Made by a program: the position numbers and the translations under genes. From IMG/VR virus record IMGVR_UViG_3300022858_000173, positions 1-39,743 of that record: a stretch of DNA of 39,743 nt. One strand, given 5' to 3'. Under the pieces are notes generated by a model, which saw only the letters and a list, made by a program, of their open reading frames with translations, made no database searches and was not told the origin of the DNA. Source of the stretch: a virus. The first letter of the stretch is position 1. Every line of letters starts with the position of its first letter. Of this stretch, positions 1-39,743 are shown piece by piece.

Positions 1-735
1 TGCCGTTAAGTCTGTTTGGCTCATCTCGGTTGATACTATGCTCACTGGTATATCTTGTTCTAATAAACTATGAACTATATTCAAAGCGTATGATGTTTTA
101 CCTGTTCCATGCCACGCTCCAATTACCCAGAGATGGCCGGGGCGAAGACCATCAATCAAATTATCTATTTTACTATTTCCCGAACTAAAACCTATTATGT
201 TTTTGCCCTCTTCATATTTTTTTGAATATTCTTCTTGTAGTATGTTCAGGTCTTTTAAAATTGATTGTACCGAGTCGTTTTTTGTTTTTAGTGGGTTGAC
301 TTCATATAATCTATTTTGAACCTCGGCCAGTAGCTGGTTGATTTCTTTTTCATCATCGTAAACTTCTTGTGTGTTTCTTTCCTGTGCTGATAATATCTGC
401 CGTCTGAGTGATTTATCTTTTACTATTTTTGCATAATCTTTTATGTGGTTGGAGGTTACCACGCTGTTTACTAATCTTGTTAAATACCCAACCCCACCGA
501 TTGCTTCTAGTTGTTTTTTGCTTTTTAGTTTTTCAGACAGTGTGATTATATCTACTTTGGTTCCAACATTAAAAAGTTCTAAATAACCACTAAATATACC
601 ATTGTGTTTTATTGAATAAAAATCATCTTGATCAATAAAATCAATAATGTGATAGATTGCTTCTTTGTCCAGTAGTAGTGATCCGAGCAAGTTCATTTCT
701 GCATCTAGGTTGTGTGGTATTTCTTGGTTGCTCAT
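1..735 (-). CDS. dnaB: DnaB-type replicative helicase, N-terminal 245 residues (split by the window ends)
   Basis: This is the 5' part of the replicative helicase that unwinds DNA at the phage fork. The start ATG at 735 follows a strong AGAAAGGAG and overlaps the upstream stop as ATGA. The N-terminus (IPHNLDAEMNLLGSLLLD) is the classic DnaB N-terminal domain. An IGGVGYL motif lies near residue 80, and the Walker A GAWHGTGKTS is at 206-215, followed by VSTEMS at 234-239. The frame is open through base 1 and continues without a shift at base 39743, giving 435 residues in total, a normal DnaB length. Its partner is probably the initiator encoded just upstream. The family call is firm; the loader-helicase pairing is inferred from position. 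Confidence 0.96.
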   Translation of the reverse strand, partial: MSNQEIPHNLDAEMNLLGSLLLDKEAIYHIIDFIDQDDFYSIKHNGIFSGYLELFNVGTKVDIITLSEKLKSKKQLEAIGGVGYLTRLVNSVVTSNHIKDYAKIVKDKSLRRQILSAQERNTQEVYDDEKEINQLLAEVQNRLYEVNPLKTKNDSVQSILKDLNILQEEYSKKYEEGKNIIGFSSGNSKIDNLIDGLRPGHLWVIGAWHGTGKTSYALNIVHSLLEQDIPVSIVSTEMSQTDLTA

Positions 736-1580
736 AATTTTCTCCTTTCTGAAACGTCTAATTTAATTTCTTGTTCTGGTATATTCCAATTTTCAAGTAT
801 TGTTGATAGCTTCATTTTTGGCCATTCTTCTTTGTCGCATTTCTTTTTTGCGTTGTCAATTTTTGTTTTGATTTCTTTTTCAATCTTCTCTGGATTGTCG
901 CCGTTTTTTTTCTGGGATAGTTCTATCATTCCATCTATTGTTTTTTTATAATTAAAATATATTCCCGAGGTTTCCGGTATGTTAAATACTTTCATATAGT
1001 GCCTTGAAAGTTTTACCACAAACCCCCTTGGAAGTTTAAACTTGCTCTTTGGTTCTATCTCCTCTCCGTTGTCGTCTATTTCAATTGTAGGTTCTTCATA
1101 CATAGGTTTTTTATTATCTGGCGATTTATCGCCATTGTTATTTACTTTACTTTCCTTTACTTTACTTTGTGTCGTTTCTGCTCCAGAAACCCCCTTTTCT
1201 GCGTCAGAAACCCTCTTATCTTCGTATTTCTGCCTCATAAACTCTCTTTTTTGCACCATTGGGTCTAATCTCTTAATCAGGTTGTCGCTCCAAAATACAC
1301 CATTTTTTTCTTTCAAAAGTTCTATTCTGGAGCAGAAACTAAGTATCTCTTGCATTTCTGTCACAGAAACCCTCAGATCTCCTGCTAATAATTCTTTTTG
1401 TACTTCTGTTTTGATCTCTTTTTTAAATCCATCTTCGTTTGCTAGTATCTCTAAAAGCATACACCATATTGCATATCCATCGTTTTTGAATTTACTTCTC
1501 AATGCTAATACCTTTTCGTCATTTCTCATTCCTGCGTCGTGTGAGAAGTATTCTGCATTATTTTTTTTTGGTCTTGCCAT
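732..1580 (-). CDS. DnaD-like replication initiator (Lin1244/Lin1753-type N-terminus, DUF4373)
   Basis: Predicted phage replication initiator or helicase loader of 282 residues. The N-terminus (MARPKKNNAEYFSHDAG, then a YAIWCMLLEILAN stretch) matches the winged-helix-like DUF4373 domain found at the front of DnaD-type phage proteins. A charged low-complexity linker follows (about 130-175), then a helical C-terminal part with a FNYKKTIDGMIE-like segment resembling DnaD/DnaB2 domains. I chose the ATG at 1580 because the family begins MARPKK; an ATG three codons earlier is also possible. It overlaps the HNH gene upstream by 23 nt and the helicase downstream by 4 nt, the usual initiator-helicase order. 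Function is inferred from domain and context. Confidence 0.82.
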   Translation of the reverse strand: MARPKKNNAEYFSHDAGMRNDEKVLALRSKFKNDGYAIWCMLLEILANEDGFKKEIKTEVQKELLAGDLRVSVTEMQEILSFCSRIELLKEKNGVFWSDNLIKRLDPMVQKREFMRQKYEDKRVSDAEKGVSGAETTQSKVKESKVNNNGDKSPDNKKPMYEEPTIEIDDNGEEIEPKSKFKLPRGFVVKLSRHYMKVFNIPETSGIYFNYKKTIDGMIELSQKKNGDNPEKIEKEIKTKIDNAKKKCDKEEWPKMKLSTILENWNIPEQEIKLDVSERRKL

Positions 1581-1887
1581 ACTGTTCAAAGTAAAATTTA
1601 AAACTGTCTATTTTTTCTATTTTTAGGCATAAGAATTTATTTAGTTCTTCAATATAAAAATTAAACTTATTTGATAATTTATCTCTAAATTCATCAATAG
1701 TCATACCCCCTTTTATCAAATTGCAACGAACACAACTAACCATTAAATTATTTTTTTCATTATTTCCGCCGTTGCTTTTTGGATTAATATGATCAATATG
1801 TAAATCAATTCCATTATCTTCAACATACTTTCCGCAATATTGGCAGGTACTACTATCTCTTTGAATTATTGTTTTTCTTTTATTCAT
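1558..1887 (-). CDS. Small freestanding HNH endonuclease
   Basis: An HNH nuclease of 109 residues. CQYCGKYV, then DLHIDHINPKSNGG, NLMVSC and CVRCNLIKGG form the two zinc-knuckle CxxC pairs and the His-Asn-His core of the beta-beta-alpha-metal fold. The start at 1887 (MNKRKTIIQRD) is preferred over an upstream ATG at 1947 that would add a hydrophobic stretch encoded inside a structured leader. Its 3' end overlaps the start of the initiator gene in another frame. The gene interrupts the line from the 2.36 kb promoter to the initiator and helicase, and has its own promoter and leader, so it looks like a mobile homing-type gene. A role in packaging, as for some HNH proteins, is less likely at this position. 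Confidence 0.85.
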   Translation of the reverse strand: MNKRKTIIQRDSSTCQYCGKYVEDNGIDLHIDHINPKSNGGNNEKNNLMVSCVRCNLIKGGMTIDEFRDKLSNKFNFYIEELNKFLCLKIEKIDSFKFYFEQYGKTKKK

Positions 1888-1900
1888 ACAATTAAAATAC

Positions 1901-2005
1901 AAAAAAACTACAACCACACGCAAGGTCCACACGACTAAATGAAACACCTTTTGGGTAGTTGTAGTTTTTCTGTCTTTTAATTATAGTCGTGTGATTGTGT
2001 TTCAT
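1901..2005 (-). promoter_or_regulatory. Structured leader of the HNH gene with interleaved stems
   Basis: Reading the minus strand, segment 1 (2005-1984) can pair with segment 3 (1947-1928) by either of two perfect stems: ATGAAACAC with GTGTTTCAT, or CACACGACTA with TAGTCGTGTG. Segment 2 (1969-1958, AAAAACTACAAC) pairs perfectly over 12 bp with segment 4 (1914-1903). Segment 4 runs into a T tract, as in an intrinsic terminator, 14 nt before the HNH start. Because the order is 1-2-3-4, stems 1:3 and 2:4 interleave, so they must form a pseudoknot or exclude each other. The pairings are seen in the sequence; the regulatory role is inference. Confidence 0.6.
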
Positions 2006-2026
2006 ATATTTTTTATTTGTATTTTT

Positions 2027-2056
2027 ATTATACCACATCCAACCTTTTTACTCCAA
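2027..2056 (-). promoter_or_regulatory. Extended -10 promoter upstream of HNH gene
   Basis: TATAAT at 2032-2027 is preceded by TGTGG, making an extended -10 (TGGTATAAT). A fair -35 TTGGAG lies at 2056-2051 with an 18-nt spacer. Transcription would start near 2020, just before the interleaved leader. The TGTGGTATAAT core recurs at 5.53 and 11.92 kb, and shorter forms at 30.3, 31.0 and 35.1 kb. Confidence 0.65.
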
Positions 2057-2065
2057 CTAGTGATA

Positions 2066-2093
2066 TGGGGATAACTTTTAAACTTGGGGATAA
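2066..2093. promoter_or_regulatory. Two TTATCCCCA DnaA-box-like repeats
   Basis: On the minus strand TTATCCCCA occurs at 2093-2085 and again at 2074-2066, 19 nt apart (about two helical turns). Each differs at one position from the consensus DnaA box TTATCCACA. They lie immediately after the stop of the 76-residue membrane protein and about 300 bp from a perfect TTATCCACA at 2395-2403. They are candidate initiator-binding sites and so a candidate replication origin next to the initiator and helicase genes. The repeats are visible; the origin role is inferred. Confidence 0.5.
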
Positions 2094-2324
2094 CTACCAT
2101 GTCATGACTCTGTTCCAAAGGTCTGTGTTCATTGACTGCTCTTGTGTATAGGCCTGAAAGTTTAGGTCTGCTTTGTAGGCGTTTTTTTCGCACCATCCGA
2201 TCATGATTATCGAGAAAAATATAAAAAAGATTAGCGGTAAATATTTCTCTATTTTTATGAGTCTTTCTTCTGTTAGTTCTTTTTTGACGGCTTTTTCTAT
2301 GCCACCATATTTGCGAGTTTGCAT
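2094..2324 (-). CDS. Small single-pass membrane protein, first gene of the replication transcript
   Basis: Unrecognised 76-residue protein. A charged N-terminal helix (KAVKKELTEERLIKIEKY, about 11-28) precedes one hydrophobic segment (LPLIFFIFFSIIMIGW, about 29-45) and a polar C-terminus. It is the first gene behind the near-consensus promoter at 2358-2386, so it is probably made early. Its position just downstream of the peptidase-holin gene also allows a lysis role such as an antiholin or pinholin, but nothing in the sequence decides this. No Shine-Dalgarno precedes the ATG. The codons at its 5' end contain AAACTCGCAAA, the inverse copy of a sequence in the promoter at 2437-2465. Confidence 0.65.
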   Translation of the reverse strand: MQTRKYGGIEKAVKKELTEERLIKIEKYLPLIFFIFFSIIMIGWCEKNAYKADLNFQAYTQEQSMNTDLWNRVMTW

Positions 2325-2357
2325 ATTGTTATATATAAAATTTATGTTACTAATTTC

Positions 2358-2403
2358 ATTATATATTATCTTTGCTTGGTTGTCAATGCTTGGTTGTGGA
2401 TAA
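2358..2403 (-). promoter_or_regulatory. Perfect sigma70 promoter with upstream DnaA-box-like TTATCCACA
   Basis: TTGACA at 2386-2381, a 17-nt spacer, and TATAAT at 2363-2358 match the sigma70 consensus exactly. A perfect TTATCCACA lies at 2403-2395, 8 nt upstream of the -35. The same arrangement, with the same spacings and flanking AAAATAG, occurs at 37880-37925. It should drive the membrane protein, the initiator and dnaB. Confidence 0.85.
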
Positions 2404-2417
2404 CTATTTTAACAAAC

Positions 2418-2494
2418 AAAAAAACCACTACTAATTATTATTTAAACTCGCAAAAATAATGTCAAGTTCTTTTAATAATTTTCGTGGTTTTTTT
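2418..2494 (-). promoter_or_regulatory. Long inverted repeat containing a second promoter
   Basis: The 11-nt arms at 2418-2428 and 2484-2494 (GTGGTTTTTTT at the 3' side on either strand) are perfect inverse copies. Inner arms AATTATTA (2433-2440) and TAATAATT (2473-2480) extend the stem. A T run follows the stem on both strands, so this could act as a two-way terminator separating the late lysis gene (ending at 2540) from the replication genes. A promoter-like TTGACA (2465-2460) with AATAAT (2442-2437, spacer 17) sits inside it on the minus strand, and its spacer contains TTTGCGAGTTT. The region from 2325 to 2539 holds no gene. Confidence 0.55.
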
Positions 2495-2539
2495 GCAACC
2501 TCGGGGTCTAGCCGGACCAAAGGAATGTTCAACAATGAT

Positions 2540-3682
2540 CTAGCCTTTTTTATCGTATGTTGTGTATCCTTTTATAAACTTTTTCAATCCCATTAATGCC
2601 CCTGCAATCATACCGATTGACAGTGCTGTGATATATTTTTTTGGTTCTTCTAGGTTTATGGGAATCATCACGAATGCAACGGCCGAACCTGTCACCATTG
2701 TCCATAATGCTCTTTCTACTGCCTTTTTGAGTGTTGTTTTTGATGGCATACCTTTTAATTTAAAATCTCTCTTAGTGAGAAGATATTTTATTGTTTTCAC
2801 AAAATAAGCTGGGAATTTTCGGAGTCTTCCTTCACGATCTTCCATCTCAACATATCCGTCTTTGTCTATGTCTAGCTTTTCGGCCACATTACAAATGTAT
2901 CCAGTTCCATAGAATTTATAGTTTTCAGACACTCTGCGTATAAAGCGTTCTAAGCCCTCCTCTTGTGGTTGAGTGATATAATGGTCGAATAATGGGTGAT
3001 AACCTCTGTCAAGCCCCTCACACTTGCTCACAGCGTGTGTTATGACACCTCCGCAGTATTGCTGTACTCTATTTCTATCGTAAGGACAAGATGTTGGGAT
3101 GAATACTTGAATCGGAGATCGCTTGATTGCTTCCATTAAATCTTCTGGGTTGGTTCTCACTCTTTCATAAAGTATATCAAATCTCTTTACAAACTCCAAT
3201 CCCAAGTCTTTTGCTTTTTGTTCTATATTCGTTAAATCTCTGAACCATTTACCGCTCTCGCCATTCCAAGGACATATTTGTTGTGGAACTACGCCGTGAT
3301 TTCTTATACTCCACCAAACCGCACCGCCAGTATTTCCTCGTGATGTTGTACCTGACATTGCTGTTGTAAATCTTTCGCTGGCGTCAAACTCTCCGTTTTT
3401 ATTCAAGTATCCTTTATCTTGTAACCATTGCATATTTCCTATTGATAAAGTTTTACTGCGGATCAAGTTATTGAAATGGGCTGACAAGACTTTTATTGCC
3501 GAAAATGTCACACACCCCATCGAATCTCCAAGTTTTGAAGACTGCAATTCCCCGGCTGAATAATATTCCAACCAAAGACCACTTTTGAGCATTATTGTGT
3601 GCTTTACTCTTTCGTTTGATCCGAAGATTAAATCTTTCGGCTGTATTTCTTCGAGGATTACTCCTGTGTTTTGGTTTTTCAT
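2540..3682 (-). CDS. Papain-like cysteine peptidase with C-terminal holin-like membrane tail
   Basis: A 380-residue multidomain protein. Residues 50-235 look like a C1A papain-fold peptidase: candidate nucleophile Cys57 in GDSMGCVTFSA, candidate His216 in VITHAVSKCEG and an acidic partner around Asp233 (FDHY). Residues 271-282 (DIDKDGYVEMED) read as an EF-hand or dockerin-type calcium loop. The C-terminus (about 318-370) has a KKAVERALWTMV helix and two hydrophobic segments, 325-342 and 351-367, like an r1t-type holin. It is the last gene of the late block, where lysis genes usually lie, and no separate endolysin was recognised. The lysis role is inferred; a tail-associated protease is the alternative. 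Confidence 0.7.
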   Translation of the reverse strand: MKNQNTGVILEEIQPKDLIFGSNERVKHTIMLKSGLWLEYYSAGELQSSKLGDSMGCVTFSAIKVLSAHFNNLIRSKTLSIGNMQWLQDKGYLNKNGEFDASERFTTAMSGTTSRGNTGGAVWWSIRNHGVVPQQICPWNGESGKWFRDLTNIEQKAKDLGLEFVKRFDILYERVRTNPEDLMEAIKRSPIQVFIPTSCPYDRNRVQQYCGGVITHAVSKCEGLDRGYHPLFDHYITQPQEEGLERFIRRVSENYKFYGTGYICNVAEKLDIDKDGYVEMEDREGRLRKFPAYFVKTIKYLLTKRDFKLKGMPSKTTLKKAVERALWTMVTGSAVAFVMIPINLEEPKKYITALSIGMIAGALMGLKKFIKGYTTYDKKG

Positions 3683-3745
3683 ATTTATTTAATTATCATC
3701 CTTCAATTATATATAGAAATTCTATTGATATACCTTTTTTATTAT

Positions 3746-4840
3746 TTAATCTAAAACACTAGTAGCACCTAGATATTCCATAACAGACAATTTCATATAT
3801 CTAATATAAGGAGTACCCCCAGATGGTTCAGTACCAGTTCTTTTTGCATAAATTTGAATATTGTCGCCAACTTTAACATCTATATCCTCACTGAAAGAAT
3901 TTGTTGCTCCCTCTGCTGTCGAATGTTCTATTCCTACTGCTATATCATTTACATAAACCTTACTCAAAATTGGAGCTACACCTGCTGTGCCACCATAGAC
4001 TTGGTGATTAACTCTGATTCTACCAGAAAAGTGTACCTCTGCATCTTTTTTTTTTGTATAAGCTGTTGATGAAATAGTCTGGTCTGTTTCTAATCCAATA
4101 ATTTGTTCATTTCCAGCTTGTCCTTTCAATTTATAATTATCTTTTTCAATTAACAATTCTGTTTCACTTATTGCAACACCCACTAAAATAGCCCAAGTTC
4201 CTGCTATAACTCCAATGGTCTTGTCATCCTGAACATAATATTTTACACCCTCTGTTAATCCAGTAAACCCTCTCACAATCCCCGAGCCTTGAAATGCTAT
4301 TGGATTACCATCAGTAGAATTTGATATTGCAAAACCAATAAATTTTAATTTGGCAGTATCATTTCCATCACAAGCATATAATTTATTGTCTGTTGTATCT
4401 TGATAAACTGCTACTGGTAAAGTTGCACCAGCAATTGTTTCACCAGCATTAAGCGTTCCAATTATGTGTTCTTGGTGTGCGGTTGGTGATTGCATCTGCA
4501 TATTCACCCCATCATAAGTCACTTCAACTTCTTGTCCGCTTTCAATATCGTTTGCGACAAGTGCCTCATCGTGATTTTTCTTTACCGCTATTGCCCCGAT
4601 CGCATTGACATTCAAAGTCACCGCACCTGTATTGGCGGCATTGGCTTGGAATCTAAATTTCTGCCCGGCTGCGTAGGCGGATATTGACGAGTCTATTGCT
4701 AAAGTGATTGTGTCGCCATCTCCCCCGGCTGTTTCGTAATCACCGGCATTGACGATTATATCATCTCTCATTGCATTCCAATCGGCTGCGAGGATGTCAT
4801 CATCGGCGGCGACTACTGGGGTTGTTATGTTGGTACTCAT
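3746..4840 (-). CDS. Beta-rich distal tail protein (fibre-like)
   Basis: A 364-residue protein rich in Gly, Thr, Ala and Asp with short beta-strand periods (TITLAIDSS, GAVTLNVNAIGA), typical of phage tail fibre and tip proteins. The N-terminal 30 residues (ITTPVVAADDDILAADWNAM) resemble the entry segment of tail fibre proteins from metagenomic phages. The C-terminal 100 residues (EVHFSGRIRVNHQ to RYMKLSVMEY) look like a beta-sandwich. No enzymatic motif is seen. It follows the 210-residue tail gene after 11 nt and precedes the peptidase-holin gene. A receptor-binding role is inferred from position at the end of the tail block. Confidence 0.6.
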   Translation of the reverse strand: MSTNITTPVVAADDDILAADWNAMRDDIIVNAGDYETAGGDGDTITLAIDSSISAYAAGQKFRFQANAANTGAVTLNVNAIGAIAVKKNHDEALVANDIESGQEVEVTYDGVNMQMQSPTAHQEHIIGTLNAGETIAGATLPVAVYQDTTDNKLYACDGNDTAKLKFIGFAISNSTDGNPIAFQGSGIVRGFTGLTEGVKYYVQDDKTIGVIAGTWAILVGVAISETELLIEKDNYKLKGQAGNEQIIGLETDQTISSTAYTKKKDAEVHFSGRIRVNHQVYGGTAGVAPILSKVYVNDIAVGIEHSTAEGATNSFSEDIDVKVGDNIQIYAKRTGTEPSGGTPYIRYMKLSVMEYLGATSVLD

Positions 4841-4851
4841 ATTTTTTTATT

Positions 4852-5484
4852 TTAAGCATCGCTTACCGTAATGGTACTGCGAACATTTAGAGTTTCTGTA
4901 TTACTCTTTACGACTGTTTGAGTAAATCTGTTTAGCATTACACCCGTATCAGCCCCGGATGCACCATCAATAAAAAAGGCATATTCTTCATAAGTCCCTG
5001 AGTCTTCTGTAGCATTATAAAAGTTTTCTAAATAAGCGATGTTATTAGAGTATGTCCCTGATGACAGAGCCTTGCGGTATACTTCCGTTCCAAGTGTTGT
5101 TTGAGCTTCGGCAGCGGCGGTTGAGTCAGATCCTAACGCTCCATAGTTTACAATTCCAGTATAGGTTGTGGTATTTGCCCATCTTTGAGCTATTACGGAT
5201 CGCCCGACTGTTGTGGTTACGTTATGAACCACATATCGTCTTTTCAAACAGTGTTTATTTAGCTGTGTGATATACCAGTGATATTTCATCCAATTTTCGT
5301 GGAGATTTTCTGCAGTATTTTGTCCAGCTTTTATAAGTCTATGTCTTTCTTTTATTACTTTTTCAATAAGCCAATTAAGATGTTTAGCTCGGCGAGATGT
5401 AGATTCACAAACATTAAGCACATGTATTCCACACGCTTTTGGGTTTTCTTTTTTGGCTACTTCGATATCGGATTTTTTAATCAT
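4852..5484 (-). CDS. Minor tail protein with helical head and beta-rich body
   Basis: A 210-residue protein. Residues 1-80 are helical and basic (RRAKHLNWLIEKVIKERHRL). The rest (VVHNVTTTVGRSVIAQRW onwards) is beta-rich and ends TLNVRSTITVSDA. The second half matches a recurring type of phage baseplate or distal tail protein in which a conserved GRSVIAQRWA-like segment is followed by variable strands; that resemblance is from memory. It is the first gene after the promoter and leader hairpin at 5488-5554. The hairpin ends only 3 nt before the ATG, so translation may depend on its opening. Confidence 0.55.
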   Translation of the reverse strand: MIKKSDIEVAKKENPKACGIHVLNVCESTSRRAKHLNWLIEKVIKERHRLIKAGQNTAENLHENWMKYHWYITQLNKHCLKRRYVVHNVTTTVGRSVIAQRWANTTTYTGIVNYGALGSDSTAAAEAQTTLGTEVYRKALSSGTYSNNIAYLENFYNATEDSGTYEEYAFFIDGASGADTGVMLNRFTQTVVKSNTETLNVRSTITVSDA

Positions 5485-5487
5485 AAA

Positions 5488-5506
5488 GAGTCAATTATTA
5501 TGACTC
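5488..5506 (-). promoter_or_regulatory. Leader hairpin before the 210-residue tail gene
   Basis: GAGTCA, a 7-nt loop, then TGACTC form a perfect 6-bp stem on the minus strand, followed by TTT and the ATG at 5484. An AACTCC box lies just upstream (5518-5513). The box plus AGTC-type hairpin recurs at 11874-11900 and 23846-23880. Confidence 0.6.
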
Positions 5507-5527
5507 TCTACGGAGTTCTATATATTT

Positions 5528-5554
5528 ATTATACCACATTTTTAAGTTATCCAA
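5528..5554 (-). promoter_or_regulatory. Extended -10 promoter for distal tail genes
   Basis: TGTGGTATAAT ends at 5528 (TATAAT 5533-5528). The -35 is weak: TTGGAT at 5554-5549 leaves only 15 nt, so the extended -10 probably carries it. It overlaps the stop of the upstream 804-residue tail gene and starts transcription near 5521. Confidence 0.6.
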
Positions 5555-7961
5555 AAGAAGCAAGATTGAATCTCGTTGCTATTGGTTGCCCGGTGCTTGG
5601 CTCGAACTTCCAATTATTTGCATTTTTATAAGTGGCATTTACCTCACTACATTCCACATCTTCATCTTCTTCGGCCACCAAAATGCCACCCAGCGTAGCG
5701 GTATTAACATCTGCACATTCTACATCTTCATAAGATACTGCAAAGGTCTGCACCACACTATCAGTGTTTAATTCCACATCCTCTCCATTGGCCAGAAGTT
5801 TTTGCATGAACTCGATCCACCCAAAAAGCGTGGTTCCAAACTGAACATTAAAAATTAAGTAATCTTTGAATTTCCCCTCTTTCTGTTTTGTCCTGATTGT
5901 CTGGATCACATATTCCGCGCTTATATTTCTGTTTATTGTTTCTACAATTGTCAAAAGCTGTCCAGTGTCTAATCCTTTCTGGTCAGTCCTGAATGTTCCT
6001 GTGATAATGGGGTTTCCAAATTCTTGCACCTTTGCTTGCGCCATACTCAATGCTGTCGCATCGTCTTGGATGTTTCTATCACTTATAGGGTCTAATTCAA
6101 AAATACCATCTCCCAAACCCAACGCTTTCAAGGCATTGGCCGAGGTGGAGTCTGTGTATTCAATATTGATTGGTAATCTTTCAAAATATGTAAACTTCAA
6201 AAATTCTCCTACGTCATAGGTTCGTTCACTATCTGTCGCGCGGACTGACTGTGCGTTTGAATTATAAACATAGTCGACCGTTGTTTCGTCGACAAGACCT
6301 TCTATTCCAGCTGTTTTTGTTGTGGCAAACTTTGAAAAAGTATCACCACTAGTTTGTGCTGTCACCGCCTCGACTGTAAAATTATCATCATCTACGTAGG
6401 TTATTTTTCTTACTGCGTTACTTCTAGTTCTATTGGTAATATAATCGCCAGTCACTAGCCCATGAGTCGTTGCTGTCACGTTGGTTGTCGTGGTTCCGGC
6501 TTCTGTTAAATCTGTACCTGTGTTGTCATCTAAAGTAATCTCTAGACCGCTAAACTTTGATGTCAAATTAAATTCTCTTTTTGCACTGTCGCCTTCTTTT
6601 ATTTCGGTATATTCAGAGTCTGATATTTTTTCCCCACCAAAAACCTTGATTCTATTTCCTAGACTCGAAGTATCCACTGTTATTTTTAAATCAGTAAAAT
6701 TGTTGCTTGTGTCGTTTATTTCATAAGGGGCGACAGTGTTTTCTTTTATTTTAAAATGTATATCTCTCTCATAATCGATGTACCATATTCTCTCCCACGC
6801 TTTGGCTATTTGATTGATAAGTTTTGCCGGGCTTAAATGTGGACTTCTATAATCATCAAAGTTATTTGTGCTTTCTACATTAAAACAAGTGAATGAACTA
6901 TCGTCGTTTACTCTTATTCCGTTTAAATTTATAGTTCCATCGGCTGTCTGCACTATTTCAATGTCACAATAATCTGCTGATGTCCAGTCTGGGGTTCCTG
7001 TTATTACTGCGTCTACTCCTCGACTTTTCATATATTGATAATCCTCGGAGTCTGTTAATTCAAAAGTAAACAAAGCATAATTTGAACTGTCGGATCCAAG
7101 TCGTATTTTCAAAGTGGTTATTTTAGCCTGATCAGTCGTTTGTCCCCATAACATTAAAAATCCTTTTGTAGGCTGTCCTGATGATACTCCAAAAAATTGC
7201 ACTAAATTCTTGCTTGTCGGAGTTGCGGACCACAACGCTGTACCACCTGAAAAAGTCCAAGGAAAAACTCCAGCTGATGTCGCTTCCAAAAAATTTGCCA
7301 GATCTACATTAGGATTGTCCCCATCACCCGACTCAATCCACTCCGCGCGTATAGCGGTTGCATTTGTATAACTTAGATTGTCTATGGTCGAGTTATAATT
7401 TACCGTTGTGTTCAAAAAATCGTTTATAATATATCTCGAATCAACATCTTCCCAAGTATCTGATATTCTTTTTTTGTCAAAAATCCGGGTATAGTCAGTA
7501 CCGGTTATTTTATATATAATCTTTTCCAAAATAACAATATTCTCATCTTGAACTTGCGCGATTGTCCCACCAAATATAAGTTCGCCTATCTGATCATCTG
7601 CACTCAATGAAATAACGGGAATTGCTGTTAGAACAATTGTTTTTGTGCTTTCGGTGTATGTTAACACTTCGGCCTTTTCAACGCTAGAATCGCCAATTTT
7701 GAGCCATATGAACTGCCCTGTACGGAAAGCATTGACCTCTAATTCATAGGTGTCTTTCAAAACAATTGTATCACCTGCGTGGCTTGATACTGTCGCCCCA
7801 TCATAAATCTTCAAATCCTGATTCTCCTCTGGTTTCGTTCCTTGAAATACATCAAAAGAGCAGACATCGGTTCGTTGTTGTATCTGCCCTTGTTTGGAGA
7901 ATGTGTTTGCTTCTACATCTCCGCTCCTATCAGTTGAATTTATATAGTAATATAATCCCAT
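5547..7961 (-). CDS. Large tail-tip / baseplate hub protein
   Basis: An 804-residue protein encoded directly after the tape measure, the place of the distal tail and tail-associated lysin or hub proteins in siphoviruses. The N-terminus (MGLYYYINSTDRSGDVEANT) and many strand-turn repeats suggest a mostly beta fold. The centre (about residues 370-560: LINQIAKAWERIWYIDYE, then EGDSAKREFNLTSKFSG) resembles hub proteins of the gp27/gp44 kind, but that is a weak resemblance. A short repeat near the C-terminus (YEDVECADVNTATLGG and EDEDVECSEVNATYK) contains paired acidic-Cys motifs. No peptidase or glycosidase motif was recognised. Confidence 0.6.
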   Translation of the reverse strand: MGLYYYINSTDRSGDVEANTFSKQGQIQQRTDVCSFDVFQGTKPEENQDLKIYDGATVSSHAGDTIVLKDTYELEVNAFRTGQFIWLKIGDSSVEKAEVLTYTESTKTIVLTAIPVISLSADDQIGELIFGGTIAQVQDENIVILEKIIYKITGTDYTRIFDKKRISDTWEDVDSRYIINDFLNTTVNYNSTIDNLSYTNATAIRAEWIESGDGDNPNVDLANFLEATSAGVFPWTFSGGTALWSATPTSKNLVQFFGVSSGQPTKGFLMLWGQTTDQAKITTLKIRLGSDSSNYALFTFELTDSEDYQYMKSRGVDAVITGTPDWTSADYCDIEIVQTADGTINLNGIRVNDDSSFTCFNVESTNNFDDYRSPHLSPAKLINQIAKAWERIWYIDYERDIHFKIKENTVAPYEINDTSNNFTDLKITVDTSSLGNRIKVFGGEKISDSEYTEIKEGDSAKREFNLTSKFSGLEITLDDNTGTDLTEAGTTTTNVTATTHGLVTGDYITNRTRSNAVRKITYVDDDNFTVEAVTAQTSGDTFSKFATTKTAGIEGLVDETTVDYVYNSNAQSVRATDSERTYDVGEFLKFTYFERLPINIEYTDSTSANALKALGLGDGIFELDPISDRNIQDDATALSMAQAKVQEFGNPIITGTFRTDQKGLDTGQLLTIVETINRNISAEYVIQTIRTKQKEGKFKDYLIFNVQFGTTLFGWIEFMQKLLANGEDVELNTDSVVQTFAVSYEDVECADVNTATLGGILVAEEDEDVECSEVNATYKNANNWKFEPSTGQPIATRFNLASFG

Positions 7962-7962
7962 A

Positions 7963-9444
7963 TTATCCCGCCATTGCTTGATTAAATTGCATTTTCTTTG
8001 TCAAAGCGTCGCCTATTACATCTACTAAATCTCTTTCGGATGTTACGTTTCCGCCGACGTTTACAATTAGTGTCATACCACCACCTTGTAATTTATGGTT
8101 TGGTACGATGTTCCCAGAGGTTGAGGGATTAAATAGTTCCGGTCCACGCTCGCCGACTAAAAATGATTTTCCAGATTGCACCGGTCCTCCATCTGCTCGT
8201 GCTGTTATGGCCGCCCCTATTTTTATTGCTCCACCTATACCGCTTGGCATAAGACTAGCCACTTTTTGCATCGCTTGAACAGCTTCTATTGCCACCTTTT
8301 TTATTTTTTCGTATGCTAAAATAACCTTTGACAATGCTGTCGTCATATAATCCCAACCAATAGATATATTATCAATCGCGCTACTTAAAACTTTCATTAC
8401 TTCTAATAACATTGGTAATACTTGTGTCCCTAGTTCCATCAATTGAACAGTATATTGGTTTTTTAATAATTGATATTGGTTTGCTACTGATTTTGTTGTT
8501 TCCTCATAAGCTGAACCTAGCGCGCCAGTCTTGATAGTCATATCAGCAAATATTTTATTGGCATTATCTCCGGTGCTACCCAAAAGCATCATTACTCCGT
8601 TCAAGGCTTCGACCGATCCAAACATGTCGGCTAATGGTATTCCTGATTCTTCGGATACTCTGTTTAATGATCTCATAGTTTCTACCAATCCATCATTTGT
8701 CAGTGTACTCTGTATGTTTGTAATATTTAGTTTATCGTATGCCATCTGCATCGCCTCCGTTGGTTTGATCAAATTTGACAAGGCTGCACGGGTTTGTGTA
8801 TAAGCTATTGACGCTTTCAAACCAGAAGTAGTCATGGCAGATGTGGTTGCTATCAATTCTTCAAAGCTTATTCCCAATGAATTTGCCAGTGGGGCTACTT
8901 GTCCAAAACCTCGAGCCAATTCAGAGACCGTCGTTTTTCCATTTTTAACCGCTAAAAAGAAAGAATTTGCAATACTATCTGCTTGGCTTGCGTCTATTCC
9001 AAAGGAATTAATTGCCGATGTAACAATGTCAGTTGCCTCTGCCGTTTCACCCAAACCTGCTACTGCCAATTCACCGGAATATCTTAATACATTAAGAGCA
9101 TCTGTCGTGTCGCTTATTCCTGCTGATACAATAGCATAAGCAGACGCTCCGAGGTCATCAGCGTCTTTTGGAATTACTTTTAATAATTTTTTGATTCCCT
9201 CTCCTAATCTATCAACAGATTTTCCCCCATCATCATACAATGTATTTATGTTGGCCAGCATCTGTTCAAATTTTACCGCGCTTTGGATAGCAGTTTTTGC
9301 CATGACAACACCAACTGCCGCAATTGCTGTTGCGGCCATTTTAGAAGCTGATTTTAACCTGTCCATTGACTTGCTTGTTTTGTTTAGTGTTGTACTAGCT
9401 TTATCAACAGCAGATACGACTATTTGTAGTTTTGGGTCTGCCAT
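7963..9444 (-). CDS. Tail tape measure protein
   Basis: Sets tail length and acts as chaperone-bound core of the tail tube. The 493 residues start with the TP901-type pattern (VVSAVDKASTTLNKTSKS), followed by Ala-rich hydrophobic and helical stretches. The core has SVKFEQMLANINTLYDDGG and repeated SGELAVAG-like helices. Near residues 430-450 are ADGGPVQSGK and LVGERGPELF, a signature of many tape measure proteins. It lies straight after the tail assembly chaperone pair. The length is short for the family, so a tail of roughly 70-80 nm is expected from the usual scaling of about 0.15 nm per residue. No sheath gene is present, fitting a siphovirus. Confidence 0.92.
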   Translation of the reverse strand: MADPKLQIVVSAVDKASTTLNKTSKSMDRLKSASKMAATAIAAVGVVMAKTAIQSAVKFEQMLANINTLYDDGGKSVDRLGEGIKKLLKVIPKDADDLGASAYAIVSAGISDTTDALNVLRYSGELAVAGLGETAEATDIVTSAINSFGIDASQADSIANSFFLAVKNGKTTVSELARGFGQVAPLANSLGISFEELIATTSAMTTSGLKASIAYTQTRAALSNLIKPTEAMQMAYDKLNITNIQSTLTNDGLVETMRSLNRVSEESGIPLADMFGSVEALNGVMMLLGSTGDNANKIFADMTIKTGALGSAYEETTKSVANQYQLLKNQYTVQLMELGTQVLPMLLEVMKVLSSAIDNISIGWDYMTTALSKVILAYEKIKKVAIEAVQAMQKVASLMPSGIGGAIKIGAAITARADGGPVQSGKSFLVGERGPELFNPSTSGNIVPNHKLQGGGMTLIVNVGGNVTSERDLVDVIGDALTKKMQFNQAMAG

Positions 9445-9445
9445 A

Positions 9446-9978
9446 TTACTTGTTTAGTGATTGTAAATATTTAATATGCTTTGCGTCTATTCCCCTTTTT
9501 TCATTCAAAAATTCAATTAACCATTTTGGCTGATCCATATATTCCTGATAGGTCCACATCATCTGTTCACATAACATTCCAATACTTATTCTTTCATTGT
9601 GCTTTCCTTTTCCGATTCTGACAAGTCTTTTGTATTCATTAATGGTTTTTTTTTTACTTCTTCTTCTTTTTCACTAATATTTTTTATCTCTTCCATTATA
9701 TCGTTTAAAATTTCATCGTTAGAGTCCAATAGTCTATTCAATATATCCTCGCTATTTTCATTAAATTCTACTACAAATTTTTCAATAGTTTTATTTTCTG
9801 TATTGGTTTGCATTTTTGCCAATAGTTCTGCTTGTACCATTGTTTCTAATTCTTTTGCATCAAAGTCTAACCCTTCGTATGGTGCCATTTTTATCTCTCT
9901 CATTTCTCTTGCTGTAAGCCAACACCTCAATTTAAAACTATATTTTTCTCTTTTAAAAAGTTTGGTTTCTTTTTCCAT
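9446..9978 (-). CDS. Tail assembly chaperone, long -1 frameshift product (GT-type)
   Basis: Counterpart of lambda gpGT. The zero frame reads 111 codons to a run of ten A (9655-9646, codons GTA AAA AAA AAA). A -1 slip re-reads base 9646 and enters an open frame of 66 codons plus TAA at 9448-9446, giving 177 residues. The extension contains MLCEQMMWTYQEYMDQPKWL and IEFLNEKRGIDAKHI, which looks like the helical T domain. It has no good start codon of its own, fills the otherwise empty 140 nt, and stops 1 nt before the tape measure ATG. In this family the extension binds the tape measure and the G part binds tail tube subunits. The slip site is seen; its use is inferred. Confidence 0.85.
9586..9978 (-). 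CDS. Tail assembly chaperone, short product (G-type)
   Basis: The unshifted 130-residue product, expected to be the abundant form. The N-terminal half (KLRCWLTAREMREIKMA) is the chaperone domain; the remainder is acidic and helical with Asn/Glu-rich segments, as is common in the family. It sits between the tail tube and tape measure genes, the conserved place for this protein. The A run used for slippage is at codons 109-111, leaving 19 zero-frame residues (PLMNTKDLSESEKESTMKE) after it. It needs no catalysis and is not part of the virion in lambda. Confidence 0.8.
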   Translation of the reverse strand: MEKETKLFKREKYSFKLRCWLTAREMREIKMAPYEGLDFDAKELETMVQAELLAKMQTNTENKTIEKFVVEFNENSEDILNRLLDSNDEILNDIMEEIKNISEKEEEVKKKPLMNTKDLSESEKESTMKE

Positions 9979-10155
9979 ATATTTGATTTTTTAATGAAAA
10001 TATGTTATTAATTAATTATAACTCTTAATGCAATTTTATGAATAAATCTGACAATTCTTCTTTTTTAGACTCATCAGCTAGAAGATGTTGCTCCGGATGT
10101 TTAATTATTATAATACTTTTTATCTTCCTGATATTCCTATCAGTCTTGTAAATAG

Positions 10156-10177
10156 AGAGGGGCAATTAAGCCCCTCT
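10156..10177. terminator. Hairpin terminator after the tail tube gene
   Basis: Arms AGAGGGGC (10156-10163) and GCCCCTCT (10170-10177) make a perfect 8-bp GC-rich stem with a 6-nt loop, 9 nt beyond the tail tube stop. On the plus strand it is followed by TTTTT. On the minus (coding) strand the U tract is poorer (CTATTT), so it may only weaken read-through from the highly expressed tail tube gene into the chaperone. The 200 nt between 9979 and 10185 otherwise hold no convincing gene. Confidence 0.7.
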
Positions 10178-10185
10178 TTTTGTTT

Positions 10186-11607
10186 CTAGTAAACTGCAAC
10201 GTCAGTCACCAAGAGTGCTTTCATTGTAAATCCATCATCTGAACTATTGTAAAGATTAAATGGCATTTCCTGATTAAGTAAATCATCTTCGCTTATATTT
10301 GCATTGAAAGGATCAAATATTACTTTTGGTAATCTCCAATCAATTTGGTAATACTGGCCTGTGGTTCCGATTTGGCTTCCTGTGTGAACTACCTGTATAG
10401 CTGTTTCTGTACTATGTCGTAATCTATCAATATATGTATCGTCAGTATAAGTCTTTGTTAAACTTCCATTTCCTGTTAAGCCTTTTAGATAAGTTGCTGC
10501 TGGAAATCTATTTAATACATTTACACCATTTGCACAATATCTATCTTCTGTATCATTCATCAAAACAATTTCAAAGTCCTCTATACAAGTGGCCGAGGCT
10601 GCAACTGTCGCTGTGATAGCATCGCCAATCCTTACTTCTGATCCACCAATCCAACTAAACTCGCTGTCAATTGTATAGCTTGGAGTTTGTGGAGCGAGCA
10701 TGATCAAATCTCCTGGTAATACAGTAGTTTCTAAATTTGGTATAGCTATTGATGTTTCACTAGGTAAAGATGTTAATGTTTGTGTTTTTGTACTTGCTGC
10801 ACTAAAGTCTAAAAATCCAGTTCCCGGTCTATAAATTTTAATTATATCTCCAGCCACTAATCCTGTTGTCTGATCAACAGTAATTCCAACTGGTGTTCCA
10901 ACAGCTGATACAGTAGTTTTAACTCTAGCATGAATAAACTGTGCGCGGGCTACCATTGAAATACCAGCAGTGATTATATTATCACTCTGAGCCACAGAGT
11001 CTAATCCTTTAAATCTCACACCTGTATATCGATATGCTTTGTCTGCTAATCCAATTTCTACTGTAAATGTTGGCAAACTTGATTGTGGTGCTAAAAATTG
11101 ATGTCCATATACTGTGGCATCGTGTTGAGTCAAAGTTCCTGTTCCTGTTCCTGCACCACTACCATTTGTAATTGTTTCGCCGTCTGTAAATTCTCCGTTT
11201 GGTGATGTCACTAACAAATAATCTAACTCACTTGAAACATAAGCGACAGTGGCTGTCTTTGCTGATGATCCACCAGTTACAGTATCAGCAATAGCCCAAT
11301 TACCCGATGCTGTTGTCATCTTCATTAGCTGTCCAGATGTCACTGCACCAAATACACCTTTTAGGAAATACCCCATTGTCTTTGGTTCGGCCAAAATGTT
11401 TAGAGTTCCGTTTGGTCCAGCTATGATTTTTGAAATACCACGCAAATTCATGGTTCTCTCGCCAGATACGGGGGTTGCCGGAACTACTCCGTATTCTGTT
11501 ACTATATCTTCGCTCATTAGTGGAACGAAGACTGTCGGTTTTACAGCGGTATTCTCCGCGACTTCGGCGACTAGCGCTAGATAACCTTCTCTTGAATATG
11601 ATCCCAT
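10186..11607 (-). CDS. Major tail tube protein
   Basis: A 473-residue, Gly/Thr/Ser-rich, mostly beta protein placed immediately before the chaperone and tape measure genes, where the tail tube subunit is always found in siphoviruses. The start MGSYSREGYLALVAEV and the end (DWRLPKVIFDPFNANISEDD, then MKALLVTDVAVY) fit tail tube proteins of the beta-barrel type. At 473 residues it is long for the family; the middle (about 80-170 with GEFTDGETITNGSG, and 220-300 with AGDIIKIYRPGTG) reads like inserted surface domains. It starts 5 nt after the 78-residue gene, and both lie behind the promoter at 11.92 kb. Confidence 0.8.
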   Translation of the reverse strand: MGSYSREGYLALVAEVAENTAVKPTVFVPLMSEDIVTEYGVVPATPVSGERTMNLRGISKIIAGPNGTLNILAEPKTMGYFLKGVFGAVTSGQLMKMTTASGNWAIADTVTGGSSAKTATVAYVSSELDYLLVTSPNGEFTDGETITNGSGAGTGTGTLTQHDATVYGHQFLAPQSSLPTFTVEIGLADKAYRYTGVRFKGLDSVAQSDNIITAGISMVARAQFIHARVKTTVSAVGTPVGITVDQTTGLVAGDIIKIYRPGTGFLDFSAASTKTQTLTSLPSETSIAIPNLETTVLPGDLIMLAPQTPSYTIDSEFSWIGGSEVRIGDAITATVAASATCIEDFEIVLMNDTEDRYCANGVNVLNRFPAATYLKGLTGNGSLTKTYTDDTYIDRLRHSTETAIQVVHTGSQIGTTGQYYQIDWRLPKVIFDPFNANISEDDLLNQEMPFNLYNSSDDGFTMKALLVTDVAVY

Positions 11608-11612
11608 ATGTT

Positions 11613-11849
11613 TTATTTTTTAGGTTTATTATTTTTTTCTGCGACATCTTCGACGTTAGATGCCTCTAATTCGTTAGTTTTGGGTGTTTTTAGTGTTTTT
11701 TCCACCTTTTTGGTGTCCTTACTCATTTGCTTGACCAACCCCCTTGAAATCAGCGTATTTGCTGTTTCGTACGGGATCTCCATTTCCACACCCTTTTGGA
11801 CTTTTGGTTGTCCCGGGATATAGAAATCTTCTAAAACTTGTACTTTCAT
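11613..11849 (-). CDS. Small protein with N-terminal DUF7210-like domain
   Basis: A 78-residue protein. The first 40 residues (MKVQVLEDFYIPGQPKVQKG, then ANTLISRGLVKQ) show a short beta barrel-helix pattern in which a ligand-like loop is followed by a helix ending in GLV. Two other genes here, 19332-19577 and 23987-24313, carry the same pattern. The C-terminal half is charged and disordered. Such proteins usually lie between head or tail structural genes of phages and may be minor structural or assembly factors; no function is established. It is first behind the promoter and leader hairpin at 11.87-11.94 kb. Confidence 0.6.
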   Translation of the reverse strand: MKVQVLEDFYIPGQPKVQKGVEMEIPYETANTLISRGLVKQMSKDTKKVEKTLKTPKTNELEASNVEDVAEKNNKPKK

Positions 11850-11873
11850 ATTTTTCTATATTAATAAATAAAA

Positions 11874-11891
11874 AGTCAGCTTTCGCCGACT
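11874..11891 (-). promoter_or_regulatory. Leader hairpin with GAAA loop before the tail tube operon
   Basis: AGTCGGC, a GAAA tetraloop and GCTGACT form a 7-bp stem (one G-U pair) on the minus strand, followed by TTTTTATTT, so it looks like a weak intrinsic terminator. An AACTCC box lies just upstream, at 11902-11897. It is placed between promoter and first gene, as at 5.5 kb. Confidence 0.6.
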
Positions 11892-11912
11892 CTCAAGGAG
11901 TTCTTTTAATAT

Positions 11913-11940
11913 ATTATACCACACTTTATGGTCGTGACAA
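11913..11940 (-). promoter_or_regulatory. Promoter for the tail tube operon
   Basis: TTGTCA at 11940-11935, 16-nt spacer, TATAAT at 11918-11913 with extended -10 TGTGG. It overlaps the 3' end of the tail terminator gene, so structural genes are split into separately started transcripts. Confidence 0.7.
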
Positions 11941-12420
11941 AATATCTGTTGTGGCTGTTAAGTTTATGTCACATTCTAATCTCCAAAAAGTTCCTGATTC
12001 ACTTGGCACAATTGTATAGTCTACATTTATATCGTTATTAAACAAAAAATTGTTGGTTCTGATGTTAGAGCGTAGTATTCCGAGTACTGTATCAGCTTTT
12101 AGCACACTGGTTGTTTCTCTTTCTTCTGCCAGTTTATACATTGCCTCCTGATGTTTGATAGTTTCATCTACTCCATTTTCGCTCATGTAGCTAGTCAGGT
12201 GGTCTACCAATTTAACCGTTATGTCATAGGTGTATTGATCCTTGCATGTGGATAGTGCTATTACATTCGTTGAGTTTCCATAAACCATAAGCGCGCGCAT
12301 GTAACTTTTTGGCACGACTTCCGGGTTGACCTTTCCTTTATAAAAAGTTTTTATTTTAGTTTCATTATCGTTTATCGATGCTTTCATTAGGTCTAAAATT
12401 GTTTGTAGTACATCATCCAT
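11926..12420 (-). CDS. Tail terminator / tail completion protein
   Basis: A 164-residue protein between the gpG-like gene and the tail tube operon, the usual place of the protein that caps the tail tube and joins it to the head (lambda gpU, SPP1 gp17 type). The start MDDVLQTILDLMKASINDNE, a middle strand region (YDITVKLVDHLTSYM), and a beta-rich end (TIVPSESGTFWRLECDINLT) agree with that alpha/beta fold. There is no diagnostic motif, so the call rests on order, length and predicted architecture. It begins 1 nt after the preceding gene's stop. Confidence 0.6.
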   Translation of the reverse strand: MDDVLQTILDLMKASINDNETKIKTFYKGKVNPEVVPKSYMRALMVYGNSTNVIALSTCKDQYTYDITVKLVDHLTSYMSENGVDETIKHQEAMYKLAEERETTSVLKADTVLGILRSNIRTNNFLFNNDINVDYTIVPSESGTFWRLECDINLTATTDILSRP

Positions 12421-12421
12421 A

Positions 12422-12889
12422 TTATTTTTTGATTATTTTTATAGCGTACTCGTTTACTCTTTTCATCAATACTGTGATTGTCTTTGAGGTAATTGATAAC
12501 ATTTTTCTTTGTGGTGGTTTGTTTCCCGATCCTAGCTGATGATATTTAAAATAATTTACATCATTTTTAATTATCAATTTTGTTCTACTCACTACCTTTT
12601 CAAATCCTTTCTTTAGCTTACCTGTCCACACAAGTTTTTTGTTGGTTTGAATTGGGTTCTTTTTATAATATCCACTTCTTGTCGCTCTCATTTTAAGAGT
12701 TGAAGCACTCAATTCTTTCCACTTATCCCCAATTGCACCACCTTGTTTTTGAAAGTTATCCACACCGTACATTTTAAGTAAATCATCTCCAGCTTCTTTA
12801 AATGGTTTTTTAAAATTCTTTATATCTTTCGCTACTTGATTCAGTTTTTTTGTCACTTGTCTTGAGTCTAGCGAAATTTTAAGATCCAT
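12422..12889 (-). CDS. Phage virion morphogenesis protein (Mu gpG / tail completion type)
   Basis: A 155-residue protein matching the virion morphogenesis family: VDNFQKQGGAIGDKWKELS, then STLKMRATRSGYYKK, LVWTGKLKKGFEK, and a YFKYHQLGSG-KPPQRKML ending. The conserved logic is a 'WxxL...T...R...L..TG.L' core followed by the 'YHQxGxxxxPxRxxL' tail. Members take part in head-tail joining. It is flanked by DUF1320 upstream and the terminator-like protein downstream, as in Mu-like and many siphoviral connector modules. Spacing to both neighbours is 1 nt, indicating one transcript. Confidence 0.8.
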   Translation of the reverse strand: MDLKISLDSRQVTKKLNQVAKDIKNFKKPFKEAGDDLLKMYGVDNFQKQGGAIGDKWKELSASTLKMRATRSGYYKKNPIQTNKKLVWTGKLKKGFEKVVSRTKLIIKNDVNYFKYHQLGSGNKPPQRKMLSITSKTITVLMKRVNEYAIKIIKK

Positions 12890-12890
12890 A

Positions 12891-13337
12891 TTAAAAGGTT
12901 TTATTCATTGAAAATTTTGAGGCTGTGCTATCAGTTGCGTCTTTTTCACTACTTGCGTTCGTTGGATAAAATGCCGGTTGGTGTAGGGTCGCGCGCGTTA
13001 ATTCTTCTCCCGTATTTCCATAAAGTTTCAAGATACCTGTCTTGATCTTATCAATTTGGGCCATTGCCCAATCTACTCTGTTTTTCCAACCTTTATCAGT
13101 GTCGTTTGTTTCTTCGCCATATTCGTTAGCGTATAAAAGACCTATGGCTATGTGACGACTAATTGTTTCAATAATATCTGGTGTTTCCGTCAATGGTATT
13201 GAGTATCTCTCTCCTATTGAGGCATCTATAACATTATCAGCACCACCTATATAGCTGCCTATGGTAGTTTTTGATATGTTTTCTATGTTACGAAAGCCGG
13301 AAGCTTCACGTACTTTTTTTTCTGTTGTATATGCCAT
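12891..13337 (-). CDS. DUF1320 (Mu gp36-like) head-tail connector
   Basis: A 148-residue protein of the Mu gp36 type. The family pattern is visible: a short start (AYTTEKKVREASG), a helix ending in IDASIGERYSIPLTETPDI, and a helical bundle (SRHIAIGLLYANEYG, then KGWKNRVDWAMAQIDKIKTG). The C-terminal 35 residues are Thr/Ser-rich. Proteins of this family form an adaptor ring below the portal. It precedes the gpG-like gene, as in Mu-type morphogenesis blocks. Confidence 0.78.
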   Translation of the reverse strand: MAYTTEKKVREASGFRNIENISKTTIGSYIGGADNVIDASIGERYSIPLTETPDIIETISRHIAIGLLYANEYGEETNDTDKGWKNRVDWAMAQIDKIKTGILKLYGNTGEELTRATLHQPAFYPTNASSEKDATDSTASKFSMNKTF

Positions 13338-13341
13338 ATAA

Positions 13342-13668
13342 TTATGTTGTTGTTACGTCTTGTTGAATAGAAAAAATATCAAAGGCTACAGTAAACACAT
13401 TGGTTTCATCGCTAATTTGCACATCATAAAAGTAGTCACCAACTGTTTGAGCGGTATTTGTTTTTGTAATTGTAAATACTCCAACTCCTGAAGTGGGTGT
13501 TGAAATTGTGGCCGTACTTTGAAATATGCCGGGGTCTGCATCTGTTTTATTTTCCTTTACTGTCATTACCATTGCATAAGATGTCAAATCAAAAGCGTCG
13601 CCATCAGAATTAGTGACCGTCACTGTGATTGTTCTTGAATCTCCTTTGAATATTGTTATTTTTGACAT
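13342..13668 (-). CDS. Small beta-sandwich structural protein
   Basis: A 108-residue protein that looks like a single immunoglobulin-like or BppU-N-like domain: ITIFKGDSRTITVTVTNSDG, then DLTSYAMVMTVKEN, GVGVFTITKT and a closing YDVQISDETN strand pair. Such domains occur at the N-terminus of baseplate upper proteins and as separate virion decoration proteins. Here it lies between the large 747-residue fibre-like gene and the connector genes, 4 nt from each, so it may attach that fibre to the virion. This role is inferred. Confidence 0.55.
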   Translation of the reverse strand: MSKITIFKGDSRTITVTVTNSDGDAFDLTSYAMVMTVKENKTDADPGIFQSTATISTPTSGVGVFTITKTNTAQTVGDYFYDVQISDETNVFTVAFDIFSIQQDVTTT

Positions 13669-13672
13669 ATGA

Positions 13673-15916
13673 TTAAGTTACTTTACCTATTATATTATTA
13701 TCTGATTTTAAACCATTAATGGATCCATTTTTTATTGTTGTGCCTAAGTTATTATCTTCTATATTTCCTGGCAAAGCTTCATCATCTATTCCTCCATCAA
13801 TTGAATCCACGACCACAGTACCGCTTATATTTTGCTGATAATATTCTTTTGTTTGCAGTGCAATATTCCATTCTTCATTAGCATTATGAGTAAAAACATC
13901 AATATATGTTTGGTATTTTTCTTTTTCTATTATAATTGTATATGGGTGATAACAAACTTCTTGATCTACCTTGTAAGTGTTTGAACTTACCGCTGGTGTA
14001 TCACCACTTGCTGTATAAGCAGATTTTAAAATATCTGGGCTAATCTTTCCATTGATATCTGTTGTAAAAGGGCTTCCACTAATTTCATCACCGTTTACAT
14101 CTTTAATTACAACACGTGTACTTGGGATTGCAACGCCATCATCAGCTGTAACGAATAATGTTAATGAATCATATATGTTAATAGATGATTCTAACGCTAG
14201 GTCAGAATCCATAACGTCTGAATTAGTAAATATAAAATCTATCAGATTAAAAGTTGTAGAATAACCAACAACATAACTACTACCAGGCCAGTTCCAGATT
14301 ACTTTGTCAGTATCAATCATTTCAAAGTCTCGATAAGTTATAGATAATCCATCTGCCCAACTTCTAGTAGACAAACCATATTCTCCGTAAATTTGCAAAT
14401 CTGTAATTGTGGCTGTATCGATTGCAGAGTCTAAAATTTCAAAACCGTACCTTGAGTTAACTATTCTTAAATTATCTGATGTAATATTATCACCAGAAAA
14501 TTGCATTATATCAATTTTTAATTCGTTTTGGATAGCCGAATCGTATATTTCACAATCATCATAAAAATATAACCCTGTATAATTCCTAGAAATAGTCCTG
14601 TCATTCCTAGAATCATCGTTAATCAGACTGTTATAAAAAGTAGTATTCTTAAATCTTAAAGGTGGACTATTAACTGCAGAATTTGCATAGATTAATCTTA
14701 TCCCCCCTAATGTAGTTCCTGTTGATTCTAACGTACCAAAAGTAGTTTTAGTACAATTGAAAGTAGTAAAGAATCCTGAAGTATATAATGTAACAAAAGA
14801 ATCTGCAAAATAATCTTCTATTGCGATATGGTCATAACTAGTCCAGATATTATAATTAGCCCACTTAATATGTCCCATTAAAAAAGTGTTCCAACCATTG
14901 AGTTGATCAGCGTCATAAATGTCTTCAAATTTAGCCGGTGCTAATTCTGTTCCACCACTTACTGTTATTGTTCCTCTTTCTTTGTCAAAATAAGCAAAAG
15001 AAACATAACTACTCCTTATGGCTGTTGATGTATTACTTCTAGCAAATAATGGGATTCCAATATCTATCGTATAGTCTCTACTTTCAGTTTCAATATCATA
15101 ATAAATAAAATAACCACAATTAACAGATTGTGCCTCGTTATCAATCTCAGCTGCCGATGTATAAATACCAGTACTAACAGTTGATATTTTATAATCTTCA
15201 CTAGTTGGAGTTCTCATTATATAATATTTTTCTGTATCTACCGCATTTGTCCATTCAACTTTCAAACTTCTTTTAATAGTTGTTGTTGTTCCGCTTGCTT
15301 CATCACTTGGGACACTTCTTAATGGATAACCAACACCCACTCCAGTAATTACCATTCCAAATATTTTATAATAATAAATTGTATTAGCACTTAAAATACC
15401 AGTACCCATTTCATTGATAGTTGGGGGTGTCGCAACTGTGGCCGTTGTTCTTTTTATTCTAATATAAAATCTTTTAGTTGCATCTTCAACAGCCTTTGAT
15501 TTCCACAATGACAAACTTGGATAATTAGCAATATTAAAACTTATTGTCCCGTCTTGTGTAAATCCAACAGTTCCATCTGTCACAGATAAAGTGGTCCAAG
15601 TTCCGGAAGCATTACTATATTCAAATGTTAAACCCAAATCGACGCTTGCTGGCGTAGTCAAAGAAACATGCAAATCTGCCCATCTACCATCAATTGCTGT
15701 TGATCCTTGAGTATATCTTTTTGTGTCTAAACCAATATATAAATAATCATCGTCAGATGTCATAAATTGAACACCTGATCCAGTTGTAAATTCATCGGTT
15801 CTGTCAACAAGTGATCCACCTTCCTCAGAATAAACTTTATTTAAACCATGAACAGCCGTAACTATAACACCAGCCGGTTTATTTGGTGGATCTATTCTTG
15901 TTATTGTTACTGACAT
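13673..15916 (-). CDS. Large beta-rich fibre or spike protein in the head-connector block
   Basis: A 747-residue protein with no enzymatic motif recognised. The N-terminal third holds beta-sandwich-like segments (FTTGSGVQFMTSDDDYLYIG, then DLGLTFEYSNASGTW). The middle (about 370-560) has short strand repeats with Asn and Asp (TTFGTLESTGTTLGGIRLIY, DNLRIVNSRYGFEILDSA) that read like a right-handed parallel beta-helix. The C-terminus contains an Ig-like or carboxypeptidase-regulatory-like domain (VAIPSTRVVIKDVNGDEISG). It is encoded between the capsid and the connector genes rather than after the tape measure, so it could be a head fibre. Identity uncertain. Confidence 0.5.
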   Translation of the reverse strand: MSVTITRIDPPNKPAGVIVTAVHGLNKVYSEEGGSLVDRTDEFTTGSGVQFMTSDDDYLYIGLDTKRYTQGSTAIDGRWADLHVSLTTPASVDLGLTFEYSNASGTWTTLSVTDGTVGFTQDGTISFNIANYPSLSLWKSKAVEDATKRFYIRIKRTTATVATPPTINEMGTGILSANTIYYYKIFGMVITGVGVGYPLRSVPSDEASGTTTTIKRSLKVEWTNAVDTEKYYIMRTPTSEDYKISTVSTGIYTSAAEIDNEAQSVNCGYFIYYDIETESRDYTIDIGIPLFARSNTSTAIRSSYVSFAYFDKERGTITVSGGTELAPAKFEDIYDADQLNGWNTFLMGHIKWANYNIWTSYDHIAIEDYFADSFVTLYTSGFFTTFNCTKTTFGTLESTGTTLGGIRLIYANSAVNSPPLRFKNTTFYNSLINDDSRNDRTISRNYTGLYFYDDCEIYDSAIQNELKIDIMQFSGDNITSDNLRIVNSRYGFEILDSAIDTATITDLQIYGEYGLSTRSWADGLSITYRDFEMIDTDKVIWNWPGSSYVVGYSTTFNLIDFIFTNSDVMDSDLALESSINIYDSLTLFVTADDGVAIPSTRVVIKDVNGDEISGSPFTTDINGKISPDILKSAYTASGDTPAVSSNTYKVDQEVCYHPYTIIIEKEKYQTYIDVFTHNANEEWNIALQTKEYYQQNISGTVVVDSIDGGIDDEALPGNIEDNNLGTTIKNGSINGLKSDNNIIGKVT

Positions 15917-15941
15917 ATTATAAAATTTTATTTAAGGAGTT

Positions 15942-15958
15942 GGGGTCGGATTGACCCC
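15942..15958 (-). terminator. Small hairpin between zinc-finger gene and fibre gene
   Basis: GGGGTC, a 5-nt loop and GACCCC form a perfect 6-bp stem overlapping the stop of the zinc-finger gene. It is followed by AACTCC and an A/T-rich stretch up to the next ATG rather than a clean U tract, so it is closer to the box-plus-hairpin leaders here than to a strong terminator. Confidence 0.45.
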
Positions 15959-16098
15959 TAGTGATAGCGAGTAAGGTGGAACACTGTTCCGCAATTACTA
16001 CACTGGAGATAAAGAACGATGTGGGTATAGCAGATGAGCCTTTCAGCCTTGAGGATTGGTACGAACTTTCCGCAGTGTTGGCAGTATTCAACTTTCAT
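15958..16098 (-). CDS. Small zinc-ribbon protein
   Basis: A 46-residue protein with two Cys pairs, CQHCGKFVP and CSNCGTVFH, plus His residues, making a single zinc ribbon. I chose the ATG at 16098 because AAGGAG lies 7 nt upstream; an upstream in-frame ATG at 16176 would add 26 residues with no zinc-finger character. It overlaps the preceding zinc-finger gene by 3 codons. Function is unknown; such ribbons often bind nucleic acid or partner proteins. The clear SD and less AT-rich sequence set it apart from the structural genes on both sides. Confidence 0.65.
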   Translation of the reverse strand: MKVEYCQHCGKFVPILKAERLICYTHIVLYLQCSNCGTVFHLTRYH

Positions 16099-16267
16099 TA
16101 GCAGTCTCCTTAGTGCGATGCCAACTGATGATACCGCAACCTGTGCAAGCGACCTTGACCAAATTCTCTGGACCACTGTCGTTTGTTCCCAGCCTTATGC
16201 TGGCTATGATTTCAGAAATCTTGATGTGTTCTTCCGTGCTTTTACACACGATACAGTACTTATCCAT
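16088..16267 (-). CDS. Small zinc-finger protein, partner of the next zinc ribbon
   Basis: A 59-residue protein with CIVCKSTEEH near the N-terminus and CTGCGIISWHR near residue 43, which together can bind one zinc. The start at 16267 is set by a GGAGG 5 nt upstream; an earlier ATG four codons back overlaps that SD. Its ATG overlaps the HNH stop (ATGGATAA). It belongs to a tightly overlapping three-gene cassette (HNH, zinc finger, zinc ribbon) that interrupts the structural block. Confidence 0.62.
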   Translation of the reverse strand: MDKYCIVCKSTEEHIKISEIIASIRLGTNDSGPENLVKVACTGCGIISWHRTKETANES

Positions 16268-16529
16268 TGTAACCTCCATTCATTCTTATCCTTTTGATAA
16301 GGTTGTTTATTTCACTATGTTCCCATTTTTTGTCTGGTTGCATAATGATATCAATGAAATCGTGTACTTCTTCAACAGTCAAGTTGATGAACAGATGATG
16401 CCACAGGGCGTGCCAATCTCTTGGTAAAAGAACGATGTTGTTGTGGTTGTCGCCGCCTCTCGATTGAGGTTTTACGTGGTGTCTGTTGTGTCGTTTGTCA
16501 ATCTTTCTCTTCTTTTTCTTTTTCTTCAC
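16260..16529 (-). CDS. HNH-like nuclease with GTG start
   Basis: An 89-residue protein beginning with a Lys/Arg-rich tail. The core RHHVKPQSRGGDNHNNIVLL, followed by PRDWHALWHHLFIN, is the HNH signature (His-His, Asn-Asn, His-xxx-His) without zinc-knuckle Cys. It is close to the small His-rich HNH proteins found in phages. The start codon is GTG at 16529 with GGAGGTG 4-5 nt upstream, one of the best ribosome sites in the genome. The C-terminal helix (VEEVHDFIDIIM) is normal for the family. It heads the foreign-looking cassette at 15.96-16.53 kb and is probably a mobile gene. Confidence 0.72.
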   Translation of the reverse strand: MKKKKKKRKIDKRHNRHHVKPQSRGGDNHNNIVLLPRDWHALWHHLFINLTVEEVHDFIDIIMQPDKKWEHSEINNLIKRIRMNGGYNG

Positions 16530-16553
16530 TAGACACCTCCATTGTAAAAGAAC

Positions 16554-16760
16554 CTAGAAAAAAACTCTTAAAAATACTGGTATCAATAATGCTGTTACAA
16601 CTAAAAAACCACCAATAATCTTATTCTTCCATCTCTCTAAACAGGTTACTCTCCCATTAGTCTTTGTGGTTTGAACTTCTATCTTCTCTAATTTATCAGA
16701 TAGGTGTTCTTTTAAATTTTCTATTCGTTCTATTACAACGCCTAGTGTTTGTTCAGGCAT
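16554..16760 (-). CDS. XhlA-like coiled-coil membrane protein
   Basis: A 68-residue protein with an N-terminal amphipathic coiled coil (about 5-45, including ENLKEHLSDKLEKIEVQ), then RVTCLERWKNKI, and a single C-terminal membrane span (IGGFLVVTALLIPVFLRVFF, 49-68). This layout and the 'TNGRVT.LE.WK' segment match the haemolysin XhlA family, which often accompanies holins. It lies in the head-fibre block, far from the peptidase-holin at 2.5 kb, so a lysis role is uncertain. It could also be an infection-stage membrane protein. No SD is seen. Confidence 0.6.
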   Translation of the reverse strand: MPEQTLGVVIERIENLKEHLSDKLEKIEVQTTKTNGRVTCLERWKNKIIGGFLVVTALLIPVFLRVFF

Positions 16761-16816
16761 AATTTTTTATAATTAATTAATCTCCGCCTCTGTAAAGAAG
16801 CAGAGTTAAATAACTA

Positions 16817-18529
16817 TTATTCACCTATATTATCTACCACAATTCCATACACTCGGAATACAACAGTTTGAGTCGTTGCAGTTGCACCCGTAGTTACGTT
16901 TATCTTCATATTATCTCCTGTTTCCATAGAAGTAACTGCTGAAACAGAAGCAATCTCATCTTGTTGAAAATAACCAGCTGTACCAGGTGTTGCTACACTA
17001 CCAGATGTAATATAATTATTATAATCAGCATCGTTTATTCCCATTGACCAAGTAGCAGTATTAGAATAATCTGCCTCAGCAATGCAAACCTGAACCACTC
17101 TTAGCGGTATAACTCGTTTACCAGTAATATTGGTATATAATATTGTTTTCGCTACTGCTGTCATATCTACCTCAACTGTTCCCAATAAACCGCCTCCTTG
17201 TTCTTTGAATTGACCAAGCGTTAGAAATGAATTATCTAAAGTAGCGTCTTGTCCACTAACTTCACCAGGGAAGGTGGTTTTACCATCTGAATCAACTGAC
17301 TGTACTTCGTTTGTACCTGCTTCAGAAAAGAACATCGAAGCTGTATCTACATACATAACATCACCTTCTTCGCCACTACTTTCCATCCAAACTACTGCCA
17401 ATATTTTACCACTTGTTGGTGCTGGGATTTCGCTATAAGAATCTTGAGAGAATACTTCACTGTTTGTTACAAGTAAATACCTTTGATTGTCTGCATCTAA
17501 ATCTCCAGTATCTGAGTATTCTTCCCAAGCTCCAGTTGTATAATTAAATATCTCATCTGCTTCGTCAACTGTGTTATTTAAAAATATCATTGAAGACCTA
17601 ACAGCACTTGCGTTTCCAGAAGCACCACGAGCATAATAACTAAATGAAATTTCATCACCTGCTGTTCCAGTGAATAACTGACCAACATAACTTTTTGGAC
17701 TATCACCATCATCAGCCATCTTTACTGATGAAGTTCCTGTATTTACAATAGTTGTTTCTTCTGTAATTATACCTGCTCCATCATCATTTATTGTTCCAGT
17801 CAACCAGCTATCAGGACCTACAACATCTGTCCAATCTTCAAAGTCTCCATTCACTGCTTGGTCAGTACCTTCAATTAGTACTTCATAATCGTCAATTACC
17901 ATCGTATCACCACTATTTGCAGAACTACCAAAAATATATGCAAACCCATCTGTATAACCTTCTGGCACTGTTACCTGTGTTCCTGTTAATTGTGTATAAG
18001 AACTTGTAGCGGTTAATGTTTCAAAATTATCAGCTGTTGGCATTTCTGTAGTCACTGTCCAAGTGCCTGCATTTGCTCCAGTAAAGTTATAGTTATAAGA
18101 ATCTTCACCATTTTCACATTCATAAAGCACACTAACATTTGGACTTCCAGTTAATCTTTTAGCATAAATCCTTGCTTGTAATGTTTCTAAACTTCCTGCT
18201 ACAGCTGTTGTGTAATTACCCATCAAAGGTGAAATATAAAACCCCGCAGAGTATAATGCACTGATAGTTAATTTTGCTGCGTAAGTTCCTGCGTGTTTAT
18301 CTGTTGAACGCTCTACTGAACCACCCAAACTCATAAGTTCATAATCGTCTGGTGTTCTTCCAGATAAACTCCAATCATTAAAATCTTTGTTTAATAATTG
18401 TTGTACTGGACCTGTATATGTAGCAGAAAGACCATCGCTTATGTCTATTGTATCTCCTGATTTTCTAGGAACTATAGTAGTACCACTTCTTTTGAATGGT
18501 GGTGCTAAGTTTACTTTTAAATTATCCAT
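16817..18529 (-). CDS. Fibre-like protein with two carbohydrate-binding-like domains
   Basis: A 570-residue protein. Two similar beta-sandwich modules are visible: residues about 63-220 (NKDFNDWSLSGRTPDDYELM ... GTYAAKLTIS) and 226-410 (VNGDFEDWTDVVGPDSWLTG ... TGTSSVKMADDG). Each starts with 'N.DF.DW....PD.W' and has a 'GT.S.K' strand, as in CBM4_9-like carbohydrate-binding domains. The C-terminal 110 residues (MTAVAKTILYTNITGKRVIP ... FRVYGIVVDNIGE) look like a capsid- or tail-bound beta domain. Encoded between capsid and connector genes, it may decorate the head and bind host or environmental glycans. The domain type is a pattern-based call. Confidence 0.58.
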   Translation of the reverse strand: MDNLKVNLAPPFKRSGTTIVPRKSGDTIDISDGLSATYTGPVQQLLNKDFNDWSLSGRTPDDYELMSLGGSVERSTDKHAGTYAAKLTISALYSAGFYISPLMGNYTTAVAGSLETLQARIYAKRLTGSPNVSVLYECENGEDSYNYNFTGANAGTWTVTTEMPTADNFETLTATSSYTQLTGTQVTVPEGYTDGFAYIFGSSANSGDTMVIDDYEVLIEGTDQAVNGDFEDWTDVVGPDSWLTGTINDDGAGIITEETTIVNTGTSSVKMADDGDSPKSYVGQLFTGTAGDEISFSYYARGASGNASAVRSSMIFLNNTVDEADEIFNYTTGAWEEYSDTGDLDADNQRYLLVTNSEVFSQDSYSEIPAPTSGKILAVVWMESSGEEGDVMYVDTASMFFSEAGTNEVQSVDSDGKTTFPGEVSGQDATLDNSFLTLGQFKEQGGGLLGTVEVDMTAVAKTILYTNITGKRVIPLRVVQVCIAEADYSNTATWSMGINDADYNNYITSGSVATPGTAGYFQQDEIASVSAVTSMETGDNMKINVTTGATATTQTVVFRVYGIVVDNIGE

Positions 18530-18551
18530 ATTGTTTTAATATTATTATGAA

Positions 18552-19328
18552 TTATGACATTACCAAATAGTCGACTCCTTCTCCATTAGTGGTAACATCT
18601 ACATAAACAGTCGCTCTGTCAGCAATACTTATATTTATACTATCGTTTGCTGCTAATATAATCCCTTTATTAGTTGTAGCGTCAACTGTTGAATCACCAA
18701 TAAATATATCATTTGTATTCCCTGATTTTGCTCTGATATAAATTGATTTAGCTACTAAAGTTGTACCCAAAGCCTCTGCTGTTCCTGATGTTGTTACAGT
18801 TTTATTTCCACTTGTAAGTGTTGTCGGTATTGCAACTCCTGCGACTACCGGATCGTCGCTTGCTAGTGTCATTCTTTGTGTCCCCACATCGACTGTTCCT
18901 GCTCCTAAATCAATTGTGTTTCCACCCAATTCTTCTACATTTTGACTTGCTGTAACTTCTATATCATCAACTGATATATTAAACATAGCAATTTTATAGT
19001 CTGATGTCATTGATGTTGAAGCGTCTTTTTTCTTACCTCTAAGTTTACCTGACAAATAATCTATCCAAAATTCGCCGTTTTCTAGATCGGCGTCGGCTGT
19101 GTCATAAGCTACTTCTGTGTCAAAAGCTGTTGATGTGAGTGCTATACTTGTATCGCCAAATCCCCCGATTTCTCCACCCAAACTGTTTCTTATTGGAAAG
19201 CTAGCAAATTGGCATTCTACCATTACACCAGCAATCCCGGCAGTAATTGCGATTGTTTCCGCTGTGATTGACTGTATTTCAACGGAAGAATTTCTCTCCA
19301 TTGTAAGCTCGTCTGCTTTGTTTTTCAT
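18552..19328 (-). CDS. Beta-rich virion protein, unrecognised
   Basis: A 258-residue protein with no family I recognise. The start (MKNKADELTMERNSSVEIQS) leads into strands rich in Thr, Ala, Ser and Asp, including WIDYLSGKLRGKKKDAS near residue 88. The last 75 residues (VAKSIYIRAKSGNTNDIFIG ... VDVTTNGEGVDYLVMS) form a pattern seen in many phage structural proteins where a virion adaptor ends in 'a jelly-roll-like' strand set. It lies between the 570-residue fibre and the 81-residue gene with short gaps. A head-decoration role is plausible only by position. Confidence 0.5.
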   Translation of the reverse strand: MKNKADELTMERNSSVEIQSITAETIAITAGIAGVMVECQFASFPIRNSLGGEIGGFGDTSIALTSTAFDTEVAYDTADADLENGEFWIDYLSGKLRGKKKDASTSMTSDYKIAMFNISVDDIEVTASQNVEELGGNTIDLGAGTVDVGTQRMTLASDDPVVAGVAIPTTLTSGNKTVTTSGTAEALGTTLVAKSIYIRAKSGNTNDIFIGDSTVDATTNKGIILAANDSINISIADRATVYVDVTTNGEGVDYLVMS

Positions 19329-19331
19329 ACG

Positions 19332-19577
19332 TTATCCTGTTATATAATTATTATCTAAAAAGATATTTAATAGTTTTCCTTGTAATATGACAGCATCACC
19401 TTTTCTATATAACTCCCCTTTATATTTTACATTCGCTTTCATCCTGTATTCGTGCTTTTTGTGGTCAACAACTCTCTTAATAGTACCTAATTCGTTGATA
19501 TTCTGCGTTTTGCGTGGTTTTTTAGTCATAGATGTATAAATTACCCTATAAAGCCCCCTAAGGGACTTTAACGACAA
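19332..19577 (-). CDS. Small protein with C-terminal DUF7210-like domain
   Basis: An 81-residue, basic protein. The C-terminal half (YRMKANVKYKGELYRKGDAV, then LLNIFLDNNYITG) has the same 'V.Y.GE.Y.KGD....' turn and closing helix as the proteins at 11613-11849 and 23987-24313. The N-terminal 40 residues are Lys/Arg-rich. It is separated by 3 nt from the 258-residue gene and 8 nt from the 543-residue fibre gene. Probably a minor structural or assembly protein; no function is known to me. Confidence 0.55.
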   Translation of the reverse strand: MSLKSLRGLYRVIYTSMTKKPRKTQNINELGTIKRVVDHKKHEYRMKANVKYKGELYRKGDAVILQGKLLNIFLDNNYITG

Positions 19578-19585
19578 TTTACTAT

Positions 19586-21217
19586 TTAGCCAATAGTTGC
19601 TTCACCACCTACGAAATACCAAGCACCTGCTGTAAACAGCAAATGAGCAGAATCTCCAAGATCAGTAAATGTAACAGTTGCGTTAGCACCAGCTAAAGAA
19701 GTTGGTGTCAATATAGCTGTGTCGCCTCCTGCGGTTTCAGCAACATAAGCAATAAACAAATGTTGTCCTTCTGTTCCGTTATCAAGAGTCATTGCATCAC
19801 CAGTACCAGTAGTAGTTATTTCGTGGATTGCTCCAGTAATAGCTACAGCACCAGCGCCTGAAGTTGTAGTAGTTTCAGATGTAACTATTCCACCAGCTAA
19901 ATCAATTATACCAGCACCATCTGGGCTAATAGTAATTGCTCCAGCGGCACCATCAGTAATAGTAATTGATCCTGTGGTTGCATTACCTGTTTGCAATACT
20001 ACATCATTATCTCCAAGTGATCTAAATATACCTTGGGCAGAACCGTCACCAGCTATCATGTTTCCGTAAGAGCCATCGTGAGCCCATCCACCGGCAACAC
20101 CTAATGAGCCAGTACCATTTAATGCTTTAAATCTACCTTGTCCCCATTCTGCGTCGTTAGTGACATCAGTTATAATTCCTGCGATCTGTGCATATTCTAC
20201 TAAATCAACTGGAGTGTCATCGTTGTTTCCAACAAATTTGACATAACCAATTTCATCATTAGCGGCTGCACTAGTAGATACTTGTGTGAGCGTAATTGCT
20301 GCACCCTCTGCACCATCATCTTCACGAGTTACACCAATTGAGCCAGATGCACCATTAACTGTAAATTGAGCGTTTGTTGGATATGCACCACTGCCATCTT
20401 GTACAGATACTGATAATCCACCAACCTCAGCTCCGTCGGCTGGGTCTACAATTCCAAATTCAATTTTGCCATAATCAACAATGCTGGCAGCATCACTTTG
20501 TCCTCTACCAATTAAGGCACCAACAGCGTCGAGCGCGGCTGGAGTAGCTGATACATGATCTAAGATCAAAGATGAACCGGTGGCCGTATCGTTTGTTGCT
20601 CTGATAATTTTACCAGAAGCTAATACTCCGACAGTAGCTACACCACCATTTGTCATTGTTAATTCTCCACTAATTGCTTTAAAATTTGCTGTACCAGCAC
20701 CTGTACCTATCATTATTTCGGTATCTACTATGTTGGTAACTGTGGCAGTTTCAAGATCAAGAGCTTCAATAGTTGTGGTACCATCATTCGCCATTGTTAC
20801 GTCACTACTCAATGCGACAGATGTTATTGTAGTTGCATTACCAATTAATACTTTAGTATCACCAGAAGCATCAAATGCTGCGGCTTTACTTGAAGCATTA
20901 CCTAACAATACACTACCTTCTGCTAGAGCAATTTCGGTTGGAGTAATTGTATCTAGTGCTTCAAATGAAGACACTGTGGTTGTACCAGTATTTCTATAAA
21001 TACCCTCTGTGCCAGCACTGGCATCGGTCTTAATAAAAATACACCCTTTTGAAAAACCGGCTTCGGACCCCGGTACACTTGTACCAGTAGCACGCAAAAC
21101 ATTATCAGAACTATCTTTTTCAATGACAGTTACTGCGGTTGTATCGGGTGTTTCTGAGTTACCAATGGGCTGAAATAATTTTGCAGACACCTTGGTTCTG
21201 TATTTTCTATAAGTCAT
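19586..21217 (-). CDS. Repetitive beta-rich fibre protein next to the capsid gene
   Basis: A 543-residue protein extremely rich in Ala, Gly, Thr, Ser and Asp. Residues about 95-200 show repeats of the form 'G.VLLGNA.....AF...GDTKVLIGNATTITSVALS', with recurring DGTTTIEAL and GGVATVGVL turns, as in head or tail fibres with stacked beta repeats. The end (EGQHLFIAYVAETAGGDTAI ... LLFTAGAWYFVGGEATIG) looks like a compact C-terminal cap. It immediately follows the major capsid gene, which favours a head fibre over a tail fibre. Codon and amino-acid bias towards GCA/ACA/GGT reflect the repeats rather than transfer. Confidence 0.58.
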   Translation of the reverse strand: MTYRKYRTKVSAKLFQPIGNSETPDTTAVTVIEKDSSDNVLRATGTSVPGSEAGFSKGCIFIKTDASAGTEGIYRNTGTTTVSSFEALDTITPTEIALAEGSVLLGNASSKAAAFDASGDTKVLIGNATTITSVALSSDVTMANDGTTTIEALDLETATVTNIVDTEIMIGTGAGTANFKAISGELTMTNGGVATVGVLASGKIIRATNDTATGSSLILDHVSATPAALDAVGALIGRGQSDAASIVDYGKIEFGIVDPADGAEVGGLSVSVQDGSGAYPTNAQFTVNGASGSIGVTREDDGAEGAAITLTQVSTSAAANDEIGYVKFVGNNDDTPVDLVEYAQIAGIITDVTNDAEWGQGRFKALNGTGSLGVAGGWAHDGSYGNMIAGDGSAQGIFRSLGDNDVVLQTGNATTGSITITDGAAGAITISPDGAGIIDLAGGIVTSETTTTSGAGAVAITGAIHEITTTGTGDAMTLDNGTEGQHLFIAYVAETAGGDTAILTPTSLAGANATVTFTDLGDSAHLLFTAGAWYFVGGEATIG

Positions 21218-21289
21218 AATTTTTCTATCAAGGGAGTTTTGTTTTGCCCTACGGACTGGCGGACTCCCACACCGCTACTTTAGATAATT

Positions 21290-22228
21290 CTACGCTACTG
21301 CGTTTTCGATGAAATAAGCTAGATTTACATCAAACATGTTCTGATCATAGCTATATCTCTGTCTTACCACGTCTGACAATTTTGGTTCTTCACGATAGGT
21401 ATCTACTTTTCTTGATACATCGAATAGAGTTAGACCAAATGTTGCCTTCATCAATGTTGGTCGAGGTGTACGGTAAATCAACCAAGCGTGTTTGCCCCAA
21501 ACATCTGCTAAACTATCAGTTTGTCCTTCATCGGCTGAGTTATATACTGCATCTGCAATATAAACATCTTCTAATCTGAAATGTTTCTTTAGGAAAGAAG
21601 TAAAAGCGTCTTCGCCTAATTGACCACCATTTGTGTATTTAACTTGTTCACGAACATCTGGATGATCAATCAATTTGATGTAAGTTGCATAACTTAATAC
21701 CATTACGTTTGGTTTTTGAACTGCTGCTGTACGCATTGCGTTGATACCAGTTCTAATATCTCCCAATGGATCTGAATTTACATAATCACTCCATTGTGAT
21801 GTGCCTGACAAAGTTGTATAACTTGTCATTACACTATTATCTGACATAGTAGTTGCCAATGCTTTTTCTTGGTTGATCCAAATAGCATCCATCAAAAATT
21901 CTACTGCATCTCTCTTTGGATCGTATGGATCGTCAGTGTTATCTCTCATTTCATCTGGTACAAGTTTTTCTAGTGATCTTTCACGACATAGATATTCGCC
22001 TTGTGATACACTGTAATCCATGCTCATTGCACGTGTACCCGGAGCGCGGAAGATTTGGTCTGTATAAGTACGTAGATTCTCTTTGCCGTACTGTGCATAT
22101 TTACCTGATTTTTCTTTGACTTTTAATGTTGGCAAGATTTTTTCACAGATATAATTCTCATTTTTATACATTTGTGAGAATTGTGACAATATCTTATCAA
22201 CTTTTGCGTCGCCTAGTTTAGGATTCAT
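21290..22228 (-). CDS. Major capsid protein (HK97 fold)
   Basis: A 312-residue protein placed after protease/scaffold and cement genes, the standard head order. The sequence fits the GpE-like branch of the HK97 fold: an early helix (DKILSQFSQMYKNENYICEK), an E-loop and spine region (AVEFLMDAIWINQEKALATT), an A-domain strand (NVMVLSYATYIKLIDHPDVR), and a final QNMFDVNLAYFIENAVA. The motif 'P.W..H..L.Y....P...... G.T' (KHAWLIYRTPRPTLMKATFG) is also typical of this group. No SD precedes the ATG. A stem-containing leader lies 3' of it at 21.22-21.29 kb. Confidence 0.9.
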   Translation of the reverse strand: MNPKLGDAKVDKILSQFSQMYKNENYICEKILPTLKVKEKSGKYAQYGKENLRTYTDQIFRAPGTRAMSMDYSVSQGEYLCRERSLEKLVPDEMRDNTDDPYDPKRDAVEFLMDAIWINQEKALATTMSDNSVMTSYTTLSGTSQWSDYVNSDPLGDIRTGINAMRTAAVQKPNVMVLSYATYIKLIDHPDVREQVKYTNGGQLGEDAFTSFLKKHFRLEDVYIADAVYNSADEGQTDSLADVWGKHAWLIYRTPRPTLMKATFGLTLFDVSRKVDTYREEPKLSDVVRQRYSYDQNMFDVNLAYFIENAVA

Positions 22229-22267
22229 AAAAGTTTAATTTATTTGAATTATATTCTTACCCTCGAA

Positions 22268-22660
22268 CTATGGTGTATCTACTTCTCCGTAAACAAGCAA
22301 TACAGAAAGCAAATCTCCACTATCTCCACTACCCAATGCTTTGGCCATAAATTCTTGGCCTGCTGTTGCTACTACTGCTAGGCCACTTGCGTCCGGTGTA
22401 ATATAATCACCGAATGAAATAGATGCGGCTGCTTTTACTTTTGTGATACCTTGAATACGTACTTGTGCAGTTGCTTCGTTAGTTGATCCGTCTGGTCCAT
22501 TTTGCAATACACCTAGAGAAGAATCAGCTGCACCGGAGAGTACAACTTCTTCACTTGCATCATGCTTAACAATATAATATTGACTTGAACTCAAATCTGT
22601 GACAGTTGGTCGGCTTAAATCTATTTTGCCTTCCTCTGTACTTAGAGTTATATCTGACAT
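22268..22660 (-). CDS. Capsid cement / decoration protein (DUF2190 or gpD-like)
   Basis: A 130-residue small beta protein just upstream of the capsid gene in transcription order. The pattern YYIVKHDASEEVVLSGAADS, LGVLQNGPDGS, AQVRIQGITKVKAAASISFG and DYITPDASG is characteristic of DUF2190-type cement proteins: a repeated 'G.......G.V.V...G...V.A...I..GD.V' logic. These trimers bind the outside of the shell at threefold sites and stabilise it against packaging pressure. It also provides the expected partner for large decoration proteins encoded downstream. Confidence 0.8.
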   Translation of the reverse strand: MSDITLSTEEGKIDLSRPTVTDLSSSQYYIVKHDASEEVVLSGAADSSLGVLQNGPDGSTNEATAQVRIQGITKVKAAASISFGDYITPDASGLAVVATAGQEFMAKALGSGDSGDLLSVLLVYGEVDTP

Positions 22661-22687
22661 ATTTTTATATGTTTATGAATTAATTAT

Positions 22688-23827
22688 CTACTTATTTAGT
22701 TCGGACATGGCTTTCTTTTGTGCATCTACAAGATCTAAATCTTTATCTGCTGCCATTAATTCGTTTGTACGATTAACAACTTTTTCTTCCAAGTCTTCGC
22801 CCTCTACTTTTGTTTCGACTTTTGTTGATCCAATTTCACTCAAGTCTACTGTTTTGACAGCTGACATAATTTCATTGAAATTATTCCTCTGTTCTTCGTT
22901 TAGACTTAACATAAAATCTACAATTGATTCTTGTTTCTCTTTGACAACGCCAGTCAAATTAGTTTCTGATAGTACCATTTTTTCTGATACTACTTCACCC
23001 AATTCCTTGCGTTCGATTTTTTCTCGTAGTGTGGCAATTTCTTTATTGCTTTCTCCGAGTTTTTCTTCCAATGTTTCTGCTGTTTTAGCTTTTTCTGCTA
23101 ATTCAGTTTTTTCTTTTTCAGCATCTTCTGCTACTTTAGCTTCGGTTGCTTTTTCCTCTTCTGTTTTTTCCTCTACTTTTGGTTCTTCTGGTTTGGCTTC
23201 AACTTCTGCAACATCTGCTTTAACTTCTTCGGTTTTTTCTTCCTCTGGAAGTTCCTCGAGCATTTGCTTTAAAAGTTCTTTGTCCTCCAAAGAAACGATT
23301 TCTCGTAACTTCATGGATGCTAGGTATTTCTCAAACATATGTTTTTCTTTATTATGTTCACTGAATAAATTATTTAATTCTTCCGACAAAGCCAGAGGGG
23401 TCTGTGCTTTTAGTGCCGGTGTGTTTGTTAACGCTAATCCTATAAATACATTTTTTATTATATCGCCTGATTTGTGATGTGGCCATTCCATTGCTAGTTC
23501 TGCTGATACAAATTTAAAAATCTTTTTTGTAATAGCCTCTTGACCTAGCTCTGTCCATTCTACTGTTGCCATCAATTTTCGACCTTTGATATATAAATTT
23601 TTAACCCAACCCATTGCTTCGCTCCCACGCCTATGTTCTTTGTTTACTTGGATTTCAGTGCCGTAGATATTGTCTTCATAATTCTTGACATAATCCCGGA
23701 GCATTGACATTTCTATTTTCCAATCTCTATCTCTCAACATACCTGTTCGCAAAACTTCCACTTCTGATGTGTCGCCACCATCCTTTAGTTCAATTGTACT
23801 TAGATAGTGTAAAATGTTTTTATCCAT
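22688..23827 (-). CDS. Head maturation protease fused to scaffold (Mu gpI-like)
   Basis: A 379-residue protein. Residues 25-145 match Mu gpI-type proteases: VNKEHRRGSEAMGWVKNLY (His65), MATVEWTELGQEAI, FKFVSAELAMEW (Ser108) and IGLALTNTPALK. His65 and Ser108 are the likely catalytic pair. From residue 150 the protein is a long, very acidic and Lys-rich coiled coil (EEKTEEVKADVAEVEAKPEE), the usual internal scaffold that is degraded during head maturation. The C-terminal 70 residues (VVNRTNELMAADKDLDLVDA) should contact the capsid protein. It lies directly behind a terminator-like leader hairpin and the three-way-junction element. Confidence 0.85.
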   Translation of the reverse strand: MDKNILHYLSTIELKDGGDTSEVEVLRTGMLRDRDWKIEMSMLRDYVKNYEDNIYGTEIQVNKEHRRGSEAMGWVKNLYIKGRKLMATVEWTELGQEAITKKIFKFVSAELAMEWPHHKSGDIIKNVFIGLALTNTPALKAQTPLALSEELNNLFSEHNKEKHMFEKYLASMKLREIVSLEDKELLKQMLEELPEEEKTEEVKADVAEVEAKPEEPKVEEKTEEEKATEAKVAEDAEKEKTELAEKAKTAETLEEKLGESNKEIATLREKIERKELGEVVSEKMVLSETNLTGVVKEKQESIVDFMLSLNEEQRNNFNEIMSAVKTVDLSEIGSTKVETKVEGEDLEEKVVNRTNELMAADKDLDLVDAQKKAMSELNK

Positions 23828-23845
23828 ATTTTTCTATAATTAAAA

Positions 23846-23865
23846 AAGTCGGTATTATCCGACTT
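23846..23865 (-). promoter_or_regulatory. Terminator-like leader hairpin before the protease/scaffold gene
   Basis: AAGTCGG, a 6-nt loop and CCGACTT form a perfect 7-bp stem with TTTTT following on the minus strand, as in an intrinsic terminator or attenuator. An AACTTC box lies at 23877-23872. It sits 19 nt before the protease ATG. It belongs to the family of AGTC-containing leader hairpins at 5.49 and 11.88 kb. Confidence 0.65.
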
Positions 23866-23881
23866 TCTATGAAGTTCTTAC

Positions 23882-23972
23882 ATCCTATCCTCTCACCCTA
23901 TGTCAAAACATAAGGTGCAATAATCATTATCTTTGTTGGACATGCAATAAACAAAGAGTGAGAGGATAGGAT
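23882..23972. other. Perfect three-way-junction element
   Basis: A 15-bp perfect stem, P1, joins ATCCTATCCTCTCAC (23882-23896) to its inverse copy at 23958-23972. Inside lie two further hairpins that abut P1 without any gap: P2 (23897-23903 with 23908-23915, 7 bp, one bulged A, 4-nt loop) and P3 (23930-23937 with 23950-23957, 8 bp, 12-nt loop). A 14-nt linker joins P2 and P3. TGCAATAA occurs both in the linker and in the P3 loop. No gene lies in 23828-23986. It could act as RNA in the head transcript or as a DNA cruciform. It is not a tRNA. Confidence 0.8.
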
Positions 23973-23986
23973 TTTAAATTGTTTTT

Positions 23987-24313
23987 TTATTCGATGTATC
24001 CTAATTTCAATAATTGTTTTGCATCTCGCTCATTAATATCATATCTCTTACCTGCCTTGTAAGTTTCCCCGTTGTGTTTTACATTGCGAAGTGCTTTGTA
24101 TTTTCCTTTTGCGTTTGTTTTTACAGTATCTGTTCTTCTAGCTTCTGCTTGTTCTTCTAATGATACTAATTTTTCTGTCTCATCTATTACTTTATCCTCA
24201 CTGTGAATAGCCCAGAGTTCTGATAATTTTGGAAGTCCTGACGCATGGTGGAATTCAACCCCACGCTTTGTCAACTCTTCTTTTAATTGTTCGAGAGTTA
24301 GTTCTTCTGACAT
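23987..24313 (-). CDS. HeH/SAP-like plus DUF7210-like small protein
   Basis: A 108-residue protein. The N-terminal 40 residues (LTLEQLKEELTKRGVEFHHA) form a helix-extended loop-helix of the SAP/HeH kind that usually binds DNA or protein. The C-terminal 40 residues (YKALRNVKHNGETYKAGKRY, then LLKLGYIE) repeat the DUF7210-like pattern seen at 11613-11849 and 19332-19577. The start at 24313 is preferred: an upstream ATG would add a hydrophobic stretch overlapping the Com-like gene in another frame. It lies between the portal cluster and the three-way junction. Function unknown; a head assembly accessory is plausible. Confidence 0.62.
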   Translation of the reverse strand: MSEELTLEQLKEELTKRGVEFHHASGLPKLSELWAIHSEDKVIDETEKLVSLEEQAEARRTDTVKTNAKGKYKALRNVKHNGETYKAGKRYDINERDAKQLLKLGYIE

Positions 24314-24323
24314 AGTTTTTAAG

Positions 24324-24527
24324 TTATTTATTAACTGTAATATTATTATAACATGTTTTCCTTTGAAAATCAAACTTATCCACAACCTTGCAATTTCCAT
24401 GGTCGCAAAAAATAGCATTTACTGTACCACATTTATTATTGCGACACTTGATTTCTACTAATCCCTTTTCTATTTCGTAAAATAAAAGAGTCTTTTTACA
24501 TTTGACGCATGAACATTTTACAAGCAT
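24324..24527 (-). CDS. com: Com-like zinc-finger protein
   Basis: A 67-residue protein like the Mu Com family: an N-terminal pair CVKCKKTLLF, then LVEIKCRNNKCGTVNAI, which corresponds to Com's 'C..C...L........IEIKCPRCG..N' finger. Mu Com binds mom mRNA and opens a translation-blocking stem. Here no Mom-like DNA-modification gene was recognised, so the target must be something else, and a structured element lies 350 nt downstream. Two more Cys (FCDHGNC) may bind a second zinc or be unused. It follows the portal gene by 10 nt. The family call is fairly good; the RNA target is unknown. Confidence 0.65.
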   Translation of the reverse strand: MLVKCSCVKCKKTLLFYEIEKGLVEIKCRNNKCGTVNAIFCDHGNCKVVDKFDFQRKTCYNNITVNK

Positions 24528-24537
24528 GTAATTGATG

Positions 24538-26856
24538 TTATTTATTTAGTCTTTTTGCTATTTCTTTTTTGGCTTCTTGTGATTGCTTGGTGTTGGTTGG
24601 TTTTTTGATATTCTTAAAACTGTTTATTACTGGTTTGCCCCCAACCTTGTCAAATCTTGCTTCAACACTCTTTGGAATTGGGTTTGCCTTTGGTTGTTTT
24701 TCTGATTTGAACACTGGGATCCACACTCCTCGACAGAAACTATGCACCAAATCAAGATTTCTCATTGGATCATCTGGTTTTACTATCCTCTTGTCTAGTG
24801 ATAGACATGTATTGCAAGTTTTGCCATCTATTACCTCACTTCTCTGAAAATAGGATATTAAATTGATATTACTTTCAAATACTAGGCTTCTCCCACGATT
24901 GATATTTTGCCCCACCACAGTCCCAGAGGTGTTTGCTATCAATTTGCTTCCTTTATCGTTTAAATTCCTTTTAAGGGCTGTTTTTATGGCTTTGGCGGTT
25001 GTCCCCGCTATGATTCCGTTCTTTACTATGTCCCTACCAGTCTTTTGCATCTCAAAGGTGTAATTCTCGGCGTATTCTTGGCTTTCAAAGTTCTTTAATG
25101 CCTCTTGTTCTCGTGGGGTTGATGTTGGTTTTACGCCCATTTCTTTGGTTGCTGTCTTTTTGCCTACTTCATAACTTTGTGCTATTGATTTGTTGATTGC
25201 CTTTTTATAGGCTAGTAATCCGCCGAATATCAATGAATTTAAACCGCTAATATCTTTTTTTTCTACTTTCTTTTCAGCACTGTCCACATATTTATCTACC
25301 TCATCATTCGTGGTGCTGATCATCTCCCTTTCGAGTTGCCCCTCGATCTGATTAAAACTCTCATTCAAGAATTTGAAGTCTGTTTTTTCCTCATAGATTG
25401 TAAACTCGCGCGTTGGTTTATATGGTTTTTCTGTCAACAGTTTGTGGTCGTGAATATGCTCCTCATTCTTTTTTAGGTTTTTTTTTTCGGCAACTTTTGG
25501 TTTTGCCGGTTGATTTGGTGCCACTACTGGCATTGGCGGGTTTTTCTTTAATTCCCTATCAATCTCCTTGTCTTCTTCATATTCTTTTTCCATTATTTCC
25601 ATGTCTTCTTCGTTTATTTCTGGTAAATCAAAAGTGTTACGGGTCCATTGCTTGATCTTAGGGTCTTTATCGACTAGCCCTGCATTAGTAAGTGATGATA
25701 ATACATCGCTCATTTCCTTGTAATCAATATCACCTAATGGATTGTGTCTTAATCTTGCCTTTGGTGCATTGTCCCCAAAATTAAATTTAACTAAATCTTT
25801 TATTACTTGTTTTTCAATCTGTTCTTCTAAATATTTAATCTTCTCCTCGACATTCTTCAAGAAAAATGATGATTGGTCTTTGCTCAATGCAAAACTCCCG
25901 ACCTCTGAACTCCCGAGACTCAAAAACATCGCCAAAACGCTTGTCGTTATTTGACGATTGTGATGTTCTACTGATTTGTCGATTGCGTCACCCTGTGGGT
26001 TTCCGCTTGGTGTTACTAATTCAAATTCTCCATCTTCTTTCTTCCATGGGAATACTAAATATCCTTTTTCATTAGTCCTTATATTGGCCAACATATTTTC
26101 TGCCGCTGATTTTTCGGCTGTACCAAATCCCTCTGGCATATAAAGCGTTGGAATACCCATACCATTCTTCTCGGCTGATATTCCTTGTATTTTATAGAGT
26201 GTATTCTTGTAATAATAATGTTTGTATGCTGATCTTAATATACTTCTACCTGTCACATCGTCGCCTTCTTTATCGTTCGTTAAAATCAAAAGTTTACGTG
26301 CAGGTATTTCTGCATTGCTCTTTGGTGCTGATGGATCATCTGTCATTATCCATTGTTTTATTCCAAATTGCTTTTGTCCTCCCACCTCTATTTGCCAATC
26401 TTGAATTGACCTTGGAATACGTGGTGACAAATCTCTCAACACTACTTGCCCTTTTTCTATTTTAAAAATCTTTTCAAATACATAATGTCCGTATGCTAAA
26501 AATAATAAAGCCTCGCGCACAAAGTCTTTCCAACTTCTCTCCATTCCCTCAAATAAATTTTCTTCCAAAAATTCTACAATCTTTTCATCCTCACACTCAA
26601 TATACCAATCTGTTGCCAAAATTGGAGCGTTAATTGCTCGGAGTACGCCGTCAATCACGCCGTCTGTTCTCATCTGGTCTACTAAATCAATTCTCGCCTC
26701 GTCGCGCCACTCTGCATTCTGCTCATCAAAGAAATAACCGCCATAGCGCTGGGTTCCGCTATCGCCAAAAATTGTCCCCATTTGTTTCAGTGTCAAATCT
26801 TGTACTGGGTACGGTGCATTCTGACCTTGAATATCTTTTTCATTAGCTAATGGCAT
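24538..26856 (-). CDS. Portal protein (Mu gp29 / DUF935-like) fused to a MuF-type C-terminal domain
   Basis: A 772-residue protein. Residues about 20-440 form the portal: YGGYFFDEQNAEWRDEARID, then MRTDGVIDGVLRAINAPIL and DWYIECED, ILTNDKEGDDVTGRSILRSAY, and the clip/crown part up to SALSKDQSSFFLKNVEEKI. A charged linker follows (about 420-490). Residues about 490-730 are a MuF or SPP1 gp7-like domain, closing with RSEVIDGKTCNTCLSLDKRI and HSFCRGVW (Cys681, Cys684, His705, Cys708), the metal-binding signature of that family. In Mu these are two genes. It starts 3 nt after the TerL stop, with no SD. Confidence 0.88.
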   Translation of the reverse strand: MPLANEKDIQGQNAPYPVQDLTLKQMGTIFGDSGTQRYGGYFFDEQNAEWRDEARIDLVDQMRTDGVIDGVLRAINAPILATDWYIECEDEKIVEFLEENLFEGMERSWKDFVREALLFLAYGHYVFEKIFKIEKGQVVLRDLSPRIPRSIQDWQIEVGGQKQFGIKQWIMTDDPSAPKSNAEIPARKLLILTNDKEGDDVTGRSILRSAYKHYYYKNTLYKIQGISAEKNGMGIPTLYMPEGFGTAEKSAAENMLANIRTNEKGYLVFPWKKEDGEFELVTPSGNPQGDAIDKSVEHHNRQITTSVLAMFLSLGSSEVGSFALSKDQSSFFLKNVEEKIKYLEEQIEKQVIKDLVKFNFGDNAPKARLRHNPLGDIDYKEMSDVLSSLTNAGLVDKDPKIKQWTRNTFDLPEINEEDMEIMEKEYEEDKEIDRELKKNPPMPVVAPNQPAKPKVAEKKNLKKNEEHIHDHKLLTEKPYKPTREFTIYEEKTDFKFLNESFNQIEGQLEREMISTTNDEVDKYVDSAEKKVEKKDISGLNSLIFGGLLAYKKAINKSIAQSYEVGKKTATKEMGVKPTSTPREQEALKNFESQEYAENYTFEMQKTGRDIVKNGIIAGTTAKAIKTALKRNLNDKGSKLIANTSGTVVGQNINRGRSLVFESNINLISYFQRSEVIDGKTCNTCLSLDKRIVKPDDPMRNLDLVHSFCRGVWIPVFKSEKQPKANPIPKSVEARFDKVGGKPVINSFKNIKKPTNTKQSQEAKKEIAKRLNK

Positions 26857-26859
26857 ATT

Positions 26860-28428
26860 TTAAAATTTCTTTTTAAATAAGTTTCCGGCAATCGTGGATG
26901 CTCTATCTTTATTATACACTATTTCTTCGCTTTGTTCAAAATTTACGTTTGTATATGATAATTCTAAGGCTCCCATTAAGCTGTCGGCTCTATCATCATG
27001 TTCTAAAACTTCCAGTCCCAAAAACAAAATCTGGTCACGAGTTTTCCTCATCTCTGGTCGCAAATGTACTTCCCCTCTTTCAAACATCGGCTCGAGTGCT
27101 TGCAATCTACCGAGCTTATCCGATCCGTATTTATCCCTGATTGCTTTTGGTCGAGTTCCTTTGATTGGGATATTCTTGTCAAATCCAAATAACTTATTTC
27201 CATGTATTATTGGTTTGCCTTTTAATCCCAAATCTAATTCACCCGCTTTCCAGCTCATTATGTTTTGAAATACTGCCGTCTGGTTCAGGACCTTTTCCAC
27301 GCCGACTACATGTGCTTCTGGGTGTTCTATCCACGTCTTGATCACTTCCTTGGCTTGTTCTGTCTGACTACATCTGCCAGCTTTTTGCACAATTGCGTAT
27401 CTGTGTTTATCTTTTCTAGCCCATTGTAGCACTGTTATGCACCATTCATCGGATGTTGCACTCTCCCCTGCCTGTGGATCCATAAATATAACCTTTTTGT
27501 AGTTCTTCATCACTGGCAATTCTGTGAAGTTGTTGTCGTCTATCCACGCAGGTTTGAAATTGGCCAACTCATCGTTTGTTGGCTCATTCATGTATTCTTG
27601 GGCGAATGATCTACTTCCAGAGTCTTCTCGTATCTGCTCTAGTTTTTCTAAACTAAATCTAGCTGACCATATGCTCTTTTTGTCCTCTATTGCTTTTCTG
27701 AAAATCCCCCCGAACTTATTATAAAACTGTAGTATCTCCGCTTCTTGATGTAGGACTGTCCCAATTAGCTTAATTTTGCCCCTTTCAGCGTCTAAACTAT
27801 TGAATATGACGTTATATAGCCACTCGTGCAATTTCTGCCTTCTCTCGGCTTTTCTGACCTCTTCATCGTCTTCAATATCATCACACACAATCTTGGTCGG
27901 TCTTTGATTTTTAATATTTACACCACGCCCCTTGCCCGCCCCCCTAGCGACTGCATTGACTCCATTTATCGTTTCAAAATGCTTGTTGGTCCACTTCCTG
28001 TCTTTCTTATTCTCTGGTGGCACTAAATCCCCAAATACCGCATGCAATAAATCATTATTTTCTAGCTCTGTTTTGATCCCCTCGAAATGAAAGCCTGCGT
28101 CTGTGAGGGTATTTCCGATATATAGAATTACTGGCTCGGTGCCGTAGACTATGTCGTGGATCGTGTCGAGTTTAATCCACGTTGATTTGGCGTGGCCACG
28201 AGGAAAAACTATGCCACTATGTCCGGGTGCATTGATTGCGTCTAATAAATCTAAATGGCACTCCGGGACGTCGTGAGTGCCTTTGATTATGTGAGGGAAG
28301 AAGTATCTACCAAAAATGTGCAGGTTCTTTTTGCTTTTCAATGTTCTGTATATCCATTGTGCTTGCTCTTGTTTTGGTACTGATTTTAAATCTTCTCTCC
28401 ATTCGTTGTATGGGATATGGGTTGGCAT
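26860..28428 (-). CDS. terL: Terminase large subunit
   Basis: The packaging motor and nuclease, 522 residues. The ATPase has an adapted Walker A, IVFPRGHAKST (about 73-83), an adenine-binding region before it, and Walker B IVCDDIEDDEEV (about 180-191). The RNase H-like nuclease has Asp317 (VIFMDPQAGES), Glu378 (VVGVEKV) and Asp479/Asp482 (LEHDDRADSLMGAL). All acidic residues needed are present, so it should be active. It is followed by the portal after 3 nt and preceded by a 54-residue Cys protein and TerS. No SD is seen before the ATG. Confidence 0.95.
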   Translation of the reverse strand: MPTHIPYNEWREDLKSVPKQEQAQWIYRTLKSKKNLHIFGRYFFPHIIKGTHDVPECHLDLLDAINAPGHSGIVFPRGHAKSTWIKLDTIHDIVYGTEPVILYIGNTLTDAGFHFEGIKTELENNDLLHAVFGDLVPPENKKDRKWTNKHFETINGVNAVARGAGKGRGVNIKNQRPTKIVCDDIEDDEEVRKAERRQKLHEWLYNVIFNSLDAERGKIKLIGTVLHQEAEILQFYNKFGGIFRKAIEDKKSIWSARFSLEKLEQIREDSGSRSFAQEYMNEPTNDELANFKPAWIDDNNFTELPVMKNYKKVIFMDPQAGESATSDEWCITVLQWARKDKHRYAIVQKAGRCSQTEQAKEVIKTWIEHPEAHVVGVEKVLNQTAVFQNIMSWKAGELDLGLKGKPIIHGNKLFGFDKNIPIKGTRPKAIRDKYGSDKLGRLQALEPMFERGEVHLRPEMRKTRDQILFLGLEVLEHDDRADSLMGALELSYTNVNFEQSEEIVYNKDRASTIAGNLFKKKF

Positions 28429-28466
28429 TAAAATAATTCTAATTGTGAATTTTTAATCTTATATTT

Positions 28467-28631
28467 TTATGATTCATAATCAATATCATCACTTTCAAAC
28501 AAAGCCTCCTCTTTTCCGCATCTACTACATTTTTTCCAACTAAAAAACTCACCTTCTTTTTCAAAAACTTTCCATTTGTGTATATCAAAAATATCTAATA
28601 TTTCACAAATCTTCTTTTTTTTAATCTTCAT
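28467..28631 (-). CDS. 54-residue basic protein with a CxxC motif between terS and terL
   Basis: A small gene overlapping the end of terS by 11 nt and ending 39 nt before terL. The product begins MKIKKKKICEILDIFDIHKW and contains WKKCSRCGKEEALF followed by an acidic tail. One Cys pair alone would need a partner, or a dimer, to hold zinc. The position inside the terminase pair, the tight overlap and the lack of other coding explanation for this stretch support it as real. Function unknown; it may be a zinc-binding accessory to packaging. Confidence 0.6.
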   Translation of the reverse strand: MKIKKKKICEILDIFDIHKWKVFEKEGEFFSWKKCSRCGKEEALFESDDIDYES

Positions 28632-29049
28632 ATTTCTTCGCTCGTTTATCCGCTTCTTCGGAGAAGTTGATTGTTATTGTCCCGGGTGCATTTCCACCGA
28701 ACTCAACTTTCTTTTTCCTCGTCAAGTAATCCATTCCATTGTTGTAGCTTCCTTTGGCGTGTTCTACAACTTTCTGACGGATAGCTAAAACTGGACGTTC
28801 TCTTAATAAGCTTAATTCCTCAAAGAGTTTAGGGTTTTTCTTTTTCCAATTATAAAATGTTTGGATTGAAATCTCCAAGTAACAACATACTTCCTCAACA
28901 CTAGCGTCGAATGAAAATACTTGTTTTAACTTTTGGATGGCATTATTATCGAGCTTACTAACTCCTTCGCCTATCTTTTTATTGATTGATGCTCTTTTCT
29001 TTGGTCTGCCACCTTTGTTTTTGACCTTTGTTTTTTGGTTCTTGACCAT
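28621..29049 (-). CDS. terS: Terminase small subunit
   Basis: DNA-recognition subunit of the packaging motor, 142 residues. The N-terminus is very basic with GGRPKKRAS, similar to an AT-hook. A helix-turn-helix follows (FDASVEEVCCYLEISIQTFY then NWKKKNP), which is the standard TerS DNA-binding fold. The central region (LLRERPVLAIRQKVVEHAKG) should form the oligomerisation helices, and the C-terminus (FSEEADKRAKKYED) likely contacts TerL. It lies one small gene upstream of terL. No SD is seen. Confidence 0.82.
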   Translation of the reverse strand: MVKNQKTKVKNKGGRPKKRASINKKIGEGVSKLDNNAIQKLKQVFSFDASVEEVCCYLEISIQTFYNWKKKNPKLFEELSLLRERPVLAIRQKVVEHAKGSYNNGMDYLTRKKKVEFGGNAPGTITINFSEEADKRAKKYED

Positions 29050-29053
29050 ATAA

Positions 29054-29218
29054 TTAAATTATTACCTTTGACAAATATAAATTTCTAATTGGGTATTTTC
29101 TTTTTACTTTACATTCTAATAATTCATTATATTGTTCTTTGGCTCTTTTTAATATATAAAATTTATCAAAATGATAATACCCTGCTTCTATCCAAGTAAC
29201 TATATAAATAGTTTTCAT
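29054..29218 (-). CDS. 54-residue small protein upstream of terS
   Basis: A short frame fitted exactly between two genes: its ATG lies 1 nt after the stop of the 87-residue membrane protein and its stop 4 nt before the terS ATG. The product (MKTIYIVTWIEAGYYHFDKF, then ILKRAKEQYNELLECKVKRK) is basic with alternating hydrophobic residues and looks like a small alpha/beta domain. I do not recognise it. Coupled spacing and protein-like composition support it being translated. Confidence 0.6.
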   Translation of the reverse strand: MKTIYIVTWIEAGYYHFDKFYILKRAKEQYNELLECKVKRKYPIRNLYLSKVII

Positions 29219-29219
29219 A

Positions 29220-29483
29220 TTAAAATATCAAAGCCACCCAAATCATTATCCATCCGATTGGTATAAATTTACCAAAGGCCATTGAAAATCCAAAGCCGTA
29301 TCCTTTGATTGAAAATATTGGATCTACCATTATAATTGGCATTGGGATGAATAGTCCGAAGATTGCCAAAAAATGGCTGTATGGTTGTGGTACTACTTTG
29401 TAATACTTCTCTTTGTGGATGTGGGGAGTAACGTCTTTTACTTCTCCGTCTTTGGCTGTTGTTGATGTATTTTGTTTGTTCAT
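29220..29483 (-). CDS. Two-span membrane protein next to terminase genes
   Basis: An 87-residue protein. The first 35 residues are polar (KDGEVKDVTPHIHKEKYYK). Two hydrophobic segments follow, about 38-57 (LAIFGLFIPMPIIMVDP) and 66-87 (GFSMAFGKFIPIGWIMIWVA). It could be a holin, given size and topology, but it is encoded with the terminase genes and not beside the peptidase. No family is recognised. It is followed after 1 nt by a 54-residue gene. Confidence 0.62.
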   Translation of the reverse strand: MNKQNTSTTAKDGEVKDVTPHIHKEKYYKVVPQPYSHFLAIFGLFIPMPIIMVDPIFSIKGYGFGFSMAFGKFIPIGWIMIWVALIF

Positions 29484-29500
29484 AAAATATTTGTATAGAG

Positions 29501-29629
29501 TTAATTAATGTGTTGTTCAAATAATTCTATTGCCGGGGTAAGTGGTATTTTGTTTGCTAGCCATAATTGAAATAAAAACATTGCTAGAGGTTGTGTTTTT
29601 GTGGCTGTTTTAAAATCTCCGTAGGTCAT
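29501..29629 (-). CDS. 42-residue small protein
   Basis: A short frame starting 6 nt after the AP2/HNH gene and stopping 17 nt before the membrane protein. The product starts MTYGDFKTATKTQPLAMFLF and continues QLWLANKIPLTPAIELFEQH. It has a hydrophobic centre but no clear membrane span. The sequence reads like a small helical protein, and no other frame explains this stretch. No homologue is recognised, and no SD is present. Confidence 0.5.
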   Translation of the reverse strand: MTYGDFKTATKTQPLAMFLFQLWLANKIPLTPAIELFEQHIN

Positions 29630-29635
29630 AGTTTT

Positions 29636-30265
29636 TTAGATACCCATATTTTCTTTTCTATATTCACCAAAATATTTTTTTCTAAGTTTTTTTGCCTCAT
29701 ATTTTGCTTCAATTTCTGTTTCAAAACCTTTTCCACCATAAGTAATTCCATTTTTCTTTATTCTAACAATATATTTGTTTCTTCTTTTCTCAAAATAATA
29801 TCCTTTTGCTTTTTTATTATTCCACATATTTTGTTGCGAAGTAATATGTCTTAGATTATTTTTTCTGTTATCTAGTTTATCTCCATTTATGTGATCTATA
29901 ACTTTCTTTTCTATTTTGCCTATTAAAAACTGATGCAATTTGACACACTTCCCAATACTTTTTGTATTTACATAACCACGACCATCTAACCCCCATTTTT
30001 TATCTTTTACTTTTTCATAATCTTCTTTATCAATTTTGGTTTCGGCTTTTTTCCTTCCATTCCTGTCGTATAAACAAATTAAACAAAAATTATTTAACAA
30101 GACCATTTCATTTAAGTCTGCTATAACTCTTTTGAAATATCCGTATTTTTTTATTCTTCTATAACACTTAACACAAAACATTTCTCCTTGTCTGTTTATC
30201 CTTGAAAATGGTTTACCGCCACACTTACATTTTTTGCCCCTATTTTCCCAAATTCCTTTTGGCAT
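29636..30265 (-). CDS. AP2-domain HNH homing endonuclease
   Basis: A 209-residue freestanding nuclease. Residues 10-40 hold two Cys pairs (CKCGGKPFS, CVKCYRR), a zinc ribbon. Residues about 90-150 are the HNH core: VKLHQFLIGKIEKKVIDHIN, then GDKLDNRKNNLRHITSQQN. Residues 155-205 (GYYFEKRRNKYIVRIKKNGI, then GGKGFETEIEAKYEAKKLRK) are an AP2-like DNA-binding domain. This order is typical of mobile phage homing nucleases. It carries its own promoter (30297-30325) and a start-proximal hairpin, and separates the 170-residue gene from the packaging block. Confidence 0.88.
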   Translation of the reverse strand: MPKGIWENRGKKCKCGGKPFSRINRQGEMFCVKCYRRIKKYGYFKRVIADLNEMVLLNNFCLICLYDRNGRKKAETKIDKEDYEKVKDKKWGLDGRGYVNTKSIGKCVKLHQFLIGKIEKKVIDHINGDKLDNRKNNLRHITSQQNMWNNKKAKGYYFEKRRNKYIVRIKKNGITYGGKGFETEIEAKYEAKKLRKKYFGEYRKENMGI

Positions 30266-30268
30266 ATG

Positions 30269-30325
30269 TTTATAATTATTATTAAATTATAAATATATTA
30301 TACCATTTAATTGTTTTTTAGTCAA
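30269..30325 (-). promoter_or_regulatory. HNH promoter with overlapping start-proximal hairpin
   Basis: TTGACT at 30325-30320, 17-nt spacer, TATAAT at 30302-30297 (extended -10 TGGTATAAT). A perfect 9-bp hairpin, arms at 30293-30285 and 30277-30269 with a 7-nt loop, ends 3 nt before the ATG. Expected initiation near 30290 would remove part of the 5' arm, so only read-through transcripts from upstream would contain the full stem. Confidence 0.7.
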
Positions 30326-30354
30326 CTTGTTTTGCGTTTTCCATAAGCATTTAT

Positions 30355-30465
30355 TAAATAAAGAACGAAGGTGGATCTGTCAATTCAGTCCGGAGAAGTA
30401 ATACCCCGAGGGAGTTGGAAAGAGTAAAACCTTAGCCTCTTATTTTCTCCCCGACCTTTTATTTG
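30355..30465. other. GC-richer structured non-coding island
   Basis: About 110 nt, visibly richer in G and C than its surroundings, between the 170-residue gene and the HNH promoter. On the minus strand a nested stem GGAG...AAGAG with CTCTT...CTCC is followed by GGACTG with CAG-A-TCC (one bulge). No frame with a convincing start fills it. Candidates are a small RNA, a packaging (cos/pac) site, since terS lies 1.3 kb downstream, or a remnant of inserted DNA. Confidence 0.45.
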
Positions 30466-30466
30466 T

Positions 30467-30979
30467 TTATTTAAGTGCTTCCTCTAATTCCTCGAGTGTA
30501 TCATCATCCTTTGGTTCAAATCCTACTTTGTTGCCCCATTCTTCAAAATATTTCTTACACACATTTTTAGTTTCTTCTGTGATCTCTACATTATGTTTGT
30601 TTGCGTCTAATTCATTAAGCGATTTTTGTACCTCTCTTAGACTATCTGATACTTCTTTTGTTTGTGCTGTCATTATATTTATTCTAGTATTGTATGCCCC
30701 TAATTCTTCTTTTTCTTCCTTTGGATTTTCTTTCTTCAATTCTTCTGTTTTTTCTTTGATAAGACTATTATGTATTTCAGCAGTTTCTTTCCATTTTTCT
30801 TGATACTCTTTTAAAATTGGTTCTACTGCTTTACTAAAATGTCGTCTTTGGGAACTTTCTTCGCCATTAAGACGTCGAGAAGAAAATACCTCTTGTTTTG
30901 TCTGTGGATCAAGTTCTTTGCTGCCATCAAATTGAAGACTTTGCGAGATCATTCCGATCCCTTTTGCAGTTAGTTCCAT
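30467..30979 (-). CDS. Acidic coiled-coil protein, unrecognised
   Basis: A 170-residue protein, mostly helical and strongly charged. The N-terminus (MELTAKGIGMISQSLQFDGS) precedes a long predicted coiled coil (about 50-140: YQEKWKETAEIHNSLIKEKT ... DSLREVQKSLNELDANKHNV). The C-terminus is acidic (EPKDDDTLEELEEALK). The layout is a little like DUF1617-type phage proteins, but I cannot establish that. It stands alone behind the promoter at 31.02 kb and is followed by a non-coding island, so it may be made in large amounts or at a different time from its neighbours. Confidence 0.6.
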   Translation of the reverse strand: MELTAKGIGMISQSLQFDGSKELDPQTKQEVFSSRRLNGEESSQRRHFSKAVEPILKEYQEKWKETAEIHNSLIKEKTEELKKENPKEEKEELGAYNTRINIMTAQTKEVSDSLREVQKSLNELDANKHNVEITEETKNVCKKYFEEWGNKVGFEPKDDDTLEELEEALK

Positions 30980-30996
30980 AGTATTTTATGGTTATG

Positions 30997-31025
30997 GTCC
31001 TTATGCGGACTCTTTGTTTATTATA
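30997..31025 (-). promoter_or_regulatory. Extended -10 promoter and short leader stem
   Basis: TGTGATATAAT ends at 31020 (TATAAT 31025-31020); no good -35 is seen. A small stem GTCC/GGAC (31010-31007 with 31000-30997, 6-nt loop) follows in the leader. It could start transcription of the 170-residue gene and, by read-through, the packaging and head genes. Confidence 0.5.
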
Positions 31026-31069
31026 TCACATTTTTACTTAAAAAGCGAACTCTGTTATCTCTTATTATA

Positions 31070-31270
31070 TTAATTATCTGCCTTATGTTTTGTTTTGTTG
31101 TTAATCTTTTTCATCCCAGCTTCGTATTCTTCTTGTATATCACCTAGTCCACATAAGAAGGGGCTATTATATTCGGGGTTATTTAATTTTAGTTTAAAAT
31201 ACTTCTTATCCAGTCTGTCTGTTAGTTTTCTTATTTGGCATTTTTTACAATCGCATTTTATATGTTTCAT
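31070..31270 (-). CDS. Small Cys-rich protein, unrecognised
   Basis: A 66-residue basic protein that starts MKHIKCDCKKCQIRKLTDRL. Cys6, Cys8 and Cys11 plus His3 could bind one zinc. The middle has a helix (LDKKYFKLKLNN), then FLCGLGDIQEEYEAGMKKIN. It is separated from the following gene by 7 nt. I do not recognise the family. Confidence 0.55.
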   Translation of the reverse strand: MKHIKCDCKKCQIRKLTDRLDKKYFKLKLNNPEYNSPFLCGLGDIQEEYEAGMKKINNKTKHKADN

Positions 31271-31277
31271 AAGCCCT

Positions 31278-31526
31278 TTATTTAAGTTTGTCTCTCAATG
31301 TATTTCTTATCCCCTTAAAGCCTCTCCACTCATCAAAAGATGAATCGTAATGTGATTCAATCCTATCGGTTAATTTAATCACTTCCTCATAAACTTTAGA
31401 GCGTTCTTTTGCCAATAGATTTTCTATAAACCAAATTCCGTTCTGTATGGCTTTTTCTTTATTGTGTGGAGATGCTTGCCAAATATAACTAAGCATATTG
31501 TAGATTTTGTCTGGTTTATTTTTCAT
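31278..31526 (-). CDS. Small helical protein with KERSKV motif
   Basis: An 82-residue protein. It contains NLLAKERSKVYEEVIKLTDR near the centre, a segment also present as VVAEERSKVIETVKEM in the protein at 32696-32977. The C-terminus is basic (GFKGIRNTLRDKLK). The shared 'A.ERSKV......' helix suggests paralogues or a common protein-binding element. No function is recognised. Confidence 0.55.
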   Translation of the reverse strand: MKNKPDKIYNMLSYIWQASPHNKEKAIQNGIWFIENLLAKERSKVYEEVIKLTDRIESHYDSSFDEWRGFKGIRNTLRDKLK

Positions 31527-31559
31527 ACAATTATTTTTTAATCTTATTGGTTATTTAAT

Positions 31560-31832
31560 TCATATTAAAACTATAAAAGTTAAATTAAGTGCTTTGGTTA
31601 TTTTCTCTAACATTTGAATTGATGGTAGATGTCCATTTTCTATTCTAGCTATAGACGGTTGTTTCGTCCCTATTCTTTCAGCTAATTCTTTTTGTGTTAT
31701 CCCTCTCAGAACTCTTGTTTTTAAAACCATTTGGGCAATATCAGATGCCGTGTCTTTTTTAACATAGTATTCAGCAAATTTCCTGTCTGAAAATATTTTA
31801 TGTTTTAGTTTTGTAAAATCGTCTTTCTTCAT
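31560..31832 (-). CDS. XRE-family helix-turn-helix regulator (HigA-antitoxin-like)
   Basis: A 90-residue DNA-binding protein. Residues 38-84 (RVLRGITQKELAERIGTKQP, SIARIENGHLPSIQMLEKI) are a full XRE/Cro-type HTH, followed by the ALNLTFIVLI strand that is typical of HigA-like antitoxins. The N-terminal 35 residues (KLKHKIFSDRKFAEYYVKKD) also fit that group. A matching RelE/HigB toxin is not seen next to it, so it probably acts alone as a phage regulator. It is the only clear transcription factor in the genome and could bind the palindromes at 2.3-2.45 or 37.85 kb. Confidence 0.8.
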   Translation of the reverse strand: MKKDDFTKLKHKIFSDRKFAEYYVKKDTASDIAQMVLKTRVLRGITQKELAERIGTKQPSIARIENGHLPSIQMLEKITKALNLTFIVLI

Positions 31833-31851
31833 AAGCTATTATTATTTACCC

Positions 31852-32379
31852 TTATTGGTTTGTTTTGGTGTTAAGTTGCTCTTCAATCCAGTTTCTATCA
31901 GAACCTCTTAGTTCAATATTTATTTTGTTTTTTTCATACCAATTTTTTGTATCATCTTTTCCTGTAATAGCTCTTCCTGCTCCTCTCCAATCACATAACA
32001 TTTCTTTCAAATATTTTTTAGGCATTCCAATTGAGAACTCTTCACCATCATCATTTTTTAATAACCAATATTGCCAATGGTGTTTATTTCTTCTTTGATG
32101 TTTAAGCCACGCAATCTGAAATTTATCTTCTACTGCCTCTCCGTATGGTACTAACTCAAAACACCCACCAGTATTAAACTTATTACACAAATCAAAGAAC
32201 TCAGTCTTTTTTTTATTGCCATAAAAATATTCAGCATAATCAAGGAACTCACTTGGTAAAAGCTTACTCAAATCGTGTGTCAAGCCACGCCAATATAATC
32301 CCATCCTAAAGCACTCTATCAGCACAAACCATTTATGTTTAACAATGTATTTTAGATATTTTAGATATTTCATACTCAA
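31852..32379 (-). CDS. DUF5662 family protein
   Basis: A 175-residue protein of the DUF5662 type found in many phages and bacteria. The pattern is clear: GLYWRGLTHDLSKLLPSEFL, YAEYFYGNKK, WLKHQRRNKHHWQYWLL, then MPKKYLKEMLCDWRGAGRAI and WYEKNK. The conserved His-Asp and His-His residues suggest an HD-like metal site, but no reaction is known to me. It is one of the longer genes in a run of small early genes. The start could be the first or third codon. Confidence 0.8.
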   Translation of the reverse strand: MSMKYLKYLKYIVKHKWFVLIECFRMGLYWRGLTHDLSKLLPSEFLDYAEYFYGNKKKTEFFDLCNKFNTGGCFELVPYGEAVEDKFQIAWLKHQRRNKHHWQYWLLKNDDGEEFSIGMPKKYLKEMLCDWRGAGRAITGKDDTKNWYEKNKINIELRGSDRNWIEEQLNTKTNQ

Positions 32380-32440
32380 TTATTTAACTAGGTGAATAAG
32401 TATAGTTATCTATTTACTATCCCTATTTTGTACCTATTAT

Positions 32441-32479
32441 TTAGGGGGGTTACAATGTCTGTTTTAGGGGGTTACAATG
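32441..32479. repeat. Tandem TTAGGGGG-TTACAATG repeat
   Basis: TTAGGGGGGTTACAATG at 32441-32457 is repeated as TTAGGGGGTTACAATG at 32464-32479, with a 6-nt spacer, directly after the stop of the 70-residue gene. It is non-coding, and the G runs stand out in this AT-rich sequence. It could be a protein-binding site or a G-quadruplex-like element on the plus strand. Confidence 0.6.
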
Positions 32480-32480
32480 G

Positions 32481-32693
32481 TTATTTAGATTGATTAAGTT
32501 TGTCTGTTTTAGAACTATCCCACTCTAAGGTATCTATCCACCTATTTAATATTCCTATTGCCCATCTTGTCTGGCAATCAAAGCAATCATAATCGTGTTC
32601 TTTGCACATTTCTTTTCCAATCCTACGATGAAATCCTTTCTTTATTTCTTTTAATTGTCCTGCAAATTTAAGGTCTGCTTTTGATGGTTTCAT
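32481..32693 (-). CDS. Small Cys/His protein, unrecognised
   Basis: A 70-residue basic protein: MKPSKADLKFAGQLKEIKKG, then CKEHDYDCFDCQTRWAIGIL. The Cys and His residues around 30-41 could bind zinc. The last residues (DKLNQSK) and the DNA around the stop are identical to those of the upstream gene at 32696-32977, a sign of recombination or duplication at the gene ends. Gap to that gene is 2 nt. Confidence 0.55.
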   Translation of the reverse strand: MKPSKADLKFAGQLKEIKKGFHRRIGKEMCKEHDYDCFDCQTRWAIGILNRWIDTLEWDSSKTDKLNQSK

Positions 32694-32695
32694 AT

Positions 32696-32977
32696 TTATT
32701 TAGATTGATTAAGTTTGTCTATAAAATAATCTAACGATTTATTAACATAAAATTCCCTGTCATAACATTCCTTGGATATTTTAAGACATTTATCAAGATA
32801 ATATTCACTAGCTTTCATCTCTTTTACAGTTTCTATTACCTTAGAGCGTTCTTCGGCTACAACACCCAGCACATCCTTTATAATATCATCAAGAACACTG
32901 TGCCCATCAGGGTCACATCTAACTGAATTCAGAGAACGGTATTTTACTTTGAATGCTTCTGCTATTTTATTTTTCAT
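32696..32977 (-). CDS. Small helical protein with AEERSKV motif
   Basis: A 93-residue helical protein: MKNKIAEAFKVKYRSLNSVR, CDPDGHSVLDDIIKDV and VVAEERSKVIETVKEMKASE. Its AEERSKV helix is shared with the protein at 31278-31526, and its last residues (DKLNQSK) with that at 32481-32693. No family is recognised. It belongs to a row of small, closely spaced early genes between 31.0 and 34.2 kb. Confidence 0.55.
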   Translation of the reverse strand: MKNKIAEAFKVKYRSLNSVRCDPDGHSVLDDIIKDVLGVVAEERSKVIETVKEMKASEYYLDKCLKISKECYDREFYVNKSLDYFIDKLNQSK

Positions 32978-33064
32978 AGGTTTGTATACATTGTTATTTG
33001 AAAAGATGCAAAGTAGGGTAGTTTGTATCTATTTAGTTATTTGTTTAATGGCGATTGTCTTCTT

Positions 33065-33184
33065 TCATATTTCAAAGGGCATATCAGTTAGCCAAGTTAA
33101 AGTTTTAGTACATTCTTTTGGTGTAATTAAAACGGCTAATTTGATTATGTAGGTTAGTAATAGTAATCTAATTTCTTTTTTCAC
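33065..33184 (-). CDS. 39-residue candidate small hydrophobic protein with GTG start
   Basis: A short frame in an otherwise empty 220 nt. The product begins with GTG-coded Met and reads KKEIRLLLLTYIIKLAVLIT, then PKECTKTLTWLTDMPFEI. The first half is a hydrophobic helix and the end (W..DMPFE) resembles small phage membrane peptides. No SD is seen, and an upstream ATG gives only a two-codon frame. The rest of 32978-33199 holds nothing else I can support. Confidence 0.4.
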   Translation of the reverse strand: MKKEIRLLLLTYIIKLAVLITPKECTKTLTWLTDMPFEI

Positions 33185-33199
33185 ACCATTTATAGTTAA

Positions 33200-33562
33200 T
33201 TAATTTTTAGAGTGTTTACCTTCTTCATCCCAATAAGGGAATAATTTTTCACAACCAGAACTAAATTTACAGTAAGAACCAAATTCACAGTAAGAACCAA
33301 ATTTACAGTTTATAAAAACACAATTATCTGCAAACACACAATTATCTGCAAATTTCTGATTAACAAAAATCTTTTGTCTTGGTTTGTCTTTGATTAAAAT
33401 TTCTTCTTTTGTGCTCCAGTCAATATTATATATTTTTTTATAATCTCCCATAGCAATATCTTCACTTGGTGTTTCCTTAGTATTAAATTGTTCTGCTAAA
33501 CTTTTAGCAGTTTCTTCTGATATTTCTATTTTCTTCCCTTCTATTTGTATGTAGTTTTTCAT
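33200..33562 (-). CDS. Hexad Cys-repeat (pentapeptide-like beta-helix) protein
   Basis: A 120-residue protein. The N-terminal 30 residues (YIQIEGKKIEISEETAKSLA) form a conserved strand-helix cap known from many small phage proteins. Residues 71-104 are six-residue repeats with Cys at a fixed place: FADNCV twice, FINCKF, then GSYCEF, GSYCKF, SSGCE. This resembles a small right-handed quadrilateral beta-helix with a Cys ladder. The DNA under it consists of two sets of 18-bp tandem repeats (33257-33310 and about 33316-33353), so the repeat number can change by slippage. Confidence 0.65.
   Translation of the reverse strand: MKNYIQIEGKKIEISEETAKSLAEQFNTKETPSEDIAMGDYKKIYNIDWSTKEEILIKDKPRQKIFVNQKFADNCVFADNCVFINCKFGSYCEFGSYCKFSSGCEKLFPYWDEEGKHSKN
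33257..33353. repeat. 18-bp tandem repeats inside the hexad-repeat gene
   Basis: Three units of the type AGAACCAAATTTACAGTA lie at 33257-33310, and two units containing ACACAATTATCTGCAAA at about 33316-33353. The units are in frame and code six residues each, giving the Cys-hexads of the protein. Confidence 0.75.
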
Positions 33563-33593
33563 ATTTATATTTTATTCAGAATTAAGTTCCTGA

Positions 33594-33911
33594 TTATTTA
33601 CTAAGCTCTTTTATATCAATACCTTTTTCTCTTTCTTCGACTGTTATTTTACAATCATCTAAATCACCAATCAAGACAGAGCAATTACCAATCACTCTAG
33701 TGCAATTACCACACAACCCATTGCAATCACCACTCATCTCTTGATTTTCTCCATAAACAACCCATTTTATAAACTTATCCCAATGGTTTTTTGACATTAA
33801 ACCTATTTCTATTGATTCCCAAATATCTACTTCCATTTTATGTTCTTGATACTTAGTCCACTCTTTCCAGATTTTAGAGTCTACTATTGTGCGGTAATAA
33901 GATTCTTTCAT
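33594..33911 (-). CDS. Second Cys-repeat protein
   Basis: A 105-residue protein. Residues 1-55 are helical and Trp-rich (KIWKEWTKYQEHKMEVDIWE, then HWDKFIKWVVYGENQ). Residues 60-88 show approximate hexads with Cys (SGDCNGLCGNCTRV, IGNCSVLIGDLDDC), like the ladder in the neighbouring gene but less regular. The closing segment is charged. It lies 31 nt upstream of the 120-residue repeat gene, so the two may form a pair. Function unknown. Confidence 0.58.
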   Translation of the reverse strand: MKESYYRTIVDSKIWKEWTKYQEHKMEVDIWESIEIGLMSKNHWDKFIKWVVYGENQEMSGDCNGLCGNCTRVIGNCSVLIGDLDDCKITVEEREKGIDIKELSK

Positions 33912-33912
33912 A

Positions 33913-34170
33913 TTATTTGGAGATATTACTTGAAAAATCTACCCCCAAATTTAAGCATTTCTTTTTTTCTTTATCCCATCTCCATCCAAATTGTTTCATC
34001 CTTACACATCTCATCATCTCTGATCGTTCTTCTTTTGTCGTTCCACCAAACTGGGCTTTTGTCGCTTTTTTTGATATGTCGCTATAATAACTAGGACCAT
34101 GTTTCTCTTTGGTGGTCATTCCCCCTTTTCTTCCGGCCTCTCTTAATTGTTTTAGTCTTTTTTTATTCAT
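33913..34170 (-). CDS. Small basic protein with GRKGG motif
   Basis: An 85-residue basic protein: MNKKRLKQLREAGRKGGMTT, then HGPSYYSDISKKATKAQFGG. The 'GRKGG.....G..Y...I..KA......GG' pattern recalls the KGG/stress-protein repeat found in many phage and bacterial small proteins. The start at 34170 overlaps the NinB-like stop; an upstream in-frame ATG at 34218 would lie inside that gene. Arg, Lys and Gly richness suggests nucleic-acid contact, but this is speculative. Confidence 0.6.
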   Translation of the reverse strand: MNKKRLKQLREAGRKGGMTTKEKHGPSYYSDISKKATKAQFGGTTKEERSEMMRCVRMKQFGWRWDKEKKKCLNLGVDFSSNISK

Positions 34171-34549
34171 AATCTGCTTCATTAGGTAGTGGGATTCTAA
34201 TACTAAATTCTTGGGCAAAATATATTATAATCTTTTCGTGGTAGTCTTCTTCTTCTTTAGTGGTTAGTTTCTCGGTGCTGTCTTTGTCGTGTGGTAAAAA
34301 TTTAACCTTGCAAAACTCGTGTATTTCAAGGGGGTTGCATCCTGTTTCATCAGCCACTATTTTCATAATGCACCCCCAGTAGTATTTTCTCTGTTTGTCG
34401 CTCTTTGGTTTGCTCGGCTTTCTTATGATCAACTCATATTTCCCCGGCCACAGTGTTCTGATGTATTTATTAAATAACTCCATTTCTTTCAGTGGTAGTC
34501 TGTGATCTTTGTCTATTTCTACTATGAATTTTGGTATTGGGTTGCTCAT
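34163..34549 (-). CDS. NinB-like recombination protein (putative)
   Basis: A 128-residue protein: IRKPSKPKSDKQRKYYWGCI, then MKIVADETGCNPLEIHEFCK, KFLPHDKDSTEKLTTKEEEDY and a closing FSIRIPLPNE. 'S..Q..YYWG...K..ADE.G....E.H...K..FL....ST..LT..E...Y......A.....I..P.P.E' is the pattern of phage NinB/Orf-type recombination mediators, which help load strand-annealing proteins. Its position among Sak4, exonuclease, SSB-like and RusA genes agrees. The family assignment is by pattern and moderately sure. Its ATG overlaps the HNH gene stop (ATGA). Confidence 0.65.
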   Translation of the reverse strand: MSNPIPKFIVEIDKDHRLPLKEMELFNKYIRTLWPGKYELIIRKPSKPKSDKQRKYYWGCIMKIVADETGCNPLEIHEFCKVKFLPHDKDSTEKLTTKEEEDYHEKIIIYFAQEFSIRIPLPNEADYE

Positions 34550-35112
34550 AGTTTGTTTTTTCTTTCTCTATAAAATCTTGAAGAACATTTTTTATCGCAG
34601 AATTTTCTTTTTTTAGATTTTGTTTTAATTTCTTTTCCGCACGTTGAACATTTAACTACAAATTCTTTTTTCTTTCCCCAGTCATATTTACTGTGGCAAG
34701 AAACACATAATCTTTGCCAGTCTGTCACATCTCTTAAATATTTACCACTAATATTTGACCAGTGATACGTTTTCTTTTTTGTACTTTTACAATGCTCACA
34801 ATATTTTGGTGATCCAAGTTCTCTTTTTATCCAATGATGTACACCAGCATACCCTACTTCATCTCCTTTGTAATTATAAACATTTTCCCCCTTAAACCAT
34901 TTATACCAACATTTTCTTGAGCAAAATTTTCCACTACCACGTTTTATTTCTGATGAACATGTGCCAAATATTTTGTTGCATATTAAACAATTTTTCTTTA
35001 CATTTCTACTGCTTAACTTAATTCTTTTTTTTGTGCAGTCCTTACACTCCCCTTGAATACCATAAAATTCTTTTTGTGTTTTTTCTTTTTTACAGTCTTT
35101 GCATATTTTCAT
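34546..35112 (-). CDS. HNH endonuclease with multiple zinc fingers
   Basis: A 188-residue protein with at least four zinc modules: CKDCKKEKTQ and CKDCTKKR (1-30), CLICNKIFG with FCSRKCWYKWF (42-72), and CSTCGKEI with FCDKKCSSRFY near the end. The HNH core is residues 90-145: GVHHWIKRELGSPKYCEHC, then TYHWSNISGKYLRDVTDWQR and LCVSCHSKYD. This is a widespread freestanding phage nuclease type. It has its own promoter inside a start-sequestering hairpin (35111-35170). It interrupts the recombination genes and is probably mobile. Confidence 0.85.
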   Translation of the reverse strand: MKICKDCKKEKTQKEFYGIQGECKDCTKKRIKLSSRNVKKNCLICNKIFGTCSSEIKRGSGKFCSRKCWYKWFKGENVYNYKGDEVGYAGVHHWIKRELGSPKYCEHCKSTKKKTYHWSNISGKYLRDVTDWQRLCVSCHSKYDWGKKKEFVVKCSTCGKEIKTKSKKRKFCDKKCSSRFYRERKNKL

Positions 35113-35170
35113 AGATACAATTATTATTAATTTATGTATCTATTATACCATACATTTCTAAAATGGTCAA
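35111..35170 (-). promoter_or_regulatory. HNH promoter lying inside a start-codon hairpin
   Basis: TTGACC at 35170-35165, 17-nt spacer, TATAAT at 35147-35142 (TGGTATAAT). A perfect 9-bp inverted repeat, ATAGATACA-type arms at 35143-35135 and 35119-35111, pairs with the first two bases of the start codon (35112). Initiation is expected near 35135. Read-through RNA would carry both arms, while RNA from this promoter would lack the 5' arm. Confidence 0.75.
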
Positions 35171-35472
35171 AAAGGCACATCCTCAATTTTTATCTGATCT
35201 TCATCCTCTTCTTTATTATAATTCCCCACCTCACCATTATTTTCTTCGCTCTTAGCGTATCCTTCTTCTTTTTTCCAGTCATTTATCTTTGCATATCCTT
35301 TACCTTGTTTTGATTCCAATAAATCGAGGTTTATCCATTCTTCTGTCATTCCGGATAGTGTGGCGATCAGGTTCTCTCTTTTGATTGATATTGATCCTTT
35401 GACAAAATCCGGAGCGTTTGGTCTAGGTAGTTTGAATATAATCCCGTCTAAAAATACATTTTCTTCTGCCAT
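35167..35472 (-). CDS. SSB-like single-stranded DNA-binding protein (putative)
   Basis: A 101-residue protein. The first 60 residues (FLDGIIFKLPRPNAPDFVKG, then SISIKRENLIATLSG) are beta-rich and could form an OB-like fold. Residues 65-95 are a disordered, acidic, Asn-rich linker. The last residues, KIEDVPF, match the acidic SSB C-terminal tip (DDDIPF type) that binds replication and repair partners. It lies among recombination genes, where phage SSBs usually are. The OB fold is not certain; the tail is the main evidence. Confidence 0.6.
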   Translation of the reverse strand: MAEENVFLDGIIFKLPRPNAPDFVKGSISIKRENLIATLSGMTEEWINLDLLESKQGKGYAKINDWKKEEGYAKSEENNGEVGNYNKEEDEDQIKIEDVPF

Positions 35473-35473
35473 A

Positions 35474-35671
35474 TTAAATATTATTTAGTAATTTATCGTT
35501 TGCCATTTTTATGTCATAACACTCATCATCAATTGATTTCTTAATATCGTCTAGCTCTGATTCTAATTTTTCTATTTCTTCATCTCTATCATTTAAATTT
35601 TCTTCTAGACCTTCTATTATCATTTTTAAGTCTTCTATGTTAGTTTCTAATGCTTTAATTTCTTCTGACAT
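35474..35671 (-). CDS. Short coiled-coil protein
   Basis: A 65-residue, very acidic protein that is almost entirely one coiled coil (IKALETNIEDLKMIIEGLEE, then NDRDEEIEKLESELDDIKKS). The ATG at 35671 follows the preceding stop by 1 nt (TAATATG); an earlier in-frame ATG would overlap the membrane protein gene. It probably dimerises and may assist the SSB-like or exonuclease proteins, but no family is recognised. Confidence 0.6.
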   Translation of the reverse strand: MSEEIKALETNIEDLKMIIEGLEENLNDRDEEIEKLESELDDIKKSIDDECYDIKMANDKLLNNI

Positions 35672-35672
35672 A

Positions 35673-35891
35673 TTATTTAGGATTAACGATGAAACAAACA
35701 AATGCTAGTATTATTATTGCTAAAATACAAATAATTGAATAGTAAAAAAAGTTTTTAATTCTATTTGGAATATATTCACCAAACATATATTCATCACCAT
35801 ATTCTTCAATACCTTCTTTTTTATCAAGCATATTTCTCCCACAAATGTAACAATTACCAAACCAATCTTCTTCGCATTTATGTTCTTCCAT
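35673..35891 (-). CDS. Small zinc-knuckle membrane protein
   Basis: A 72-residue protein. Cys and His residues in the first 20 (HKCEEDWFGNCYICGRN) could form a zinc knuckle. A single membrane span follows (about 49-68: YYSIICILAIIILAFVCFIV). The middle is acidic. It lies between the exonuclease and the coiled-coil gene with 1-nt gaps on both sides, so it is co-translated. No function is known to me. Confidence 0.6.
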   Translation of the reverse strand: MEEHKCEEDWFGNCYICGRNMLDKKEGIEEYGDEYMFGEYIPNRIKNFFYYSIICILAIIILAFVCFIVNPK

Positions 35892-35892
35892 A

Positions 35893-36756
35893 TTATTTTT
35901 TATTACTTTTACGCCATTCTGCTTGTCGTTCTTTTAGTCTGTTTTTGACATTCAAACAAGATTTGAAGGCTTTATAATCTTTTACTAAGCTACCCTTTGT
36001 GATCTCTTTTACTTCGAACTCTCCGTCTTCTTTTCCAAATCTGATGATCATCGCGCCGTCAAACTCTGTTCCGGTTTCTTCTTGATATGCTTTGTAATAG
36101 GCTGATACTTGAAAATAATGGCTTTCGTATATTCCGTTGCTTGACTTGTAATCTATCAGATACAGCTTTCCGTTTATCTTGGCCACTGCATCGAGGGTTC
36201 CTACAAATCCGTTTTTTCTTGAGTACACCATGCGCTCTGCCTCTACAAATTCAATGTCATGGTTGTTGTACCATTCTAGGAAGGCGTTGATTCCGTTCAA
36301 AACTTCTTCCGGTGCGTCTTCTGGGATGTCGATGTCTTTACCGCTTGCTTTGGCCAGAGCGAACTGTTCGGCCCAGTCGTGGATTGCGGTTCCAAAATCT
36401 CCAGCCTTTTCTTTCTTGATCGTATGTTGCATGCTTGCGTCAACAAGTATGTTTTCAATCTCTTCCTTTGAAAATGTTTCGCCTTTGGATATTGCATCCC
36501 GGATGTATTGGGTGGTTAGTTTTACTGCCCATGGGATCAAAAATCTACTTTTATCGATCACACCTGTTATTGTTGTGACACCTGTCAATCTCTGTTTTTT
36601 GGGTGTTCCCGCCTTGGTCAAATTATTATGATCTATAAAAGAATATATATGACGCTTGCTTCCGTCATCTTTTAATGATTGATCAAACAAAATTTCAATC
36701 TCACCATTATATAATTTTATCATTTTTTGACCTTCTTTTAATTTTAATTCTGCCAT
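35893..36756 (-). CDS. PD-(D/E)XK exonuclease (RecB/Cas4-like)
   Basis: A 287-residue nuclease of the RecB-like fold used in phage recombination. The core is near residues 178-215: GFVGTLDAVAKINGKLYLID, then YKSSNG, giving the catalytic Asp, Asp and Lys, and HYFQVSAYYKAYQEE with the conserved Gln of motif IV. His residues earlier (AIHDWAEQF) match the first metal-binding motif. I prefer the ATG at 36756, which follows the Sak4 stop by 1 nt; an upstream ATG would overlap. It would make 3' ends for the annealing ATPase encoded immediately before it. Confidence 0.82.
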   Translation of the reverse strand: MAELKLKEGQKMIKLYNGEIEILFDQSLKDDGSKRHIYSFIDHNNLTKAGTPKKQRLTGVTTITGVIDKSRFLIPWAVKLTTQYIRDAISKGETFSKEEIENILVDASMQHTIKKEKAGDFGTAIHDWAEQFALAKASGKDIDIPEDAPEEVLNGINAFLEWYNNHDIEFVEAERMVYSRKNGFVGTLDAVAKINGKLYLIDYKSSNGIYESHYFQVSAYYKAYQEETGTEFDGAMIIRFGKEDGEFEVKEITKGSLVKDYKAFKSCLNVKNRLKERQAEWRKSNKK

Positions 36757-36757
36757 A

Positions 36758-37663
36758 TTATTTCTTTTTAGCCTTTGCCAATTTAGCTTTGACATCCTCT
36801 GGTTTTATCTTTTTATCTACTTTCTGGTCAAACTCCTCCAACAACTCCTCTGTAGTTTGCTCTGTGGCTTGTTTTTTGCCCTTTGTGGCTGTTTTGGTGG
36901 CTTTTGCGGATGTTTTATCGTCTGCCTTTTTATCCTTGCTTAAAACGGCTGTTTTTGACCATTTATAGGTTTCAGTTCCTTGACACGCTTTTACTATCTT
37001 TGAAAAGTCTGGTTCTATGTATTTGCCGAGTTGTCCAGTGCGGTCTTTAGCTGTCATCTTATCGTTACCCGGATCTACTATGATTACTCTCACATCCTCG
37101 CCATCTCGGTTGATTGATGTCATATATCCAACCACGTCAACCATATTGATTAGTTCCTCGCTTATCTTGGTGGCGATCATCGGTCGTTTAACTATTCTTT
37201 GCTCGTCATCTTGTTTTTCATCGATGTGTGCGACTAATATGATATTCTTTCCACTATCTCTCAAAAACTTTACAAAATTACGCATTTTCTTTTTAACATA
37301 TCCCCACCCTGCCATTGTTGGGCTTCCGTCTGGTTGTACTAATTTAGAGTTGCCAAAATCAGCCAACCCATTGATTAGTTTGTCCATTGCCTCGCCGATT
37401 GGATCTACGACTATTGTTTCGTAGTCCCCTGTCTTTATTGTTTCGATTAATTCTAAATCCTCAAAATCTTTCCATGATTTGATTTGTACTGTGTCTACTT
37501 CTATCCCACGAAGTCCAAAATATTTTGCTCCATTCTCGCAGTCTAGTAAAAGTGGTTTAGGTGCTGTAGATGCAAAAGTTGTTTTTCCAATTCCACCGTT
37601 CCCATATATCATAGCGATGATACTTGGTTTTGTTGTTGGATCTCCTGTGTTGACTATTTTCAT
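36758..37663 (-). CDS. Sak4-like RecA-fold recombination ATPase
   Basis: A 301-residue ATPase of the AAA_24/Sak4 type, which promotes single-strand annealing in phage recombination. Walker A is IYGNGGIGKTTF (19-30), followed by LLLDCENGAKY and Walker B YETIVVDPIGEA. A RecA-like NIILVAHIDEKQDD and KISEELINMVDVVGYMTS follow. The C-terminal 60 residues are a low-complexity Lys/Ala/Thr tail that may bind DNA or an SSB. It is the first larger gene behind the promoter at 37.88 kb and is coupled to the exonuclease. Confidence 0.86.
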   Translation of the reverse strand: MKIVNTGDPTTKPSIIAMIYGNGGIGKTTFASTAPKPLLLDCENGAKYFGLRGIEVDTVQIKSWKDFEDLELIETIKTGDYETIVVDPIGEAMDKLINGLADFGNSKLVQPDGSPTMAGWGYVKKKMRNFVKFLRDSGKNIILVAHIDEKQDDEQRIVKRPMIATKISEELINMVDVVGYMTSINRDGEDVRVIIVDPGNDKMTAKDRTGQLGKYIEPDFSKIVKACQGTETYKWSKTAVLSKDKKADDKTSAKATKTATKGKKQATEQTTEELLEEFDQKVDKKIKPEDVKAKLAKAKKK

Positions 37664-37677
37664 AGTTCTAATGATTA

Positions 37678-37773
37678 TTAATTATCACATTCACGATCAT
37701 TGTCATCGTCAATGTCTGTTTTAGCTTGTTCTCTCTCCCATTCACATTGGGCGAGGGCTTGCTCATTGTCCAT
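37678..37773 (-). CDS. 31-residue candidate leader peptide
   Basis: A short frame between the leader hairpin and the Sak4-like gene: MDNEQALAQCEWEREQAKTD, then IDDDNDRECDN. It is acidic and helical. It ends 15 nt before the Sak4 ATG and overlaps a shorter 18-codon frame at its start. No SD is seen. It could be translated as a leader peptide; support is weak. Confidence 0.35.
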   Translation of the reverse strand: MDNEQALAQCEWEREQAKTDIDDDNDRECDN

Positions 37774-37793
37774 AGGCTTTTTTGTTACTATCC

Positions 37794-37830
37794 GCAGGAG
37801 TAGGTTCAGGCGGACCCATACCTACCCTGC
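37794..37830 (-). promoter_or_regulatory. Strong leader hairpin of the recombination transcript
   Basis: GCAGGGTAGGT (37830-37820) pairs with ACCTAC-T-CCTGC (37805-37794): 11 bp with one bulged T and a 14-nt loop. The loop contains TCCGC, which can pair with GCGGA partly inside and just after the 3' arm, so a competing or pseudoknotted form is possible. An A-rich stretch (AACAAAAAAGCC) follows, as in some small riboswitches. No known class was recognised. Confidence 0.6.
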
Positions 37831-37842
37831 TGTTTAGTCTTC

Positions 37843-37863
37843 GATATATGCATATGATATATC
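37843..37863. promoter_or_regulatory. Palindrome at the transcript start (operator candidate)
   Basis: GATATAT, a 7-nt centre, then ATATATC (21 bp overall) lies about 10-30 nt downstream of the expected start of the 37.88 kb promoter. Size and place fit a repressor operator, for which the XRE protein at 31560-31832 is a possible ligand. Confidence 0.45.
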
Positions 37864-37879
37864 TTATGTTTATGATTGG

Positions 37880-37925
37880 ATTATAGCATTTTTCTGCTTG
37901 GTTGTCAAATTGTTGCTGTGGATAA
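37880..37925 (-). promoter_or_regulatory. Perfect sigma70 promoter with upstream TTATCCACA (second copy)
   Basis: TTGACA at 37908-37903, 17-nt spacer, TATAAT at 37885-37880. A perfect DnaA-box-like TTATCCACA lies at 37925-37917, 8 nt upstream of the -35. Spacings and the flanks AAAATAG and ACCAAGCA equal those at 2358-2403. It drives the Sak4, exonuclease and SSB-like genes. Confidence 0.85.
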
Positions 37926-37930
37926 CTATT

Positions 37931-38254
37931 TTATATATTATACACCTCAAAATCAATATATTCATCCCCTTTTTTTACATCGACCTTTTTTATGTGCCAT
38001 AGATAAATATTCTTATCGTTGAACCCATATTTTTTAGAAATAATATCTTGGAACTGCTTAATACAATTATCCCCATCAGCATTTTTACTACTCAAACCAA
38101 ATTCATAATATACTTCTAGCTTTCCCAATGGCACTTTCATTTTTGGCAAAATCCACAATAGTTCTTCCTCATAATTTTTATATTCTGGGGTTTTAAATCT
38201 GCGACCTCTCCACGCATTATTTGCTGATAGTGGTTTAATATTTATTCTTGGCAT
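37931..38254 (-). CDS. rusA: RusA-type Holliday junction resolvase
   Basis: A 107-residue endonuclease that cleaves branched DNA. The family pattern is present: LSANNAWRGRRFKTPEYKNY near the start, then the catalytic stretch KNADGDNCIKQFQDIISKKY with Asp60, Asp62 and Asp70, and GFNDKNI with the fourth acidic residue near 80. It is a little short but complete. It overlaps the HNH gene upstream by 20 nt. It would resolve recombination or replication intermediates before packaging. Confidence 0.85.
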   Translation of the reverse strand: MPRINIKPLSANNAWRGRRFKTPEYKNYEEELLWILPKMKVPLGKLEVYYEFGLSSKNADGDNCIKQFQDIISKKYGFNDKNIYLWHIKKVDVKKGDEYIDFEVYNI

Positions 38255-38477
38255 ATAATTCTTCTTCGGTTAATATTTTAGCATGCGCGTACTCATGACA
38301 TTTTCTACAAACCGGGATCAGGTTTTCCACATCGTCTGTTCCTCCTTGGCTTTTTAATTTTATATGGTGAAGATCTACTGCAACCCCCTCGCACTTCTTT
38401 CCTCTTGCTTTACATAAAATTATATCTTGCTCGCCGATGTTGTGGTGCTTGACGTAATTTTTAATGTATTTTTTCAT
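38235..38477 (-). CDS. Small HNH endonuclease
   Basis: An 80-residue HNH protein. IILCKARGKKCEGVAVDLHH, then IKLKSQGGTDDVENLIPVCR and KCHEYAHAK give the DLHHI...GG.D...NL...C..CH..H core with zinc ligands. AAAGGG is found about 8 nt before the ATG, better than most starts here. It is of the type found beside RusA and packaging genes in many phages. It overlaps the rusA start, so the two are likely co-translated. Confidence 0.82.
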   Translation of the reverse strand: MKKYIKNYVKHHNIGEQDIILCKARGKKCEGVAVDLHHIKLKSQGGTDDVENLIPVCRKCHEYAHAKILTEEELYAKNKY

Positions 38478-38528
38478 GCTATACCCTTTATAGTTAATTA
38501 AATTAAAGTTATTTGTTTAATGGATTAG

Positions 38529-38702
38529 TTATTTAGTCCACTTAATTTTAAGACCACAGTGAGGACAGTATTTAAAGCTAGAAGTAATGTCGCTTTTTTC
38601 GCAATTATTACACCTAAACCAAGTACACCACCATTCGTCTTTCCCCATATCATCTTTTGTTTCACTAACTTCTATGACTTTTTGTAGTTTAGGTTTCTTC
38701 AT
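38529..38702 (-). CDS. 57-residue zinc-ribbon protein
   Basis: A small gene with two Cys pairs: WFRCNNCEKSDITSS and YCPHCGLKIKW, forming one zinc ribbon. The N-terminus (MKKPKLQKVIEVSETKDDMG) and WWCTWFRC segment resemble the zinc-ribbon proteins common in phage replication regions. It fits between the HNH gene and the next zinc-ribbon gene, and no other frame explains the stretch. Function unknown. Confidence 0.68.
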   Translation of the reverse strand: MKKPKLQKVIEVSETKDDMGKDEWWCTWFRCNNCEKSDITSSFKYCPHCGLKIKWTK

Positions 38703-38731
38703 AGTTATTTGTTTATGTAAGTTAAAGTGAC

Positions 38732-38923
38732 TTAATATTTACTTAGTCTTGATAAAAAATCCTCTAGCCCGCAAAATGGACATCTGAATTTATGGCACTT
38801 GCTGTCTTGTTCCCAGTAGGTATATAAACCATCTTCTTTGCACCTAGGACAAATGCAACTTTTGCTGATTACTCTTTTTTTCTTTAGTGTCTTGGATATG
38901 TGCTGTAAATCTTGATTCGTCAT
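38732..38923 (-). CDS. 63-residue zinc-ribbon protein
   Basis: A basic N-terminal half (MTNQDLQHISKTLKKKRVIS) is followed by CICPRCKEDGLYTYW and FRCPFCGLEDFLSRL, one zinc ribbon. It resembles the Cys-pair proteins at 38529-38702 and 15958-16098. The first 80 nt overlap another open frame (38844-39023), so either the start is further in, with a weak start, or both frames are used. It may bind replication or transcription proteins. Confidence 0.58.
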   Translation of the reverse strand: MTNQDLQHISKTLKKKRVISKSCICPRCKEDGLYTYWEQDSKCHKFRCPFCGLEDFLSRLSKY

Positions 38924-39023
38924 AGGCTAAAAATTCAGTTATTGATTGGTAAAATGTATATTTTTTACCGCTCTTTTTATGAATTAAGGTTAGTTTATAA
39001 AATGGCAGTCTATAATATTGCAT
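38844..39023 (-). CDS. 59-residue candidate protein overlapping the zinc-ribbon gene
   Basis: This frame starts at an ATG overlapping the end of the 54-residue gene by 14 nt and fills the 86-nt gap before the zinc-ribbon gene. The product (MQYYRLPFYKLTLIHKKSGK, then YTFYQSITEFLAYDESRF) has a protein-like mix of strand and helix. It overlaps the zinc-ribbon gene by 80 nt in another frame. Either may be the annotated product; I keep both with reduced confidence. Confidence 0.45.
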   Translation of the reverse strand: MQYYRLPFYKLTLIHKKSGKKYTFYQSITEFLAYDESRFTAHIQDTKEKKSNQQKLHLS

Positions 39024-39174
39024 ATTGAAGTATGTTTGCTATTTCAGCACATTCATCTTCTTTCCCATAATATAACAATTCAAAGTCAAGAGGGTTAGAA
39101 AGATATTCGGTGTTATCCTCATCAAATATTCTTATCCATTTTTTACTTGGGCTGTATTCTATAAATCTATTCAT
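39010..39174 (-). CDS. 54-residue small protein following dnaB
   Basis: The ATG at 39174 overlaps the dnaB stop as ATGA. The product, MNRFIEYSPSKKWIRIFDED, then DFELLYYGKEDECAEIANIL, is acidic with strand-helix order. An in-frame ATG 16 codons earlier lies inside dnaB and is unlikely. The translational coupling to dnaB suggests a replication accessory, but I recognise no family. Confidence 0.6.
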   Translation of the reverse strand: MNRFIEYSPSKKWIRIFDEDNTEYLSNPLDFELLYYGKEDECAEIANILQYAIL

Positions 39175-39743
39175 AAGTCGTATGGTATTAATGATACTTG
39201 TCCGCTTTTTAGGTGGAACCACATGTCAATCGTTCCGTCTAGTCCGAACTTATTTTTACTTACTTGTATCTTCATTTCTACCCATTCAGCGTCTGGTTCT
39301 TCTCTGGTCTTATCTCTCTTTAAGACAAGTGCAAAGTCGGCAGAGGCTTCTATCGCTCCCGATCCTTTGTATCCAGCCCCAGCTCCACCACCTTTTTGTG
39401 CTGCGTTGCTTATTTGGGATAGTAGTAGAATAGTTATTTTAAGTTCCTGTGCTAAGTTTGACAATTCCTGTGCTATTCTCGACATCAGTGGAGTTTCGTC
39501 ATAAATCTTTCCGTGGGTTATTTTCTGGATATAATCTACCATTACAACTTTTACGCCTTTTGTATATACATCTTTTCGGATTATCATTTTTATCTTTTCA
39601 AAGTCAAAGTCTGTGTGAATGTCTAGTGCTGTCTGGTTTAAAAATAGCTTACCCTCTTTAATGTTTTCTCTGGTTTGTTCGTCTAATATCCCCTTGATCA
39701 CTTTCATTGATGATAGTCTATGTCTGATACCAATCAGTTTTGC
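39171..39743 (-). CDS. dnaB: DnaB-type replicative helicase, C-terminal 190 residues (continues from position 1)
   Basis: The 3' part of the helicase gene. Joined to 1-735 it reads VSTEMSQTDLTA, then AKLIGIRHRLSS, exactly the 'S.EM....L..R.......' segment after Walker A. Walker B is VKVVMVDYIQKI (Asp near joint residue 315). The RecA-core motifs ITILLLSQIS and GSGAIEASADFALVLKR (sensor and arginine-finger region), then KNKFGLDGTIDMWFHL, complete the ATPase. An ATG at 39707 is internal, not the start. The coding sequence is complement(join(39171..39743, 1..735)) on the circle. Confidence 0.95.
   Translation of the reverse strand, partial: AKLIGIRHRLSSMKVIKGILDEQTRENIKEGKLFLNQTALDIHTDFDFEKIKMIIRKDVYTKGVKVVMVDYIQKITHGKIYDETPLMSRIAQELSNLAQELKITILLLSQISNAAQKGGGAGAGYKGSGAIEASADFALVLKRDKTREEPDAEWVEMKIQVSKNKFGLDGTIDMWFHLKSGQVSLIPYDL

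Follow-up and report, generated by a model that had tools for sequence, protein, structure and literature searches.

The window analysed here is the IMG/VR virus record IMGVR_UViG_3300022858_000173, a stretch of 39,743 bases with a G+C content of 36%. All recognised genes lie on its minus strand, so that mRNA carries the minus-strand version of the element described below. The packaging and head genes and the promoter-like site among them are arranged as follows.

28621-29049, minus strand, small terminase
26860-28428, minus strand, large terminase
24538-26856, minus strand, portal fused to a Mu F-like domain
24324-24527, minus strand, Com-like zinc-finger protein (Com-like profile of the relatives, E 2e-9)
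24345-24373, minus strand, promoter-like TTGATT-17-TATAAT with a TG extension, before the DUF7210 gene (from sequence)
23987-24316, minus strand, DUF7210 protein, first gene of the presumed head transcript (Pfam DUF7210, 1.1e-9)
22688-23827, minus strand, Mu I-like head maturation protease, the gene served by the head leader
22268-22660, minus strand, cement/scaffold protein, 3' of the protease
21290-22228, minus strand, major capsid protein

The promoter-like site before the DUF7210 gene is also found in relatives L001, L004 and L005. Shine-Dalgarno sequences are scarce in the window: about 10 of 57 gene starts have even a loose match. Relatives were compared at two distances, close ones that carry the junction (87-98% capsid identity to the window) and more distant ones (56-68%). 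A prophage and host search among genome contigs returned zero relatives.

The intergenic gap of 159 nt that follows the DUF7210 stop codon holds a three-way junction.

23882-23972, minus strand, three-way-junction RNA domain between the DUF7210 stop codon and the candidate Com-type switch (folding and comparison)
23882-23896 with 23958-23972, minus strand, P1 stem, 15 bp, perfect
23930-23937 with 23950-23957, minus strand, P2 hairpin, 8 bp
23897-23903 with 23908-23914, minus strand, P3 hairpin, 7 bp
23916-23929, minus strand, linker, 14 nt

The original prediction gave these coordinates, the perfect 15-bp stem, the hairpins of 7 and 8 bp and the 14-nt linker, all of which hold. Its claim that such an arrangement exceeds chance agrees with both simulated genomes and shuffles: the window has a single perfect inverted repeat of 15 bp within 100 nt, 60 simulated genomes together also had just one, and the folding z-scores of the element are -4.4 on the plus strand and -5.6 on the minus strand, with none of 200 shuffles as stable. 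P3 contains one U.G pair on the minus strand (the plus strand needs a bulge or an A.C mismatch there), and the sense RNA of the window itself is predicted to favour a rod. This minimum free energy fold, which keeps P1, is predicted at -40.3 kcal/mol against -36.0 kcal/mol for the junction, a difference of 4.3 kcal/mol. The hairpins of the sense-strand junction reach pairing probabilities of at least 0.94 in the three related lineages, and the sense RNA is more stable than the antisense in all four junction sequences. P1 stacked on P3 makes a near-continuous duplex of about 22 bp.

The junction occurs in the same gap as four distinct sequences, namely those of the window, the L001 type, the L005/L006 type and L004. 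The compensatory changes by which it had been proposed to judge the structure are found in both P1 and P2 across these four lineages. In a structure-aware comparison, seven pairs are changed on both sides, four in P1 and three in P2, the third of the latter being the P2 tip, which is lost in the window. A plain MAFFT alignment gives five such pairs, and one of 500 shuffles does as well. G.U cells outnumber A.C cells on the sense strand by 10 to 4 in the structure-aware comparison. Two P1 pairs are broken in L001, and some variants in L001 P1 and L004 P3 form G.U only on the plus strand. The P2 loop and the linker vary freely among relatives. Because pairs have changed on both sides and G.U pairs occur on the sense strand, the sequence comparison supports the junction as a real structured RNA, one of the functions first suggested for it. 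RNAalifold run on the MAFFT alignment prefers the rod as the conserved fold; the junction was kept over the rod because P2 is misaligned there and the extra pairs of the rod have no double changes.

A covariance model finds sense copies at 92-110 bits in only these four lineages, with no further copies in 0.6 Mb of related phage DNA. None of the Rfam 15 covariance models has a match in the window that reaches its gathering score, and the element regions of the window, L004 and L005 yield sub-threshold chance matches only; the junction RNA structure is absent from Rfam. Other candidates were rejected. Exact matches to a P1 arm elsewhere in viral contigs lack the second arm and are due to chance. 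A promoter inside the junction would use the TTGACA of the P3 loop, which is conserved, but the 13 nt to TAGGAT/TAGAAT are too short for sigma-70, and it was dismissed as the principal explanation. The repeat TGCAATAA, shared by the linker and the P3 loop and singled out in the original prediction, is kept in no relative and looks incidental, and a role for it was dismissed since it is not conserved.

Directly downstream of the junction, at about 23843-23875, lies a conserved pair of hairpins that the original prediction had missed. The leader DNA, used as a query against the window, matched weakly at a second place, 11847-11905, and this led to a recurring module: AGAACTYC with a short hairpin (I) and a longer hairpin (II) that share one arm, just before start codons. 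The window holds three copies, at 23875, 11901 and 5516. The copies at 11901 and 5516 come after a promoter and the copy at 23875 after the junction.

23862-23875, minus strand, head leader hairpin I, ACUU-CAUAGA-AAGU, loop C-N3-GA, U-A closing pair
23841-23868, minus strand, head leader hairpin II with T-run, terminator-like, sharing AAGU with hairpin I
11871-11940, minus strand, tail-tube leader (promoter and hairpins I and II)
11940-11913, minus strand, tail-tube promoter TTGTCA-16-TATAAT
11901-11889, minus strand, tail-tube hairpin I, ACUC-CUUGA-GAGU
11894-11871, minus strand, tail-tube hairpin II, terminator-like
5485-5533, minus strand, fibre-gene leader (TATAAT and hairpins I and II)
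5533-5528, minus strand, fibre TATAAT
5516-5503, minus strand, fibre hairpin I, ACUC-CGUAGA-GAGU
5509-5485, minus strand, fibre hairpin II, predicted stem extending into the AUG

Hairpin I with an overlapping hairpin II is present in 3 of the 57 leaders of the window against 0.03 expected, and none of 400 shuffle sets reaches three; the chance probability of hairpin I in a single head leader is about 0.02-0.04. Taken by itself, hairpin II is predicted to be the stronger of the two, which would leave the switch off by default. It is predicted to take in the start codon in the fibre leader, whereas in the head and tail-tube leaders it is terminator-like and ends before the AUG. The tail-tube switch (11850-11925) is absent from close relatives L115-L118, which keep the promoter-like site; this suggests a recent acquisition by the window, with the head leader as a possible source.

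Two further structures lie elsewhere in the window. Between the HNH gene (1558-1947) and the genes upstream, a 40-nt inverted repeat (83% complementary) at 1887-1985 makes a long stem, possibly a terminator. A leader hairpin, GGGAGT...ACTCCC (21218-21289), precedes the gene at 19586-21217; in L032 and L036, the related gene has a different hairpin in front.

Com, a small regulator, is known above all as the activator of the DNA-modification gene of phage Mu. Its published target is CC(N)2-3GAG, a hairpin with a C-N2-3-GA loop (Nowacka et al., PMC6483171), which in the published selection is invariably closed by a C-G pair (PMC6483171). The hairpin of Mu reads AUGC-CUGCGA-GCAU. The fibre and tail-tube hairpins I of the window fit this target fully, including the C-G closing pair. 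The head hairpin I has the Com-type loop but a U-A closing pair, and in the window clade it may be bound with a different affinity than the other two. In the isolates inspected, com mostly precedes a mom or methyltransferase gene, and a Com-type hairpin lies in front of such genes in Mu, B3, JD024 and Phipami28. The com isolates B3, JD024, Phipami28 and Moraxella Mcat3 have two hairpins in tandem, and the strict hairpin rule finds none in Chuche, another com-bearing isolate. The tandem hairpins of L108, L111, L112 and L113 (B3, JD024, Moraxella Mcat3, Phipami28) are about 20 nt apart and lie upstream of the gene after com, which in Mcat3 has no known function.

The assignment of the window protein to the Com family is probable and is linked through relatives, not directly. 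A Com profile built from isolates ranks the Com-like genes of the relatives first, and a profile of the relatives, built without the window clade, detects the window gene (E 2e-9); the isolate-only profile fails to reach the window protein. PHROG matches among eight members are translational regulator (five) and gpCom (four), and the Com-like proteins of L036 and L038 are at or near the PF10122 cut-off. A tblastn search of isolate phages worked with Mu Com, and two environmental Com proteins matched almost nothing there.

The distribution of the gene follows that of the hairpins. The module precedes the first head-unit gene in L027, L031, L032, L036 and L038 and is absent from that position in L025, L028, L029, L035 and L037; the Com-like gene is found in the relatives with the module and not in those without it. 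Hairpin I is present in the head leaders of all seven com-bearing lineages and in none of the six com-less ones when a mismatch is allowed (L027 and L038 have one each), and in five of the seven by the strict rule. The Fisher probability is 0.0006 for the relaxed and 0.016 for the strict count, and the lineages are not wholly independent of each other, L032 being close to L036. One of the com-bearing records, G028, was found after the rule had been formed, via its fibre gene. Its head leader contains AAGAGCTCCTCGAGAGCC and the hairpin GCUC-CUCGA-GAGC; its second hairpin is separate and strong and shares no arm with hairpin I. The com-less G034 has the promoter and lacks the module. Hairpins I of other relatives read AGUC-CCCGA-GGCU, AGCC-CCUAGA-GGCU and GGUUC-CAUGA-GAGCC. 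In every module leader except G028, hairpins I and II share an arm and are predicted to be mutually exclusive. Hairpin II is terminator-like in the head leader of the window clade, the tail-tube leader of the window, L027, L031 and L038; in the fibre leaders, L032 and L036, it reaches up to the AUG or takes it in.

These leaders resemble the com-mom system of Mu in having a Com-family protein and a short C-N2-3-GA hairpin that is followed closely by a second one at the start region, and the fibre hairpin II is predicted to take in the AUG much as the inhibitor hairpin of mom takes in its start codon. Unlike in Mu, the genes concerned are head, tail and fibre genes rather than mom, and a promoter or structured domain is found immediately 5' of the switch. 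In the head and tail-tube leaders, hairpin II resembles a terminator; in the head leader, hairpin I is closed by U-A.

The earlier suggestion of a Com target applies to the leader as a whole, where the hairpin at 23862-23875 is the candidate, but not to the junction, which has no CC(N)2-3GAG. The junction lies after the DUF7210 stop codon, a few nucleotides before hairpin I. In other leaders, the slot 5' of the switch is taken by a promoter (several leaders) or by a stable hairpin (L031). The fibre leader of L122 has a tRNA-Met (CAU) gene (2884-2959) between the promoter and the Com-type hairpin; the window and L121 have no tRNA-Met in theirs. The junction is not a general requirement, since in some com-bearing lineages hairpin I is preceded by no structured domain.

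The reading that we prefer, and to which we give an even chance, is that of a Com-controlled head-operon leader in which the junction, a real RNA, serves on the 5' side as an insulating or processing domain peculiar to this clade. Judging from the sequence, transcription would enter at the promoter before the DUF7210 gene. Past the stop codon of this gene, the RNA would fold into the stable junction, as the comparison supports, and then into one of two exclusive hairpins, the weak hairpin I with its Com-type loop or the strong hairpin II, which is predicted to end transcription or to hide the start region. By analogy with Mu Com, the Com-like protein, as it accumulates, would hold hairpin I and so prevent hairpin II, and the head genes would be turned on. 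The junction would most likely insulate or define the 5' side of the switch, either by stopping mispairing with upstream sequence or by serving as a nuclease site. This is the least certain step, and the insulating or processing role, taken alone, is rated as less likely than not.

A processing role does not require Com. The junction may be a site of RNase III type that parts the upstream message from that of the head genes and has a stabilising role, independently of Com. Phage T7 mRNAs have RNase III processing sites, and like these, the junction places a long duplex between cistrons of a late phage mRNA; it differs in its branched form, a 15-bp stem bearing two hairpins, and its cleavage is hypothetical. 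The duplex is maintained in the message strand, its length is compatible with RNase III processing, it sits exactly between two cistrons, and the equivalent slot in another leader, that of L122, holds a tRNA, itself a processed RNA. Yet a processing site does nothing to explain the restriction to this clade, and with a terminator-like hairpin directly after it, few transcripts may extend across unless they read through. We hold this possibility to be rather unlikely. Regarding DNA packaging, which the original prediction had also raised, the packaging RNA of phi29 is a small phage RNA with a three-way junction that works with a phi29-type packaging ATPase. The element shares the three-way junction; it lies in the middle of the head operon, has no match in Rfam and accompanies an ordinary terminase of small and large subunits in place of such an ATPase. 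A packaging RNA is therefore not supported.

Two other possibilities place the junction in direct control of the genes downstream, and we regard both as quite improbable. A cis-acting RNA of the put kind would let the polymerase read through the following and later terminators without a protein. The put RNAs of HK022, two stem-loops of about 70 nt that contact RNA polymerase, antiterminate in this way (PMC9378689), and the junction is likewise a stable structured phage RNA of similar size (about 90 nt), cis-acting if at all, directly before a terminator-like hairpin. Its architecture differs from the two stem-loops of put with their defined polymerase contact: it has a long closing stem and loops that are variable rather than conserved. 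The layout of a structured domain followed by a terminator would also suit an aptamer of the riboswitch kind, bound by a ligand or by a protein such as the Com-like or capsid protein; the lack of the Com motif in the junction and the variation of its P2 loop and linker argue against this, as does the lack of a match in Rfam. Finally, the inverted repeat exists on both strands, and it could act as DNA, either as a cruciform in packaging or replication, as originally considered, or as a small mobile element with terminal repeats. The L001 P1 and L004 P3 variants that are G.U on the plus strand would agree with this. The wobble counts, which favour RNA of the coding strand, the covariation of the internal hairpins, and the confinement of all copies in 0.6 Mb of related phage DNA to one fixed site in four lineages leave a DNA-level element with very little probability.

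A wider reading extends the Com-controlled leader to the whole group. By analogy, Com-family proteins could be a master switch for late structural genes across a set of uncultivated phages, in which bound leader hairpins would block premature termination and start-codon occlusion, and the junction would belong specifically to the head-operon form of this switch; we consider this generalisation possible but rather doubtful. The literature found describes Com only as an activator of the mom gene of Mu. If the wider reading is true, the role of Com would extend to the timing of virion assembly, with switches before capsid, tail and fibre genes, a possible protein-controlled terminator would join the known RNA switches, and a simple sequence rule would be at hand for finding Com targets.
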